A stretch of DNA of 64,000 nt, taken from Hydrogenovibrio kuenenii DSM 12350 (GTDB lineage: Bacteria; Pseudomonadota; Gammaproteobacteria; Thiomicrospirales; Thiomicrospiraceae). Every line of letters begins with the position of its first letter. Within the stretch, counting starts at the first letter, position 1. The notes beneath the pieces are model-generated. The model searched no databases and was not told where the DNA came from. It saw only the letters and a list, made by a program, of their open reading frames with translations. The translations under genes and the position numbers were made by a program. Where the stretch lies: assembly GCF_000526715.1 (NCBI RefSeq), contig NZ_JAGP01000001.1:1-64000 (forward strand), in the 5' to 3' direction. Positions 1-64,000 of the stretch are shown piece by piece.

Positions 1-78
1 CAGCAACTGGTGGCGACATCAGTGCAAATGACACAGTGACCATGACGATCAACGGCCAAGAGTACACAGCGACAGTGC

Positions 79-82
79 AAAA
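79..82 (+). other. Single-base insertion in repeat (AAAA instead of AAA)
   Basis: This copy reads GTGCAAAAGCAATGG where all later copies read GTGCAAAGCAATGG. It shifts the adhesin frame by +1. Confidence 0.9.
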
Positions 83-425
83 GCAATGGCACTTGGAGCG
101 TGGATGTAGCCGGATCAGACCTAGCCGCGGATGCCGACAAAGGCTTCACAGCGAGTGTTGCGTCAACGGATGCCGCAGGCAACCCAGTGACGAGCACAGC
201 GACTCACAGCTACACAGTTGATACCACAGCGGACAAAGGGACAGTCACCATCAACGACGTGACTTCAGACAACGTGATCAATGCCGCGGAGAGTGGACAA
301 ACCATCGCCGTGACAGGAACAGCAACTGGTGGCGACATCAGTGCAAATGACACAGTGACCATGACGATCAACGGCCAAGAGTACACAGCGACAGTGCAAA
401 GCAATGGCACTTGGAGCGTGGATGT

Positions 426-427
426 AA
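426..427 (+). other. Single-base insertion in repeat (AA instead of A)
   Basis: This copy reads GATGTAAGCCGG where the other copies read GATGTAGCCGG. It is the second +1 shift. Confidence 0.9.
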
Positions 428-2555
428 GCCGGATCAGACCTAGCCGCGGATGCCGACAAAGGCTTCACAGCGAGTGTTGCGTCAACGGATGCCGCAGGCA
501 ACCCAGTGACGAGCACAGCGACTCACAGCTACACAGTTGATACCACAGCGGACAAAGGGACAGTCACCATCAACGACGTGACTTCAGACAACGTGATCAA
601 TGCCGCGGAGAGTGGACAAACCATCGCCGTGACAGGAACAGCAACTGGTGGCGACATCAGTGCAAATGACACAGTGACCATGACGATCAACGGCCAAGAG
701 TACACAGCGACAGTGCAAAGCAATGGCACTTGGAGCGTGGATGTAGCCGGATCAGACCTAGCCGCGGATGCCGACAAAGGCTTCACAGCGAGTGTTGCGT
801 CAACGGATGCCGCAGGCAACCCAGTGACGAGCACAGCGACTCACAGCTACACAGTTGATACCACAGCGGACAAAGGGACAGTCACCATCAACGACGTGAC
901 TTCAGACAACGTGATCAATGCCGCGGAGAGTGGACAAACCATCGCCGTGACAGGAACAGCAACTGGTGGCGACATCAGTGCAAATGACACAGTGACCATG
1001 ACGATCAACGGCCAAGAGTACACAGCGACAGTGCAAAGCAATGGCACTTGGAGCGTGGATGTAGCCGGATCAGACCTAGCCGCGGATGCCGACAAAGGCT
1101 TCACAGCGAGTGTTGCGTCAACGGATGCCGCAGGCAACCCAGTGACGAGCACAGCGACTCACAGCTACACAGTTGATACCACAGCGGACAAAGGGACAGT
1201 CACCATCAACGACGTGACTTCAGACAACGTGATCAATGCCGCGGAGAGTGGACAAACCATCGCCGTGACAGGAACAGCAACTGGTGGCGACATCAGTGCA
1301 AATGACACAGTGACCATGACGATCAACGGCCAAGAGTACACAGCGACAGTGCAAAGCAATGGCACTTGGAGCGTGGATGTAGCCGGATCAGACCTAGCCG
1401 CGGATGCCGACAAAGGCTTCACAGCGAGTGTTGCGTCAACGGATGCCGCAGGCAACCCAGTGACGAGCACAGCGACTCACAGCTACACAGTTGATACCAC
1501 AGCGGACAAAGGGACAGTCACCATCAACGACGTGACTTCAGACAACGTGATCAATGCCGCGGAGAGTGGACAAACCATCGCCGTGACAGGAACAGCAACT
1601 GGTGGCGACATCAGTGCAAATGACACAGTGACCATGACGATCAACGGCCAAGAGTACACAGCGACAGTGCAAAGCAATGGCACTTGGAGCGTGGATGTAG
1701 CCGGATCAGACCTAGCCGCGGATGCCGACAAAGGCTTCACAGCGAGTGTTGCGTCAACGGATGCCGCAGGCAACCCAGTGACGAGCACAGCGACTCACAG
1801 CTACACAGTTGATACCACAGCGGACAAAGGGACAGTCACCATCAACGACGTGACTTCAGACAACGTGATCAATGCCGCGGAGAGTGGACAAACCATCGCC
1901 GTGACAGGAACAGCAACTGGTGGCGACATCAGTGCAAATGACACAGTGACCATGACGATCAACGGCCAAGAGTACACAGCGACAGTGCAAAGCAATGGCA
2001 CTTGGAGCGTGGATGTAGCCGGATCAGACCTAGCCGCGGATGCCGACAAAGGCTTCACAGCGAGTGTTGCGTCAACGGATGCCGCAGGCAACCCAGTGAC
2101 GAGCACAGCGACTCACAGCTACACAGTTGATACCACAGCGGACAAAGGGACAGTCACCATCAACGACGTGACTTCAGACAACGTGATCAATGCCGCGGAG
2201 AGTGGACAAACCATCGCCGTGACAGGAACAGCAACTGGTGGCGACATCAGTGCAAATGACACAGTGACCATGACGATCAACGGCCAAGAGTACACAGCGA
2301 CAGTGCAAAGCAATGGCACTTGGAGCGTGGATGTAGCCGGATCAGACCTAGCCGCGGATGCCGACAAAGGCTTCACAGCGAGTGTTGCGTCAACGGATGC
2401 CGCAGGCAACCCAGTGACGAGCACAGCGACTCACAGCTACACAGTTGATACCACAGCGGACAAAGGGACAGTCACCATCAACGACGTGACTTCAGACAAC
2501 GTGATCAATGCCGCGGAGAGTGGACAAACCATCGCCGTGACAGGAACAGCAACTG

Positions 2556-5500
2556 GTGGCGGACATCAGTGCAAATGACACAGTGACCATGACGATCAAC
2601 GGCCAAGAGTACACAGCGACAGTGCAAAGCAATGGCACTTGGAGCGTGGATGTAGCCGGATCAGACCTAGCCGCGGATGCCGACAAAGGCTTCACAGCGA
2701 GTGTTGCGTCAACGGATGCCGCAGGCAACCCAGTGACGAGCACAGCGACTCACAGCTACACAGTTGATACCACAGCGGACAAAGGGACAGTCACCATCAA
2801 CGACGTGACTTCAGACAACGTGATCAATGCCGCGGAGAGTGGACAAACCATCGCCGTGACAGGAACAGCAACTGGTGGCGACATCAGTGCAAATGACACA
2901 GTGACCATGACGATCAACGGCCAAGAGTACACAGCGACAGTGCAAAGCAATGGCACTTGGAGCGTGGATGTAGCCGGATCAGACCTAGCCGCGGATGCCG
3001 ACAAAGGCTTCACAGCGAGTGTTGCGTCAACGGATGCCGCAGGCAACCCAGTGACGAGCACAGCGACTCACAGCTACACAGTTGATACCACAGCGGACAA
3101 AGGGACAGTCACCATCAACGACGTGACTTCAGACAACGTGATCAATGCCGCGGAGAGTGGACAAACCATCGCCGTGACAGGAACAGCAACTGGTGGCGAC
3201 ATCAGTGCAAATGACACAGTGACCATGACGATCAACGGCCAAGAGTACACAGCGACAGTGCAAAGCAATGGCACTTGGAGCGTGGATGTAGCCGGATCAG
3301 ACCTAGCCGCGGATGCCGACAAAGGCTTCACAGCGAGTGTTGCGTCAACGGATGCCGCAGGCAACCCAGTGACGAGCACAGCGACTCACAGCTACACAGT
3401 TGATACCACAGCGGACAAAGGGACAGTCACCATCAACGACGTGACTTCAGACAACGTGATCAATGCCGCGGAGAGTGGACAAACCATCGCCGTGACAGGA
3501 ACAGCAACTGGTGGCGACATCAGTGCAAATGACACAGTGACCATGACGATCAACGGCCAAGAGTACACAGCGACAGTGCAAAGCAATGGCACTTGGAGCG
3601 TGGATGTAGCCGGATCAGACCTAGCCGCGGATGCCGACAAAGGCTTCACAGCGAGTGTTGCGTCAACGGATGCCGCAGGCAACCCAGTGACGAGCACAGC
3701 GACTCACAGCTACACAGTTGATACCACAGCGGACAAAGGGACAGTCACCATCAACGACGTGACTTCAGACAACGTGATCAATGCCGCGGAGAGTGGACAA
3801 ACCATCGCCGTGACAGGAACAGCAACTGGTGGCGACATCAGTGCAAATGACACAGTGACCATGACGATCAACGGCCAAGAGTACACAGCGACAGTGCAAA
3901 GCAATGGCACTTGGAGCGTGGATGTAGCCGGATCAGACCTAGCCGCGGATGCCGACAAAGGCTTCACAGCGAGTGTTGCGTCAACGGATGCCGCAGGCAA
4001 CCCAGTGACGAGCACAGCGACTCACAGCTACACAGTTGATACCACAGCGGACAAAGGGACAGTCACCATCAACGACGTGACTTCAGACAACGTGATCAAT
4101 GCCGCGGAGAGTGGACAAACCATCGCCGTGACAGGAACAGCAACTGGTGGCGACATCAGTGCAAATGACACAGTGACCATGACGATCAACGGCCAAGAGT
4201 ACACAGCGACAGTGCAAAGCAATGGCACTTGGAGCGTGGATGTAGCCGGATCAGACCTAGCCGCGGATGCCGACAAAGGCTTCACAGCGAGTGTTGCGTC
4301 AACGGATGCCGCAGGCAACCCAGTGACGAGCACAGCGACTCACAGCTACACAGTTGATACCACAGCGGACAAAGGGACAGTCACCATCAACGACGTGACT
4401 TCAGACAACGTGATCAATGCCGCGGAGAGTGGACAAACCATCGCCGTGACAGGAACAGCAACTGGTGGCGACATCAGTGCAAATGACACAGTGACCATGA
4501 CGATCAACGGCCAAGAGTACACAGCGACAGTGCAAAGCAATGGCACTTGGAGCGTGGATGTAGCCGGATCAGACCTAGCCGCGGATGCCGACAAAGGCTT
4601 CACAGCGAGTGTTGCGTCAACGGATGCCGCAGGCAACCCAGTGACGAGCACAGCGACTCACAGCTACACAGTTGATACCACAGCGGACAAAGGGACAGTC
4701 ACCATCAACGACGTGACTTCAGACAACGTGATCAATGCCGCGGAGAGTGGACAAACCATCGCCGTGACAGGAACAGCAACTGGTGGCGACATCAGTGCAA
4801 ATGACACAGTGACCATGACGATCAACGGCCAAGAGTACACAGCGACAGTGCAAAGCAATGGCACTTGGAGCGTGGATGTAGCCGGATCAGACCTAGCCGC
4901 GGATGCCGACAAAGGCTTCACAGCGAGTGTTGCGTCAACGGATGCCGCAGGCAACCCAGTGACGAGCACAGCGACTCACAGCTACACAGTTGATACCACA
5001 GCGGACAAAGGGACAGTCACCATCAACGACGTGACTTCAGACAACGTGATCAATGCCGCGGAGAGTGGACAAACCATCGCCGTGACAGGAACAGCAACTG
5101 GTGGCGACATCAGTGCAAATGACACAGTGACCATGACGATCAACGGCCAAGAGTACACAGCGACAGTGCAAAGCAATGGCACTTGGAGCGTGGATGTAGC
5201 CGGATCAGACCTAGCCGCGGATGCCGACAAAGGCTTCACAGCGAGTGTTGCGTCAACGGATGCCGCAGGCAACCCAGTGACGAGCACAGCGACTCACAGC
5301 TACACAGTTGATACCACAGCGGACAAAGGGACAGTCACCATCAACGACGTGACTTCAGACAACGTGATCAATGCCGCGGAGAGTGGACAAACCATCGCCG
5401 TGACAGGAACAGCAACTGGTGGCGACATCAGTGCAAATGACACAGTGACCATGACGATCAACGGCCAAGAGTACACAGCGACAGTGCAAAGCAATGGCAC

Positions 5501-8500
5501 TTGGAGCGTGGATGTAGCCGGATCAGACCTAGCCGCGGATGCCGACAAAGGCTTCACAGCGAGTGTTGCGTCAACGGATGCCGCAGGCAACCCAGTGACG
5601 AGCACAGCGACTCACAGCTACACAGTTGATACCACAGCGGACAAAGGGACAGTCACCATCAACGACGTGACTTCAGACAACGTGATCAATGCCGCGGAGA
5701 GTGGACAAACCATCGCCGTGACAGGAACAGCAACTGGTGGCGACATCAGTGCAAATGACACAGTGACCATGACGATCAACGGCCAAGAGTACACAGCGAC
5801 AGTGCAAAGCAATGGCACTTGGAGCGTGGATGTAGCCGGATCAGACCTAGCCGCGGATGCCGACAAAGGCTTCACAGCGAGTGTTGCGTCAACGGATGCC
5901 GCAGGCAACCCAGTGACGAGCACAGCGACTCACAGCTACACAGTTGATACCACAGCGGACAAAGGGACAGTCACCATCAACGACGTGACTTCAGACAACG
6001 TGATCAATGCCGCGGAGAGTGGACAAACCATCGCCGTGACAGGAACAGCAACTGGTGGCGACATCAGTGCAAATGACACAGTGACCATGACGATCAACGG
6101 CCAAGAGTACACAGCGACAGTGCAAAGCAATGGCACTTGGAGCGTGGATGTAGCCGGATCAGACCTAGCCGCGGATGCCGACAAAGGCTTCACAGCGAGT
6201 GTTGCGTCAACGGATGCCGCAGGCAACCCAGTGACGAGCACAGCGACTCACAGCTACACAGTTGATACCACAGCGGACAAAGGGACAGTCACCATCAACG
6301 ACGTGACTTCAGACAACGTGATCAATGCCGCGGAGAGTGGACAAACCATCGCCGTGACAGGAACAGCAACTGGTGGCGACATCAGTGCAAATGACACAGT
6401 GACCATGACGATCAACGGCCAAGAGTACACAGCGACAGTGCAAAGCAATGGCACTTGGAGCGTGGATGTAGCCGGATCAGACCTAGCCGCGGATGCCGAC
6501 AAAGGCTTCACAGCGAGTGTTGCGTCAACGGATGCCGCAGGCAACCCAGTGACGAGCACAGCGACTCACAGCTACACAGTTGATACCACAGCGGACAAAG
6601 GGACAGTCACCATCAACGACGTGACTTCAGACAACGTGATCAATGCCGCGGAGAGTGGACAAACCATCGCCGTGACAGGAACAGCAACTGGTGGCGACAT
6701 CAGTGCAAATGACACAGTGACCATGACGATCAACGGCCAAGAGTACACAGCGACAGTGCAAAGCAATGGCACTTGGAGCGTGGATGTAGCCGGATCAGAC
6801 CTAGCCGCGGATGCCGACAAAGGCTTCACAGCGAGTGTTGCGTCAACGGATGCCGCAGGCAACCCAGTGACGAGCACAGCGACTCACAGCTACACAGTTG
6901 ATACCACAGCGGACAAAGGGACAGTCACCATCAACGACGTGACTTCAGACAACGTGATCAATGCCGCGGAGAGTGGACAAACCATCGCCGTGACAGGAAC
7001 AGCAACTGGTGGCGACATCAGTGCAAATGACACAGTGACCATGACGATCAACGGCCAAGAGTACACAGCGACAGTGCAAAGCAATGGCACTTGGAGCGTG
7101 GATGTAGCCGGATCAGACCTAGCCGCGGATGCCGACAAAGGCTTCACAGCGAGTGTTGCGTCAACGGATGCCGCAGGCAACCCAGTGACGAGCACAGCGA
7201 CTCACAGCTACACAGTTGATACCACAGCGGACAAAGGGACAGTCACCATCAACGACGTGACTTCAGACAACGTGATCAATGCCGCGGAGAGTGGACAAAC
7301 CATCGCCGTGACAGGAACAGCAACTGGTGGCGACATCAGTGCAAATGACACAGTGACCATGACGATCAACGGCCAAGAGTACACAGCGACAGTGCAAAGC
7401 AATGGCACTTGGAGCGTGGATGTAGCCGGATCAGACCTAGCCGCGGATGCCGACAAAGGCTTCACAGCGAGTGTTGCGTCAACGGATGCCGCAGGCAACC
7501 CAGTGACGAGCACAGCGACTCACAGCTACACAGTTGATACCACAGCGGACAAAGGGACAGTCACCATCAACGACGTGACTTCAGACAACGTGATCAATGC
7601 CGCGGAGAGTGGACAAACCATCGCCGTGACAGGAACAGCAACTGGTGGCGACATCAGTGCAAATGACACAGTGACCATGACGATCAACGGCCAAGAGTAC
7701 ACAGCGACAGTGCAAAGCAATGGCACTTGGAGCGTGGATGTAGCCGGATCAGACCTAGCCGCGGATGCCGACAAAGGCTTCACAGCGAGTGTTGCGTCAA
7801 CGGATGCCGCAGGCAACCCAGTGACGAGCACAGCGACTCACAGCTACACAGTTGATACCACAGCGGACAAAGGGACAGTCACCATCAACGACGTGACTTC
7901 AGACAACGTGATCAATGCCGCGGAGAGTGGACAAACCATCGCCGTGACAGGAACAGCAACTGGTGGCGACATCAGTGCAAATGACACAGTGACCATGACG
8001 ATCAACGGCCAAGAGTACACAGCGACAGTGCAAAGCAATGGCACTTGGAGCGTGGATGTAGCCGGATCAGACCTAGCCGCGGATGCCGACAAAGGCTTCA
8101 CAGCGAGTGTTGCGTCAACGGATGCCGCAGGCAACCCAGTGACGAGCACAGCGACTCACAGCTACACAGTTGATACCACAGCGGACAAAGGGACAGTCAC
8201 CATCAACGACGTGACTTCAGACAACGTGATCAATGCCGCGGAGAGTGGACAAACCATCGCCGTGACAGGAACAGCAACTGGTGGCGACATCAGTGCAAAT
8301 GACACAGTGACCATGACGATCAACGGCCAAGAGTACACAGCGACAGTGCAAAGCAATGGCACTTGGAGCGTGGATGTAGCCGGATCAGACCTAGCCGCGG
8401 ATGCCGACAAAGGCTTCACAGCGAGTGTTGCGTCAACGGATGCCGCAGGCAACCCAGTGACGAGCACAGCGACTCACAGCTACACAGTTGATACTACGGC

Positions 8501-11500
8501 ATCAGATGCGCCATTGATTACAAATGTCACAGATACTAACGGTAATTACTCAAATGTGATTTTGCATGGTACAGGTGAACCGGGTGCGACGATAAATGTT
8601 TATAGTCGTGAAGGTAGCACAACAGGCGGCAATGACACAGGTTCGTGGACTTATACGGCAGTAGAAACAACATCTCCGATTATTGTTGATGCCAATGGTA
8701 ATTGGACATTGGATATTTCGAATTTGCCAAATACGCCTATTAACGACAATGAGTTCTTTAAAGCAACACAAACTGATGCGGCCGGAAACACTAGTCCAGA
8801 GTCGGATGCTGTGCATTATTGGCATGGAGATTGGTCAGCTGCCGTTACCGAGTCGAGTGATGATTATGTGATGATGGGGTCAGGCAATGACCAAATAACG
8901 ATTAGTAGTAACGACTCCAACGATCATTTTGTTGTTGATGGTGGCGACAATACTGATACAGCTATATTTAATGGTAAGTTTGCCGATTACGCTTTATCAA
9001 ATAGCGCGACTGGTAGCTTAATTGTTACCGAAGGCGCAAGCACTGATTCTGATGGAAATGGGGTTGGTGATGTTGATGAATTAAGAAATATCGAGAAAGT
9101 TAAATTTACTGATGGTACTTATGACGTTTCAACAGGAGTCTTTACATTAAACGGCATTAATGTCGATATAGAGCATGATACGGGAACGAGTTCCACTGAT
9201 AGAATCACAAATGACGGTACTTTGAAAGTGACTGGTTTGGTCTCGGGTGCAACACTTGAATATAGTGTTGATGGTGGGCAAACTTGGACGGCAAAATATA
9301 ACCCTCAAGAAGGGGTTAATAACATTTCTGTCCGTCAAATTGATGCTGAAGGTCATACTTCGGCAAGCTCAAATGTCAACTTTACCCTTGATACTCAAGC
9401 CAATGCGAATGTTGATGTTGACATTATCACTGGTGATGGCTATTTGAATTCAGCTGAATCACAACCTGGAGTGAAAGTGCCTGTAACAGGATATGTTCAA
9501 GGAGACGCTCAACCTGGTGACACCATTACATTAACTCTCGATGGAAATGTAATTGGAACGGGTACGGTATCTTCTGATACAAATTCAAATGGCGAATATA
9601 CCTTCAGTATTGATGTTTTAGGCAGTGATTTAGCTAATGGAACAGGCGTTATTCCTGAATTGAAAGCGACCGTTTCAGGGTCTGATGTCGCTGGCAATAC
9701 ATTTAGTGCAGCTACAACAGAAGTTTATATGAAGGATTTCACAGCAACAGTTTCGGTCACTGCTACAGATGGAAATACATCGGATAGTGATAATGTGATA
9801 TCTGCATCAGAAGTGAGTTCTGCTGTTGTTTCTGGAAATGTCGAAGTTGGCGGTCAGGTAAATTCGATAACCATTTCCGATGGTACGAATACGCTGACGA
9901 TTCCTGCAAACCAGATTACGGTTTATCAAAATGGTTACTACTCGGTTAATGCTGATGTTTCTTCACTGAATGATGGAACTTTAACCGTTAACGTTGCCGC
10001 TAGTGATAAACACGGCAATACAGGAACTAACTCAACGACAATTGAGAAAGACACTCAAGCTCAAGCGGGTACGGTTTCTGTTGATAGCATTACGGATGAT
10101 AATATTGTTAACACTGAGGAAGGTAGTCATATCATTGCTGTGACAGGTACAGCTTCTGGAGGCGATGTTTCTACAGATGATGCGGTTACCATGACTATTA
10201 ATGGTAACGAGTACACCACAACGGTTTCGGGTGATGGTACTTGGAGCGTCAATGTAAATGGTTCAGACCTAGCCGCGGATGTCGATAAAAGCTTCACTGT
10301 CAGTGTTGCTTCCACTGATGATGCTGGAAACCCCGTAACAAGTACAGCAACACACTCTTATAGTGTGGATGCTACTCCAGAAGCACACGATGATGGAAAT
10401 GTGTTGAGTAATAACTTGTTCCTAGGGTTGCAAGGTGAATACTATGGAGTTGATACACAACTATCCAGTGCTGAGCAGTTTAGATCTATAGTAGAGTCAA
10501 ATACTGCTGATGCGACATTTAAGGCGCAAAACATTGACTATCAACAAGGTTCCGGCGATGTTTCACAAGGAACACATCTTCAGAAATTCTTAGGCAGTGA
10601 TGCAGCGAGTTTAAGTAATGATCCAGGCGATACTTCAGATGGAGGTATCCATTTATATGGTTCTATTTACTTGGCTGCGGGTGACTATAACTTTAAAGTT
10701 TACGCTGATGATGGCTATCAAATTTTGATTGACGGCAAACCTGTTGCTGAAGTTGATGGCAACCAATCGCCTACCTCTACAACGCATGATAGCTTTACGG
10801 TTGCAGATTCCGGCTACCATAGTATTGATATTGTTTGGTGGGATCAGGGTGGTGATTATGTATTCCAACCTGAAATTAGTTCGGACGGTGGTCAATCCTA
10901 TAGTCCATTGGATAATGGAACCTTATTGCCTGAGACAGACATGAGCGGGGTTTATGCTACTCAATCAGGCAATGAAGTTGAAATTGCAACCAGTAGCCTA
11001 TTGGCGAATGATACCGATGCAGATCAAGATAGCTTATCTGTCACCTCGGTAAGTAATGCTGCTCATGGTCAAGTTACCTTGGGCAATGATGGAACAGTTA
11101 CGTTTACGCCAGAAAGTGGCTATGTAGGCGTTGCAACGTTCGATTACACCATTTCTGATGGACATGGTGGTACGGATACAGCGACAGTTTCTGTAAATGT
11201 TCTTCCTGTAGACAGCAAGCCAGTTACAACAGATGAAGCTCAAACAATTGACTTTGAATCATCCGGTGTTCAGCAATCGACAACAAACCTTGTATTTACC
11301 CTAGATGTATCTGGTTCTATGAGAGATGACGTGTCTGGTTCAAATCAAAACCGTTTTGAAATAGCACAAGACGCATTGGTGCATACGATTCAGACATACC
11401 AAGCTCAGGGCACTACAGAAGTGAACCTGACGTTGTTTGGTGGGGCTGGATTGAATGTTGGCTGGATGTCGGCTTCAGATGCGGTTAACTATATTCAATC

Positions 11501-13649
11501 CCTCGATCTTAAATCATCAGGTATTTATGCAGGAACGCAACAATTGAATGTTTCGACTAGCAATACCGATTACAAAGATGCATTAGATACAACCAGAGGT
11601 ATTTCGTTTACAGGTCATTCAGCCGATAAGACGGTGGCTTACTTCTTGTCTGACGGTGAACCGAATGAAAACCAATACTATGTAAATGATGATAGCGACA
11701 CCACAATTCAAAATTGGAAATCGTTCGTTGACTCAAATGTTGATGAATTGAATGTTGTCGGTGTAGGCAGCAACATTTCGGATACTTATCTGGATATTGT
11801 TCAGGTTCAGGATGGAAAAGAGGCACTGATTGTTACTGATGAGACGCAGTTAGCGGATACCTTGGCGAACAATATTACATTATCTGCTAGCGGTACTGTT
11901 GCTGATAATGTCACTGGTGGGGATGGCACCATCACGATTCAAAGTATTCAAGTGAATGGTACTAGCTATACTGCAAGCGATTTCCCAAATGCAGGTGTTG
12001 CAATTGACGATAAGGGAACATTGACGTTTGACTTTTCTACAGGTAACTATACCTATACAGCGTCTTCAAATGAATTTACCCAAGATGTGACCCAAGCCTT
12101 CTCGGTAACGGTTGCGGATGCCGATGGTGATACTGCATCAGTCAATGTGGACGTTAAAGTAAATGTAGATGACACAGCTTCAGCACCGACATTAACGTTA
12201 TCCATCGGCAGTGTTGAGCAAGTTGCAGTGACTCAAACGTATGAAAATACGCATATGTATAACTTTAACTATTGCTCTGAAACAGAGGTTTACAACCTAG
12301 GTGGAACTACGAATTCAGCGACAATTGGTATTGATGATTACAAAGACTCTCACGATGAAGGGAAAGTTATTCTTTATCGCAACGGTCAAATTGTTGACCA
12401 ATTTGAGTTGGATGCTTTAACCACAGGTGCGTCAAATACAGCCTATTCATTCGGTGTGACAAGCTCACATGAATTTGACAGCATCAAAATAAAGTCAGAT
12501 TCATCCGGTGACTTTACAATTACAGGTGTTTCTGCACAGGTAACACCTGAAACAGTCATCAACAGCGCCCATAATTATTGGACGAATAATGAAACCATTA
12601 CTGGTACAAGCGGTAATGACATTATCAATGTTGGTTCAGGTGATAATAAAACTGTGCTCGCGGGTAGCGGGGACGACACCATTAATATGCCAACTGATTG
12701 GAACAACTATGGTACGGACAGCGTCATTAACGGTGGCTCTGGTTCAGATACATTATTTATTGACGACGCCCAACAGGTTGCCCCAACATTGCTGTCTAAT
12801 GGTTATCGTTATGATGTTACAGCAAACACTGATGGTACTTATACGATTGAGAAAATGGGGTACAGCAATTCATTATCATGGTCTTTGGATCAATTTAAAG
12901 TCACGGTAGATGATGTTGAAAACATCCAGTTCAACAATTCATCAGTTACTATTGGTACATCGCCAAGTGACTCTGGTAACCAATTCAACTATCAGTATGA
13001 TTTGGATGCTTCGGCAGCCCTTACGGATACGGATGGTTCAGAAACACTTTCCGATGTTAAGGTTTCTGGCTTACCGAATGATGGTTCTGTCAGTGTAATA
13101 GGTACAGGCGTTACTGAAAATGCTGATGGTACTTATAAAGTGGCACTGCAGGATGATGGCAAAGTTGCAGATGATGTGAAGCTGTCTTCTTCAAGAGAAT
13201 TGACTTCAGATGAGTTGAACAATGTTCATGCTTCCGTCACTTCTACGGAAAGTAATGGTGGTGATACGGCAACAACAGAAGTGAATGCGTCCGGTGATAA
13301 CTTCCTGTATGCAGATACAGGTGATGATTTGTTTGTTGGAACTAATCAAGCGGATCACTTTAAAGTAGATAATGATGGCTCGACCACCATTCAAAACTTT
13401 GATGTACAAAATGACGTATTGGATTTGAGTGATGTGATTGCCGATGATCATTCTGTAACTGAAGACAGTTTGTCTCAGTACCTTAAAGACCATGTCAGCG
13501 TTACTCAAACCAGTGATGGTAATACTGAAGTTGCGGTTAAAGATGATGCTGGTTCAAATGTAGCTAATATCATGCTTGAGGGGCTGAATGATTCAAATAA
13601 TCTTCAAATTCAAGTTGATGATAATAAGGTAGACTATAGTGATTCGTAA
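2556..13649 (+). CDS. Giant RTX/BapA-type adhesin, main in-frame portion (3697 codons, 5' end outside window)
   Basis: Cell-surface adhesin, probably exported by a type I system. In order it shows identical 106-residue Ig-like repeats to about base 8494; diverged Ig-like domains to about 10380; a PA14 domain (about 10420-10895, with GEYYG near its start and a YADDGYQILIDG core); a cadherin-like domain (about 10930-11215, ending DYTISDGHGGTDTATVSV); a von Willebrand A domain (about 11280-11875) with MIDAS residues DVSGS and a later SDGEP; RTX-like glycine/aspartate repeats (GTSGNDIINVGSGD and SGDDTIN, about 12600-12770); and an acidic C-terminus with DTGDDLFVGTNQADHF typical of type I secreted proteins. 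The GTG at 2556 lies inside a repeat and is not a real start. The true gene begins before the window, so the full product exceeds 4500 residues. PA14 and VWA domains suggest glycan and protein ligands, which is inference. No secretion genes are visible in the window. Confidence 0.9.
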   Translation: MADISANDTVTMTINGQEYTATVQSNGTWSVDVAGSDLAADADKGFTASVASTDAAGNPVTSTATHSYTVDTTADKGTVTINDVTSDNVINAAESGQTIAVTGTATGGDISANDTVTMTINGQEYTATVQSNGTWSVDVAGSDLAADADKGFTASVASTDAAGNPVTSTATHSYTVDTTADKGTVTINDVTSDNVINAAESGQTIAVTGTATGGDISANDTVTMTINGQEYTATVQSNGTWSVDVAGSDLAADADKGFTASVASTDAAGNPVTSTATHSYTVDTTADKGTVTINDVTSDNVINAAESGQTIAVTGTATGGDISANDTVTMTINGQEYTATVQSNGTWSVDVAGSDLAADADKGFTASVASTDAAGNPVTSTATHSYTVDTTADKGTVTINDVTSDNVINAAESGQTIAVTGTATGGDISANDTVTMTINGQEYTATVQSNGTWSVDVAGSDLAADADKGFTASVASTDAAGNPVTSTATHSYTVDTTADKGTVTINDVTSDNVINAAESGQTIAVTGTATGGDISANDTVTMTINGQEYTATVQSNGTWSVDVAGSDLAADADKGFTASVASTDAAGNPVTSTATHSYTVDTTADKGTVTINDVTSDNVINAAESGQTIAVTGTATGGDISANDTVTMTINGQEYTATVQSNGTWSVDVAGSDLAADADKGFTASVASTDAAGNPVTSTATHSYTVDTTADKGTVTINDVTSDNVINAAESGQTIAVTGTATGGDISANDTVTMTINGQEYTATVQSNGTWSVDVAGSDLAADADKGFTASVASTDAAGNPVTSTATHSYTVDTTADKGTVTINDVTSDNVINAAESGQTIAVTGTATGGDISANDTVTMTINGQEYTATVQSNGTWSVDVAGSDLAADADKGFTASVASTDAAGNPVTSTATHSYTVDTTADKGTVTINDVTSDNVINAAESGQTIAVTGTATGGDISANDTVTMTINGQEYTATVQSNGTWSVDVAGSDLAADADKGFTASVASTDAAGNPVTSTATHSYTVDTTADKGTVTINDVTSDNVINAAESGQTIAVTGTATGGDISANDTVTMTINGQEYTATVQSNGTWSVDVAGSDLAADADKGFTASVASTDAAGNPVTSTATHSYTVDTTADKGTVTINDVTSDNVINAAESGQTIAVTGTATGGDISANDTVTMTINGQEYTATVQSNGTWSVDVAGSDLAADADKGFTASVASTDAAGNPVTSTATHSYTVDTTADKGTVTINDVTSDNVINAAESGQTIAVTGTATGGDISANDTVTMTINGQEYTATVQSNGTWSVDVAGSDLAADADKGFTASVASTDAAGNPVTSTATHSYTVDTTADKGTVTINDVTSDNVINAAESGQTIAVTGTATGGDISANDTVTMTINGQEYTATVQSNGTWSVDVAGSDLAADADKGFTASVASTDAAGNPVTSTATHSYTVDTTADKGTVTINDVTSDNVINAAESGQTIAVTGTATGGDISANDTVTMTINGQEYTATVQSNGTWSVDVAGSDLAADADKGFTASVASTDAAGNPVTSTATHSYTVDTTADKGTVTINDVTSDNVINAAESGQTIAVTGTATGGDISANDTVTMTINGQEYTATVQSNGTWSVDVAGSDLAADADKGFTASVASTDAAGNPVTSTATHSYTVDTTADKGTVTINDVTSDNVINAAESGQTIAVTGTATGGDISANDTVTMTINGQEYTATVQSNGTWSVDVAGSDLAADADKGFTASVASTDAAGNPVTSTATHSYTVDTTADKGTVTINDVTSDNVINAAESGQTIAVTGTATGGDISANDTVTMTINGQEYTATVQSNGTWSVDVAGSDLAADADKGFTASVASTDAAGNPVTSTATHSYTVDTTADKGTVTINDVTSDNVINAAESGQTIAVTGTATGGDISANDTVTMTINGQEYTATVQSNGTWSVDVAGSDLAADADKGFTASVASTDAAGNPVTSTATHSYTVDTTASDAPLITNVTDTNGNYSNVILHGTGEPGATINVYSREGSTTGGNDTGSWTYTAVETTSPIIVDANGNWTLDISNLPNTPINDNEFFKATQTDAAGNTSPESDAVHYWHGDWSAAVTESSDDYVMMGSGNDQITISSNDSNDHFVVDGGDNTDTAIFNGKFADYALSNSATGSLIVTEGASTDSDGNGVGDVDELRNIEKVKFTDGTYDVSTGVFTLNGINVDIEHDTGTSSTDRITNDGTLKVTGLVSGATLEYSVDGGQTWTAKYNPQEGVNNISVRQIDAEGHTSASSNVNFTLDTQANANVDVDIITGDGYLNSAESQPGVKVPVTGYVQGDAQPGDTITLTLDGNVIGTGTVSSDTNSNGEYTFSIDVLGSDLANGTGVIPELKATVSGSDVAGNTFSAATTEVYMKDFTATVSVTATDGNTSDSDNVISASEVSSAVVSGNVEVGGQVNSITISDGTNTLTIPANQITVYQNGYYSVNADVSSLNDGTLTVNVAASDKHGNTGTNSTTIEKDTQAQAGTVSVDSITDDNIVNTEEGSHIIAVTGTASGGDVSTDDAVTMTINGNEYTTTVSGDGTWSVNVNGSDLAADVDKSFTVSVASTDDAGNPVTSTATHSYSVDATPEAHDDGNVLSNNLFLGLQGEYYGVDTQLSSAEQFRSIVESNTADATFKAQNIDYQQGSGDVSQGTHLQKFLGSDAASLSNDPGDTSDGGIHLYGSIYLAAGDYNFKVYADDGYQILIDGKPVAEVDGNQSPTSTTHDSFTVADSGYHSIDIVWWDQGGDYVFQPEISSDGGQSYSPLDNGTLLPETDMSGVYATQSGNEVEIATSSLLANDTDADQDSLSVTSVSNAAHGQVTLGNDGTVTFTPESGYVGVATFDYTISDGHGGTDTATVSVNVLPVDSKPVTTDEAQTIDFESSGVQQSTTNLVFTLDVSGSMRDDVSGSNQNRFEIAQDALVHTIQTYQAQGTTEVNLTLFGGAGLNVGWMSASDAVNYIQSLDLKSSGIYAGTQQLNVSTSNTDYKDALDTTRGISFTGHSADKTVAYFLSDGEPNENQYYVNDDSDTTIQNWKSFVDSNVDELNVVGVGSNISDTYLDIVQVQDGKEALIVTDETQLADTLANNITLSASGTVADNVTGGDGTITIQSIQVNGTSYTASDFPNAGVAIDDKGTLTFDFSTGNYTYTASSNEFTQDVTQAFSVTVADADGDTASVNVDVKVNVDDTASAPTLTLSIGSVEQVAVTQTYENTHMYNFNYCSETEVYNLGGTTNSATIGIDDYKDSHDEGKVILYRNGQIVDQFELDALTTGASNTAYSFGVTSSHEFDSIKIKSDSSGDFTITGVSAQVTPETVINSAHNYWTNNETITGTSGNDIINVGSGDNKTVLAGSGDDTINMPTDWNNYGTDSVINGGSGSDTLFIDDAQQVAPTLLSNGYRYDVTANTDGTYTIEKMGYSNSLSWSLDQFKVTVDDVENIQFNNSSVTIGTSPSDSGNQFNYQYDLDASAALTDTDGSETLSDVKVSGLPNDGSVSVIGTGVTENADGTYKVALQDDGKVADDVKLSSSRELTSDELNNVHASVTSTESNGGDTATTEVNASGDNFLYADTGDDLFVGTNQADHFKVDNDGSTTIQNFDVQNDVLDLSDVIADDHSVTEDSLSQYLKDHVSVTQTSDGNTEVAVKDDAGSNVANIMLEGLNDSNNLQIQVDDNKVDYSDS
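2561..2562 (+). other. Single-base insertion in repeat (GG instead of G)
   Basis: This copy reads GGTGGCGGACATC where the other copies read GGTGGCGACATC. It is the third +1 shift and restores the original frame. Confidence 0.9.
10063..10378 (+). repeat. Diverged out-of-array copy of the adhesin repeat
   Basis: A further Ig-like unit lies 1.6 kb downstream of the array, encoding GTVSVDSITDDNIVNTEEG through NPVTSTATHSYSVDAT. It matches the array unit along its whole length at protein level but has diverged strongly at nucleotide level, except for a 19-base identical patch (TCAGACCTAGCCGCGGATG near 10263-10281). It may represent the state from which the array unit was amplified. Confidence 0.8.
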
Positions 13650-13713
13650 TAGGAAATAGTTGTTTCTAATGTTCCCAGGGATGGGAAGGCTTTTATTGTT
13701 TAAAAGGCAAACC

Positions 13714-15063
13714 ATGTCAGAAAACCCATTTGAAAACCAAATAGATATTACAAAAACCAAGCTGTTGCATGATAACAGCTTGATTTCTTCCTATAAGGTT
13801 AAGCAAATGGATGGAGATAAACCTGTCTCTAGATGGGTCAGAGTTTTACATGATATTAGTAATCACTATGCAATCAAACGAGAGAAAGATTTACTTATCT
13901 ATTTGAATCAATTCAAAGAAGACTTTATCCGCTTTGATGAGATTCGAAAAGTGCATTTCAATTATCTTCAATTCTTTGATTATGTGGGCAAAAAAACGCT
14001 TTTTGACAGAGTTAAAAAGTCAGGAAACGTATCAGAAAAGCAAGCAAAACGTTTGCTTGAAAATATTATTTCCGCACTAGAAAAAATCCATGGTGTTGGG
14101 TTTGTACATAACAATATTCGTCCAGAATCTATCTTTGATGGCAAAGATCATTACTATCTATTTGCAATGGATCATGCAATTCCAATGTTAAGTAGTTATG
14201 AGTCTGAACTTTTAGTTGGCGATCAACGCTACACTGCTCCAGAGAGAATGAATGGTAAAGTAAGCGAAGCCAGTGATATTTATGCACTTGGTTGCACCTT
14301 GTATTTTGCGATGACAGGCAAACATATTTATCGCCTTAAAGCAGAGCATGATCGTTATCAGCAGCTTTATGCCCACGCCTTCCATTCAATGCGAAAAGAA
14401 AACAGCTTGCCTTATTTTTGGCGTCAATTGATTATTTGGATGACACAGAAGCAGCCAGAAAAAAGACCCAGCCTGGCAGATTTAAAGCAGTGGTTAGAGG
14501 ATCAATTGGTTCCTAAATTTATTCGTGATGAAGTTATTAGCCATAATAAAAAACTTTCTAATACCCCCCTTGAAGATTTAGCTAGCCATCACTACTTGTT
14601 CGCACTCTTTAAAAGAGCAAATGAGTATGAGTTAGAAGGTAATCATGATTCAGCATTTAACCTCTATGAAAATGGCGCTTTTCAGGAATATTCACGATCG
14701 GAGAATAACCTTGGTTTAATGTATGAAAAAGGCGAACCTGTCAAGCAAGACTATATGAAAGCGATGAACTATTATCATATGGCTTATCAGAAAGGGAATC
14801 CTTACGCAGCATACAATCTTGGCAGGATGTTTGAAAAAGGCATAGGTACGGATGTTGATGTACAAAAAGCATTCAAGCTATATCAGTTTTCAGCTTTAAG
14901 GGGGCACCGTCCAGCACAGCATAAAATGGGCTCTTTTTATGCAGAAGGGCAAGGTATGCCTAAGAACTTAATTCAAGCTCGCTTTTGGTTTGGGCTAGCG
15001 GCGAGATATGGTTGTTTGGCATCTGAAAACAGTATCAAACAAATTTTGATGGCAAGTTTTTAG
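13714..15063 (+). CDS. Sel1-repeat protein with degenerate Ser/Thr kinase domain (probable pseudokinase)
   Basis: A 449-residue protein. Residues about 25-275 have a eukaryotic-type protein kinase fold: a VAIK-like lysine (YAIK, K55), an APE motif (YTAPERM) and a DIYALGCTLYFAMTG helix. The catalytic loop reads HNNIRPESI instead of HRDLKPEN, so the catalytic aspartate is asparagine (N134), and DFG is replaced by DHA (D153 kept). No glycine-rich loop is obvious. This suggests a non-catalytic scaffold or signalling role. Residues about 310-445 hold Sel1-type repeats (NLGLMYEKGEPVKQDYMKAMNYY, NLGRMFEKGIGTDVDVQKAFKLY, KMGSFYAEGQGMPKNLIQARFWF). I chose ATG 13714, preceded by AAAGG, over an upstream in-frame start at 13660 that lacks a ribosome site. 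It lies 64 bases after the adhesin and may be co-transcribed with it. One copy of the dispersed CCCAGCCTGGCAGATTT motif lies inside it at 14467. Confidence 0.85.
   Translation: MSENPFENQIDITKTKLLHDNSLISSYKVKQMDGDKPVSRWVRVLHDISNHYAIKREKDLLIYLNQFKEDFIRFDEIRKVHFNYLQFFDYVGKKTLFDRVKKSGNVSEKQAKRLLENIISALEKIHGVGFVHNNIRPESIFDGKDHYYLFAMDHAIPMLSSYESELLVGDQRYTAPERMNGKVSEASDIYALGCTLYFAMTGKHIYRLKAEHDRYQQLYAHAFHSMRKENSLPYFWRQLIIWMTQKQPEKRPSLADLKQWLEDQLVPKFIRDEVISHNKKLSNTPLEDLASHHYLFALFKRANEYELEGNHDSAFNLYENGAFQEYSRSENNLGLMYEKGEPVKQDYMKAMNYYHMAYQKGNPYAAYNLGRMFEKGIGTDVDVQKAFKLYQFSALRGHRPAQHKMGSFYAEGQGMPKNLIQARFWFGLAARYGCLASENSIKQILMASF
14467..14483 (+). repeat. Dispersed motif copy 1 (plus orientation)
   Basis: CCCAGCCTGGCAGATTT within the Sel1/kinase gene, encoding PSLADL. 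It is followed by A rather than a fourth T. Confidence 0.8.
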
Positions 15064-15086
15064 CAGCTTATCTAAAAAGTATTTTC

Positions 15087-15497
15087 TTAATTTTTCTGAA
15101 GAAGTAAGTCTGAAAATTGTTCTAACCATTTTGCCAAAACAGGCATTTCTTTTGTTTTTGCAAAATTAATCAAGTCTTTTAAAGCAGACTGTTTAATAGG
15201 ATAGTTGATTGTGCTGGATGCAGCTCTAATTAAAAAGTAGATTTCATCCTGAGAAAATTTTGGATTGGGTAAAAAATAAGTACTTTTGGCTAGAATAGCC
15301 GCATTGATTAGATCTGACCAATAACGTTCTGATACATGTTTTGAAGCCAGCAAATCTTTGTCTGCGTTAGCACTTTCCCTTAATGACAATAACTCTCCTA
15401 AAGAACGAGTTGACAATAATTCTTGAGCCAAATCCCTAGCATTAGGAGGGAGGTCCATCAGTAGTTTCTGCTCGTAATCGTTTTCCAGCAATTCCAT
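15087..15497 (-). CDS. Hypothetical protein, 136 residues
   Basis: I do not recognise this gene. The product is mostly helical, acidic at the N-terminus (MELLENDYEQ), and has no signal peptide, membrane segment or obvious motif. An AAAGG ribosome site precedes the ATG by about 11 bases. It is convergent with the Sel1/kinase gene and divergent from apt, so it is a single-gene unit. Coding likelihood rests on its length, plausible composition and ribosome site. Confidence 0.65.
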   Translation of the reverse strand: MELLENDYEQKLLMDLPPNARDLAQELLSTRSLGELLSLRESANADKDLLASKHVSERYWSDLINAAILAKSTYFLPNPKFSQDEIYFLIRAASSTINYPIKQSALKDLINFAKTKEMPVLAKWLEQFSDLLLQKN

Positions 15498-15639
15498 AAG
15501 CTATATAGCCTTTGATGGGACAAGATAAGTATTATTGAATCCTGAATAAAAGTTTCTGTTTGTAAAAGCTCAGTTTGTTTCAGAATAATCTTATAAAATG
15601 TATTTATCCATATTTTAGCTCATAAAGAGGTTCGAAGCT

Positions 15640-16158
15640 ATGTCAAACCATTATCTTGCCAAGTATTTAGATGCTGTTCAAGACTTTCCAAAGCCAGGTA
15701 TCTTGTTTCAAGATATCTCACCTTTGCTGAAAACGCACTTTAATGAAACTATTGATGCGATGTCAGCACTTTTCTCTGATGATGAATGGAATGACATTGA
15801 TTGCCTCGTTGGCGTTGAGTCTAGAGGGTTTATTTTTGCTTCTGCTTTGGCTTATAAGCACAATAAGGGGTTTATTAAAGTCCGAAAGCCAGGAAAATTG
15901 CCGAATGTAAAAGCAAAAAAATCATATGGTTTGGAGTACGGTAGTGATAGCTTAGAGATGCAAGCTGGAGATGGGCAAAGAGTTGTAATTTTAGATGATT
16001 TGATTGCAACAGGAGGTTCAATGGAAGCTGCTGCCCATCTTTGTGAAGAAGTTGGCTACAACATCGCTGGTATTGCTTGCTTGATTGATTTAACGAGTTT
16101 AAACGATTTTCATTTTAAAGGAATGCGTGTTCGATCCGTTATCCAGTTTGACGACTAA
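15640..16158 (+). CDS. apt: Adenine phosphoribosyltransferase
   Basis: Cytosolic purine salvage enzyme converting adenine and PRPP to AMP and pyrophosphate. At 172 residues it has the usual family length. The PRPP-binding motif VVILDDLIATGGSMEAA is intact, and so are the GVESRGFIFASALAY segment and the KVRKPGKLP flexible loop. The start ATG follows GAGG. It sits 32 bases upstream of a GGDEF gene on the same strand and may be co-transcribed with it. Confidence 0.97.
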   Translation: MSNHYLAKYLDAVQDFPKPGILFQDISPLLKTHFNETIDAMSALFSDDEWNDIDCLVGVESRGFIFASALAYKHNKGFIKVRKPGKLPNVKAKKSYGLEYGSDSLEMQAGDGQRVVILDDLIATGGSMEAAAHLCEEVGYNIAGIACLIDLTSLNDFHFKGMRVRSVIQFDD

Positions 16159-16190
16159 CACCAGAGACCATCAAAGCAAAGAGAAGTTTA

Positions 16191-17603
16191 ATGCAATTAC
16201 CTCGACTAACTAAAAGTATCTTCCTAGATCAGTTCTTATTTATGCAGCTGATTGGTGTTTTTATCGGTTTAGCATTCCCACACTTTTTAGTTTGGTACGG
16301 TTTTCATGCAGAGGAAGTGTTAACAATAGATTTCTATATTGTTTCTCAAGTTGCGGGTCAAATTGTAGGGCTGATTAGTTTTTTATTGATTTCGATGGTT
16401 ATTCGTCCTCATCTCAAACTTTTGTCCCATAAAATGCAAGATATCGCAAATGGCTTACAAAATAAGTCATTTGATGATCATACGCTTAATTGCGAAGAAG
16501 GGATGTGTCAGATAGAGGTATCTTCGGATGATGAAGTTGGTATCAGTGCGCGCGCCTATAACCAACTACTTGATGCTTTGATTAAATCGCACGAAGTCGA
16601 AAGAGTATTTGGACGTTTTTCTAAGATTATGTCGGAAAACTTAGATTTGTCTAAGTTAGCGGATGAAACTCTTAGTCTATTGATACAGTCTACAAATTTT
16701 GAAGCGGGCGCTTTTCTAATCATTCGTCAAGGAGAGCTTAATGTTATTGCCTCTCAAGGCATTCTCGAGCCGGAAAACTTATCTCAACATGACGTCATTG
16801 AAAAATGTTTGAAGGATGCTAAAACCAAACGCATTGTATTGCCATCGAATATTGAGTTAGATGGCGTGCTAACCCATTTTAGACCCTCTGAAATTTTTAT
16901 TGAACCCATAGAGTTTAAAGGGGCTGTTTTAGGTGTGTTGGTTGCCGCTACGGGTGCTTATGTTGCAGATGATCATACAGAACAATTGGCACAGTTGTTT
17001 GGCCGTAGTATTGGGTTGGCTATTAATAACGCTATGATCCACTCCAAATTCCAAAAGCTTGCCGCTGTTGACGGTTTAACAGGGGTTTATAACCGTCGCT
17101 TTGGTATGGAGAGGCTGAAAGAAGATTTCTCTAGAGCTATTCGCGAACAAAATAATATGACGTTGGCAATGGTTGATATCGATAATTTTAAATCAATAAA
17201 TGACAACTACGGCCATTTAGTTGGCGACCGTGTGATTAAGATGATCGCGGCGATTATCAAAAATACCGTTCGAGAAGGTGATATTGTTGTGCGTTATGGT
17301 GGTGAAGAATTCTTGATGATTCTTCATGGTGCTTCCTGCCTTAATGCATTCAATATCTGCGAACGTATTCGTCATCAAGTAAAAGATACAGTGTTTCAAG
17401 AGAATAACCAAGTGATTCAAGTAACTGTTAGTGTAGGCTTAGCTGCTTACCCAGACCAAGCTGCTGGAGATGAAATGGAATTGATCCACAAAGCTGACCA
17501 AGCACTATATCAAGCTAAAGATGGTGGACGAGATCAAGTTATTAGATTCGGTTACTTAACCGATGACGAGGAAGCTGAAGAACAATCGGAAGTTCTTGTC
17601 TAA
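16191..17603 (+). CDS. Membrane GAF-GGDEF diguanylate cyclase
   Basis: A 470-residue inner-membrane protein predicted to make c-di-GMP from two GTP. Two hydrophobic segments lie near residues 14-37 and 48-70, followed by a HAMP-like linker, a GAF-type domain (about 150-285) and a GGDEF domain (about 300-450). The active site is GGEEF at residues 370-374. The allosteric inhibitory I-site RxxD is present (REGD, 361-364) five residues before it, so product feedback inhibition is expected. It follows apt closely. With the HD-GYP and EAL-HDOD proteins in this window it points to c-di-GMP control, possibly of adhesion, which is inference. Confidence 0.93.
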   Translation: MQLPRLTKSIFLDQFLFMQLIGVFIGLAFPHFLVWYGFHAEEVLTIDFYIVSQVAGQIVGLISFLLISMVIRPHLKLLSHKMQDIANGLQNKSFDDHTLNCEEGMCQIEVSSDDEVGISARAYNQLLDALIKSHEVERVFGRFSKIMSENLDLSKLADETLSLLIQSTNFEAGAFLIIRQGELNVIASQGILEPENLSQHDVIEKCLKDAKTKRIVLPSNIELDGVLTHFRPSEIFIEPIEFKGAVLGVLVAATGAYVADDHTEQLAQLFGRSIGLAINNAMIHSKFQKLAAVDGLTGVYNRRFGMERLKEDFSRAIREQNNMTLAMVDIDNFKSINDNYGHLVGDRVIKMIAAIIKNTVREGDIVVRYGGEEFLMILHGASCLNAFNICERIRHQVKDTVFQENNQVIQVTVSVGLAAYPDQAAGDEMELIHKADQALYQAKDGGRDQVIRFGYLTDDEEAEEQSEVLV

Positions 17604-17634
17604 TCTAAAAATGACGGCATAGGAGAAGGTGTAA

Positions 17635-17656
17635 GGTGAGTTTAACTCACCCTTTT
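17635..17656. terminator. Bidirectional terminator between the GGDEF gene and argH
   Basis: GGTGAG-TTTAA-CTCACC hairpin followed by CTTTTAC on the plus strand, between two convergent genes. The stem is only 6 bp, extended weakly by GTAA/TTAC. Confidence 0.55.
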
Positions 17657-17666
17657 ACAAGAGTCT

Positions 17667-19067
17667 CTAGCTGTTTAAAAAGTCTTTTGCTCGCGCAATT
17701 GCAGCTTTTACCTGTTCTGGTGCTGTCCCACCAAGGTGATTTCTTGCAGCGACAGAGCCTTCCAATGTCAGTACTTCAAAGACATCTTCAGTAATGTCAG
17801 GATGGAAGCCTTGCAAGGTTTCTAAAGACATTTCCGATAAATCCAGTTTGTTTTTTACACCATAAGCTACGGCCAAACCAACTACTTCATGAGCATCGCG
17901 GAAAGGAAGTCCTTTTTTGACAAGATAGTCAGCAAGATCCGTTGCAGTCGAAAAGCCATTTTTTGCGGCAGCATAAGTCATGTCACGCTTAACGATAATC
18001 GCCGGCACCATATCAGCAAATGCTCTTAAGCTGCCTCTAACCGTATCCACTGCATCAAATAAGGGTTCTTTGTCTTCTTGATTGTCTTTGTTGTACGCCA
18101 AAGGTTGAGACTTCATTAGCGTTAATAAGCTCATCAGGTGACCGTAAACACGTCCAGTTTTGCCGCGAACCAACTCAGGTACATCAGGGTTTTTCTTCTG
18201 TGGCATGATTGATGAACCTGTGCAGAAGCGATCAGGCAGATCAATAAATTGGAACTGAGCTGACGACCACAAAACCAACTCTTCAGAGAAGCGGGATAAA
18301 TGCATCAAGAAAGTCGATGCAAAAGCAGTAAATTCAATGGCGAAATCTCGGTCAGAGACGCCGTCTAATGAGTTTTCAGAAATACGGTCAAATCCAAGCA
18401 ACTCAGCGGTCAAATGACGGTTGATAGGATAGGTTGTTCCAGCCAAAGCGGCTGAGCCAAGCGGCATGGTGTTTACACGCTTGCGACAGTCGTGCAGGCG
18501 TTCTACATCACGTTTAATCATTTCAAACCATGCCATCATGTGGTGACCAAAAGTAACCGGTTGAGCTGTTTGAAGATGGGTAAAGCCTGGCATAATGGTG
18601 TCAGCTTCTTTTTCTGCTAAGCTTAGAATGCCATGTTGTAAACGCTTCATTTCTGGCAGGATAGCATCAATTTCATCACGCAAATAAAGACGAATATCTG
18701 TTGCTACTTGATCGTTGCGCGAACGACCTGTGTGTAGTTTTTTACCTGTAATACCAATCAGGGCCGTCAATCGTGCTTCGATATTCATATGAATATCTTC
18801 TTGCTGAATTGACCATTGAAACTCACCTTTTTCAATTTCTTGTTGAATTTGAGTCAAGCCGCCAATAATGTCTTCCAATTCGTTTTGTGTCAGGATGCCA
18901 GCTTCAGTAATCATTTTTGCATGTGCAATCGATCCTTGAATATCTTGGTGATACATACGGTTATCAAACTGGATTGAAGCGGTAAACTCTTCAACAAACG
19001 CATCTGTCGCTTCAGTAAAGCGAGCGCTGGAAAGTTTAGCGGTATTGACTTGATTGTCTTGACTCAT
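17667..19067 (-). CDS. argH: Argininosuccinate lyase
   Basis: Last step of arginine biosynthesis, splitting argininosuccinate to arginine and fumarate in the cytosol. At 466 residues it is full length. The fumarase/aspartase superfamily signature [12 protein letters not shown] is intact, as are the conserved [11 protein letters not shown] and [15 protein letters not shown] segments that carry substrate-binding and catalytic residues. It is transcribed alone on the minus strand and ends at a shared terminator with the GGDEF gene. Confidence 0.98.
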
Positions 19068-19178
19068 GATTGAAGGTTCTTCTTAATTGGGCAAAATGGA
19101 AATAGCGTTATTATACAGAATGGTAATAAAGTTTGCCGAGCAGGCTTCGACCTTCCTTAATAACTGGGTTCACAAACG

Positions 19179-19721
19179 TTACTTTAGGTCTGCCGGCATG
19201 GTTGGGATAACAGTTGAGTTGCCCATTTTTTCATAGGCGGTATTTAGCGCTTTGTGAATCATTGCAGCGTAAAGTTCAATATTGGGAATACCTACCATGC
19301 GGGGTGCAACTTCTTTTCCGTTGCCGTCAACGAATAGTATGGTTGGTGTTAAATCAACGCCATAACCTTCAGCCCACTGATTTTTTGAAATCGGTTTGCC
19401 GTCAAATCCAGGAATAGGATTGCGATCATCCAGGCTCACATAACGCATATACATATACTTGCCTTCATACCGACCACTTAACATCATCGGGTTGAGGACA
19501 TCACTTCGTAACTGGTGGCAAAACGAACACCACTTGGCACCAAAAGCGAGAAGTATTGGTAAGTTTTTTTGCTTCGCTTTTTGTCCTAGAGTTTGAAGAT
19601 TTGTTAACTCAGGAATGGTTTTCAGCTTTGAACTAGAGCTGATTTTCGTCTCATCTGCATAGCTTGATAGCCAATGAACGCTACTGAAGATAAAAATAAA
19701 ACTGAAAATAAACTTACGCAT
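19179..19721 (-). CDS. Periplasmic thioredoxin-fold protein
   Basis: A 180-residue protein with an N-terminal signal peptide (hydrophobic FIFSFIFIFSSVHWLSSYA, cleavage after SYA likely) and a thioredoxin fold with redox motif WCSFC and the conserved cis-proline segment VDLTPTILFVDGNG. It resembles SoxW/DsbD-gamma-like periplasmic thiol reductases that act on extracytoplasmic disulfides. No sox genes are visible here, so the substrate cannot be named. It lies upstream of and divergent to hemC. Confidence 0.85.
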   Translation of the reverse strand: MRKFIFSFIFIFSSVHWLSSYADETKISSSSKLKTIPELTNLQTLGQKAKQKNLPILLAFGAKWCSFCHQLRSDVLNPMMLSGRYEGKYMYMRYVSLDDRNPIPGFDGKPISKNQWAEGYGVDLTPTILFVDGNGKEVAPRMVGIPNIELYAAMIHKALNTAYEKMGNSTVIPTMPADLK

Positions 19722-19845
19722 AAAAGGTGGAGAGTTCTCTTTTTAATCGAAGCAAATGCTGTTTGTATTATGTAAAAGACTATTTTATCGAAAAAAGTGT
19801 GTGAATTCAGTAAAATGACTGCACTCAAAACAGATAGGCAGATAG

Positions 19846-20787
19846 ATGAAAAAAACGCTCACCATTGCAACCCGAAAAAGTCCTCTTGCCATGTGGCAAG
19901 CCGAATTTGTTAAAGCTGAGCTAGAAAAAGCTCATTCGCATCTTGAAGTAATCTTGCTTCCTATGTCAACTAAGGGTGATAAGATTTTGGATGTGCCTCT
20001 TGCAAAGATCGGCGGGAAAGGGCTTTTTACCAAAGAGCTTGAAGATCGTATGATGGATGGTGATGCAGACATTGCCGTACATTCGATGAAAGACGTGCCA
20101 ATGGAACTGCCTGAAGGATTTGCACTTGGTGCGATTTTAGAACGTCATACACCGACAGATGCATTTGTATCAAATAATTATGCAAGTTTTGATGATTTAC
20201 CAGAGGGTGCGGTGCTTGGTACTTCTAGCTTACGCCGTAAAGCGCAATTGATGGCAAAACGTCCTGATCTAACAGTTAAAGACCTTCGAGGCAATGTAGG
20301 AACTCGTTTGGGTAAACTGGATGCAGGTGAGTTTGATGCAATCGTATTAGCAACTTCCGGCTTGCAGCGCTTGAAATTGGATGATCGTATTCGCCACGAG
20401 TTTACACCGGAAGTTTGTTTGCCAGCAGTCACTCAAGGTACTTTGGGTATTGAGTATTTTGAAAAAGATAAAGAGGTTCTGGAACTTATCCAGGTGCTGA
20501 ACCATTCCGACACCGAGATCAGAACTCGTGCCGAAAGAGCAATGAACCATCGTTTGGAAGGTGGTTGCCAAGTGCCAATTGGTGTTTTTGCCGAGTTGGA
20601 TGGCGATAAAATCCATTTGAAAGGTTTGGTTGCTGAATTGGACGGGTCAAAAGTGCTGACAGCAGAGGCAACTGGAGATATTTCAGCACCAGAAAAACTC
20701 GGTGTTGAGGTTGGTGAAAAGTTGCTAGCTCAGGGAGCGGATAAGATTTTACAAGCCGTTTACCAGGAAAACCCTCACGCCAAATAG
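19846..20787 (+). CDS. hemC: Porphobilinogen deaminase (hydroxymethylbilane synthase)
   Basis: Third common step of haem synthesis, polymerising four porphobilinogens. The 313-residue length is typical. The dipyrromethane cofactor cysteine lies in EGGCQVPIG near residue 242. The catalytic segment VHSMKDVP and the arginine-rich [12 protein letters not shown] and [12 protein letters not shown] segments are present. First gene of the hemC-hemD-hemX-hemY operon; hemD starts 8 bases downstream. Confidence 0.98.
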
Positions 20788-20795
20788 GAACTAAG

Positions 20796-21542
20796 ATGTC
20801 AACAGCAACGTTACTGAATACGCGTCCAGCCACTCAGGCCGTTGCTTTGTCTGAATTGCTTGAGAAAGCAGGCTACAAAAGCCTATTTTGTCCTAGTATT
20901 CATATTGATCTCATTAAAGCAGCCCCCCCCAGCCTGGCAGATTTTCAATTTATATTTTTTGTCAGTGCTAATGCGGTGAACAGCTTAGCTGACAATTGGT
21001 TGGAAAAGTTCGGCACCCCCATAATTTTGCCAGATAGTGTGACTTGTTTTGCAATAGGCAAGGCCACAGCTAGGGCTTTAGCTAACTTGGGGATTGATGC
21101 GAAAATTCCAAATAATAAGTTCGATACCCGCACGCTCATGGCCGAGTTTTCAGCTAATCATTTTCAGGGTGCTGCGTGCTTAATTATCAAAGGTGAAGGG
21201 GGCTTGCCCGATTTAGCGGATAGTTTAAAGCAGCAGGGCGCCCAAGTGTCCGAGTGGGTTGGTTATCGCCGTCTAGCCGCCGAGTTTTGTCATCAGTCAT
21301 GGCAAGTGTTTCGGCAAGCAGCACATCCTGTTTTATTGGCCAGTAGTTTTGAATCTTGGGTTGCTTTGGCAGATCAAATAACGCAATCGAAAGAAAAAAA
21401 CTGGTTACTACAACAGGATTTAATTGCCTTTAGCGAGCGCATAGCAAATGAAATCCGGGCGCAAGGCTGGTTAGGCAGGATAGAGGTGGTCAAAATTCAA
21501 AGTAATCAAGGTGTTGTTGAGACTTTAAAGCGTCTCGGCTAA
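20796..21542 (+). CDS. hemD: Uroporphyrinogen-III synthase
   Basis: Cyclises hydroxymethylbilane to uroporphyrinogen III with inversion of ring D. At 248 residues it matches the family, which is poorly conserved; LNTRPATQA at the start and the FFVSANAV segment fit. It lies 8 bases after hemC with an AGGAACTAAG ribosome site. Inside it, a run of eight C residues (20923-20930) merges into one copy of the dispersed CCCAGCCTGGCAGATTTT motif, encoding APPSLADF. Confidence 0.93.
   Translation: MSTATLLNTRPATQAVALSELLEKAGYKSLFCPSIHIDLIKAAPPSLADFQFIFFVSANAVNSLADNWLEKFGTPIILPDSVTCFAIGKATARALANLGIDAKIPNNKFDTRTLMAEFSANHFQGAACLIIKGEGGLPDLADSLKQQGAQVSEWVGYRRLAAEFCHQSWQVFRQAAHPVLLASSFESWVALADQITQSKEKNWLLQQDLIAFSERIANEIRAQGWLGRIEVVKIQSNQGVVETLKRLG
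20928..20945 (+). repeat. Dispersed motif copy 2 (plus orientation)
   Basis: CCCAGCCTGGCAGATTTT within hemD, at the end of an eight-C run, encoding PSLADF. Confidence 0.85.
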
Positions 21543-21636
21543 ACTGGTTGATTAAAAATGAATGGCCACAATTCATAAAGATTATAGAAAATAAGCGCAT
21601 ACTAAATGCCACGATTTTAGAGGGATATAGAAGAGC

Positions 21637-22998
21637 ATGAGTCAGGATCAAGAACCTATTACGCCAAAAGCAAACCATCGCATTATTGATGTGGAGGCAA
21701 ACTCAGCTAAAGATAATCATGCTCATCAAGCTTCCGATAAAAAGCATACTCAAAATAAAGAACCCTTTCAGCCTACTCCTTCTTTGTTCGCTAGAACTCG
21801 CAATCGAATGACGCAAATTTTTAAAAAGCTAGGATGGGTGTTCTTGATTTCTGTTGTGGCGCTACTGGGGTATTTGTCTTGGACAAACAACCAGAATGAC
21901 TGGCAGGTAGAGCACATAAATACCCTACAAGCACAAGTTGGTCAGTTGAAGTCAGACTTAAAAGCGCTCAAGAAACAACAGATAGCTTTAACAGAAACAG
22001 TTGCACAGAAAAAAGGTTTAACGCCAGAAGAGCAAACGCAAATAGAGTCTATTGCGTTGTTTGAGTCTAAGCTAGGAACGTTACAGCAACAAGTTGGTGA
22101 GCTTCAATCTAAGTCTTTATTGCAGTCGATTCCAGCATCAGGTCAAGATAGAACTGAAAAATCGACGACTCCTGAAAAAGCATCTGTAAGCAATACGGAA
22201 AAAAATGAGTTTACGCAACTGTCGTTAGATGTACAAGATATGAAGCGTCAATTGGCTAGGCTGAATAATGGTCAGGCCCATTTAGTGACTGAAAATACGG
22301 CATTGAAGGATCAGTTAACATCGTTATCTGATAACGAGGGGAAAAAACCTGTAACAACATTGTCGGCAATGCAAATTCAGCATTGGGCAATGCAAATTAA
22401 TACAGATTGGATGCTAACAGGCGATGAACACAAAACATCCAACGCCCTTACAGTCTTGCAAAAGGCAGTTGAGCAATCAGATTTAACTGAAAAATCGACC
22501 TTGCTGACACAGATTGCTTTGGATCAACAAGCATTGCAAAGTCATATGAATACCTCTACGGATTCGGCCTTGCAAGCTGTGACTAAAATGAAAAGTTGGA
22601 TTACGAATTGGCAGCCAAAAGAAAAAGCCAGTCCTGTTTCGAATGTTTCACATGAAACGGACACACAAGCTTCTAACGAGACCATTTGGCAAAAGTTAGA
22701 ACAAAAGCTGTTGTCTTTATTTTCTGTGCGTAAGCGAGATGACGGAGACGTACTCACACAAGCGGAGAAGATTGCACAGCAGGGTTTGATCAAACAGCGG
22801 TTTTCACTGTTGTTAGACCGTTTACAGTGGGCAATTATCTCGCATTCACAGCAACAGTTGCAATCGAGTAGAAATGCTTTAACTCAATTTGTGGACAGTC
22901 AGTTGAGTGAAAATAAAACGGATATTGATGGTTTGTTGCAACCAATCTCCAATCTGAAATTTGTTGAGCGTCAACCTTTGAAAGTGGTCGGAGGTTAA
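21637..22998 (+). CDS. hemX: HemX-like membrane protein
   Basis: A 453-residue single-pass inner-membrane protein (membrane segment near residues 65-85, VFLISVVALLGYLSW) with a long periplasmic coiled coil (about 90-150) and a C-terminal helical domain. It matches the HemX/uroporphyrinogen-III C-methyltransferase-like family encoded in hemCDXY operons, which is not a methyltransferase and whose role is unsettled. The start ATG follows an AGAAGAG site. A GTTTCACATGAAAC palindrome, one base from the parS core, lies at 22645. Confidence 0.88.
   Translation: MSQDQEPITPKANHRIIDVEANSAKDNHAHQASDKKHTQNKEPFQPTPSLFARTRNRMTQIFKKLGWVFLISVVALLGYLSWTNNQNDWQVEHINTLQAQVGQLKSDLKALKKQQIALTETVAQKKGLTPEEQTQIESIALFESKLGTLQQQVGELQSKSLLQSIPASGQDRTEKSTTPEKASVSNTEKNEFTQLSLDVQDMKRQLARLNNGQAHLVTENTALKDQLTSLSDNEGKKPVTTLSAMQIQHWAMQINTDWMLTGDEHKTSNALTVLQKAVEQSDLTEKSTLLTQIALDQQALQSHMNTSTDSALQAVTKMKSWITNWQPKEKASPVSNVSHETDTQASNETIWQKLEQKLLSLFSVRKRDDGDVLTQAEKIAQQGLIKQRFSLLLDRLQWAIISHSQQQLQSSRNALTQFVDSQLSENKTDIDGLLQPISNLKFVERQPLKVVGG
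22645..22658. promoter_or_regulatory. parS-like palindrome 1
   Basis: GTTTCACATGAAAC inside hemX, one base different from the widely conserved parS core GTTTCACGTGAAAC. Confidence 0.35.
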
Positions 22999-23002
22999 TA
23001 CG

Positions 23003-24196
23003 ATGGGCAAAATCCTAAAGTGGATTGTCTTTTTTATCATCGCAACGGTCTTGACGTCTTTAGCGTTGCAAGATAATGGCAAATTATCAATGGTCTGGCA
23101 TGATTGGGTGATTGAAACCAGTTTGTCATTTGCCATAGTGCTATCAATCGTTGCAATCCTGATTTTCTATTTTCTTGTGCGTCTTTGGGCATTTTTAATT
23201 CATTTGCCAAGACACCTGCGTGAAAAGCGAGCTCTAAAACGCCAGAACAAGGCAGGTAAGATTTTAACAAAAGGGATGATTGCGCTAGAGTATGGCGATT
23301 GGAAGATGGCCGAAAAGCAACTCATTAAGAGTGCAAAAGACTCTCCTACCGGACTGGTTAATTATTTGAGCGCCGCCAAGATGGCGCATAACCAACAGGC
23401 TGCAGATAGGTGTAATGATTATTTGGCGCAGGCCAGAATGCACTATCCAGATGATTTCGATACGATTGGTTTGGTGGAAGCAAGATTGTTACGAGAAACC
23501 GAACCTCACAAAGCACAAGCAATCTTAAAAACCTTAGTTGATCAACAACCTAAAAATCGGGTTTTACTGGCAGAGTATGCTCAATTACTCGAGCAACTTG
23601 AAGATTGGCCAACACTTTCTGAGCTGTTACCAAGGCTTAGAAAAACATCTGCCATGGATAAAGCAGAATTATTGCGTTTAGAAATTCGTATGATTGCTGG
23701 TAAAGTTGCAACAGCGGACAATGAAGAAGCGCTTGAAGCGCTATGGCAAACCTTGTCTAGCAAACAACAATTGGAGTCAGATATCCTTGCTGAATTTGTT
23801 GAACAACGCATGGGTTGGGGCTTGGAACAAGGTTTAGCCGAACGAATTGCCAAAAGCATCAAACAGCAATGGAGCGACCGTTTGGTTTACCAATATGGAC
23901 GCATTCAATTTGGCCCGGCATTTGACCGCTTTAAAGTGGCCGAAGGCTGGTTAAAAGGAAAAGAAGATAATCCTGTTTTATTGCTGACATTAGGGCGTTT
24001 AGCTTGCATGAGTCAGTTTTGGGGAGCAGCACATGCTTATTTGAAGCGTAGCTTAACTCTACAACCTGAAATTGAAACTTTTCATGTACTCGCTAAGTGT
24101 TATGAAGCCGAAGGCCTAGAGTCTAAAGCGGCCTTAACCTACAAGGAAGCGATCCTTCAACTGGAAAAGAAGACAGAAGTTAGTTCTGAGTTATAA
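23003..24196 (+). CDS. hemY: HemY-like TPR membrane protein
   Basis: A 397-residue inner-membrane protein with two N-terminal hydrophobic segments (about 3-22 and 35-60) followed by a basic stretch and tetratricopeptide repeats. This is the gammaproteobacterial HemY of the hemCDXY operon, unrelated to the protoporphyrinogen oxidase of the same name in Bacillus. GGAGG overlaps the end of hemX and the start lies 5 bases after the hemX stop. Last gene of the operon. Confidence 0.92.
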   Translation: MGKILKWIVFFIIATVLTSLALQDNGKLSMVWHDWVIETSLSFAIVLSIVAILIFYFLVRLWAFLIHLPRHLREKRALKRQNKAGKILTKGMIALEYGDWKMAEKQLIKSAKDSPTGLVNYLSAAKMAHNQQAADRCNDYLAQARMHYPDDFDTIGLVEARLLRETEPHKAQAILKTLVDQQPKNRVLLAEYAQLLEQLEDWPTLSELLPRLRKTSAMDKAELLRLEIRMIAGKVATADNEEALEALWQTLSSKQQLESDILAEFVEQRMGWGLEQGLAERIAKSIKQQWSDRLVYQYGRIQFGPAFDRFKVAEGWLKGKEDNPVLLLTLGRLACMSQFWGAAHAYLKRSLTLQPEIETFHVLAKCYEAEGLESKAALTYKEAILQLEKKTEVSSEL

Positions 24197-24260
24197 GCTA
24201 TCTAGCCGTTATTGAACTAAATCATCTCACTAGAGCTTTAAATAAGATTTGATATGAAAC

Positions 24261-24287
24261 TAAAGTTTTTCTAACTTGAGCCGATAA
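24261..24287 (+). promoter_or_regulatory. Sigma-28 (FliA) promoter
   Basis: TAAAGTTT (24261-24268), 11 bases, then GCCGATAA (24280-24287). This is an exact match to the enterobacterial FliA consensus TAAAGTTT-N11-GCCGATAA. It lies 56 bases before the start of a small YjfB-like putative motility gene. Confidence 0.88.
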
Positions 24288-24343
24288 AGGTTTTGTTAAG
24301 AACTAATTTGTTTTTAGCATTCTTTTGGCTTAAGGAGAGAATG

Positions 24344-24553
24344 ATGAATATTTCACCTAACCAAGCTGTTTCTTTGGCAATGTCGATGCAGCAAGGATCG
24401 TCTCATCAAGATGTTCAAATTTCGATGATGAAAAAAGCGATGGATGTTCAGTCTCAAGGTGTATTGGCTTTGATTGAATCTGTACCTTCAGCAGCACCTT
24501 CTAGCAAGGGGTTGCCTGCGAATTTGGGTAATAATATCAATACTACCGCATAA
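24344..24553 (+). CDS. YjfB-like putative motility protein
   Basis: A 69-residue protein (begins MNISPNQAVSLAMSMQQG) resembling the small YjfB/putative motility family: amphipathic N-terminal half with a conserved QDVQISMMKKAMD-like helix and a low-complexity tail. I chose ATG 24344 because GGAG ends 6 bases before it; ATG 24341 is also possible. An exact sigma-28 promoter upstream makes it a late flagellar-class gene. Its molecular role is not known to me. Confidence 0.8.
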   Translation: MNISPNQAVSLAMSMQQGSSHQDVQISMMKKAMDVQSQGVLALIESVPSAAPSSKGLPANLGNNINTTA

Positions 24554-24565
24554 TTTGCCATGTGT

Positions 24566-24592
24566 GATTGGGTGATTTTTAGCCCAATCCTT
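24566..24592 (+). terminator. Terminator after the YjfB-like gene
   Basis: GATTGGGT-loop-GCCCAATC stem (8 bp with one GU pair) followed by CTTATT, 12 bases after the stop codon. Confidence 0.6.
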
Positions 24593-24713
24593 ATTCACAA
24601 ACTATATTAGAAACAAGACTTGTGTTTATCTAGACAAGTTGATTCAACCTTTCTGTCATACAAATCCGTTAAAATAAACCTCCTAAGATTACCCTTCCAA
24701 TTAGAGGTTTTAC

Positions 24714-25865
24714 TTGAATTTTACCCAGCCTTTACCCTTAAGCTTATACGTGCATTACCCTTGGTGTATCCAAAAGTGTCCCTATTGTGACTTTAACTCA
24801 CATACTTTAGGTGGTGACCAAGAGCAGAGTTATCTTGCTGCGATGATACGACAGCTTGAGCAAACCTTGCCAAGTGTATGGGGGCGACCTATTCAATCTA
24901 TATTTTTTGGTGGGGGAACGCCTAGCCTTATTTCAGAGCAAGGGCTGGATAGCTTTTTGTCTCAATTAAGGGCATTGTTGGGCTTTTCGCCAGATATTGA
25001 GATTACATTGGAAGCCAACCCTGGTACGGTCGATTTTAAAAAGTTTGAAGGGTTTCGCCAAGCAGGAGTGAACCGGCTATCAATGGGGATTCAAAGCTTT
25101 AATGATGATAAGTTAAGAGCACTTGGTCGTATCCATTCATCCGAAGAAGCCTATCGTGCCGTAGAGGCTGCCAAAGCTGCGGGGTTTGACAATTTTAACT
25201 TGGATTTGATGTTCGCCTTACCCAATCAAACGCTAGAAGAAGCTATTTCAGATGTGGAAACGGCTATCACTCTTGCACCGCCGCATTTGTCTCACTATCA
25301 ATTGACACTTGAACCCAACACACCGTTTTATAAAAATCCGCCTGTTTTGCCAGAAGAAGACTTGGCTTGGGAAATGCAGTTAGCTTGCCAGTCGTTGTTA
25401 CGTGAGAAGGGGTATCATCACTATGAAGTTTCCGCTTACGCACAAAACAGACACGAATGTACTCATAACCTGAATTACTGGCAGTTTGGTGACTATATAG
25501 GCCTAGGGGCTGGTGCACATGGCAAGATTACGGATGCGCCGCAAGGAAAGATTTGGCGAACCCAAATGCCTGCTTCGCCAGGAGGGTATGTGCAAATGAT
25601 TAATGACGGCAAACTGGGTAAAACGTCAGAAGTGACAGAAGTAGATGCTGTTTTTGAATTTATGCTCAATGCGCTGCGTTTGCAGGATGGAATTCCGTTA
25701 GAATATTTTGTTTTGAGGACGGGGTTGTCCTTGCAGAACATAATGCCTTCCATTGACAAACTTGTACAGCAACAATGGTTGTTACCAGATCAAGAACAAT
25801 TAAAATTGACTTCAGAGGGGCAACGATTTTTAAACGATGTTCTTCAGGAATTCTTAATAAGCTAA
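24714..25865 (+). CDS. hemW: HemW-type radical SAM protein
   Basis: A 383-residue cytosolic radical S-adenosylmethionine protein of the HemW/coproporphyrinogen oxidase-like family, now regarded as a haem chaperone rather than an HemN oxidase. The 4Fe-4S cysteines lie in CIQKCPYCDF (C18, C22, C25), with GGGTPSL and the SMGIQSF segment downstream. The start is TTG, supported by GAGG 8 bases upstream; no in-frame ATG fits. Confidence 0.93.
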   Translation: MNFTQPLPLSLYVHYPWCIQKCPYCDFNSHTLGGDQEQSYLAAMIRQLEQTLPSVWGRPIQSIFFGGGTPSLISEQGLDSFLSQLRALLGFSPDIEITLEANPGTVDFKKFEGFRQAGVNRLSMGIQSFNDDKLRALGRIHSSEEAYRAVEAAKAAGFDNFNLDLMFALPNQTLEEAISDVETAITLAPPHLSHYQLTLEPNTPFYKNPPVLPEEDLAWEMQLACQSLLREKGYHHYEVSAYAQNRHECTHNLNYWQFGDYIGLGAGAHGKITDAPQGKIWRTQMPASPGGYVQMINDGKLGKTSEVTEVDAVFEFMLNALRLQDGIPLEYFVLRTGLSLQNIMPSIDKLVQQQWLLPDQEQLKLTSEGQRFLNDVLQEFLIS

Positions 25866-25927
25866 AGTAAGAAATAGATAGGCAATGCAATCTCCTTTTC
25901 ATTAGTCCGACAGTATTTGAGGTAGTC

Positions 25928-28159
25928 ATGACGCAAACAAACGACAAAGAATCTACAAGTTTACAGGCAGAAGAAAGCGAGCAATCCGTTTCCAAGTCTA
26001 AGGCTGTCCGTCGTAAAGAGCGTTATGCTGACAAGCATCCTTTCTTTAAATGGTTTAGACGTGTATTTATGTTTTTTCTGATGCTGCCTCTACTCATCTT
26101 TTTGGGATTTTGGGGCGCAATGCAGTTTGTTGATTTCAACCAATACAAGCCCGCAATAGAGAAGGAATTTTTTGATAAAACAGGTCAGCAGCTAAAAATC
26201 GATGGTTCGATAGAGGTATCGGTGATCCCATTTGTGCTGTCTGCGAAGCAGGTCCAGGTTAAGAACCCGGAAGGGTTTGAGGGTAAACCAGATTTAGCAG
26301 AAATCAAAGCGGTAGAAATGGAGCTCTCATTATGGGATTTGTTTATTCATCGACGAATGGAAGTCAAAGGTTTAGAAGTCGAGCATCCAACTATTAATTT
26401 GATTACTAATACGGAAGGGCAAACCAACTGGCAATTTTTTCAAAAAATTGCTGGCATAGGCATGGCAAGCATACACAAAAAATTTAGGCCTGTTGCTTAT
26501 ATTCAACCGACATCCAATAATGGAAAAGATGTGGCCAATGTGAGCCAAAATAACCATTGGCAGTTAAAAACATTGATTGTTCAACATGCTCGAATCAACG
26601 CAGTAAACGACAAAGCTCACCGAAGTTATCGACTCAAAGGGTTTGATCTGATGGCATTTGATGTCACGCCGAATCGATTGGTAAATTTGATTACAGAATT
26701 TGATTATTCTAATGGTCAAAACCCAGCAAAATTTCATGTAAAGCTCACACAAAAATTTAAAATTAACGCGGATTTGAGTGAATGGCAATTTTCAGATTGG
26801 CAGGGCAGTATCTCTATGCGTTTGCCTCGAAAAATGAAGGTCCCCATGGTGCAAATGGAAACCAGTGGTAAGTTGTTTGCCTGGAATCAAGTAACAAAAC
26901 AGCTAAGTGTTCGTGATGCCACGGTATCCTCTTTGGAAAGTTACATTAAGTTGAATTTAACTGGCAACTATGGAAATTTACCTTATGTAAAAGGCAGTTT
27001 AGCTTCAGAAAATATACATTTAAAAAAATGGTTACGTCATGCAGGTATTGCCATTCCAGATTTTGTGGATAAAAACGCACTTTCCCAACTTTCTTTAAGT
27101 TTGAATTGGGAGCAGACACCAGAACAATTAATGATTGATAAACTGGATATGAAGTTAGATGGTTCGGAGGTAAAAGGAAAGCTTTTCAGCCAAAGGCAAC
27201 CTAATGAAAAAGTACCGGACATACATTTTGATTTAGATGTAAATAATCTTAATCTGAAAACCTATGTAGCATACAAGCCAGTGCAATCTAAGGCTAAGAA
27301 AGCGGTCACTTCTGAGAAGACCAACAACAGCAAGTCAGCAACAATTGTAGAATCACCCAAAAAAGAAACGTTTTTACCCGTTGGCGTACCTGTGAGAACC
27401 TTACAAGAACTACATGGAGAAGGCCAAGTTAGATTAAAGAACTTTCAGTCGTGGGGTTTAAAGTTTGATCAAGCAACGTTGACGTTCTCGGCTGAGAACG
27501 GGCAGATTAATCTTGCACCATTAGACGCAGATTTGTATCAAGGTCATTTATCATCGAAGCTTAGCATTAACGTTAATGATAAGACACCTGTCTATCAATG
27601 GTCGGGGAAAATGGAGCAAATTGCACTCAAGCCTTTTTTGACTGATGGTTGGCAGTATTCTGATTTAAGTGGTGAGTTAAATACTTGGTTTGACTTCAAA
27701 ACAGAAGGTGTAAATAGCTACTTATTAAGACAGAATCTAAATGGTCATATAGAAACGCGAGCAACTTCCGGTAATGTCAGAGGTGTGGATTTAAATAAAC
27801 TATTGGAAGGTAAGGCGTCAGGCCCTAAAGATGAAACAAGTTATAAAAAACTCTCCTTTGAAGCTCTGATAAGACAGGGGGTGTTGAAGTTTAAAAAATG
27901 CAATCTGGCCAGTGAGCGTTTTAGTAGCATTTGTATCGGACAACTAAATTTGGCGCAAGGAACGATTGCAGCAAAACTCTTTACGACTTACCAAAAGCCA
28001 CCAGAAAACCTGAGTAGCCTGAAAGGCATTGAAGTGCCTGTTTTGCTAAAAGGACCACTTAATCAGGTCGGTTGGTCGGTTGATATGAAGCGGTTACTCA
28101 ATTCACCTGGAAATCAACAGAAGCTATTAAACGGTCTTCAGCAATTGTTGACTAAGTAA
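25928..28159 (+). CDS. AsmA family protein
   Basis: A 743-residue envelope protein. One membrane segment near residues 43-65 (FMFFLMLPLLIFLGFWGAM) follows a basic N-terminus. The rest is the beta-rich repeating AsmA architecture, with an N-terminal AsmA domain (FFDKTGQQLKIDGSIEVSV) and a C-terminal AsmA-like domain. AsmA-like proteins bridge inner and outer membranes in phospholipid or envelope homeostasis, so this role is by family only. It converges on trmB across a 21-bp inverted repeat. Confidence 0.9.
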   Translation: MTQTNDKESTSLQAEESEQSVSKSKAVRRKERYADKHPFFKWFRRVFMFFLMLPLLIFLGFWGAMQFVDFNQYKPAIEKEFFDKTGQQLKIDGSIEVSVIPFVLSAKQVQVKNPEGFEGKPDLAEIKAVEMELSLWDLFIHRRMEVKGLEVEHPTINLITNTEGQTNWQFFQKIAGIGMASIHKKFRPVAYIQPTSNNGKDVANVSQNNHWQLKTLIVQHARINAVNDKAHRSYRLKGFDLMAFDVTPNRLVNLITEFDYSNGQNPAKFHVKLTQKFKINADLSEWQFSDWQGSISMRLPRKMKVPMVQMETSGKLFAWNQVTKQLSVRDATVSSLESYIKLNLTGNYGNLPYVKGSLASENIHLKKWLRHAGIAIPDFVDKNALSQLSLSLNWEQTPEQLMIDKLDMKLDGSEVKGKLFSQRQPNEKVPDIHFDLDVNNLNLKTYVAYKPVQSKAKKAVTSEKTNNSKSATIVESPKKETFLPVGVPVRTLQELHGEGQVRLKNFQSWGLKFDQATLTFSAENGQINLAPLDADLYQGHLSSKLSINVNDKTPVYQWSGKMEQIALKPFLTDGWQYSDLSGELNTWFDFKTEGVNSYLLRQNLNGHIETRATSGNVRGVDLNKLLEGKASGPKDETSYKKLSFEALIRQGVLKFKKCNLASERFSSICIGQLNLAQGTIAAKLFTTYQKPPENLSSLKGIEVPVLLKGPLNQVGWSVDMKRLLNSPGNQQKLLNGLQQLLTK

Positions 28160-28177
28160 GCGTTCAGAAAAGTTGAG

Positions 28178-28224
28178 TTACCCCAGCCTGGCAGATTTTT
28201 ACAAAATCTGCCAGGCTGGGGTAG
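28178..28224. terminator. Bidirectional terminator built from two copies of the dispersed motif
   Basis: CCCCAGCCTGGCAGATTTT (28181-28199), a 3-base TAC loop, then its perfect reverse complement (28203-28221). Flanking AT pairs extend the stem to 21 bp. It sits between convergent asmA-family and trmB genes. The A/T-rich inner arm means the T-run lies inside the stem rather than after it. Each arm is one copy of the dispersed repeat. Confidence 0.8.
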
Positions 28225-28239
28225 ATAAAGCTTGAATGT

Positions 28240-28983
28240 TTAGTTGGTGACTTTTTCAAAAATTAAATCCCAAACGCCATGCCCAAGCTTATGTCCTCGT
28301 TGTTCAAACTTGGTTAGCGGGCGGTAGTCTGGACGAGGGGTAAATTCGCCTTTGCCAGAGATGTTTTGGTAATCCTCCGCACCAGTCATTACTTGCATCA
28401 TTTGTTCAGCATAGTCTTCCCAGTCAGTTGCCATGTGAAAGTGACCACCCTCTTTTAAGTGTGATGCAATGGTTTTTGCGAACGTCTCTTGAAGAATACG
28501 GCGTTTTTTATGTTTCGTTTTGTGCCAAGGATCAGGAAAAAACAAGTAAACCGCAGCAAGACTGTTTTTTGGGATGCGTTGCGCCAATACTTCAATAGCG
28601 TCATCATTGAATACGCGTATATTGGTTAATCCTTTTTCACCTATCACTTTTAGTATGGCGCCTACACCTGGGCGATGAACTTCAATGCCAATATAGTTTT
28701 TATCAGGATTTGCTTCCGCCATGGCGCATAAACTTTGTCCCATTCCAAAACCAATTTCAACAATGGTGTCTGTTTCTCGTCCAAATTCTGCATTTAAATC
28801 GAGCAGTTCTGGCTTTAGGGTTAAGCCGAATTTAGGCCAAAACGAATCTATAGCAGCCTGTTGTGCTTGAGACAAGCGACCTTGGCGCAGAACGAAACTT
28901 TTGATACGTCTCTTTTCAATGGGAGGTTGTTTTTCAGATGATTCATCTGAGCCTAGAGGCGGGTTTAAGCTGTCTTCAATCAT
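28240..28983 (-). CDS. trmB: tRNA (guanine-N7-)-methyltransferase
   Basis: Methylates G46 of tRNAs using S-adenosylmethionine. At 247 residues it is full length with the SAM-binding motif [21 protein letters not shown], and the catalytic/tRNA-binding segment [17 protein letters not shown]. Transcribed alone and divergently from mutY. The ATG lacks a clear ribosome site. Confidence 0.96.
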
Positions 28984-29035
28984 GTTTGTCAGTTACAATA
29001 GTCAATAGAGAAAATGGAAAAAACACCACGTTTAT

Positions 29036-29050
29036 CATGGTTTTACCATG
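29036..29050. promoter_or_regulatory. Palindrome in the trmB/mutY divergent region
   Basis: CATGGT-TTT-ACCATG inverted repeat between divergent starts. It could be an operator or part of a 5' leader hairpin. Confidence 0.3.
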
Positions 29051-29129
29051 GTGTAACGCGTATTTGTTGTAATGCTATTATATCAAAAACCCCATCGAAA
29101 ACCGGGCATTGAGATTAAAGGTCGGACTT

Positions 29130-30236
29130 GTGAGTTTATTGAAAAAATCATCAAATCAAGCAACGTCATTTGCAGACGATTTATTGCATTGGTTTGACCT
29201 GTCTGGTCGTCATGACTTACCGTGGCAACATCCCAAATCGGCCTATCGAGTATGGGTGTCAGAAATCATGCTGCAACAAACGCAGGTTCAGACGGTGATT
29301 CCATATTTTGAGCGTTTTATATCGTCGTTTCCATCAGTAAAGGCTTTAGCTGAAACCACGCAAGATGAGGTGTTAGCGCATTGGTCAGGTTTGGGTTACT
29401 ATGCTCGAGGCAGAAACCTTCATAAAGCAGCGAAAATAATTATGTCTGAGCATGATGGTCAGTTTCCTCAAGCTTATGAAGACATTATTGCTTTGCCTGG
29501 CATAGGGCGTTCAACTGCAGCAGCCATTTTGTCCATCGCATTTCAGAAAAAATATGCCATCCTTGACGGTAATGTGAAGCGCGTATTGGGTCGTTATGAT
29601 GCGGTTGAAAAATGGCCGGGGGAGAAGCAAACCGAAGCACAGCTATGGCAGCGAGCGGAAGACTTGATGCAGACAGAACGCGTTGATGACTATACGCAAG
29701 CTATTATGGACTTAGGGGCAACTATTTGTCGTCGCAGCCGGCCACTATGTGAACAATGTCCGGTAAAAACGTCTTGTCAGGCAAATAGGCTCGATAAAGT
29801 GAGCTCCTATCCTGTTTCAAAGCCAAAAATTGAAAAACCGACGCGGCATGCGGTCTTCTTGTTGGCATTGAATAATGAACAACAAGTTTTTCTACAAAAG
29901 CGTCCTCAAAAAGGTATTTGGGGTGGGTTGTGGAGCTTACCTCAATTTGATGACGATCAGCAGTTAACCGCTATTTTGCATCAGCAAAATAGTCAGAGTT
30001 CGCCTACTGAAATGGCAGATTTGGAAGTAATGCCGACCTTTAAGCATAGCTTTACGCATTACCATTTGATGCTTCAGCCTAGAAGGTTATCAGTAGGAAA
30101 AGAATGGAATTTGACCGGTCAATGGGTGCCTTTACCGCAAGCCTTAGAAATGGGATTGCCGGCACCAATTCGTAAACTAATTGAACAAACGGAGAAAAAT
30201 GATGTCAAGAAACGTACATTGCGCAAAAATGGGTGA
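29130..30236 (+). CDS. mutY: A/G-specific adenine glycosylase
   Basis: Removes adenine mispaired with 8-oxoguanine. About 368 residues from GTG 29130, which has AAAGG 8 bases upstream; in-frame TTG 29127 or TTG 29109 are alternatives. It carries the helix-hairpin-helix LPGIGRSTAAAILS, the LQQTQVQTVIPYFERF helix, a 4Fe-4S cluster loop C-x6-C-x2-C-x5-C (CRRSRPLCEQCPVKTSC) and a C-terminal NUDIX-like 8-oxoG recognition domain. yggX overlaps its 3' end, a pairing common in Gammaproteobacteria. Confidence 0.95.
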   Translation: MSLLKKSSNQATSFADDLLHWFDLSGRHDLPWQHPKSAYRVWVSEIMLQQTQVQTVIPYFERFISSFPSVKALAETTQDEVLAHWSGLGYYARGRNLHKAAKIIMSEHDGQFPQAYEDIIALPGIGRSTAAAILSIAFQKKYAILDGNVKRVLGRYDAVEKWPGEKQTEAQLWQRAEDLMQTERVDDYTQAIMDLGATICRRSRPLCEQCPVKTSCQANRLDKVSSYPVSKPKIEKPTRHAVFLLALNNEQQVFLQKRPQKGIWGGLWSLPQFDDDQQLTAILHQQNSQSSPTEMADLEVMPTFKHSFTHYHLMLQPRRLSVGKEWNLTGQWVPLPQALEMGLPAPIRKLIEQTEKNDVKKRTLRKNG

Positions 30237-30474
30237 AGAGTTAGAAGGTTTAGACTTTGCACCTTTTCCAGGTGAGCTGGGACAAAAAATTTACGAAAAC
30301 GTTTCAAAAGAAGCTTGGAAACAATGGTTAGCGCAACAAACTATTTTAATTAATGAATATAGACTTTCCAGCTTAGATCCAAAGGCACAAAGCTTTCTAA
30401 AGGAAGAAATGCAGAAGTTCCTTTTTGGTGGTGGAGATGTTGAAATGCCAGAGGAATTTAATGCAGTAAAATAA
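30202..30474 (+). CDS. yggX: Fe(2+)-trafficking/oxidative damage protein YggX
   Basis: A 90-residue cytosolic protein that protects Fe-S clusters from oxidative damage. It contains the conserved N-terminal cysteine (MSRNVHCAKMG) and the PFPGELGQKIYENVSKEAWKQW signature region. I chose ATG 30202 because GGAG ends 7 bases upstream and the family starts with MSR. It overlaps the mutY 3' end by 35 bases, so the two are translationally linked. Confidence 0.95.
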   Translation: MSRNVHCAKMGEELEGLDFAPFPGELGQKIYENVSKEAWKQWLAQQTILINEYRLSSLDPKAQSFLKEEMQKFLFGGGDVEMPEEFNAVK

Positions 30475-30551
30475 CGTAGGTTTCGTTGTTTTCTTTCTTG
30501 TTTGAAATGCTATTATGTTCAAGTTAGGTCAACAGGATTAGAGAAATACTC

Positions 30552-31757
30552 ATGGATAAGATGAACGACATCTATATTGGTCGACAGCCAATTTTTGATA
30601 CGAATATGCATGTCTATGCCTATGAGCTCCTTTTTAGAGCGAATAGTGAAGAAAATCGCGCTAAAGTCATTGGTGGAGACAGTGCAACTGCTCAAGTCAT
30701 CATGAATTTGTTTGGTGATATGGGTCTGTCGGCAGTTGTGGGTGATCGAAAAGCCTTTATCAATTTTACCGAAGGCCTTTTGCTTAGAGAAAATCGACCG
30801 TTTTTTCCAAGAAAGCAAGTTGTCATCGAAGTATTGGAAGACGTAGAGCCGACAGCTGAAGTTTTAGCTGCAATTGACAAACTCCGACGAGAAGGCTTTA
30901 CCATCGCATTAGATGATTATATTTTTCATCCAAATGCCGTTCCTTTTGAAGCTTATGCCGATATTATTAAGGTAGATATTCTAGAAACCGGACCGAAAAA
31001 ATTAGTTGAGCATGTCCCTCTTTTGAAGGAAAGAGGCGTAAGGCTTTTAGCGGAAAAAGTTGAGACTCGTGAGCAGTTCGATTTTTGTCAGAAGCTCGGG
31101 TTTGATTACTTTCAGGGTTATTTCTTTTCTCGTCCTAAGATTATTCAGGGCAAAAGCTTACCGTCTAATAAGATTCCTGTGTTAAGGCTTTTGTCTAATG
31201 TATACGACCCTGATGTTGATATGCATCAGCTAAGTAGCATTATTGGGCAAGACGTTTCTATGAGCCAGAAATTGCTGAAGATGGCATCGCTTTCAGGTAA
31301 AAACCATGAAGTGACTTCAATTCATGATGCAGTCGTTAGGTTTGGTCTTAAGCGTTTGCAAAGCTGGGCAAGTGTTTTAGTTTTGTCGAATATTGATGAT
31401 AAGCCATCTGAACTATTTTTAATGTCACTGATTCGCGCAAAATTTTGTGAGTTGATTGGTGAAAGAGTGGGCGACTTATCAAAAGACAGCTATTTCACGG
31501 TGGGCTTGTTTTCCACTTTGGATGCCATTATGGATCAGCCATTACAAACCTTGTTAGATGAATTGAATTTTGATCACAAAATCAAAGAAGCTCTTATTAA
31601 GGGTTCAGGATCTTTGGGGTTAGCGCTTAAAGCAGTCAAGGCGATGGAAGCTGGAAAAATAGATTTTGAATTGCCGGAAGGTTTTTCCCCTAGCGAGGTT
31701 TCACAAAGTTATTTAGCGGCAATGGAGTTTGCTGAAAGCTTAAATTTGACTGAATAG
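30552..31757 (+). CDS. EAL-HDOD signalling protein with degenerate EAL motif
   Basis: A 401-residue cytosolic protein of the YuxH/CdgJ-like family. The N-terminal EAL-like domain (1-200) has YELLFR in place of E-A-L, ALDDY, IIKVDI, AEKVE and QGYFFSRP. The C-terminal HDOD domain (about 205-390) has PVLRLLSNVYDPDVDMHQLSSIIGQDVSMSQKLLKMA. The altered EAL signature suggests it binds rather than hydrolyses c-di-GMP. Such proteins often affect motility and type IV pili. It ends at a strong terminator shared with hemE. Confidence 0.9.
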   Translation: MDKMNDIYIGRQPIFDTNMHVYAYELLFRANSEENRAKVIGGDSATAQVIMNLFGDMGLSAVVGDRKAFINFTEGLLLRENRPFFPRKQVVIEVLEDVEPTAEVLAAIDKLRREGFTIALDDYIFHPNAVPFEAYADIIKVDILETGPKKLVEHVPLLKERGVRLLAEKVETREQFDFCQKLGFDYFQGYFFSRPKIIQGKSLPSNKIPVLRLLSNVYDPDVDMHQLSSIIGQDVSMSQKLLKMASLSGKNHEVTSIHDAVVRFGLKRLQSWASVLVLSNIDDKPSELFLMSLIRAKFCELIGERVGDLSKDSYFTVGLFSTLDAIMDQPLQTLLDELNFDHKIKEALIKGSGSLGLALKAVKAMEAGKIDFELPEGFSPSEVSQSYLAAMEFAESLNLTE

Positions 31758-31781
31758 ACTAGAATCGTTGTTGATGGAAAT

Positions 31782-31808
31782 AAAAAGCCCGATTTATCGG
31801 GCTTTTTT
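31782..31808. terminator. Bidirectional Rho-independent terminator
   Basis: AAAAAGCCCGAT-TT-ATCGGGCTTTTT, a near-perfect stem with A and T tracts on both sides, between the convergent EAL-HDOD gene and hemE. Confidence 0.93.
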
Positions 31809-31815
31809 GTGTTTG

Positions 31816-32880
31816 CTACTTGTGGTATTGAGAACTAAGCTCAGTAACCGCCTTAATAAAGGCACCAGCATGTGCAGGATCGACTTCAGGATGGATACCA
31901 TGCCCTAGGTTGAATACATGGCCTGAGCCCTTACCGTATTTCTCTAAAATGGTTGCCACTTCTTGACGAATACGCTCTGGTGAAGCATAAAGAATACTAG
32001 GGTCCATATTCCCTTGTAGCGCCACTTTATCGCCTACGCGAGCACGTGCATCGTCAATGTCGGTTGTCCAGTCAAGACCTAGAGCATCACAACCAGTTTC
32101 TGCCATGGCTTCTAACCATTGACCACCACCTTTAGTGAATAAAATTACCGGCACTTTTTTGCCTTCATTTTCCCGCTTTAAACCATCAACTATTTTTGCC
32201 ATATAACGTAAAGAGAATTCTTTATAGTCTCTAGGCGTTAAAACACCACCCCAAGTATCGAAAATCTGTACCGCCTGAGCTCCGGATTCAATTTGAGCAT
32301 TTAAGTAAGCAATAACTGAGTCAGCTAGTACATCTAGGATGTGATGCAGTGTTGCTGGCTCGTCGTACATCATAGCCTTGATTTTTGAATAGGTTTTGCT
32401 GGAACCACCTTCTACCATGTAAGTTGCCAATGTCCATGGGCTGCCAGAGAAACCGATTAAAGGTACACGACCGTTTAGTGCAGTACGAATGGTGCTGACT
32501 GCATCCATTACGTAACCTAGATCAGAAGCCATGTCAGGGACAAATAGCTTTTTGGCATCAGCAAGGGTTCTGACTGGTTTATCAAAAACAGGGCCTTCGC
32601 CTGTTTCAAAGCGAAGTCCTAGTCCCATAGCATCTGGAATGGTTAGGATGTCAGAGAACAAAATGGCGGCATCAAGTGGAAAGCGCTCTAGCGGTTGCAA
32701 CGTGACTTCACAAGCCAATTCTTTATTGCGACATAGATCCATGAAAGAACCCGCTTGCTTACGCGTTTCACGATATTCTGGCAAATAACGTCCTGCTTGT
32801 CGCATCATCCAAACAGGTGTGCGGTCCACAGGTTGTTTCAGTAGCGCGCGTAAAAAGCGATCGTTTTGCAATTCCGCCAT
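31816..32880 (-). CDS. hemE: Uroporphyrinogen decarboxylase
   Basis: Decarboxylates the four acetate side chains of uroporphyrinogen III to coproporphyrinogen III. At 354 residues it is full length, with the substrate-binding signature [16 protein letters not shown] near the N-terminus, the [12 protein letters not shown] segment and [26 protein letters not shown] precedes the start. Together with hemC, hemD and hemW it makes this stretch rich in haem genes, though they are separate units. Confidence 0.98.
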
Positions 32881-32979
32881 GATAGAAGTGTCCTTTCAGA
32901 ATCAAAACGCATATTCTAACGGATTTTGGTAATCTGAGGGGCTGACTAAGTAAAAAAATGTGCTAAATCAAGGTGAAGC

Positions 32980-33813
32980 TTAATTAGCGGAATTTAACTT
33001 GTTAATGGCATTTGGTGAGCTGATCGTCACAAACATAGCACCTTTATATAAAAAACCATAACCTCGTACTTCAATGGTTTGTCCTTGCAGTGCTTTGAGT
33101 TTTTCAAAATCAAAATTATCCCAATTGGCTTTGCGAACGCGGATACCTGTGGTATCCATGTTTAGAATATAGTTCTCCGAGCTTTTTTCAACAAGTAGAA
33201 TTTTACCTTTATAAATATGGAAACCTTCATCTTCGGTGTTGATTTGGCTAGAAATCGCTATTGGGTAGTGTAACTTAGGATAATTTTTTGCGACTTTCCA
33301 CAAAGCAACTCCTTGTGAACGCGCGGTATTTTCTGCGGCGTAGTAACATTTCTGATGAAGAAAGTTAGGTGTTTCAGAATCGGCAAGAACATAACCGGAC
33401 TCAAGCATTAGACGTTCGACACTAACGGGTTTACCATTTTCTTTGACATATAAATGGATTAGGCCACGGTTAAATTTGTCCATTTTGCGTTTACCATACT
33501 CGATGCCCACTTCCATATTATGGTTGGCAAGGATTCGATTTAACTGGTTTTGAGCTTCTTTCGCCAAAGGCTGACCTCTGGTATAGAATTTTTGCTTTTT
33601 CTGTAGCTGAGGGGCTTTAATGCCGATCAATTGATAGCGTCGGTTGTTAATAACAACACTGTCTCCACTAAGGGCATATCCTGCTTTTGCCCAAACATCG
33701 ATTTTTGTAGGTGCGCAGTCAGATAGAAATCGACTGCTGGCTAAAGCAGGTTGACTGATAAATAAAATAACAGTAGCTAGGCCAAACAAGGAAACTGTAA
33801 CGCTTTTTCTCAT
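32980..33813 (-). CDS. Secreted nuclease-like (SNase-fold) protein, probably catalytically degenerate
   Basis: A 277-residue protein with a signal peptide (VSLFGLATVILFISQPALA). The middle third follows the staphylococcal/thermonuclease pattern (RYQLIGIKAPQLQ, GQPLAKEAQNQL, DKFNRGLIHLYV, LMLESGYVLA, ARSQGVALWK). The usual IDAPE is IKAPQ, so the metal-binding Asp and catalytic Glu are replaced, and the DRYGR-type loop reads DKFNR. That argues against normal nuclease activity. A C-terminal beta-rich extension of about 90 residues resembles an OB/MOSC-like add-on I cannot name. GGAAGAA precedes the ATG. Confidence 0.75.
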   Translation of the reverse strand: MRKSVTVSLFGLATVILFISQPALASSRFLSDCAPTKIDVWAKAGYALSGDSVVINNRRYQLIGIKAPQLQKKQKFYTRGQPLAKEAQNQLNRILANHNMEVGIEYGKRKMDKFNRGLIHLYVKENGKPVSVERLMLESGYVLADSETPNFLHQKCYYAAENTARSQGVALWKVAKNYPKLHYPIAISSQINTEDEGFHIYKGKILLVEKSSENYILNMDTTGIRVRKANWDNFDFEKLKALQGQTIEVRGYGFLYKGAMFVTISSPNAINKLNSAN

Positions 33814-33920
33814 GGCAAGTTCTTCCAGGGAATTTAAATCAATGTTGTTTTAAAGCAAAGCATAAACCAAAATAGATAATAAAACTTTAAAAGAGACTGA
33901 ATTTGAGAATTGAAGATAAT

Positions 33921-33947
33921 AAAAAAGCCGCTAAAAGCGGCTTTTTT
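33921..33947. terminator. Rho-independent terminator after rpmE2
   Basis: AAAAAAGCCGC-TAAAA-GCGGCTTTTTT, 11-bp stem with flanking A/T tracts, between rpmE2 and the SNase-like gene (both minus strand). It is functional in either orientation. Confidence 0.93.
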
Positions 33948-33969
33948 GAAAAGTCGATTCGTAAATCGC

Positions 33970-34221
33970 TTATTTGCGCACACCGTACTTTTGACGGAAT
34001 TTTTCAACACGACCTTCTGTATCCACAAGTGTTTGTTTACCTGTGTAGAAAGGGTGAGACGCACTAGATACTTCGATACGAACTAGTGGGTATTCTTTAC
34101 CGTCTAGAGTGATGGTCTCGCCAGAAGTCTTTTCAATCGTAGAACGAGTTAAAAAGGTTTCCCCAGTAGAGATGTCTTGGAAAACAACTTCTTTGTAATC
34201 TGGATGAATGCCTGCTTTCAT
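33970..34221 (-). CDS. rpmE2: 50S ribosomal protein L31 type B
   Basis: An 83-residue ribosomal protein beginning [20 protein letters not shown] and containing [14 protein letters not shown], diagnostic of L31. The zinc-binding cysteines of the C+ form are absent, which places it in the zinc-independent type B class, usually used when zinc is scarce. No Zur-type operator is evident to me. It is followed by a strong terminator. Confidence 0.95.
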
Positions 34222-34354
34222 GATGACGGTCCATTCGTTAAATATTAAAAAAGAAAGCGAGATTATAGAGATAAATCCATAAATTGCAAGTGATTTTCAA
34301 CAGATTTTGTAGAAAAATATGTTTAATGAATCACTTGCTACCGACAAGGGTCAG

Positions 34355-35614
34355 TTATCGCTTCATTGATAAAAAGAGTTCTTTGTTAGTTTTGGTAACT
34401 TTCATTTGGTCAATTAAAGTTTCGATCGCATCGATTTCGTTGTTCAAGCTATGCAAGAAACGACGAAGAATCCAAATATTTTGATACTCTTCCTGCGTTG
34501 TGAGTAGCTCTTCTTTACGCGTACCGGACTTCTCGATATTGATTGCTGGGAAGGTGCGTTTTTCTGCAATACTTCTCGATAGGTGAAGTTCCATGTTCCC
34601 CGTTCCTTTGAATTCTTCAAAGATAACTTCGTCCATTCTAGAGCCCGTGTCAACCAAGGCCGTCGCGATAATCGTTAAAGACCCGCCTTCTTCAATATTA
34701 CGTGCAGCACCAAAGAAACGCTTAGGACGGTGTAGTGCATTGGCATCGACACCACCGGTCAAAATCTTACCAGAAGCTGGTACTACTGTGTTGTAAGCAC
34801 GTGCTAAACGAGTAATTGAGTCAAGCAGAATGACAACATCTGTTTTGTGTTCAACCAAACGTTTGGCCTTTTCGATAACCATCTCCGCAACCTGAACGTG
34901 ACGTGTAGCCGGTTCATCAAAAGTAGAGGAAATGACTTCACCTTTGACGGTTCTCTGCATTTCAGTTACTTCTTCTGGTCGTTCGTCAATCAATAGAACG
35001 ATCAGGTAACATTCAGGATGATTTTCCGCAATGGATTGTGCAATTTGCTGCAAGATAACGGTTTTACCAGATTTCGGTGGTGCCACAATCAAGCCACGTT
35101 GCCCTTTACCGAAAGGTGCAGCGATATCAATAATTCGTGTGGTGATGTCTTCAGTTGAGCCATTTCCCAACTCCATCTTCAAACGCTCTTGAGCATGAAG
35201 TGGCGTTAAGTTTTCAAAGGCAATTTTTTTACGAGCAACATCTGGATCTTCAAAGTTGATTCTTTCAACTTTTAACAAGGCAAAGTAACGTTCACCTTCT
35301 TTTGGTGGGCGGATTTTCCCTTGGATTGTGTCCCCTTTGCGTAATCCGAAACGACGGATTTGGCTTGGTGAGACATAAAGGTCATCTGGGCCAGCAAGGT
35401 AGGAACCATCTGCCGTGCGTAAGAAACCAAAACCATCTGGTAGGATTTCTAAAACCCCTTCGCCATAAATATCTTCACCGCTTTTGGAGTGAGATTTCAA
35501 AATTGCAAATATAATATCTTGTTTTTTTAAGCGCGCTAGGTTCTCTAAGCCTTTTTCAGTGGCGAGATCCAATAGCGAGGAAACGGACATTTTTTTTAAA
35601 TCTGTTAAATTCAT
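34355..35614 (-). CDS. rho: Transcription termination factor Rho
   Basis: Hexameric RNA-dependent ATPase that terminates transcription. The full-length 419 residues contain the N-terminal helix-bundle and RNA-binding cold-shock-like domain ([16 protein letters not shown]), Walker [16 protein letters not shown], Walker [17 protein letters not shown] and the Q/R-loop segment [21 protein letters not shown]. It lies downstream of trxA on the same strand, as in many Gammaproteobacteria. A perfect 11-bp hairpin lies in between. Confidence 0.98.
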
Positions 35615-35674
35615 AGTTAATTCTTAGTGTTTAGTGAAGATAAGTTTTTGAGAGTTTGGGGTTGAAGAGAAGTT

Positions 35675-35699
35675 GTGGGCTTTGAAGGTCAAAGCCCAC
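35675..35699 (-). terminator. Hairpin between trxA and rho
   Basis: GTGGGCTTTGA-AGG-TCAAAGCCCAC, a perfect 11-bp stem. No T-run follows on the minus strand, so it may be a pause, processing or attenuation hairpin of the rho leader rather than a simple terminator. Confidence 0.5.
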
Positions 35700-35707
35700 G
35701 AAATGGA

Positions 35708-36034
35708 TTATAGATTGTCGTCAAGAAACGCACTTAATTGTGATTTAGACAGTGCGCCAACCTGAGTAGCATCAACTTCACCATTCTTGAACAATACAAG
35801 TGTTGGAATACCACGTACACCGTATTTTGGTGGTGTAGATGGGTTTTCATCAATGTTTAGTTTAGCAATTTTTACTTTACCGGCATATTCGGTTGCAACT
35901 TCATCCAGAATCGGTGCAATCATTTTACATGGTCCACACCATTCAGCCCAAAAGTCGACTAAAACTGGAACATCTGATTGAAGCACTTCACTTTCAAAGT
36001 TAGCATCGCTAGTTGCAATAATATGATCGCTCAT
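35708..36034 (-). CDS. trxA: Thioredoxin 1
   Basis: A 108-residue cytosolic disulfide reductase with the canonical active site WCGPC in [14 protein letters not shown] and the cis-proline segment [12 protein letters not shown] chose the ATG at 36034 ([10 protein letters not shown]), which has AGGAG upstream; a longer reading from 36139 adds 35 unlike residues. Upstream gene of rho. Confidence 0.97.
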
Positions 36035-36385
36035 ACTTTTTATACTCCTAAAAAATATAAAATTTACTTGTACGGCTGACAGTTTACATTCATTAAGTAA
36101 GGGGATTGAAAACCTATGAAAAGGCGTCAGAACCGACAAGAATTTATCTTATTGAGGCACCTTACAGAGGTGCGGTATACGAAATTTTTGCCATTATTAC
36201 ATTGTTTATTTAAATAGTGCAAGTAAAAAATTGTGACAATTTAGTAAGAAAGTAAAGTTTTTGTAGGGGCTGTTCTTAAAGTCGTACAAAGATTTTCTTT
36301 GTTCGGAATTCAGCGGGCATTGTTATCTGGCATTGTTATAATGGCTGCAAATTCTAAATAAGACACATAACCTTTCTGAAGCTAC
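36035..36385. promoter_or_regulatory. Divergent trxA/uvrD intergenic region
   Basis: This 351-base AT-rich stretch has no gene I can support. It holds a GCACCT-TACAG-AGGTGC hairpin (36157-36173) and, just before uvrD, an 11-base direct repeat GGCATTGTTAT (36316-36326 and 36329-36339). The second copy overlaps a TATAAT box (36337-36342) about 44 bases before the uvrD ATG. I do not see a good LexA box. Confidence 0.5.
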
Positions 36386-38665
36386 ATGGACATTTCTTAC
36401 ATAATCGAAGATCTCAATGACGCACAGCGTGAGGCCGTAACGGTCGACAATCGCCATGCGTTAATTCTCGCAGGTGCCGGCAGTGGTAAAACTCGCGTAT
36501 TGGTGCATCGCATTGCTTGGCTAACCGAGGTGATGAAGTTGTCACCTTACAATATACTTGCGGTTACCTTTACCAATAAAGCTGCGAGCGAGATGCGTGC
36601 AAGAGTTGAAGCGCTTATCGGTGCACAAGCGCAAGGTTTGACGATGGGTACTTTTCACGGTATCGCCTATCGTTTGTTAAGAACCCATTACCGAGAAGTG
36701 GGGCTGCCGCAAACATTTCAGATTTTAGATTCAGACGATCAAAAGCGTGTTATCAAGCGTCTATTGAAAGCAATGGAGTTGGATGAAGCGCAATGGCCGC
36801 ACAAGCAAGTACAAGCTTTTATTAATGGTGAGAAGGAAGAAGGACGACGTCCACATCATATTGACCCGGGACATAATCCATTTGTCGCCAAAATGGTTCA
36901 AATTTATCAAGCTTATGAAGAGCAGTGTCAAAGAGCCGGCCTGGTCGATTTTTCTGAGCTTTTGTTGCGAGCCCATGAACTTTGGTTAAAAAATCCAGAA
37001 GTACTGGCGCATTATCAAGCGCGTTATCAGTATATTCTTGTAGACGAGTTTCAAGACACAAACTCTTTGCAATATGCTTGGTTAAGAGTGTTGGCTGGGG
37101 CGAGAGGCAAGTTGTTTATCGTTGGGGATGACGATCAGTCTATTTATGGTTGGCGTGGAGCAAAAATAGAAAACATTCGTCAGTTTGATGCTGATTTTTC
37201 TGATGTAAAAACAGTGCGTTTGGAGCAAAACTATCGCTCAACCGGCACGATTTTGAAGGCCGCAAACCATTTAATCTCTCATAACCTAGAACGTATGGGT
37301 AAAAACCTATGGAGTGCCGGGGATGAAGGCCAACCGATTAAATTATATGAAGCCTTTAATGAGATTGATGAGGCGCGTTATGTCTGCAATCAGGTTGAAG
37401 CCTGGGAGCAGCAAGGCGGTAGTCGTGGTGATGTAGCGGTGCTTTACCGCTCTAATGCACAATCTCGTGTCATCGAACAAGGGTTGCTACAGGCGAAAAT
37501 TCCCTATCGCGTCTATGGCGGGTTACGCTTCTACGACCGCGCAGAAATTAAGGATGTACTGGCTTATCTTAGGTTGATTGTTAACCGTAATGATGATGCC
37601 GCCTTTGAGCGTGTTTATAACCATCCGCCAAGAGGCATTGGCAATAAAACGGCTGACCAGATTCGAGAAGTGGCTAAGCAACAACAGGTTTCGCTTTGGC
37701 AGGCTGCAGCAGAACTGACAGATGGCGTTTTTACCGCAAGGGCAAAAACGGCGGTGTCCGGCTTTTTGAACTTAGTTGACGATTTAACTGAGGCTTGTGA
37801 AGACCAAGATTTAAAAGACATTGTCATAAAAGTGGTCTCGCGTTCTGGTTTGCAAATGCATTTTGAAAAAGACAAATCTGAGCAAGGGCAAAGCCGACTG
37901 GAAAACATTGATGAATTAATTAATGCTGTGAGCCAGTTCAAGCCGAAAAATACTTTGCAAACCTTAGTAGAAGATGCAACGGCTAATTTAGCCGATGACA
38001 CGCCTCAGGCGGCACCTTGGGTAGAAACCGAAGCGCAAGCAGAAGGGCTGGAAACGTCCGCATTTGAATCTGCACTGGCAGAGTTTCTTGCTGAAGCGGC
38101 GTTAGAAGCGGGCGAGCAACAGGCAGATCAATGGGAGTCCTCCGTACAACTGATGACCTTGCATTCGGCAAAAGGGTTAGAGTTTCCTTTGGTATTAATG
38201 ATTGGTCTGGAAGAAGGATTATTTCCATCGCAGCAGTCACAAGAAGATGCCTTGCGCATGGAAGAAGAACGACGCTTGGCTTATGTTGGTATTACCCGTG
38301 CTGAGCAACAGTTAATCATTACCTACGCTAACCGTCGTCGTATGCATGGCAATGAGTTTTATCCTCAGCCGTCACGCTTTATTAAAGAAATTCCGCCAGA
38401 ATGTGTGGAGGCGGTGCGTCTGACCAATTCAAATTACGGTTCATCCGGTGAAAGCTTTGGACGTTACGGTGCAACGCCTTTTGCCTCGGCAAAAATTGAA
38501 GAAACAGGCTATGCGGTAGGTTCGCGTGTATTTCATCAGAAGTTTGGTGAAGGTATGGTGATTGCCACTGAAGGCTCGGGAGATCATGCCCGAGTGCAGG
38601 TGAATTTTAAGCATGCTGGTCTTAAATGGCTTGTAACGGCTTTTGCCAAGCTAGAAAAGATGTAG
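36386..38665 (+). CDS. uvrD: DNA helicase II (UvrD/Rep superfamily 1)
   Basis: A 759-residue ATP-dependent 3'-5' helicase for nucleotide excision and mismatch repair. The SF1A motifs occur in order: LILAGAGSGKTRVL (I), ILAVTFTNKAASEM (Ia), DEFQDTN (II), GDDDQSIYGWRGA (III), LEQNYRST (IV), VQLMTLHSAKGLEFP (V) and YVGITRAE (VI). The C-terminal SRVFHQKFGEGMVI segment is the UvrD/PcrA tail that helps separate it from Rep. No ribosome site precedes ATG 36386. Confidence 0.95.
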   Translation: MDISYIIEDLNDAQREAVTVDNRHALILAGAGSGKTRVLVHRIAWLTEVMKLSPYNILAVTFTNKAASEMRARVEALIGAQAQGLTMGTFHGIAYRLLRTHYREVGLPQTFQILDSDDQKRVIKRLLKAMELDEAQWPHKQVQAFINGEKEEGRRPHHIDPGHNPFVAKMVQIYQAYEEQCQRAGLVDFSELLLRAHELWLKNPEVLAHYQARYQYILVDEFQDTNSLQYAWLRVLAGARGKLFIVGDDDQSIYGWRGAKIENIRQFDADFSDVKTVRLEQNYRSTGTILKAANHLISHNLERMGKNLWSAGDEGQPIKLYEAFNEIDEARYVCNQVEAWEQQGGSRGDVAVLYRSNAQSRVIEQGLLQAKIPYRVYGGLRFYDRAEIKDVLAYLRLIVNRNDDAAFERVYNHPPRGIGNKTADQIREVAKQQQVSLWQAAAELTDGVFTARAKTAVSGFLNLVDDLTEACEDQDLKDIVIKVVSRSGLQMHFEKDKSEQGQSRLENIDELINAVSQFKPKNTLQTLVEDATANLADDTPQAAPWVETEAQAEGLETSAFESALAEFLAEAALEAGEQQADQWESSVQLMTLHSAKGLEFPLVLMIGLEEGLFPSQQSQEDALRMEEERRLAYVGITRAEQQLIITYANRRRMHGNEFYPQPSRFIKEIPPECVEAVRLTNSNYGSSGESFGRYGATPFASAKIEETGYAVGSRVFHQKFGEGMVIATEGSGDHARVQVNFKHAGLKWLVTAFAKLEKM

Positions 38666-38735
38666 TGTGACGCTCAAACTTAGCCGTATTAAAAGGCGTT
38701 ATTTGATTTGTAATCTGGTTCGTTTAAAGTGAAAA

Positions 38736-40823
38736 ATGGCTTCTGAAAAATTAAATCCCTATGCAAATATTCGCTGGGCGGAGAATCAAACCCCTTATTC
38801 AGATCAGTTTGAGGATCATTATTATTCTATTAATGACGGCTTAGCAGAAACCGATTATATCTTTCTGCAGCACAATCACATTGCCGAGCGCCTTGCCGCC
38901 TATCACGAACCTGAAAAATCACGAAAATCTGCCAGGCTGGGGGTGTTTTGCATAGCCGAAACGGGGTTTGGTACTGGTCTGAGTTTTCTGGCAACGCTTT
39001 TGACTTGGCAGAAAATCGGGCAATCCAAGGCTGTTCCGGATTTACACTTTGTTTCATTTGAAAAATATCCAATGCAAGCAGAGGATTTATCTCTAGCTCA
39101 CGCCGCTTTTCCTGAATTAGAAGAGCTATCTGAAGAGTTGGTTAATAACTACCCACTTCGATTACCTGGCTGGCATGACCTCTGGTTATTTAATGGTCGG
39201 GTTAGGCTGACGCTTTGGTTTGGTGATGTCCTGAAGGGTTTACCAGAATGTAATTTCAAAGTGGATGCTTGGTATTTGGATGGCTTTACGCCGTCTCGAA
39301 ACCCAGAAATGTGGCAACCTGAGTTGTTCAAACAAATGGCCCGTTTAAGCCAAAAGGATACGACTTTTGCTACTTTTACCGTGGCTGGAGAGGTGCGTAG
39401 AGGTCTGGAAGATGCTGGATTTGAGGTTGAGAAGGACGACGGGTTTGGGCATAAACGCGAAATGTGTTTTGGTCGATTGCTACATGAGCGGCGTTATTCA
39501 CCAAAGTGGCCATGGTTTAGTCGTGTTCCGGCATTAAAGAAAGATATTTCTGACTTAAGAATTTGTGTGGTTGGCGCTGGTTTGGCGGGCTCTGCCGTTG
39601 CCTATCAATTAGCAAATTTGGGTGCAAAGGTTACGGTGCTTGATGCAGAGCCTGAACCTGAGTGGGGGTGCCCTTCTGATAATGCTGCCCAAGCATCAGG
39701 AAACCTCGCTGGAGCAGTACATCCATTGGTTACGGCAGATTGGAACTTGCGAAGTCAGTTTTATCTAAAGGGGTTTGAAACGACCTTAAAATGGTTGTTG
39801 CCTTGGTTGGAAGCCGGTGAAATTCATGGCAGTTTAGATGGTTTGATGCAGCTAGCGGTGGATGAGACGCAATTCAAGCGGTTGCAGGATGCCTTTCGTC
39901 GCGTCGGACTACCAGAAGATTTTGCTGTTTGGTGTGATCAAGATACTGCGAGTACTCGGCTTGGTATGGAAACAGCCTATTCAGGAACCTTTTTTCCTCA
40001 AGGTGGCTGGATAGAACCACAATCTGTGATAAAGAAATGCCTCTCGCATCCAAATATCAAGGTAAATTGGGCGCATTCAGTTACTGAAATAAGCTGCAAT
40101 GCTAGTCAAAATCAAGATTCTAACGACCCAGCCTGGCAGATTTTAACTGATAAATCTAATCATATCGCAGATGCCGTGGTGCTTTGTACTGGCGCGTTGA
40201 GTGATGAATTGAATGAGCAATTTCACTTGCCGATTCGTCCTGTAAAAGGGCAGGTGACACATTTCTCAAGAGAAGATCATATTAATCTACCTGCAATAGC
40301 GGTCACCCATAAAGGCTATACCTGTCCATGTCGTGCGCAGGTGGATAAACAAGGGCATGAAATTTTTGGTGTGACAGGTGCTACTTTTGAAGCGCCAGAT
40401 CGATCCTATGACATGTCAGAAAAAGCTCATCAGGAAAACTTGGCGCAGCTCACCCAAGCATTGGATACGGATACTTCATTAGAAGTATCTTTAGTCCAAG
40501 GAAAAATTGGCTTTCGGCCAACAACACCTGATCATTTACCGATGATTGGTCCAGTTGTAGATTTTAAATGGGCGCAGCAGGTCTACTACTCTCAGTCGCA
40601 TACGCATGCGGTTTTCCGTTATCCAGAACAAAAATATCAATCGGGTTTGTTTGTATCGAATGGTCACGGTGCAAGAGGCTTGATGTCAGTGTTTTTGGCG
40701 GCAGAAATGATAGCAGCGGATGTGTCGGGTTCCGTTCAGATTTTGCCTGCTTCTCTTATGGATGCATGTCACCCTGAACGCTTTGATGTGAGAAGTTGGC
40801 GCAGTGCTAAAAACAACTCATAA
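38736..40823 (+). CDS. mnmC: Bifunctional tRNA 5-methylaminomethyl-2-thiouridine biosynthesis protein MnmC
   Basis: A 695-residue fusion that completes mnm5s2U34 in tRNA. Residues 1-265 are the methyltransferase (ETGFGTGLSFLA SAM site, AWYLDGFTPSRNPEMW). From about residue 275 comes the FAD oxidoreductase (CVVGAGLAGSAVAYQLA dinucleotide-binding motif, GHGARGLMS near the end). Two copies of the dispersed motif lie inside it, one in each orientation. The first falls in the variable stretch just before the SAM site and the second in the FAD domain, encoding different peptides. Confidence 0.95.
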   Translation: MASEKLNPYANIRWAENQTPYSDQFEDHYYSINDGLAETDYIFLQHNHIAERLAAYHEPEKSRKSARLGVFCIAETGFGTGLSFLATLLTWQKIGQSKAVPDLHFVSFEKYPMQAEDLSLAHAAFPELEELSEELVNNYPLRLPGWHDLWLFNGRVRLTLWFGDVLKGLPECNFKVDAWYLDGFTPSRNPEMWQPELFKQMARLSQKDTTFATFTVAGEVRRGLEDAGFEVEKDDGFGHKREMCFGRLLHERRYSPKWPWFSRVPALKKDISDLRICVVGAGLAGSAVAYQLANLGAKVTVLDAEPEPEWGCPSDNAAQASGNLAGAVHPLVTADWNLRSQFYLKGFETTLKWLLPWLEAGEIHGSLDGLMQLAVDETQFKRLQDAFRRVGLPEDFAVWCDQDTASTRLGMETAYSGTFFPQGGWIEPQSVIKKCLSHPNIKVNWAHSVTEISCNASQNQDSNDPAWQILTDKSNHIADAVVLCTGALSDELNEQFHLPIRPVKGQVTHFSREDHINLPAIAVTHKGYTCPCRAQVDKQGHEIFGVTGATFEAPDRSYDMSEKAHQENLAQLTQALDTDTSLEVSLVQGKIGFRPTTPDHLPMIGPVVDFKWAQQVYYSQSHTHAVFRYPEQKYQSGLFVSNGHGARGLMSVFLAAEMIAADVSGSVQILPASLMDACHPERFDVRSWRSAKNNS
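38924..38942 (-). repeat. Dispersed motif copy 5 (minus orientation)
   Basis: AAAATCTGCCAGGCTGGGG on the plus strand within mnmC, encoding KSARLG in a variable stretch. Full 19-base form. Confidence 0.85.
40127..40144 (+). repeat. Dispersed motif copy 6 (plus orientation)
   Basis: CCCAGCCTGGCAGATTTT within mnmC, encoding DPAWQIL in a different frame from the hemD copy. Confidence 0.85.
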
Positions 40824-40918
40824 AACGGGAAAATCTACGTATTAATTCGGTATGATATAGAGCAATTATTTATGGATAATCAAGTTGATTAAATCCAAGA
40901 TTTAAGGACAGTTTGAAT

Positions 40919-42016
40919 ATGAACGCACACAAGAATCGATTTTCCGATTATTTTCTTTTGGTTATTGGTCTTTTGGCTTTGTTAAATTTGACAGCTTGTT
41001 CCCAGTTATCAAATAAAAAAACGACTGGAGAATTAGACGCAGCAATCGATAATAAAGCTCTAGCTTGGGTCTTAAAGCCGCCTAAATCAAATGCCAGTTA
41101 TGATCGAGTGGTGACTTTGCCAATAAACGGCAATATACAACAAACTAAAGCATTGGCTTTGTCTAAGGGCGCTAATAAGATTCGCCAACAGGTTAATGCA
41201 GAGATGCAGGCGCATTACTTAAAAACGCTTTCCTCTGTTGAAGATTCTTATGGTGAGTTTGAGCACAAAATTAGAACAAAAGTGCGTGATAGCATCCCCT
41301 CACTTCAGTATGCGCAGCCTAAGATCAAAGCGGTGTATGAAAATAAAGCAACGAAAGAGTTAAGTGTCTGGGTTCAACTGACAAAAAAAGACATAGCCTC
41401 AAGTTTGGGCGATACTTTGTTGGCAGCGGATAAAAAATTACATGATTTTATTCATGTCAGCGAGCGTGGATCAGATTTGGCACAGTTGCTCTCTGTTTTA
41501 CCAGCACTGCCGGCGCTAGAGACGCGTCAACGAGCCCGTGATGCACTTTCAGTGTTTCTGAAGAAGCCAATTAGCTTGAATTCAGATGAATTAGCAGGTC
41601 TGCTTAACACTTACATTACGCATAAGTTCGATGAATTGATGGTAAATTTACAAGCCACGACTGCTGACTCAAAGCCCTTTGAAATTTATTTACAACAGTC
41701 TTTAATCAAGCAAGGTGTGCCTGTATCTGTACGTAGACCTGATTTGATTATTAAGTATTTCCTAGAGTTTGATGACGATGGTGTTGCGCAAGGTAAGCAA
41801 AAAATCTCATTGGTAGCAGATGCCGAAATGATTAATGATCTTGGCGGAACGTTTGCCAGCGTAAGTAAAGAATATCCTGCGATGGCTAAATCTACATCAG
41901 ATGCAAGAAAACAAGCGATGGATGCATTTACAGCAGACATTGCACAGGCTATTATTAACGCGACAATGAATTACATAGATAGAGTCAACAAGTCTCAAGC
42001 GTCTCAGAGGGAATGA
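40919..42016 (+). CDS. LPP20-like lipoprotein
   Basis: About 365 residues with a lipoprotein signal (LLVIGLLALLNLTAC, lipobox LTAC). The next 150 residues resemble LPP20-type domains (ALALSKGANKIRQQVNAEMQ, then a beta-strand with LSVWVQLTKKD). I chose ATG 40919; TTG 40913 sits closer to AAGGA and is possible. It heads an apparent operon with a 62-residue membrane peptide and a YfaZ-like protein. Function unknown. Confidence 0.75.
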   Translation: MNAHKNRFSDYFLLVIGLLALLNLTACSQLSNKKTTGELDAAIDNKALAWVLKPPKSNASYDRVVTLPINGNIQQTKALALSKGANKIRQQVNAEMQAHYLKTLSSVEDSYGEFEHKIRTKVRDSIPSLQYAQPKIKAVYENKATKELSVWVQLTKKDIASSLGDTLLAADKKLHDFIHVSERGSDLAQLLSVLPALPALETRQRARDALSVFLKKPISLNSDELAGLLNTYITHKFDELMVNLQATTADSKPFEIYLQQSLIKQGVPVSVRRPDLIIKYFLEFDDDGVAQGKQKISLVADAEMINDLGGTFASVSKEYPAMAKSTSDARKQAMDAFTADIAQAIINATMNYIDRVNKSQASQRE

Positions 42017-42026
42017 AGGATACATT

Positions 42027-42215
42027 ATGAATAAATTATTTTTGTTAATCATATTGGTTGTATTTGGTACTTTATCCATCGCTTTTAATTGGTTTGATAG
42101 TCGTGATTTTGTAAATGATGTTTTAAACAAAGCGCAAGAAACTAATCAGAGCATTCAACAAACGGGTGATAAGGTATCTAACGCGGTTGATCAAATGAAA
42201 GAAGTAAATAAATAA
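42027..42215 (+). CDS. Small single-pass membrane protein
   Basis: A 62-residue protein with one N-terminal hydrophobic helix (LFLLIILVVFGTLSIAF) and a soluble amphipathic tail rich in Q, N and D (SNAVDQMKEVNK). It starts 10 bases after the lipoprotein stop with AAGGA before the ATG, so it is probably co-translated. I do not recognise a family. Confidence 0.7.
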   Translation: MNKLFLLIILVVFGTLSIAFNWFDSRDFVNDVLNKAQETNQSIQQTGDKVSNAVDQMKEVNK

Positions 42216-42226
42216 GGCTGTAAAAA

Positions 42227-42823
42227 ATGAGTTTAACTCTATTGAAAAGAACTTTTATCGTTGTATCTTTAGGTATTTTATCTTTGCAAGCAAAGGCAGG
42301 GGATTATGACGGACATATGGGGCTGGATGTATCCTTATCGAATGATGCCGCTAATTTTGGGCTTTATTCGTTAAGAGAGTCTGCTCAAGAAATTACCAAT
42401 TTAGGGGTTGATTACTTTTTTAATCGTCCAGGCGATAAGTTTCTAGATGTGTTTGGAAGTATTAGTCGAAAGGGTATGGCTGATAGTGAAAACCTTGAGC
42501 TAGGAATCTCTGGTAAGCTGTTTTATGCAGATGATAATGCCTCACCAAATACAGGCTATGGCGCTATGTTAGGATTCAATGGTCGTTATTGGTTGCCTAC
42601 AGAAATGCCAATGGCAATTGGATTTGATGGCTTGTATGCGCCACCGATTACTTCTTTTGGTGATGTAAAAAGTGCTTCTCAGGGTGACGTTCGTTTAGAA
42701 GCCCGCATTTTACCGAGTGCTATTGCTTATGTGGGGTATCGCAAATTAAGTGTAGAATTTAAACAACATACACAAAATATGGACGATAGTTTAAATATTG
42801 GTGTAAACGTTGCCTTTGAGTAA
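42227..42823 (+). CDS. YfaZ family outer membrane protein
   Basis: A 198-residue protein with a signal peptide (IVVSLGILSLQAKAG) and alternating hydrophobic beta strands typical of a small outer-membrane barrel. It ends in a strand finishing with phenylalanine-glutamate. Overall pattern (LGVDYFFNRPGDKFLDVFGSI, YVGYRKLSVEF) fits the YfaZ family. Third gene of a three-gene run; a strong terminator follows. Confidence 0.78.
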   Translation: MSLTLLKRTFIVVSLGILSLQAKAGDYDGHMGLDVSLSNDAANFGLYSLRESAQEITNLGVDYFFNRPGDKFLDVFGSISRKGMADSENLELGISGKLFYADDNASPNTGYGAMLGFNGRYWLPTEMPMAIGFDGLYAPPITSFGDVKSASQGDVRLEARILPSAIAYVGYRKLSVEFKQHTQNMDDSLNIGVNVAFE

Positions 42824-42844
42824 TGAATGTGTTCGGTTAGAAGT

Positions 42845-42872
42845 AAAAAAGGCGCTTTTAAGCGCCTTTTTT
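42845..42872. terminator. Bidirectional Rho-independent terminator
   Basis: AAAAAAGGCGCTT-TT-AAGCGCCTTTTTT-type palindrome between the convergent YfaZ-like and HD-GYP genes. Confidence 0.92.
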
Positions 42873-42888
42873 ATTGTGTAAAGAAGGG

Positions 42889-44457
42889 TTATTTTCCATA
42901 ACCTGGAATTTCAGATTTCACCACTTCATCAATTTGTTCAGGCTGTAAATACTTTTTAGCATAATCCATATACACTTCTTGTTCCACGAAAATGTCAAAC
43001 AAGTCAGGATCAATATGACCTTCAAGCTTCAGAAAACCGAGAATGCGTAAGCTTTCAGATAGTTTTTTTGCTTTTTTGTATGGACGGTCACCTGCAGATA
43101 AGGCTTCAAAAATATCGGCAATTCCCATCATGCGTGCAGGAATCGAAAGTTGCTCTCTGGTTAGGTGGTTAGGATAACCTTGTCCATCCATGCGCTCATG
43201 GTGCCCCCCCGCATACTCTGGAACATTTTTGAGCTCTTTTGGGAAAGGCAGTACGCTAAGCATAGAAATAGACATTGTAGCGTGATCTTGCATTTGCTCA
43301 CGCTCTACGTCATTTAGTGTGCCTTTGGGGATGGTTAAATTGGTGAGCTCATCTTCTGTTAAAAGAGGCAGGGTCTCTTTATCCAATGACAGATAAGTTT
43401 CCTTGGAGAGGTTTTCTAGAAAAAGCTTGTCTTCATCGGTTAAAAATTCATTGCTGTTGATTCGTTTAAGCTGTTCAAAAATAGCTTGATAGGCTTTGCG
43501 TTGAAAGTCAAAGGCTTCTGGGCTTGTATCATTTGTTTGAAGTAGGTTCTGGTAAGCTTTTAGTGTTAGTCTAGTTTTAAGCAGTTCAATTCGATCATAT
43601 TTGGTTTCCAGCTTAGTGGATTTATCCATAACATAATCGGGCGTAGTGAGTTTTCCGCAATCATGTAGCCAAGCAGCAGTTTCAAGTTCAAACTTCTCAG
43701 TATCGTTCATGTAGAAGTCTTTAAGAGGACCGGAATTCACGTTGTTTGCAGCTTCAGCAATCATCATGGTAATAACAGGCACTCTTTGGCAGTGTTTACC
43801 TGTATAGGGTGATTTTTTATCTATGGCATCGGCCACCAGCTTGGTGAAAGATTCAAATAGACTTTTATGCTCTTCAATGAGTTGCCTGTTAATTAATGCC
43901 ACAGAAGCTTGGGATGCGAGTGATTTGGCAAGACTTTCGGATTCATCTGAGAAAGGAATGACATTCCCTTCTTCATCCGTTGAGTTAATGAGTTGAAGAA
44001 CACCAATGACCTCTTGATCAACATTCTTTAGAGGAACTGTGAGCATAGACTTGGTGCGATAATTAACTGTTTGGTCAAATTTCAACGCGCCAGAAAAATC
44101 GAATTCTTCAGCAAAGTAAATGTCTTCAATGTTAACGGTTTCACCTTTATTCGCGACGTAAGAGGCAATGGCAGAAAGGTTTTCTGTCCCATCAGCTTGT
44201 CTAAGTTGCATAGGTGGAAAAGGAACATGTGTAGGATGTGAACCACCCATAGCAATGTTCAGGCTGGTATTTTGGACAACGTCAAAAGATAGCTGAGAAC
44301 CATTGAGTACTCTATAAAAAGTGCCACCATCCGCACCTGTCAATTGTTGAGCACTGGTAAGGATTTCGCACAACAACTTAGAAATATCGGTTTGAGCAGA
44401 CAAAGCCATGCCAATACGGTTGAGTTGGCTGATTTTGTCTAAAAGCGGCGTGTTCAT
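42889..44457 (-). CDS. GAF-HD-GYP c-di-GMP phosphodiesterase
   Basis: A 522-residue cytosolic protein with an N-terminal GAF domain (about 20-190) and a C-terminal HD-GYP domain. The metal/catalytic residues are present: GKHCQRV near 220, AAWLHDCGK (HD at 265-266) and HHERMDGQGYP near 418-428, which includes the GYP motif. It should hydrolyse c-di-GMP to GMP. A roughly 70-residue insertion between the HD and second histidine blocks is longer than usual. Confidence 0.92.
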   Translation of the reverse strand: MNTPLLDKISQLNRIGMALSAQTDISKLLCEILTSAQQLTGADGGTFYRVLNGSQLSFDVVQNTSLNIAMGGSHPTHVPFPPMQLRQADGTENLSAIASYVANKGETVNIEDIYFAEEFDFSGALKFDQTVNYRTKSMLTVPLKNVDQEVIGVLQLINSTDEEGNVIPFSDESESLAKSLASQASVALINRQLIEEHKSLFESFTKLVADAIDKKSPYTGKHCQRVPVITMMIAEAANNVNSGPLKDFYMNDTEKFELETAAWLHDCGKLTTPDYVMDKSTKLETKYDRIELLKTRLTLKAYQNLLQTNDTSPEAFDFQRKAYQAIFEQLKRINSNEFLTDEDKLFLENLSKETYLSLDKETLPLLTEDELTNLTIPKGTLNDVEREQMQDHATMSISMLSVLPFPKELKNVPEYAGGHHERMDGQGYPNHLTREQLSIPARMMGIADIFEALSAGDRPYKKAKKLSESLRILGFLKLEGHIDPDLFDIFVEQEVYMDYAKKYLQPEQIDEVVKSEIPGYGK

Positions 44458-44687
44458 TTTTAGAAACTCTTTTTATTTCATTTACTTATATTTTCTAGGA
44501 ATACAAATAATCTCAATAAGTTTGTCATATTTGTTTGCCTTTGTAAAATGAAAAAGAAGGAAGGAATCTAAAATATGAATTTGGTTGTGTTTAAGTCAAA
44601 AAAAAGCTAAATTGTACGTGAATATAACTATAGATTTTGATCTTTCTAGTATAGAGACTAGACGCTTTACTACGTGGACATAACTTA
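44458..44687. promoter_or_regulatory. Divergent region between the HD-GYP gene and the metallo-hydrolase gene
   Basis: A 230-base, very AT-rich stretch without a supportable ORF. It must contain promoters for both divergent genes. I see no repeat or hairpin of note. Confidence 0.4.
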
Positions 44688-45470
44688 ATGAAATTAACAG
44701 TATTGGGAGCCAGTGGGGGCATTTCACCAGAAACTGGAACAACCTCTTTTTTGCTCGGAGACTCTGTATTAATAGATGCGGGGACGGGATCAAGTCGTCT
44801 TTCTCAGGAGCAGATGCTTAATATTCGTTATGTACTGTTAACGCATAGCCATTTGGATCACATTTGTAATTTGCCTTTTTTGTTGAATACAACTATTGGC
44901 GAAATGAAGCACACAGTAGAAGTATTTGCACTCGAACATACGATAGAAGCGATGAAAGCTCATATTTTCAACGGTGTGATTTGGCCTGATTTTGCCAAGC
45001 TACCAACGCCAGAAAATCCAGCGCTTAGGTTTAATACTATTAAAGTCGGTGATGATTTTGTATTGGATGATTTTCGTTTTCAAGTGTTGCCTGCGGAACA
45101 TACGGTTCCGACAGTAGGGTTCAGAGTATCAACTGGTTCGGGCAGTTTTGCTTTTACGGGCGATTGTGCAAAAAATGATCAGTTCTGGCATGCGCTGAAT
45201 CAATATGACCCGGTTGATTTGTTGATTGTTGATGACCAGTATCTTGCCTGTGAAAGTGTTATCAGTAAGGCAGCCAAACATTATTATCCAGAGTCTTTGT
45301 CTGAAGATTTGCAGAAGCTTGAAAGCCATCCTAAGCTTTATTTAACGCACTTACCTCCTTTCAAAAAGAATGAAGTGATGTCAGAAGCAACAAAAGTTTT
45401 ATCTGACTGGCATCCTAAAGCTTTGGATGAAGGAATGGTTATTCAGTTCCCTCTTGCTTCAAACGCCTAA
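44688..45470 (+). CDS. Metallo-beta-lactamase fold hydrolase, class II cyclic nucleotide phosphodiesterase-like
   Basis: A 260-residue cytosolic protein with zinc ligands in THSHLDHICNLPFLL, AEHTVPTVGFR and FTGDCAKND. The segment THSHLDHICNLP followed by a helix resembles the class II 3',5'-cyclic nucleotide phosphodiesterases. The substrate is therefore probably cAMP/cGMP, but other MBL activities are possible. It is transcribed divergently from the HD-GYP gene. Confidence 0.75.
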   Translation: MKLTVLGASGGISPETGTTSFLLGDSVLIDAGTGSSRLSQEQMLNIRYVLLTHSHLDHICNLPFLLNTTIGEMKHTVEVFALEHTIEAMKAHIFNGVIWPDFAKLPTPENPALRFNTIKVGDDFVLDDFRFQVLPAEHTVPTVGFRVSTGSGSFAFTGDCAKNDQFWHALNQYDPVDLLIVDDQYLACESVISKAAKHYYPESLSEDLQKLESHPKLYLTHLPPFKKNEVMSEATKVLSDWHPKALDEGMVIQFPLASNA

Positions 45471-45550
45471 GCTTTTTCCAAATTATTCACACTAAAGTTT
45501 AGAATACAGTTTAGTGTATTTATGAATATTGAGACTTTGGGTGGTTGCTT

Positions 45551-46300
45551 ATGTCGAAAAACATCGGTTTAATCATAATTGGTGATGAAATTTTATCTGG
45601 TAAGCGCCAAGATAAACATCTCAAGCAAGCGAATGAACTATTTCGGCCTAGAGGTCTGTCGATAAGTTGGGTCAAAATAGTAGGTGACCATGCTGATTTT
45701 CTCGTACAGACGCTAAAAGAAAGTTTTGCTTCGGGTGATGTGGTGTTCTGCTTCGGCGGCATAGGCGCTACACCTGATGATCGTACCCGACAGAGTGCCG
45801 CCGCTGCTTTGGAACTACCGCTTGAACGTCACCCTGACGCCGTCTCCGAGATTGAAGCACAGTTTGGTAAAGAGGCATATCCGCAACGGATACATATGGC
45901 AGAGTACCCTAAAGGTTCTGCAATTATTCCTAATTTCTTTAACCGCGTACCAGGTTTTTCTATTCAAGAGCACTATTTTATGCCGGGTTTCCCTATGATG
46001 GCACAGCCGATGATGAGTTGGGTGCTCAATACTTACTATTCTGATTGGCAGCAAGAACCTAGAATTGAGCTTTCCATTCGACTAATTGGGGGGCAGGAAT
46101 CGGAGTGGGTTGAGTTTATGGAATCCTTTGAAGAGCGCTTTCCTGAATTAAGGCTTTTCAGTTTGCCGACTATTTCCGAGAATGGGAATCGCAGCATAGA
46201 AATGGGCGTGGAAGGCGTAAATAAACTAGCTGTGGAAGGTCTTGAAGTTTTGAAACAGGAGGCAGAAGCTAGAAAACATGCCTATGAAATTATTGTGTGA
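45551..46300 (+). CDS. CinA/MoaB-like molybdopterin-binding-fold protein
   Basis: A 249-residue protein starting MSKNIGLIIIGDEILSGKRQDKH, with the CFGGIGATPDD loop that defines the MoCF-binding/CinA N-terminal fold (usual TGGLGPTxDD). The CinA C-terminal pyridine-nucleotide deamidase domain is absent. Such stand-alone proteins are common and of uncertain function. I chose ATG 45551 over an upstream TTG 45545. The stop overlaps a possible GTG start of the following flavoprotein gene, suggesting an operon. Confidence 0.85.
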   Translation: MSKNIGLIIIGDEILSGKRQDKHLKQANELFRPRGLSISWVKIVGDHADFLVQTLKESFASGDVVFCFGGIGATPDDRTRQSAAAALELPLERHPDAVSEIEAQFGKEAYPQRIHMAEYPKGSAIIPNFFNRVPGFSIQEHYFMPGFPMMAQPMMSWVLNTYYSDWQQEPRIELSIRLIGGQESEWVEFMESFEERFPELRLFSLPTISENGNRSIEMGVEGVNKLAVEGLEVLKQEAEARKHAYEIIV

Positions 46301-46335
46301 CCCATTTCAAAACCTTATCCTCAAGTCTAATCAAT

Positions 46336-47541
46336 ATGACTGATTCACCTATCCAATTTGATGTTGTTGTCCTCGGAGCAGGCGCTTCGGGTCTAATGTG
46401 TGCAGCGCAAGCGGGCTATCGCGGGCGCTCTGTTTTAGTGGTGGATCATGCTCCTAAAGCGGCAGCGAAAATTCGAATTTCAGGTGGCGGTAAATGCAAC
46501 TTTACCAATGTTAATGCATCCTTTAATAACTATATTTGCGCTAATCCACACTTTGTTAAAAGCGCACTTTCGCGTTATACGTCACAAGACTTTATTGACC
46601 TAGTTGATCGACATGGTTTGGAATACGAAGAAAGAGAGCTCGGTAAACTGTTTTGTGCTCAGAGAGCGGGCGATTTGATTCAAATTCTACGAACTGAATG
46701 TGATTGGGCGGGTGTCGAGCTTTGGCTTGGTACAGACATTCGGCAAGTCTCTGCGCTATCCGATAAGAAAGGCTATTTGGTATTAACCTCGCAAGGCGTA
46801 GTTCAGTGTGAGTCTTTGGTTGTGGCGACGGGTGCTTTGTCTTTCCCAAAATTAAAGGCGACGGATTTAGGCTATCGCCTAGCAAAGCAGTTTGGTTTGG
46901 CGGTTAACGCATCTCGGCCGGGTTTGGTGCCTTTGCTGTTGGATAATAGGTGGTTAACATTTTGCCAGCAATTAAGCGGTATTGCGCTTGATGTGAGTGT
47001 GGGTTTGGTAGCAGAAAGCAAACAGACTCCGATATTTAATGAGGCAATATTGTTTACTCACCAGGGGTTGAGTGGCCCTGGAATTTTACAGATATCTAAT
47101 TATTGGCTGCCAGGACAAGGTATTGAGATTAATTTGCTGCCAAATCTGGACGTTTATGAATCCTTGCTGACATTGAAAGAATCTAACCAATATCTGTATA
47201 AATGGCTTAACCAATTTTGGCCAAAAAAGTTTACTCAAGCCTGGTTAAGTCAGTTTCCAATGCCCGAACGTTTAGCAGAGGTTTCACATGAAACGCTTAA
47301 GAACTATGCGCATTTGTTAACGCATTGGGCGATATATCCTTCTGATACAGCAGGCTATGATAAGGCTGAAGTTACGCTTGGTGGCGTGGATACAGACATG
47401 ATTCAGTCGAAGGACTGCCAAGTCAAGCACCAACCCGGACTGTATTTTACAGGCGAAGTGTTGGATGTAACCGGGCAGTTAGGCGGTTATAACTTTCAAT
47501 GGGCTTGGTCGTCAGGATTTGCTGCGGCGCAAACTGTATAA
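46336..47541 (+). CDS. yhiN: YhiN/HI0933-family flavoprotein (Tn7-like element attachment gene)
   Basis: About 401 residues, an FAD-dependent oxidoreductase-like protein of uncertain substrate. FDVVVLGAGASGLMCA is the dinucleotide-binding motif, KIRISGGGKCNFTN the HI0933 signature, and NPHFVKSALSRYTSQDFIDLVDRHG matches what I recall of E. coli YhiN. The conserved C-terminus GGYNFQWAWSSGFAAAQ ends only three bases before the transposon end, so its 3' coding end is very probably the TniQ/TnsD recognition site. The alternative start GTG 46297 overlaps the previous stop. Confidence 0.9.
   Translation: MTDSPIQFDVVVLGAGASGLMCAAQAGYRGRSVLVVDHAPKAAAKIRISGGGKCNFTNVNASFNNYICANPHFVKSALSRYTSQDFIDLVDRHGLEYEERELGKLFCAQRAGDLIQILRTECDWAGVELWLGTDIRQVSALSDKKGYLVLTSQGVVQCESLVVATGALSFPKLKATDLGYRLAKQFGLAVNASRPGLVPLLLDNRWLTFCQQLSGIALDVSVGLVAESKQTPIFNEAILFTHQGLSGPGILQISNYWLPGQGIEINLLPNLDVYESLLTLKESNQYLYKWLNQFWPKKFTQAWLSQFPMPERLAEVSHETLKNYAHLLTHWAIYPSDTAGYDKAEVTLGGVDTDMIQSKDCQVKHQPGLYFTGEVLDVTGQLGGYNFQWAWSSGFAAAQTV
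47281..47294. promoter_or_regulatory. parS-like palindrome 2
   Basis: The identical GTTTCACATGAAAC inside the yhiN-like gene, about 250 bases from the transposon end. Confidence 0.35.
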
Positions 47542-47544
47542 TGC
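47540..47544. other. Predicted 5-bp target duplication (left copy)
   Basis: AATGC directly precedes the TGT transposon end. Tn7-like insertion makes a 5-bp duplication; the matching right copy lies outside the window. Confidence 0.5.
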
Positions 47545-47552
47545 TGTGAAAA

Positions 47553-47621
47553 GACAATAAAGTTTGTCCTTTTAAAACAAAGTTTGTCCTTTTTAACGAA
47601 AAGAGACAATAAAGTTTGTCC
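47553..47621 (+). repeat. Three TnsB-type binding repeats at the left end
   Basis: Site 1 GACAATAAAGTTTGTCC at 47553-47569, site 2 TAAAACAAAGTTTGTCC at 47573-47589, site 3 identical to site 1 at 47605-47621. Spacing is 20 and 32 bases. All lie in the same orientation, as in a Tn7 left end with three separated sites. Confidence 0.88.
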
Positions 47622-47631
47622 CTTCTTTTTT

Positions 47632-47646
47632 TTAAGTTAAACTTAA
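47632..47646. promoter_or_regulatory. Palindrome upstream of tnsA, possible operator
   Basis: TTAAGTT-A-AACTTAA, a perfect odd palindrome 30 bases before the tnsA start and next to the third TnsB site. It is likely part of the tnsABC control region. Confidence 0.45.
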
Positions 47647-47676
47647 CTAGGTTAAAGCTCTATGGGATAAGCTTCT

Positions 47677-48498
47677 ATGCCTAGAAGAAAATTGCAGTCA
47701 AATCAAGATTTCAATCGCGCTTTGCAGCATAAATATGGTTTGGGAAATGGTCAGGATTACAAACCATGGTTAAGGGTTCAAGATGTTCCCTCTAATGGCA
47801 CTAGATCAGAAATTTTCGGATTGAAAACGAGACGAGTGCATCACACACTTTCGTCACTTGAAACAGAACTATTCTATATTTTGGAGTTTAATGATTCTGT
47901 TGTCGATATTCGAGAGCAGTTTCCATTGATACCTCTACCTCTTTCTATAAGTATTTCTTCACTGCTTTGTATTGAGCACCCAAAACATCCAGTATCTAAA
48001 GAGCCAATTGTCTTAACAACTGATTTTTTGATTACGAGGCGTATTGAAAACGAAATTTTTTATGAAGCAGTTTCAGTAAAGCCTGAAGGGTTATTGTCTG
48101 CTCGTAGTCTTGAAAAAATTGAGATTGAACGGGTCTGGTGGGAGTTGCAGGGTATTAAGTTTTGGATATTTACAGGTAATGAAAAGACAAAATTACAGAG
48201 CAAAAACATTAATTGGTTTACACACGCAATAAGACAACGAGAAGCTTTTGATGATTCTATTCTTCAGGGAGCGCTTGCTATTCTTAATATAGGGAAGTTT
48301 TTAAAAAAGGATGTGGTTGAAAAGTTTGAACAACTTTTAAATATTGAATCGGGGCAAGGTCTTGAACTTTTAAGGTCTTTAATTGCCTTGAAGATGATAT
48401 CGGTATGCTTGGATTATGAAATTGAGAGCTCTGAAATTATTGAAATTCAGTCTTTAATTTCCATGAAGGAGGCCAAATATGCCAATTCTTGGAAATAG
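47677..48498 (+). CDS. tnsA: Tn7-like transposase subunit TnsA
   Basis: A 273-residue endonuclease that cuts the 5' ends of the transposon, working with TnsB. The restriction-enzyme-like active site is intact: E62 (LETEL), D116 (TTDFLI) and K135 (VSVKPEG), close to Tn7 TnsA E63, D114 and K132. A C-terminal helical domain follows. Having TnsA implies cut-and-paste transposition. The 3' end overlaps tnsB by 20 bases. The ribosome site is weak. Confidence 0.95.
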   Translation: MPRRKLQSNQDFNRALQHKYGLGNGQDYKPWLRVQDVPSNGTRSEIFGLKTRRVHHTLSSLETELFYILEFNDSVVDIREQFPLIPLPLSISISSLLCIEHPKHPVSKEPIVLTTDFLITRRIENEIFYEAVSVKPEGLLSARSLEKIEIERVWWELQGIKFWIFTGNEKTKLQSKNINWFTHAIRQREAFDDSILQGALAILNIGKFLKKDVVEKFEQLLNIESGQGLELLRSLIALKMISVCLDYEIESSEIIEIQSLISMKEAKYANSWK

Positions 48499-50593
48499 TG
48501 TTTGGAATGCTAAAAATGTGCTGGGTTTGGAAGATGGTTTATACAGGGTGATATCTGTTGTTTTTCAAACAAAAGAAATAATCTTGTTTCCAATAATTAA
48601 TCAGACGGCAGAAATCAAACCTTTATGTGTGCCACTAGATTTTTTTGAAGAAGCAATAACCGATAAATCCATTATCAAATTTGATTTTGAATTGCCCAGT
48701 TTCATGCAGAAAGCTGACTCAGAAATATCGGAAAAAGAATTAAAGAAAAGAAATCATAATCTGTACTTGATTAGCGGATTAATAGAAGATAGCCAATTCA
48801 TTTATGAATATGCCAAAAATAAAAAAATTTCTAGGCTTGCAGAGCATGCCACCAAAGTTGGAACTTATCGAAAAAGATTAGCGCGATTACTAACTCTTTA
48901 TTGGAAGTTCGGACAATCATCTAATGCGTTACTTCCCTTTTATCAGAATAGCGGCGCGCCAGGAAAGCCTAAAATTGCAAAAAGTAGTACTCTAGGAGCA
49001 CCAAAGAGCACTAGAACCTTGGCCGTTACAACTTCTGAAAAATATGTCCTGCAACCAGTGGATAAAAAAAACATCAAGTCATACTTGAAAAAACACTTCT
49101 TAATTGTGAATGGCCCTGCTTTAAAAAAAGTTTATGAAGATTTTTTAAAAAAACATCATTCGGAAGAATTAAAGTTGGCAAAACTAAAAGGGCGAGTCCC
49201 ACTTGTACCAAGTTTTCGACAATTTAGTTACTGGAAGCGCCAATTTTTCACAAAAGATGAAATCATCCGCAAAAGAAATTCTGAGCACCATATTAATTTA
49301 AAAAGCAGAGCGGTCATTGGAAGCGTTAAAGATGAATGGAAAGTACCTGGTAGTTGCTTTGAGTTAGACGCAACAGTAGCTGATGTCCATATCGTTTCAA
49401 GTTTTCGAGCTAATGCAGTTTTAGGTCGTCCAACAATTTATTCGATTGTGGATAGAGCTAGTGGCATGATTGTAGGATTAAATGTTTCACTGTTCCATGC
49501 TTCTTGGCGAGCAGCAAGGTTAGCACTGGCCAATGCTTTTTTACCAAAGGCGGAATACTGTAAAAGTTTTGATGTTGATATTGTTGATGCTGAGTGGCCT
49601 TGCCATCATGCTCCGTTGAGATTGATGTGCGATAACGGAGAAATGATTGGCCTTCAACCTCAGCAAACTATAGTCCCTTTTACTGAACTACAATTTGCTC
49701 CGCCCTATAGAGGCGATTTCAAGTCTATGGTTGAAAGAAGGTTTGGGTTGCTTAATAGCAAAGTGATACATCAGTTATTAGGAACGACTCGTGGCAGGCA
49801 AGTCGTTCGAGGAGATGAAAATCCAAAAAGCCGAGCTGTGTACACTCTGAAAGAATTTACTAAAGAATTAATACTAGCAGTATTAGAGTTAAATAAGACC
49901 ATTTACGATAGTCTTGCAACGATTGACGATGCATTGATTAGAAACGATTTAGCTCCGACGCCACTAAATTTTTGGAAAATTCATTTAAAAAACCATCAAC
50001 ATGCACTAAAAAAAGCAAATCGTGAAGATGTGATTGGGCAGCTTTACCCTGCAGATAAAGCAAGTGTTACTAGAAATGGTATTTTCTATAACGACATTTA
50101 CTATGGCTGTGATAAGTTGATTGAAAATAACTTAGCAAGTATTGCTAGAGTTAATGGGCGTTGGACTGTTGAAGCAAGAGTTAATGAAAATACCGCGGAC
50201 TATATTTATGTTCGATTTGATAAGACATCCAGCTTTGTTAGGTGTGATTTGACCAAAAGGAGTTCAATGTATGCCGGCAATTCCTTAATCGATGCGGATT
50301 TTGTTCAAGATTGGTTAAAGGATAAAAAAGCGAAACATATTGCTGAAAATTTGGATTCAAATTTTGACTCGAATAGGAGTATACAAGAGGCCGTTGGCAA
50401 AAAAAGGTTAAAGAGAGACGGTAAACGAAAATTAGTAGATTCTTCTGGAATTCGACAAAACCGTGAAGACGAACTTAAAAAAACAGTACATCAAGTCTCT
50501 GAAGTTAAAGATATGCCAACTCCTGAAAAGGCAATGGATGATGAGAGGTCAAATGATCGCGTCGTTTATCTTCCGCGGAGAAAGAAAAAGTAA
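48479..50593 (+). CDS. tnsB: Tn7-like DDE transposase TnsB
   Basis: A 704-residue retroviral-integrase-superfamily transposase that joins the 3' ends. The catalytic triad is visible as D297 (FELDATVADVH), D385 (LMCDNGE) and E419 (SMVERRFG), a D-x33-E spacing like Tn7 TnsB. N-terminal helix-turn-helix segments should bind the left-end repeats. The basic C-terminal tail (about 615-704) is the expected TnsC-contact region. GGAGG within tnsA drives its start. Confidence 0.96.
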   Translation: MPILGNSVWNAKNVLGLEDGLYRVISVVFQTKEIILFPIINQTAEIKPLCVPLDFFEEAITDKSIIKFDFELPSFMQKADSEISEKELKKRNHNLYLISGLIEDSQFIYEYAKNKKISRLAEHATKVGTYRKRLARLLTLYWKFGQSSNALLPFYQNSGAPGKPKIAKSSTLGAPKSTRTLAVTTSEKYVLQPVDKKNIKSYLKKHFLIVNGPALKKVYEDFLKKHHSEELKLAKLKGRVPLVPSFRQFSYWKRQFFTKDEIIRKRNSEHHINLKSRAVIGSVKDEWKVPGSCFELDATVADVHIVSSFRANAVLGRPTIYSIVDRASGMIVGLNVSLFHASWRAARLALANAFLPKAEYCKSFDVDIVDAEWPCHHAPLRLMCDNGEMIGLQPQQTIVPFTELQFAPPYRGDFKSMVERRFGLLNSKVIHQLLGTTRGRQVVRGDENPKSRAVYTLKEFTKELILAVLELNKTIYDSLATIDDALIRNDLAPTPLNFWKIHLKNHQHALKKANREDVIGQLYPADKASVTRNGIFYNDIYYGCDKLIENNLASIARVNGRWTVEARVNENTADYIYVRFDKTSSFVRCDLTKRSSMYAGNSLIDADFVQDWLKDKKAKHIAENLDSNFDSNRSIQEAVGKKRLKRDGKRKLVDSSGIRQNREDELKKTVHQVSEVKDMPTPEKAMDDERSNDRVVYLPRRKKK

Positions 50594-50605
50594 GGTGGCG
50601 AGATT

Positions 50606-52036
50606 ATGAGAAAGGTGAAGGCTATATACCATAAAGCGATACTGCCTGAGCATCAGGGTAATCCCTTTATTGAGGCATTGCCAAAAAAACAGAGTGCAGA
50701 AACGCTGATGGAGTCCTTTGCCCACTATCCAGCAATTGATGAAGAGGTTAGATTTCACGCAGATCCCCTTGTAAGGGAGGAATATACTCAGAGACTTAAA
50801 TCTCTGAGGCAGCCTCTTCCAATTTATTATGAATGTTTTAGAGCAATTGAATCCGCTATAAAAGCTGGTTACTCAAGTAAGAACCCTTTTACACCAACCA
50901 CGGCGCAATACTTACATTATCCTATTGATGAACTTCCTGAAATTGAGCCAAAAACAGGTTTTTTTGAACCAAAAGCCGACGGAATAACTCTCATTGGAGA
51001 AAGTGGTGTAGGTAAAACTAGTATGCTAGAGCAATTACTGAACTATTTTCCTAATGTTATTGAGCATGAAGCCTATCAGGGTAAGCAAATGGAGTTCACT
51101 CGACAAATTGTGTGGATAAAAGTAGATTGCCCTAATAATTCGAGTGTGAGAGAGCTTTGTGAGGAAATATTATCAATGATTGATGCGGCTTCAGGTGAGC
51201 TGACAAAACCCGAAGCAACTATTCCTAAGTTAATGAGACAAATTGAGCAAAAAATTAAATCAAATTTTTTGGGACTGCTCGTTATTGATGAAATGCAAAG
51301 GCTTGTATTTAAGCGCACTGGCGGAGAGAACAACTTACTTAATTTCCTCCACAGTTTAGTTAACAAGCTAGGGGTTCCAATATTATTTTGTGCAAACCCA
51401 CCATTTAATGCAACTTTGGCTAAAACCTTGAAAGCAGCACGAAGAGCGGAAAGCGGTGGTTATTTTGAGATGCATCCTTTGAAAAGAGAAAGTCAAGGAT
51501 GGGATTATTTTGTCCGTGAGTTATGGGATTTACATTGGACAAATGTAACCACTGAATTGACAGAGAGTTTGAATAACAAATTATTTGAATTGTCTGTTGG
51601 AAATCTTGATTTGGCTCACAGAATTTACAGAGATGCTCAAAGGCTTGTGATTGGTTCGGGTGATGAAAGAATTACAGAAGCTGTTCTAGAGCAAGCTTAT
51701 GCCACAACTTGTGGACTTTCATCTAAGACGGCTGAAGTTTTGGAGCTCCGAAAACAAAACTTATTGCCAAGACGAAATAAAAAAATGGAACCACAAAAAG
51801 AATCATCACATGCTGCAATTAAGGTAGAGACGAACAAAAAATTTGTAGCAGATGTCACAAGAGTGCAACACCCCGAATTTCATTTTAGGCTTCGAGAGTT
51901 AATAGAGGATGTCGCTTTAATAGAAAGAATTCAATCGCCTGACGTTTTGAGATGTGCCATTGATCAGGAAGACCCATTGAAATATTTGCGGCAAAACAAT
52001 TTACTTCTAGATGACCCTCTTCAGCAGCTTACTTAA
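50606..52036 (+). CDS. tnsC: Tn7-like AAA+ regulator TnsC
   Basis: A 476-residue AAA+ ATPase that links the target selector to TnsAB. Walker A is GESGVGKT (131-138) and Walker B LLVIDEMQRL (224-233). N- and C-terminal extensions correspond to TnsD- and TnsAB-contact regions in Tn7. It begins 12 bases after tnsB and ends 17 bases before tniQ, so the four genes form one operon. Confidence 0.95.
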   Translation: MRKVKAIYHKAILPEHQGNPFIEALPKKQSAETLMESFAHYPAIDEEVRFHADPLVREEYTQRLKSLRQPLPIYYECFRAIESAIKAGYSSKNPFTPTTAQYLHYPIDELPEIEPKTGFFEPKADGITLIGESGVGKTSMLEQLLNYFPNVIEHEAYQGKQMEFTRQIVWIKVDCPNNSSVRELCEEILSMIDAASGELTKPEATIPKLMRQIEQKIKSNFLGLLVIDEMQRLVFKRTGGENNLLNFLHSLVNKLGVPILFCANPPFNATLAKTLKAARRAESGGYFEMHPLKRESQGWDYFVRELWDLHWTNVTTELTESLNNKLFELSVGNLDLAHRIYRDAQRLVIGSGDERITEAVLEQAYATTCGLSSKTAEVLELRKQNLLPRRNKKMEPQKESSHAAIKVETNKKFVADVTRVQHPEFHFRLRELIEDVALIERIQSPDVLRCAIDQEDPLKYLRQNNLLLDDPLQQLT

Positions 52037-52053
52037 AAGAGACTGATAGAAAC

Positions 52054-53601
52054 ATGTTATTCCCGAATCAGCTCCCCGACGAAACTCTATACAGTAGATT
52101 GATTCGACATCAAACAGTTTTGGGATTTAACGAAAAAGAGTACTTGAAACGAATTTTTCAAAATCCAAGATTGAGTATCCACCCTTTTCTTACAGTTGGT
52201 TTGACTGAGATTGCAAAAATTTCAGGTGAAGATACATATGATTTGTTTCGGAATCAAACTCTTGGCTCCCTTTTCATCTACTTGATGCCTGTCTCAGGAA
52301 AAAAAATTTATCACTCTCTTTTAAAAAATGAGGGAGCTATGGCTTTTAGGCATAGCTGTTTATCGAATTTTCGGGAGACCAAAAAGGTTACTGTAAATTA
52401 TTGTCCTGTTTGCTCTGAGGAAGACATTCAAAGCTATGGGGTGACCTATTGGCACAGAAGTCATCAAATACCTGGTATAGAGAGCTGCCCTGTTCATAAT
52501 GTTAGATTAATTGAGCTTGATTTGCCTGAGCGGCCTCACATAAAAAAAGGCTTTTTACCACTTTTGTCAGAATCGACTCTTTGCAATGAAAAGCATGGTC
52601 AACTGTCTCAGTATTGTTTCGAATTTTTGAAAAGTGTTTCTGAACAAAACCAAAAATTTAATTTGGCAGAGCTTAAGTACAAATTGATTGGTGGTGGATA
52701 TGTAACTAAAGGTGGTCGAATAAGAAGAAATCAATTGAGTCAGGATTTTTTTGACTGCGTGCAAGCCATTGATTTTCACAGCCATAGTCTTTTACCAAAA
52801 AATGAAAATGATTATCGTTATTTAACAAATCTATTCATACCAAACATTGCACAGCATCCATTCAAATACTTGCTATTTAATTTTTTCCTAAGCCAGCTTT
52901 CTCAAAAAACGTTAAATTTTGAACCCTCATTGCCTTCCATAGACTATCAAGACTCTTCTAGAAAAAATTGTATTCAATACCTTCAAAAAGGATTGTCCTT
53001 AGCCGAGGTGGCTAGAAAAACGGGTAAAAGTGTCTCTTATCTCAAAAGGTTAGCCGGATTAAATAATATTGATGTTTTGAAAGAGCCAATAGTTTTAACT
53101 CAGAGAATAAAAGCTCGTGCTCGCAAAATGGCTTGGAGAGGGTTTCATCGACGAGCGATAGCATCACAATTTGATGTTTCAATTGGAACGATAGAAATGC
53201 TTATTTCTTCAGAAAATGGATTAGTCGAGCATCGTAAGAAATGTCGATATCATTCTAAACGAAGAAAGTATAAAGCCGAAATTTTAAGGGTAGTCAAAAG
53301 TCATCCCAATTGGGCTCGACAGCAAATTAGACAAAAGCATAATGCTGCATTTTCCTGGTTATTTATGCACGAAAAAAATTGGCTTTATCAAAATTTGCCT
53401 GATGCTAGCCCTCCCACTAGGCATGTCAGAGTGGACTGGAATAAACGAGATGAGCTATTAGCAACACAAATATCAGATATTTTATCTAAAGCAGTAGAAA
53501 AACCATCATTGACTAAATTGGAGCTGATTATTGGTCATAGGTGGCTATTAAAAAATAAAGATAAGTTGCCTAAAACTATGAGCATATACAATCGGTTTTA
53601 G
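52054..53601 (+). CDS. tnsD: TniQ/TnsD target-site selector (first copy)
   Basis: A 515-residue TniQ-family protein. The N-terminal TniQ domain starts LFPNQLPDETLYSRLIRH, and the zinc finger is C117-x2-C120 with C145-x2-H148 (NYCPVCSEED, ESCPVHNVRLIELD). C-terminal helix-turn-helix units include SLAEVARKTGKSVSYLKRLAG and HRRAIASQFDVSIGTIEMLI. Size and architecture match TnsD, so it most likely recognises the yhiN 3' end. Last gene of the transposition operon. Confidence 0.92.
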   Translation: MLFPNQLPDETLYSRLIRHQTVLGFNEKEYLKRIFQNPRLSIHPFLTVGLTEIAKISGEDTYDLFRNQTLGSLFIYLMPVSGKKIYHSLLKNEGAMAFRHSCLSNFRETKKVTVNYCPVCSEEDIQSYGVTYWHRSHQIPGIESCPVHNVRLIELDLPERPHIKKGFLPLLSESTLCNEKHGQLSQYCFEFLKSVSEQNQKFNLAELKYKLIGGGYVTKGGRIRRNQLSQDFFDCVQAIDFHSHSLLPKNENDYRYLTNLFIPNIAQHPFKYLLFNFFLSQLSQKTLNFEPSLPSIDYQDSSRKNCIQYLQKGLSLAEVARKTGKSVSYLKRLAGLNNIDVLKEPIVLTQRIKARARKMAWRGFHRRAIASQFDVSIGTIEMLISSENGLVEHRKKCRYHSKRRKYKAEILRVVKSHPNWARQQIRQKHNAAFSWLFMHEKNWLYQNLPDASPPTRHVRVDWNKRDELLATQISDILSKAVEKPSLTKLELIIGHRWLLKNKDKLPKTMSIYNRF

Positions 53602-53680
53602 AGAAGTAAAACAAGTTGATAATACATAACATGTCGCTTAATGTATAAATTGAGTTAATTTTTTTGGGTGGAGGTTTATT

Positions 53681-54949
53681 TTGTCCTGTCCTGTATGTTT
53701 TTTTCGTGATGATTATCAAAAGCAATTAAAAACCAGCTTGTTCGGAATTGATCGTTTTGAAAACAAGATGAGAGCCTATAAGTCGAAATTCATTGAGGGT
53801 GTTCGCGATATGGTCAATCTTTCCGAGTGTAGTTGCTCTGCAACATATAACTCTCCTGAGATGGCTAAATGGACGGGCGATTTTCTTTCGGAGTTGAAAA
53901 ATTCGGAAAGCATTATTAATGAGGCATTTGATGAAATAATTTCAATTTACGAAGACTTTATTGGTAAAAGTCAAAAAGTCGCCATTGAAAACTTTTGGTC
54001 ATATTTAACCCAACAAGATTTACTGAATGATAAAGAAGGTGCATTTACAAGTTCAAGACTATATTTTCGAGCTAGAAAAAAGAGCACTAGTTTTGAAACA
54101 ACAGATGTTCGTGCGCATTTCCATATCCCCTTTTCACAAAGGGAGAGAGTTGCTAACCAAAGATTTAGTGTAAGTGGTCAACCAATGCTTTACTTTGGTA
54201 GTTCTACGTTTGGAGTGGAAAAAGAACTTGAAAACTCTTGTGACAACTTGTCAATGGCCGCTTTTTTGCCGTCTGCCAACATATACTCCAATGCCAAAAT
54301 ATTTAATTTAAGGAATCGAATTAATATTATTGTAGAAAATTCTTTGCCAGGAATTTTTGGAGCAAGAAGTAAGATTTCATATGATGACCCTACCATTGGT
54401 TTTGGCCGGGATACGATTTCAAAAGATATTCATAAATCAGTTTTGATGTTCTTGTGTACTTTCCCAAGAGAGTTCACAAATTCATTTGTTGCCGAATATG
54501 TTCTTCCACAAATATTGACGACGGCTCTTTTAGAGCATAAATATATTGGCTTAATATTTCCTTCGACAAAGGATTATTCCTCTATACAAGGTCATCACCG
54601 ATTCTCTTCATTTAACATGAACTTAGGGATTTACGTTCCGTATGATCCAGAAAATGACATTAACGAATCTTTACTTAGCTCTTTTTCTGCATTTACATTG
54701 GACGGTTCAGAGTCTTTAAATAGGACTCCACAAGAAGTTTTAGATAGATCAAGAGAAGTTATATCTAAATTGAATGAGAGGTGCTTAGGTACAAATTCGA
54801 TTATGCCCATTATTTTGGTACAAAACGAAATTGATTACATCAAGTCGGCTCAGATAAATAATCTTAATTATTTTCAAACAACAGCGGGAAAAATTGAATT
54901 AGAGCTTTATATGAAAATGTTCGACTATTTAGAGGCAAGTGCATGTTAG
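53681..54949 (+). CDS. RES-domain protein (NAD+-cleaving toxin fold) in transposon cargo
   Basis: A 422-residue protein from TTG 53681, with a strong GGAGG 6-7 bases upstream. The N-terminus has CPVC and CSC clusters that may bind zinc, then a helical region. The RES domain spans about 125-320. R161 (NQRFS), Y171 (PMLYFGSS) and E182 (VEKELE) reproduce the R-x9-Y-x10-E spacing of RES toxins such as Pseudomonas putida Res, and GLIFPSTKD (S295) fits the conserved serine. RES toxins phosphorolyse or hydrolyse NAD+. No Xre-type antitoxin lies next to it; instead a nuclease-STAND gene follows after 37 bases. I infer a defence effector. Confidence 0.82.
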   Translation: MSCPVCFFRDDYQKQLKTSLFGIDRFENKMRAYKSKFIEGVRDMVNLSECSCSATYNSPEMAKWTGDFLSELKNSESIINEAFDEIISIYEDFIGKSQKVAIENFWSYLTQQDLLNDKEGAFTSSRLYFRARKKSTSFETTDVRAHFHIPFSQRERVANQRFSVSGQPMLYFGSSTFGVEKELENSCDNLSMAAFLPSANIYSNAKIFNLRNRINIIVENSLPGIFGARSKISYDDPTIGFGRDTISKDIHKSVLMFLCTFPREFTNSFVAEYVLPQILTTALLEHKYIGLIFPSTKDYSSIQGHHRFSSFNMNLGIYVPYDPENDINESLLSSFSAFTLDGSESLNRTPQEVLDRSREVISKLNERCLGTNSIMPIILVQNEIDYIKSAQINNLNYFQTTAGKIELELYMKMFDYLEASAC

Positions 54950-54986
54950 ATTTTGCGCCTTAAGATAACTAAGAAGGTTTAATGGA

Positions 54987-57900
54987 ATGGTTTTTTTTGA
55001 GCTTGAGCCAGCAGATATCTCGAATTTAAACGATAGCGATTTACGTGAGTTGGTAGCTAGGTTATGTGAGGCCGAGCTGACACAAAAAAGTATTTCGACT
55101 AAGTGTGTCTCATGGGGAGGCGCTCAAGAGGCACCGGATGGAGGGCTTGATGTTAGTGTTTCTGGTGCTGCCACTGTCGATAAGATGGGCTTTGTTCCAA
55201 GGCCTAATACAGGCTTTCAAGTAAAAAAACACAGCATGGGACAAGCCGCTTGTGCAAAAGAAATGCTGGATGGTGGTGATGTTAAAAATGTAATAAAAGA
55301 TTTGGCATGTGTAAATGGAGCTTACATCATTGTTAGCGGTAAAGATGATTGTACTGATAGCATGCTCAAAAATCGCCTGCTAGGAATGGCATCAGCAGTT
55401 AGTGATTTAGACGAAAAAGACGACCTGTTTCTAGATTTCTATGGAAGAGATCGTTTGTGTTCATGGCTTAGACGCTTTCCTGGGGTAGCATTGTGGGCTC
55501 GTTTGAGGTTAGGTAAACCCTTATCTGGCTGGAAACCATATGGTCGTTGGGCAGCTACACCAGCAGATCAAATAGATGACTTTTTATTAGATGAGCACCC
55601 ATGCGTATTTGATACCAATTTAAACCCTAAGTCTCCAGTTTCTATTCGTCAAGGAGTTGAAACAGTCCGACAGAAACTTTCCGTTGCTGGATCTGTAGTT
55701 CGAATAACGGGATTGTCAGGCGTTGGCAAAACTCGTTTTGCCCAGGCGCTTTTTGAAGATAATGTTGGTAGTGATGCGTTACCAATGGCCAATGTTATTT
55801 ATGCAGACTTAGGTAATAACTTAACTCCAACAGCTACAGAGTTAATTTCTTATTTAACGGCAAATGATTTAACGGCGTATGTTGTGTTAGATAATTGCCC
55901 TCCTGACGCGCATCGACAATTGCAGAAACAAGTATCCTTATCTGAGGGTGTTAAGCTAAGCCTCCTTACAATTGAATATGACATTTCAGATGATCGTCCG
56001 GAGGAAACAGAGGTAGTTCACATAGAACCTTCCAGTCATGAAATAGTTTCAAAATTAATCCAAAGAAGGTTTCCTGAATTAGGGCAATTGAACGCAAGGA
56101 CCATAGCCGAATTTGCAGGAGGTAATGCTCGAATTGCTATTGCTCTTGCTAGTCAAGTAGATGCGAACGAAAGTCTGATTAACTTTTCAGACGATGATCT
56201 TTTTCAAAGACTATTCCATCAACGAAAAGGAAGGGACGAGAATCTACTTGAAAGTGCTGAAATTTTATCTCTTGTCTATTCATTTAATGTATCTAAAACT
56301 GACTTTAACGATGAGTTAGAAACATTAGCACAAATTAGTGGGTTGGAACGTCGAACTCTGAGTCGTAGTCAATCAGAGTTACTACAAAGACAAGTCGCCC
56401 AACAGAGGGGCGACTGGAGAGCTATTTTGCCTCATGCTTTAGCAAATCGCCTTGCTAAGCGGGCACTTCAGTATCTTGATTTTCAAGATATCAACACCTA
56501 TTTGTTTAAATCTGAAAATTTCCGGCTATTGAAATCGTGTGCACATAGGTTGGGTTATTTGCATGATTACGAACCAGCTCAGCAATTAGCTGAAACCTGG
56601 ATGTTGCCAGGGGGACCTTTAAATGACTTGGGATCTTGCGATGCGCAACAATTGGCAGTTATTAGTTATATAGCGCCTGTTTTTCCTGAAACGCTTTTAC
56701 AAACCATTGAACGCGCTTCAAGCACACCAAACTTTTGCACTAGAGAAAATAAGCAATTTTCTACGTTTGTTACGTTGTTACGAAAGGTTGCTTATTACGA
56801 TGAATATTTTGATCGAGCAGCAGGGTTAATACTGAAGTTCGCAGAAAGCGAAAGGAAGGGTGAAAACCATAATAGTATTGTTAATCATTTGAGGGAGTTA
56901 TTCTCCTTATATTTATCTGGCACGTTGGCAACTCCCGAACGCAGACGTTCTTTTTTAAAGCACCTAATGTGCTCTGACATCCCAAGGCAAAATGAAATTG
57001 CAAAAGAACTGTTTTCTTCAGCATTTCAAACATCACACTGGTCATCGACAACTGCATTTGATTTTGGCGCAAGAGCAATGAGTTATGGCTGGGAGCCAAG
57101 AAATCGAAAAGAACAGAATGATTGGTATGAAGGATTTACCCTTCTTTTATCGCCTTTGTTGAAGTCAGGGGATGAATTACATGAAAAGTGGGCGAAAGAT
57201 TTACTTGCTCAGAATTTTAGAAGTCTTTGGAGTTTTGCTGGTTGCATTGATATCCTTGAAGAGTTAATAACTCATAATGTCAATAATGGTGACTGGACAG
57301 AAATTTGGCAGTCCATAAAAGAGACTTTATATTTTGATGGTAAAAACCATCCACCAGAAATCTTGTTGCGATTAGAAAAGCTTGAAAAGCTTTCGGCACC
57401 TAAAAACTTGATTTCGGAAATACGAGCGTATATTTTCACTCCACCATGGGACTTAATCAAAGGCAAGGGAAAAAAGTATTCAGAAGAGTCATATGAAGAA
57501 GCAATTCTATCTGTCGAAAGGCTGGGTGTTTCTGCAGCAGCCGAACCAGAGATTATTCGCCATCTTATACCCGAATTATGGGAAAGCAGGGTTGCTTCCA
57601 TTGATTATTTTGGAAAAGGGTTTGGGATAGGTGTTAAGGATAAAAGGAAGGCATTAGATCTTGTAATAGACTTGATGACAGCTCAACAATGTTTGGAGGT
57701 TGAGTATTCAGGTTTTTTTTATGGTTTTATTCAGGGCATTTTTGAAACCGCTCCCGAAATCATTCAAGAAGTTCAATCGAGATTTTTGGATCAGCCAGGG
57801 TTAAAGCCACATGCAATTCATCTATTAGATGCTATTCCTTTAACGTCTTGGGGTGAGGAAAAAATTATAGAACTAGCACAAAAAGATGAGATTGAAGCAT

Positions 57901-58805
57901 GGAGGTTCAATCAAATAGGTTATGGACGCATCGGCGACTCTATACCTGATTCAAGATTAATAGAGCTGTTGTCAATTTTGAATCAGTCAATATCAGGTTC
58001 ATTTAGTGTTATAAGCATTCTCAGGGGATTCATTCATAAAGATAAATCTATTAGTTCTATGTGTTCAGAATGTTTGAGAGCATTCAAAAATATTCTAACA
58101 GGGGACAGGGATGAAACTAAAAATTTCAGGCTCGACGATTTGGACGATGTATTAGATGTGTGCTTTAACACCACATCAGATGAAGTAGCTAAGGACATAA
58201 TTGATGAGTTTGTAGAAGGCATGATTTCATACCGACTTTGGAGTTATGAATGGGAAAAAGTTATTGAAGTACTTGTTCGAAAATTCCCTGAAATAGTTTT
58301 AGATTCTGTCTTTGTCGGTCATTGTGAAGATGATTATAATCATTGTGCCTATGAGATGTTTAGGGGAAAGCTACATAGAAGTATTTCCCCATTAAATTTA
58401 GTAGAAATTGAAAAATTAGTTCAATGGTGTGGTAAGAATCAGGAGCGTGTTAATCAAGTAGCTACTGCAGTTTCCATTTATATACCTGTAGATAAAGTGT
58501 CTCCATTAGAAAATCCTAAAAAGGTTTGTTTAAGTGATCAGATAAAAACGCTAATAGATTTAGCTGCGGATAAAACGGAAATAGTTGAAATTATAGCTGC
58601 TCGAATTCGACCTTCGAGCTGGTCAGGATCTTTAACCGACATCTTAGAAGTTCGGGCTAAGGCTTTTGAGGAACTGTTGACGAATGATTCAGCTGAAGTT
58701 AGAAAAGCAGCAATAGAAAAGTTGAAAACCATTCATCACTTAGTGAAAGTTAAGAGAAGTGAAGAAGCTAAAGAAAATGCTCAGAGAGAACAGCGTTTTG
58801 AATAG
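54987..58805 (+). CDS. Nuclease-STAND NTPase, AVAST-like, in transposon cargo
   Basis: A 1272-residue protein. Residues about 15-170 look like an Mrr/Cap4-type PD-(D/E)xK nuclease: GGLD (D55) then GFQVKK (Q78, K80), a D-x22-QxK arrangement. A STAND ATPase follows, with Walker A GLSGVGKT (242-249), Walker B AYVVLDNC (297-303) and EFAGGNARIAIALA resembling the NB-ARC GLPL region. The remaining 750 residues are helical and repeat-like (HEAT/TPR style), suited to sensing a ligand. This layout is that of antiviral STAND (Avs) proteins. It lies 37 bases after the RES gene with AAGAAGG before its ATG, so the two are likely co-expressed. What it senses is unknown. Confidence 0.8.
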   Translation: MVFFELEPADISNLNDSDLRELVARLCEAELTQKSISTKCVSWGGAQEAPDGGLDVSVSGAATVDKMGFVPRPNTGFQVKKHSMGQAACAKEMLDGGDVKNVIKDLACVNGAYIIVSGKDDCTDSMLKNRLLGMASAVSDLDEKDDLFLDFYGRDRLCSWLRRFPGVALWARLRLGKPLSGWKPYGRWAATPADQIDDFLLDEHPCVFDTNLNPKSPVSIRQGVETVRQKLSVAGSVVRITGLSGVGKTRFAQALFEDNVGSDALPMANVIYADLGNNLTPTATELISYLTANDLTAYVVLDNCPPDAHRQLQKQVSLSEGVKLSLLTIEYDISDDRPEETEVVHIEPSSHEIVSKLIQRRFPELGQLNARTIAEFAGGNARIAIALASQVDANESLINFSDDDLFQRLFHQRKGRDENLLESAEILSLVYSFNVSKTDFNDELETLAQISGLERRTLSRSQSELLQRQVAQQRGDWRAILPHALANRLAKRALQYLDFQDINTYLFKSENFRLLKSCAHRLGYLHDYEPAQQLAETWMLPGGPLNDLGSCDAQQLAVISYIAPVFPETLLQTIERASSTPNFCTRENKQFSTFVTLLRKVAYYDEYFDRAAGLILKFAESERKGENHNSIVNHLRELFSLYLSGTLATPERRRSFLKHLMCSDIPRQNEIAKELFSSAFQTSHWSSTTAFDFGARAMSYGWEPRNRKEQNDWYEGFTLLLSPLLKSGDELHEKWAKDLLAQNFRSLWSFAGCIDILEELITHNVNNGDWTEIWQSIKETLYFDGKNHPPEILLRLEKLEKLSAPKNLISEIRAYIFTPPWDLIKGKGKKYSEESYEEAILSVERLGVSAAAEPEIIRHLIPELWESRVASIDYFGKGFGIGVKDKRKALDLVIDLMTAQQCLEVEYSGFFYGFIQGIFETAPEIIQEVQSRFLDQPGLKPHAIHLLDAIPLTSWGEEKIIELAQKDEIEAWRFNQIGYGRIGDSIPDSRLIELLSILNQSISGSFSVISILRGFIHKDKSISSMCSECLRAFKNILTGDRDETKNFRLDDLDDVLDVCFNTTSDEVAKDIIDEFVEGMISYRLWSYEWEKVIEVLVRKFPEIVLDSVFVGHCEDDYNHCAYEMFRGKLHRSISPLNLVEIEKLVQWCGKNQERVNQVATAVSIYIPVDKVSPLENPKKVCLSDQIKTLIDLAADKTEIVEIIAARIRPSSWSGSLTDILEVRAKAFEELLTNDSAEVRKAAIEKLKTIHHLVKVKRSEEAKENAQREQRFE

Positions 58806-58835
58806 CTTGAGATTTAAGTTGAAAACTCTCATCAT

Positions 58836-58876
58836 GCAAGTCTTTTACTTGCGCACCACGCAAGTCATTTACTTGC
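58836..58876. repeat. Duplicated 17-base hairpin upstream of the second tniQ
   Basis: GCAAGTCTTTTACTTGC (58836-58852) and GCAAGTCATTTACTTGC (58860-58876): the same 6-bp stem twice, one loop base different, 24-base period. They lie between the nuclease-STAND stop and tniQ2. They could be protein-binding sites or RNA hairpins. Confidence 0.75.
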
Positions 58877-58913
58877 GCATTCAACACAAAGTGATGTTGA
58901 AAAGGCCAACAAT

Positions 58914-59813
58914 TTGTTGAAAATTCAAAATGATGAGCTGCTTCATAGTTACCTTTTTAGAGCTCATAAAACACATGGAATTTTTGACTACTCGAATATT
59001 GTGAACTCTAAAGGTGGATGGAAATCTTTTCCTGCCGTTTTGCCGGAAACGCTGCACCTATATCCATCTATAGATGAGAAGACTGTTCTAGATAAACTTC
59101 TTCGTATCCATGCTACGTCTGTTCCAAAAAAAATGTTCGAGTATGATTTTGGTTTTAGAAAGGATTTGGAGTATTTTTTTACTCAAAAAGATTATTCGTA
59201 TTCATCAATGATTAGGGTTTCAAAAACGGTTAGTATTCGTTTTTGTGATGCTTGTATCAAAGAACATATTCGAGAGCTTGGATATGGAATAATTGAAGAA
59301 TCTTGGTTTCATTATACAAGTTGTAGCATTCACAATAAGCCACTGTATATTTTACAAGTCAACTCTAGAAGTAGTGCCGTCGAGCAATTAAGTCAAGCTT
59401 TGCGTGGTGAATTGCCAGTATCAGCAAAGTCATCACCTAACTTTTTTCAGAACTATTTTACAAAAGAGTTTTTTGAGCATGAGTTAATTCATGCCCCATG
59501 TCTTTTTGATGCATTTAGTAATTTCATCAAGTATGTATCGAAGACGAAGCATGCAAAACGTATGTTGGGCAAGAGTTATAGTTCTAACAGGGAGATGGGG
59601 CAACGATATTTGTTGGAGCATGTATATCTTTACCTCAAGAAAAGTCGTCCAAGATTACTTAATAAATATTGGCAGAAGTATGCTCAAACAATACAGGTAA
59701 GCAGTGGTGTTTTAGACAAAAACGCATTTACAGTTGAGATGGTAAAGTTCTCTAATGCAAATTGTCGAGACTGCGAACATATGAGATGTGTTGTGAAATA
59801 TGGTGATTCTTAG
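58914..59813 (+). CDS. Second TniQ-family protein, short, inside cargo
   Basis: A 299-residue protein with the TniQ start pattern (DELLHSYLFRAHKTHG) and the zinc finger C111-x2-C114 ... C137-x2-H140 (RFCDACIKEH, TSCSIHNKPLY). A second cysteine group lies near the end (CRDCEHMRC). It lacks the long helix-turn-helix tail of the first TniQ. The start is TTG at 58914 (or TTG 58917); no in-frame ATG exists upstream. It may choose a different target class, such as mobile plasmids, or be a remnant of another element. It is separated from tnsABC by two cargo genes. Confidence 0.85.
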   Translation: MLKIQNDELLHSYLFRAHKTHGIFDYSNIVNSKGGWKSFPAVLPETLHLYPSIDEKTVLDKLLRIHATSVPKKMFEYDFGFRKDLEYFFTQKDYSYSSMIRVSKTVSIRFCDACIKEHIRELGYGIIEESWFHYTSCSIHNKPLYILQVNSRSSAVEQLSQALRGELPVSAKSSPNFFQNYFTKEFFEHELIHAPCLFDAFSNFIKYVSKTKHAKRMLGKSYSSNREMGQRYLLEHVYLYLKKSRPRLLNKYWQKYAQTIQVSSGVLDKNAFTVEMVKFSNANCRDCEHMRCVVKYGDS

Positions 59814-59951
59814 CTAATTTGATTATGTCGTTAGCTTAGTTATGCAATTTAGTGACTTAATTCGTGAGTGATAACTGTAAGATAATTAAAAAGATTTTAG
59901 TAACCTTTGACTGAACTTCGTTTTTTGAGTCAAGATTAAGGAAATTGAATC

Positions 59952-62900
59952 GTGATGACTGTAGAAGAGATTATTAATGATAAGAATTTAGACCAGCTAT
60001 TTTCCAAAAAAGATGGGACTTGTGCTATCCAGCTTTGGATTGCGCAAATAAAAATAGATAATCAAATAGATAGTCACATTTTGTATGGAAGAGTCCTCCC
60101 TTATAACTTTAGCTCAAATGAATGGAGCGCACCATTAAAAGATAACTTTAAGCCGTTTGACGAAATAAAAGCACAAGTGATTCGAGTTTCACTTTATTTC
60201 GAAAGCCGCTTTGCTAAGCAATTTATAGAGTTACTATCCGCTGGAAATGATCTGAAAAAGATTAGCGATACTTTTGGGTTTCAGTTTAGTAAAGGGTTAG
60301 AAAAGAGGGTTGGAACTGCAAGTCTAGGCAAGAATCTAATCCTCAAGCCATCATCATTTTTACTAAATAGAGATTCACACGATAGAAATACTATTCTAAG
60401 TCCGCATGGAAGTGCCGGAGTTGTGTGTGCAGCTATTTCAACTCTGAGTAAATATGAACTTATAAAAAACTTGGGGCTATATAGCGAAAAAATAATAAGT
60501 TATTTTGTGGAAAGGTTAAATGAGGAGACTGGCCTCAATTTTGCCAATGAAGATGCCGTTCGATTAGGTGATGTTGAGTTACTTGTTTTTCCAACATTAG
60601 ATAAGAACGAGATTGAACAACTGGATGTAAGCTGGCGAAGTAACCAAAATGAAATGAAAGTACGCCTAAATAACGTCCAGACGCTGCCCAGTCAAAAGTA
60701 TATTGTGCAGCTCAAGATTACGAATGATCATCAAGTAATTCTTTCAAGGGTAGCTCTTGTTGAGCGTGACGATGAAGACTTTATAGAGTGTTGTTTTGAA
60801 GTCCCTTCTCATTTGAAAAATATTGTTGATAGCACAGAAGTCGAAATCTATCGTCTAAACTCTACGGATGGTGTTGGACAGTTGTGTTGTTTTTGGAAGG
60901 GCGGTTATATTCGAGAGTTTTCTTCTATTATTCATGTTGTTGGCTCGGCCAATACCGATCCAGCAGCGCTTGGAAATTGGTTAAGTAAAATTAAAAACCC
61001 CAAAGAAGATATTAAAAAACGCTTGGATGCTTTGCAGGTGATTAATGATAGAAAAAATAAACATGAAGTATTGGTTGGTGGAAGAAAAGAAGATCCATGG
61101 GTTGAAGTAAATAGAAAAACAAAAAATTTAGTTTCTACTCTATGCCCTCCCCGCTCAGATAGCGAGTTTTTTGACAAAATGAGCGATAGCGACGGGGAAG
61201 GTTTTGTTCGTCTTGCAGAGTGGTTTAGAGAGTTGATTCAAAAGTATGGTAGTCACTATGTGTTGTATTTTGATCCATATTTTGAAGATGCTGGGGTTGG
61301 ATTAATTGCTCAAAATGCTTCATCGAAAAGTAAATATATTATTTTTACTACTGTGCCATCATTAGCAAAAGAAGTTGAACATTTCACTGCAAGATCAACT
61401 AAAAAAAGCATATTTAAGCTGCGTACTGATGAGAGCATTAAAAAACTTCAAAGTAAAAGAATAAGAAAATGCTCTAAAGAGACTAAAGTTAAAACTACGG
61501 ACTCTGGATGGCGCCGGATTGGGAACTTACTTGCATCTTGTAAGAGACTACATCAATATTTTGGTGCCATTGACTTCAAAATTTATGGCATGAAAGCCAG
61601 CGCACTTCATGACCGTTATATTATCGTTCTCGATCAAAATAAACTCCCTGTTGTTGGTTATAACATCTCTAACTCTATTCAGAAAGCTACTGAAAACCAC
61701 CCTCTTTTAATTACCCCTATTCCAATGGACACCCTGCAAAAGGTAGTGACCTATTCCCAAAGATTAATTAAAAGAGCATTAAGTCAGGATGAAGCTATAC
61801 AAGAGTTATTCGACTCTGAAAAAACTGAATTGGAACAGAAAAAAGTATTAAGCCCATTGTCTTTCTTAGATATAGCCGCTGCGGGGAATGTCTTGGCAAT
61901 ATGGACTGGTAATCTATCTTTGCAAAATTTAATGGGAGATTCCCTTCGTAATCAGATGCTGCAACTAGGATTAGTAGAGGGAATGTCGTTGAATCTAGAT
62001 AAAGTGTCAGGGTTAAATGCCTTCATAAAAAAGTATGATGAAAGACAATTCAATGCACAATGGAATGTTGTTGGGGAAGTTTTGGCGTACACAACGTCAG
62101 CTCATGTAATAGACAGTTCGAATGATGAGGGCTTCTTGTTATTGTTAGACCAGTATCTTCGAGAAAGTATTTCTGGAGTGCCGGATGAAAACAGTCCTAA
62201 TAAAATCGAGATAATGGATCCACGTTATTTTACACAGTCACTAGATGAGTTCTTTCACAGGACAGATCCAAACTTTCAAACTCATAGCGTAACGAGATAT
62301 ACGCTTGTTTCTTGGGGAGAATATTTTGCAATTAACATTTTGTGGAGGCATTCTCCTGAAAGGCTGGTGAACCTTGTTGAAGAAAGTACCAGCCATCTTC
62401 AAAATGAAGTTTCGTCTAAAAATGCAAAAAGGGTATCTGTAATGGGGCAAATAGTTGCTGAAATATCCCTTTCCATTGGATTTCGAGTCTTTAAAGGCAG
62501 ACACCTTAAAGCTTTGGCTGCAAGTACCAATAGTTTGATGAATTGGCACTGCTTTCTAGGGTTGGAGCTAGTTTTGCATAGGTTCAGGGATCAAAGTACT
62601 GCCTATGTGATGAAGTTTTTGTCACAGTATTCACAAGATGAAAAGATAAAAGTGTTAGGTTGGTTGTTACGTCGATTGCCAGAGCAAGATGAACATCAAA
62701 AAACAATTCAGGATACTAAGCAGGCTTTATTTGAAATCCTGCCACAAAAAATGAAGCAGTGTGATGTAGAGTTGTTAGTTACAAGTTTGCTTAGTCATAT
62801 GCGCCAAATTAAATGGAGTGAACCTTGGCTATTTGATGAAATAATTCAACCTTTGTTGGAAAGCGGCAGAGTTGACTATGACGATATTTGTGATGTCTGG

Positions 62901-63341
62901 ATTCGTGAGCTGGTTAATGATCTAAATGAGAAGTTTTCTGGAGGAAATGTAACCTTCCAGAAACACTTAGAAGGTAGGGTTACTCAAATCGCATCTTATT
63001 TGTTTGCTATGAGTTCTATAGAAGCCCAAACTAAGCACCTGAAAGCATTTAAGCAGATTTTAGATAAGTCCAAGCGTAACATTCTTCAGCCATTGGCCAG
63101 CACGACAAATTGGTCTAAGTGGAATGATTCTATAACAGTGGTTATATGGATTTATGCCTTTACTAAATGGATTGATTATTTCAAGGGTGAGAATGTTGTT
63201 CACAGTTCTTTCACAAAGTTGCAAGAAGATGCATTTTCAGTGATTGAGTTTCATTTAACAGACAACTTGGGCATATTAAAATATGATTTGCTTGCTTTCA
63301 TTGATGAGTCAGGATGCTTTCGTGTGAAACAAGATCAATGA
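59952..63341 (+). CDS. Large cargo protein with phospholipase-D-like HDRYI motif (VPA1262-like)
   Basis: A 1129-residue protein from GTG 59952 (ATG 59955 also possible). The N-terminal 340 residues are mixed alpha/beta. Residues about 430-600 look like a phospholipase-D-like domain: YVLYFDPYFED then LHDRYIIVLDQ, with H553 and R555 in an H-x-R variant of the HKD motif. The C-terminal half is helical with repeat character. The overall form recalls the VPA1262-type proteins named from Vibrio parahaemolyticus, which I offer from memory only. Genomic setting suggests phage or plasmid defence. It starts 138 bases after tniQ2. Confidence 0.65.
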   Translation: MMTVEEIINDKNLDQLFSKKDGTCAIQLWIAQIKIDNQIDSHILYGRVLPYNFSSNEWSAPLKDNFKPFDEIKAQVIRVSLYFESRFAKQFIELLSAGNDLKKISDTFGFQFSKGLEKRVGTASLGKNLILKPSSFLLNRDSHDRNTILSPHGSAGVVCAAISTLSKYELIKNLGLYSEKIISYFVERLNEETGLNFANEDAVRLGDVELLVFPTLDKNEIEQLDVSWRSNQNEMKVRLNNVQTLPSQKYIVQLKITNDHQVILSRVALVERDDEDFIECCFEVPSHLKNIVDSTEVEIYRLNSTDGVGQLCCFWKGGYIREFSSIIHVVGSANTDPAALGNWLSKIKNPKEDIKKRLDALQVINDRKNKHEVLVGGRKEDPWVEVNRKTKNLVSTLCPPRSDSEFFDKMSDSDGEGFVRLAEWFRELIQKYGSHYVLYFDPYFEDAGVGLIAQNASSKSKYIIFTTVPSLAKEVEHFTARSTKKSIFKLRTDESIKKLQSKRIRKCSKETKVKTTDSGWRRIGNLLASCKRLHQYFGAIDFKIYGMKASALHDRYIIVLDQNKLPVVGYNISNSIQKATENHPLLITPIPMDTLQKVVTYSQRLIKRALSQDEAIQELFDSEKTELEQKKVLSPLSFLDIAAAGNVLAIWTGNLSLQNLMGDSLRNQMLQLGLVEGMSLNLDKVSGLNAFIKKYDERQFNAQWNVVGEVLAYTTSAHVIDSSNDEGFLLLLDQYLRESISGVPDENSPNKIEIMDPRYFTQSLDEFFHRTDPNFQTHSVTRYTLVSWGEYFAINILWRHSPERLVNLVEESTSHLQNEVSSKNAKRVSVMGQIVAEISLSIGFRVFKGRHLKALAASTNSLMNWHCFLGLELVLHRFRDQSTAYVMKFLSQYSQDEKIKVLGWLLRRLPEQDEHQKTIQDTKQALFEILPQKMKQCDVELLVTSLLSHMRQIKWSEPWLFDEIIQPLLESGRVDYDDICDVWIRELVNDLNEKFSGGNVTFQKHLEGRVTQIASYLFAMSSIEAQTKHLKAFKQILDKSKRNILQPLASTTNWSKWNDSITVVIWIYAFTKWIDYFKGENVVHSSFTKLQEDAFSVIEFHLTDNLGILKYDLLAFIDESGCFRVKQDQ

Positions 63342-63359
63342 ACTTATTTAAGAAGGTAA

Positions 63360-63416
63360 ATGAATAAAAATCGCAAGCAGCGCTCGCTTTTATACGAAAT
63401 TTCTAAAAAAAGCTAA
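63360..63416 (+). CDS. Possible 18-residue small ORF
   Basis: ATG-AAT-AAA...AGC-TAA encoding MNKNRKQRSLLYEISKKS, preceded by AAGAAGG at good spacing, in the gap between two cargo genes. It may be a leader peptide or chance. Confidence 0.25.
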   Translation: MNKNRKQRSLLYEISKKS

Positions 63417-63437
63417 CTAGCTTAAATGGTAAAGATT

Positions 63438-64000
63438 ATGTCTGAATGGAAAAATAGTATTGTTACTTATATTGATCTGGTTGGTATAAAAGGCATTGCA
63501 GATCGAGGACAATCCATGGCTACAGATATAATGCGTAGTGTGCATCGTTTGGTTGAAATGGAAATGAATACAAATATGCCAAATCATGACCACTGCTATA
63601 TTTGGAATGATTCTGTTCTGCTTTTATCCGTTCTTGACGGCACATATTCCACTAGAAAAATTGATGATGTAATGAGAGATGCGAATGGTCTCAAGAGAAA
63701 AATAGATCAAATTAATCCTAGTTATGCCATTGCAGTAAAAGGACAAGTGTTTCCCGACGAAACAACATTCTATGCGCCAACGCATGATGGCTGTTCTAGT
63801 CAATCGAGAACGCTAAGGTTGAAAACTTCATCATATGCCATGGGAAATTGTTTCTTTATTGAGTCCGAGCTAGGAAAAAAACTAAAAAAACCATGGTATG
63901 TCGATAGCAGAATAGCAAAACAACTAAGTTCTACACAAACTCATACAAAACATAATGTGAAAATGCTTCCAAACAATAGTGAACGATCAGTGTGGGTATA
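63438..64000 (+). CDS. Nucleotidyl-cyclase-like protein, truncated by window end
   Basis: The frame is open from ATG 63438 to the window edge (about 187 codons seen, no stop). It has the order of a class III nucleotidyl cyclase/palm fold: VTYIDLVGIKG with D13 on a first strand, CYIWNDSVLLLS with an Asp (D58) in a hairpin about 45 residues later, and YAIAVKGQVF where cyclases have a G-x-x-x-G-x-V strand. I infer a possible cyclic nucleotide-making enzyme, as in Pycsar-type defence, but similarity is by pattern only. It lies 96 bases after the PLD-like gene on the same strand. Confidence 0.6.
   Translation, partial: MSEWKNSIVTYIDLVGIKGIADRGQSMATDIMRSVHRLVEMEMNTNMPNHDHCYIWNDSVLLLSVLDGTYSTRKIDDVMRDANGLKRKIDQINPSYAIAVKGQVFPDETTFYAPTHDGCSSQSRTLRLKTSSYAMGNCFFIESELGKKLKKPWYVDSRIAKQLSSTQTHTKHNVKMLPNNSERSVWV

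Follow-up and report, generated by a model that had tools for sequence, protein, structure and literature searches.

Organization of the element

The window analysed here, a stretch of 64,000 nucleotides of Hydrogenovibrio kuenenii DNA, contains a yhiN-like host gene and, directly behind it, a Tn7-like element that runs past the end of the window on the same contig (positions there carry the prefix C1). The features of the locus are listed in Table 1. The tnsA, tnsB, tnsC and tnsD frames are all open, and the element combines the traits by which Tn7-like transposons are recognized: TnsA, TnsB and TnsC homologues, a TniQ/TnsD selector, inverted TGT/ACA ends and a 5-bp duplication. Its cargo includes a candidate anti-phage protein, the PD-Lambda-4_A homologue, which is the only PD-Lambda-4 component matched, as the PADLOC models of the partner proteins had no match among the element ORFs scanned; further ORFs behind the VPA1262-family gene are without a family match.

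Table 1. Coordinates of the yhiN gene, the transposon ends and the genes of the element
Feature	Position	Strand	Evidence or remark
yhiN-like host gene (HI0933/TIGR00275 flavoprotein) with the attachment site at its 3' end	46297..47541	+	Pfam HI0933_like 1.8e-81; NCBIfam TIGR00275 3e-112
Inferred TnsD recognition stretch, GGYNFQWAWSSG codons of yhiN	47484..47519	+	Tn7 geometry (PMC2918618, in excerpt); near-constant distance in relatives
Target-site duplication AATGC, first copy	47540..47544	+	Overlaps yhiN stop codon; second copy C1:65842-65846, outside window
tnsA-proximal transposon end	47545..47621	+	TGTG terminus; three TnsB-type sites (47553, 47573, 47605)
Imperfect palindrome TTAAGTTAAACTTAA	47632..47646	.	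Before tnsA; possible operator; weak
tnsA	47677..48498	+	Pfam Tn7_TnsA-like_N 2.1e-15
tnsB	48479..50593	+	phmmer vs Tn7 TnsB chain 7pik_A 4.3e-52
tnsC	50606..52036	+	phmmer vs Tn7 TnsC chain 7mbw_A 2.5e-39; Pfam TniB 1.1e-10
tnsD (TniQ and TnsD domains), presumed yhiN-site selector	52054..53601	+	Pfam TnsD 7.8e-29, TniQ 1.2e-17; tree
Cargo ORF, 422 aa	53681..54949	+	RES domain E = 0.14, under cut-off: sub-threshold hint at most
Cargo PD-Lambda-4_A homologue, candidate anti-phage protein	54987..58805	+	PADLOC 1.2e-293
tniQ2, small second TniQ, 299 aa	58914..59813	+	Pfam TniQ 3.1e-4 (under cut-off); same-clade relatives; N-terminal fold match to TniQ/TnsD
Cargo VPA1262-family protein	59952..63341	+	NCBIfam NF040699, 1134.8 bits
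Cargo ORF without family match	63426..64000	+	Continues beyond window, ends C1:64019
Distal transposon end, outside window	CACA terminus C1:65841		Two inverted sites, C1:65785-65801 and 65817-65833

Boundaries of the element

The tnsA-side terminus can be read directly from the sequence: the yhiN stop codon TAA (47539-47541) is followed by TGC and then, from 47545, by TGTGAAAAGACAATAAAGTTTGTCC, so that the TGT end lies 3 bases past the gene, where the first-pass annotation had placed it. The three in-line copies of a site motif described there are also present, those at 47553-47569 and 47605-47621 being exact and that at 47573-47589 having 3 mismatches. With up to 3 mismatches allowed, these are the only three matches in the whole window, against 0.22 expected, and three matches were reached in 1 of 100 shuffles.

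The same annotation had predicted a matching right end and a second AATGC downstream, and both were found past the window. The distal end reads ...GGACAAACTTTATTGTCTCTGCACA, then AATGC, and carries the motif in inverted orientation, exact in its outer copy and with 1 mismatch in its inner one; a partial third site can be seen by eye further inside. These two copies emerged from a search of the whole genome, in which at 3 mismatches there were 9 more scattered motif matches versus 10 for a reversed control pattern; in that search we therefore place weight only on the exact and 1-mismatch copies. The TnsB-type sites at both ends are putative TnsB binding sites. Since AATGC stands once at each end, the target-site duplication is real, and the element extends from 47545 to C1:65841, a length of 18,297 bp. 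The palindrome before tnsA, which had also been taken to define the boundary, does exist, but it is weak as a marker of the boundary: 58 of 2000 mononucleotide shuffles of the 55-nt stretch that contains it had an inverted repeat with 7-base arms. Calling the tnsA-side end the left one is a matter of naming. The corresponding end of Tn7, named Tn7R, adjoins glmS, and the orientation of the Hydrogenovibrio kuenenii element is therefore the same as that of Tn7.

Empty sites and a sister element

A search with yhiN gave a match in 32 of 55 genomes, that of Hydrogenovibrio kuenenii among them. Of the 29 yhiN loci of relatives (L012-L040), 19 also contain the gene found past the far end of the element in Hydrogenovibrio kuenenii, and in the 17 of these that were aligned (two weaker ones were left out) it lies directly behind yhiN. 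The empty 3' site that was to be looked for in other strains is thus seen in other species of the genus, where yhiN is followed directly by that gene in 9 of 10 genomes; in the tenth (G007, locus L014) the short flank gave no match to it. No full-length TnsD match was found in the same-genus genomes, G010 having two weak, fragmentary matches elsewhere, and among 274 genomes of the class four were matched by TnsD, including that of Hydrogenovibrio kuenenii itself. In the G048 stretch, inspected by eye, there are TnsD-type ORFs and no yhiN is visible.

A sister element of 20,634 bp occupies the same yhiN site in G033, which belongs to the same family and another genus. It has the same tnsABCD order and its TGT at offset 57 (see below for the counting), with identities of 78% for tnsA, 75% for tnsB, 83% for tnsC, 64.5% for tnsD and 53% for tniQ2. 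It differs in that tniQ2 lies directly behind tnsD, and none of the cargo proteins PD-Lambda-4_A, VPA1262 and the 422-aa ORF had a match in the 40 kb searched at G033. The comparison thus reveals one type of element at the same site in two genera, with different cargo. A palindromic operator before tniQ2 was considered and rejected, the tandem palindromes of the window being absent from the G033 stretch.

Association of a TnsD clade with yhiN

A scan of the genome contigs with the single TnsD protein gave no match; an alignment of eight TnsD proteins retrieved 101 relatives, and the best 80 of these 101 loci were kept. In 20 of the best 80, and in addition in the window and in E. coli AW1.7, tnsA comes immediately after yhiN. 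A tree of 87 TnsD rows was built by a quick method with SH-aLRT support, and in it the Hydrogenovibrio kuenenii TnsD falls within a clade of 33 rows (SH-aLRT 99), of which 21 are yhiN-adjacent, 2 are not adjacent (meaning that there was no yhiN match within the fetched stretch, and nothing more) and 10 are uninformative, five of them being rows from plasmids and the other five loci truncated at a contig start or close to one. Adjacency to yhiN is therefore seen in 21 of 23 informative rows. The two clade members not behind yhiN are L076 (Pantoea) and L091 (Buttiauxella), and the TnsD of L076 is nearly identical to those of the yhiN-adjacent loci L077 and L078. Outside the clade only 1 of 54 rows is yhiN-adjacent: L088, from Endozoicomonas sp. 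G2_1, on a long branch. This locus shares its gene matches with the G171 case and the two are counted once; the other end of this element was looked for in a further stretch of the G171 contig and was not located.

As an example of the abundance of such selectors, among 5,426 complete E. coli genomes 685 have a match to the TnsD of p1_STEC384 (L055), a plasmid of the same species, and in 650 of them the match spans at least 80% of the gene. We take TnsDs of the L055 type to be the TnsD of the pco/sil elements.

Geometry of insertion

The conserved Tyr/Phe codon of GG(Y/F)NF served as the reference for offsets, which were counted from its first base, position 47488 of the window. Within the range scanned (50-63), a TGT is found at offset 54-61 in 20 of 22 junctions, 10 of which contain two or three TGT candidates; the other two, L066 and L088, have no TGT in that range. 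The first TnsB-type motif lies at offset 66-68 in 17 of the 22.

Matched duplications could be read for five elements: AATGC in the window, GATGT in G033, TGAAC in L074 (12,504 bp), AAGAA in L082 (6,325 bp) and TGCTG in E. coli AW1.7 (24,168 bp). The five differ, which makes it unlikely that the sequence at the point of insertion is itself recognized. In the L082 element the tnsC and tnsD matches are cut short, and in E. coli AW1.7 two Tn7-like elements stand in tandem behind yhiN. The right ends assigned automatically to L051 (3,272 bp) and L064 (9,621 bp) were without inverted TnsB-type sites and were dropped by eye.

The TnsD site of Tn7 spans +23 to +58 from the centre of the duplication (PMC2918618, in excerpt), and transferring this geometry to yhiN yields the putative recognition stretch of Table 1. 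Invariant positions number 14 of 36 in this footprint, 19 of 56 in the upstream coding DNA, 2 of 20 between footprint and duplication, and 0 of 5 in the duplication. The idea that DNA conservation of yhiN might by itself mark the TnsD footprint was rejected: with 19 of 56 positions invariant in the upstream coding DNA, conservation alone cannot place it.

A small second TniQ

A phmmer search with tniQ2 against the ORFs of the window, of L010, of L051 and of the best 80 loci yielded 15 further ORFs, each of them in a locus of the yhiN clade. A profile (A2) built from 13 aligned rows, that of the window included, matched 10 of 10 genomes or records searched (AW1.7 was left out), six plasmids among them, with best E-values from 1.6e-11 to 2e-103, several of the ten having supplied profile rows or near copies of rows; the match in G171 lies some 84 kb from its tnsD. 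At E 1e-20 the profile matched 17 of 22 yhiN-clade genomes, 8 of the 22 having provided profile rows, versus 0 of 22 genomes with another Tn7-like TnsD, these controls being hand-chosen from the 54 loci that fall outside the clade; the strongest match among the controls, 1.4e-15, was in the L083 genome. Among the other 14 clade genomes, 9 reached the threshold, one of them (L077) a near copy of a profile row. The match runs over a stop codon in 4 of the 17. A profile iterated from the tniQ2 matches drifted into the whole TniQ superfamily and was set aside.

Among the profile matches that share a contig with tnsD, tniQ2 either follows tnsD closely or stands at a distance of some 6-17 kb; it is separated from tnsD by cargo here, and lies directly behind it in E. 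coli AW1.7 and L075-L080. The predicted structure of the protein suggests a TniQ core without a large C-terminal extension, as in the small TniQ of dual TniQ-TnsD loci. Residues 1-182 of the model aligned to TniQ/TnsD chains in nine rows with Z 4.5-7.1 (VIA-align), the next row having 2.7, although by the tool's own note a Z below 8 can reflect merely a common arrangement. Confidence in the model is moderate overall (mean pLDDT 67.4) and poor after residue 180, and VIA-align is the sole structural support, as Foldseek with the same model returned no PDB match at E <0.13. A cysteine cluster can be recognized by eye in the C-terminal part of 10 of the 13 aligned rows. Dual TniQ-TnsD loci are common, with 998 loci reported (PMC10293859, in excerpt).

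Alternative explanations of target selection

The constant position of the element could reflect nothing more than a fixed gene length, if what it recognizes is the end of yhiN, that is, the stop codon, a terminator or the intergenic DNA. The in-frame yhiN stop does fall at offset 51 in 18 of the 22 junctions, and as a consequence a rule counted from the codon and a rule counted from the stop predict nearly the same place. The two come apart in E. coli, where yhiN is longer (in K-12 its stop is at offset 69). We sampled 8 E. coli chromosomes, picked from 60 rows listed of the 692 records matched by one TnsD of the clade (669 chromosomal places), and in 7 of them the element ends at offset 56, inside yhiN; there the native tail DLIAAKSS is replaced by DLIAVRGQ, provided by the end of the element, with a stop again at offset 69. 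In the eighth (L144) the insertion is at offset 183, in the stretch behind yhiN. An unchanged insertion offset in a longer gene argues for measuring from coding DNA, in a comparison that covers one bacterial family with 1 of 8 E. coli chromosomes disagreeing, and this points to a reference for insertion within the DNA of yhiN, not at the gene end. The differences among the five matched duplications also speak against recognition of the gene end, which we consider very unlikely.

A further question is which protein does the selecting. That tniQ2 recurs with the yhiN TnsD clade would be expected if it selected yhiN, alone or with TnsD, and TnsD did something else. However, 5 of the 22 yhiN-clade genomes have no tniQ2 match at 1e-20, and nonetheless at all five loci (L059, L062, L072, L082, L084) the element adjoins yhiN and has its TGT end at the customary offset; weaker matches (1e-9 to 2e-14) in three of the five may represent diverged copies. 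The Pfam TnsD domain, moreover, is found on TnsD and not on TniQ2, and altogether a yhiN-selecting role of tniQ2 seems improbable to us. Two TniQ proteins also occur in some CRISPR-associated transposons (PMC11406308, in excerpt), and the PADLOC TniQ models match both TniQs of the element, one of these models being filed under CRISPR type I-F. Placement by a guide RNA was nevertheless dropped and is given practically no credence, as neither a Cas effector was found among the element ORFs in the Pfam and PADLOC scans, nor a CRISPR-like array among direct repeats of at least 22 bases.

Proposed mechanism

We are highly confident that the locus contains an apparently intact Tn7-like transposon of the Tn6230 kind that targets yhiN, with a TnsD that would bind conserved coding DNA at the 3' end of the gene. 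TnsD most likely reads yhiN as the TnsD of Tn7 reads glmS: the clade tracks yhiN, the distance from the conserved codon is nearly constant, and 7 of 8 E. coli junctions keep that distance. These observations lend support to the TnsD-type recognition of the conserved coding region that the first-pass annotation had proposed. TnsD would bind at about 47484-47519 and recruit TnsC; TnsA and TnsB would excise the element from its donor and insert it into the chromosome, the junction on the tnsA side falling ~57 nt past the first conserved codon and depending little on local sequence.

In the least certain step, tniQ2 would probably serve a second targeting route. It may be, and we propose this only tentatively, that tniQ2 is a second selector peculiar to yhiN-type elements, a TniQ core with a cysteine-cluster C-terminus that directs them to conjugative plasmids and replaces TnsE, with TnsD providing the chromosomal home and TniQ2 the transfer between cells. 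Plasmid relatives of tniQ2 are labelled 'hypothetical protein' in 20 of the 20 rows listed, of 223 matching records, from which it appears that a candidate second selector has gone largely unlabelled. In the literature searched, mostly non-subscription, we found no description of a tniQ2 family in yhiN-type elements.

Relationship to known elements and significance

These results can be placed among elements already described, the sources that follow being cited from excerpts. Tn6230 sits between yhiN and yhiM (PMC10121019), and a 2024 review lists it in its Table 1 as targeting yhiN, adding that 'molecular details are unknown' (PMC11406308). Direction by TnsD of insertion at yhiN is mentioned in PMC10201428, an element of Vibrio cidicii lies beside yhiN (PMC12671221), and in a laboratory E. 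coli stock a yhiN-yhiM insertion was ascribed to Tn7, with an attTn7 pentamer reported there (PMC8417528). Chromosomal pco/sil Tn7-like elements lie about 300 kb from glmS (PMC6211086). The excerpts of PMC8865565, PMC8649781, PMC10952713 and PMC1464126 held nothing further on the yhiN site. As yhiN is already a recorded target, the element belongs to a known group. Tn6230 and the yhiN-site elements of Enterobacteriaceae share with it the insertion at the yhiN 3' end and a tnsA side that adjoins the gene; the TnsDs of the Enterobacteriaceae elements are of the same clade, with 31-40% identity to that of the element here, and for Tn6230 itself the kinship is by site and clade only. The Enterobacteriaceae elements differ in host lineage and cargo, and those of E. 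coli also in that their end falls inside the coding region.

With Tn7 the element shares TnsABCD homologues, TGT/ACA ends and a 5-bp duplication. For Tn7 it has been shown that the selector recognizes coding DNA and directs insertion some distance away (PMC2918618, in excerpt), and the same would hold for the element here. It is not Tn7 proper, which has tnsE and targets glmS: the Pfam scans of the element ORFs gave no TnsE match, the target is yhiN, and, unlike Tn7, the element has a small second TniQ.

To what was known of yhiN-type elements, the analysis adds a rule for the attachment site and the recurrence of tniQ2. According to this rule, taken from the aligned junctions, coding DNA would be read and the element inserted roughly 55-59 nt beyond the conserved YNFQWAW codons. 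Judging from the E. coli genome matches, the yhiN TnsD clade is common, and a small second TniQ, a candidate second selector, recurs within it.

Insertions behind yhiN in other genomes

In five of the eight E. coli chromosomes sampled (L139, L142, L143, L145, L146) the final residues of yhiN are replaced by the transposon end, which provides a substitute tail whose stop codon matches the native stop in offset; the end sequence is identical in two further chromosomes (L147, L148). The eighth (L144, NZ_LT883142) differs from the other seven in that yhiN is intact and the element lies behind it, at offset 183 from the first base of the conserved Tyr/Phe codon. E. coli AW1.7 carries a tandem pair of Tn7-like elements behind yhiN, and in the annotation the TniQ/TnsD gene of the second is broken into fragments that lie between insertion sequences. 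Two members of the yhiN-associated TnsD clade, from Pantoea and Buttiauxella, were not found behind yhiN; one lies behind what we take, by eye, to be an ABC-transporter-like ORF, and the other behind a presumed HxlR-like ORF.

Organization of the element and its insertion site

The cargo includes an ORF with a sub-threshold hint of a RES domain. Each of the tandem repeats directly upstream of tniQ2, the small second TniQ gene, contains a palindrome (GCAAGT...ACTTGC); they are possibly an operator, and are absent from the stretch compared in G033, the genome from another genus of the family that carries the sister element.

Coordinates of features in and beyond the element
Feature	Start	End	Location
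yhiN end		47541	window
Cargo ORF, 422 aa	53681	54949	window
Two tandem 24-nt repeats	58830	58877	window
Gene beyond the element	65874		same contig, outside window

Without the element, ~30 bp would separate the end of yhiN from the start of the following gene, which has the same orientation. The closest congeners have a similar arrangement; the insertion may therefore have split an operon.
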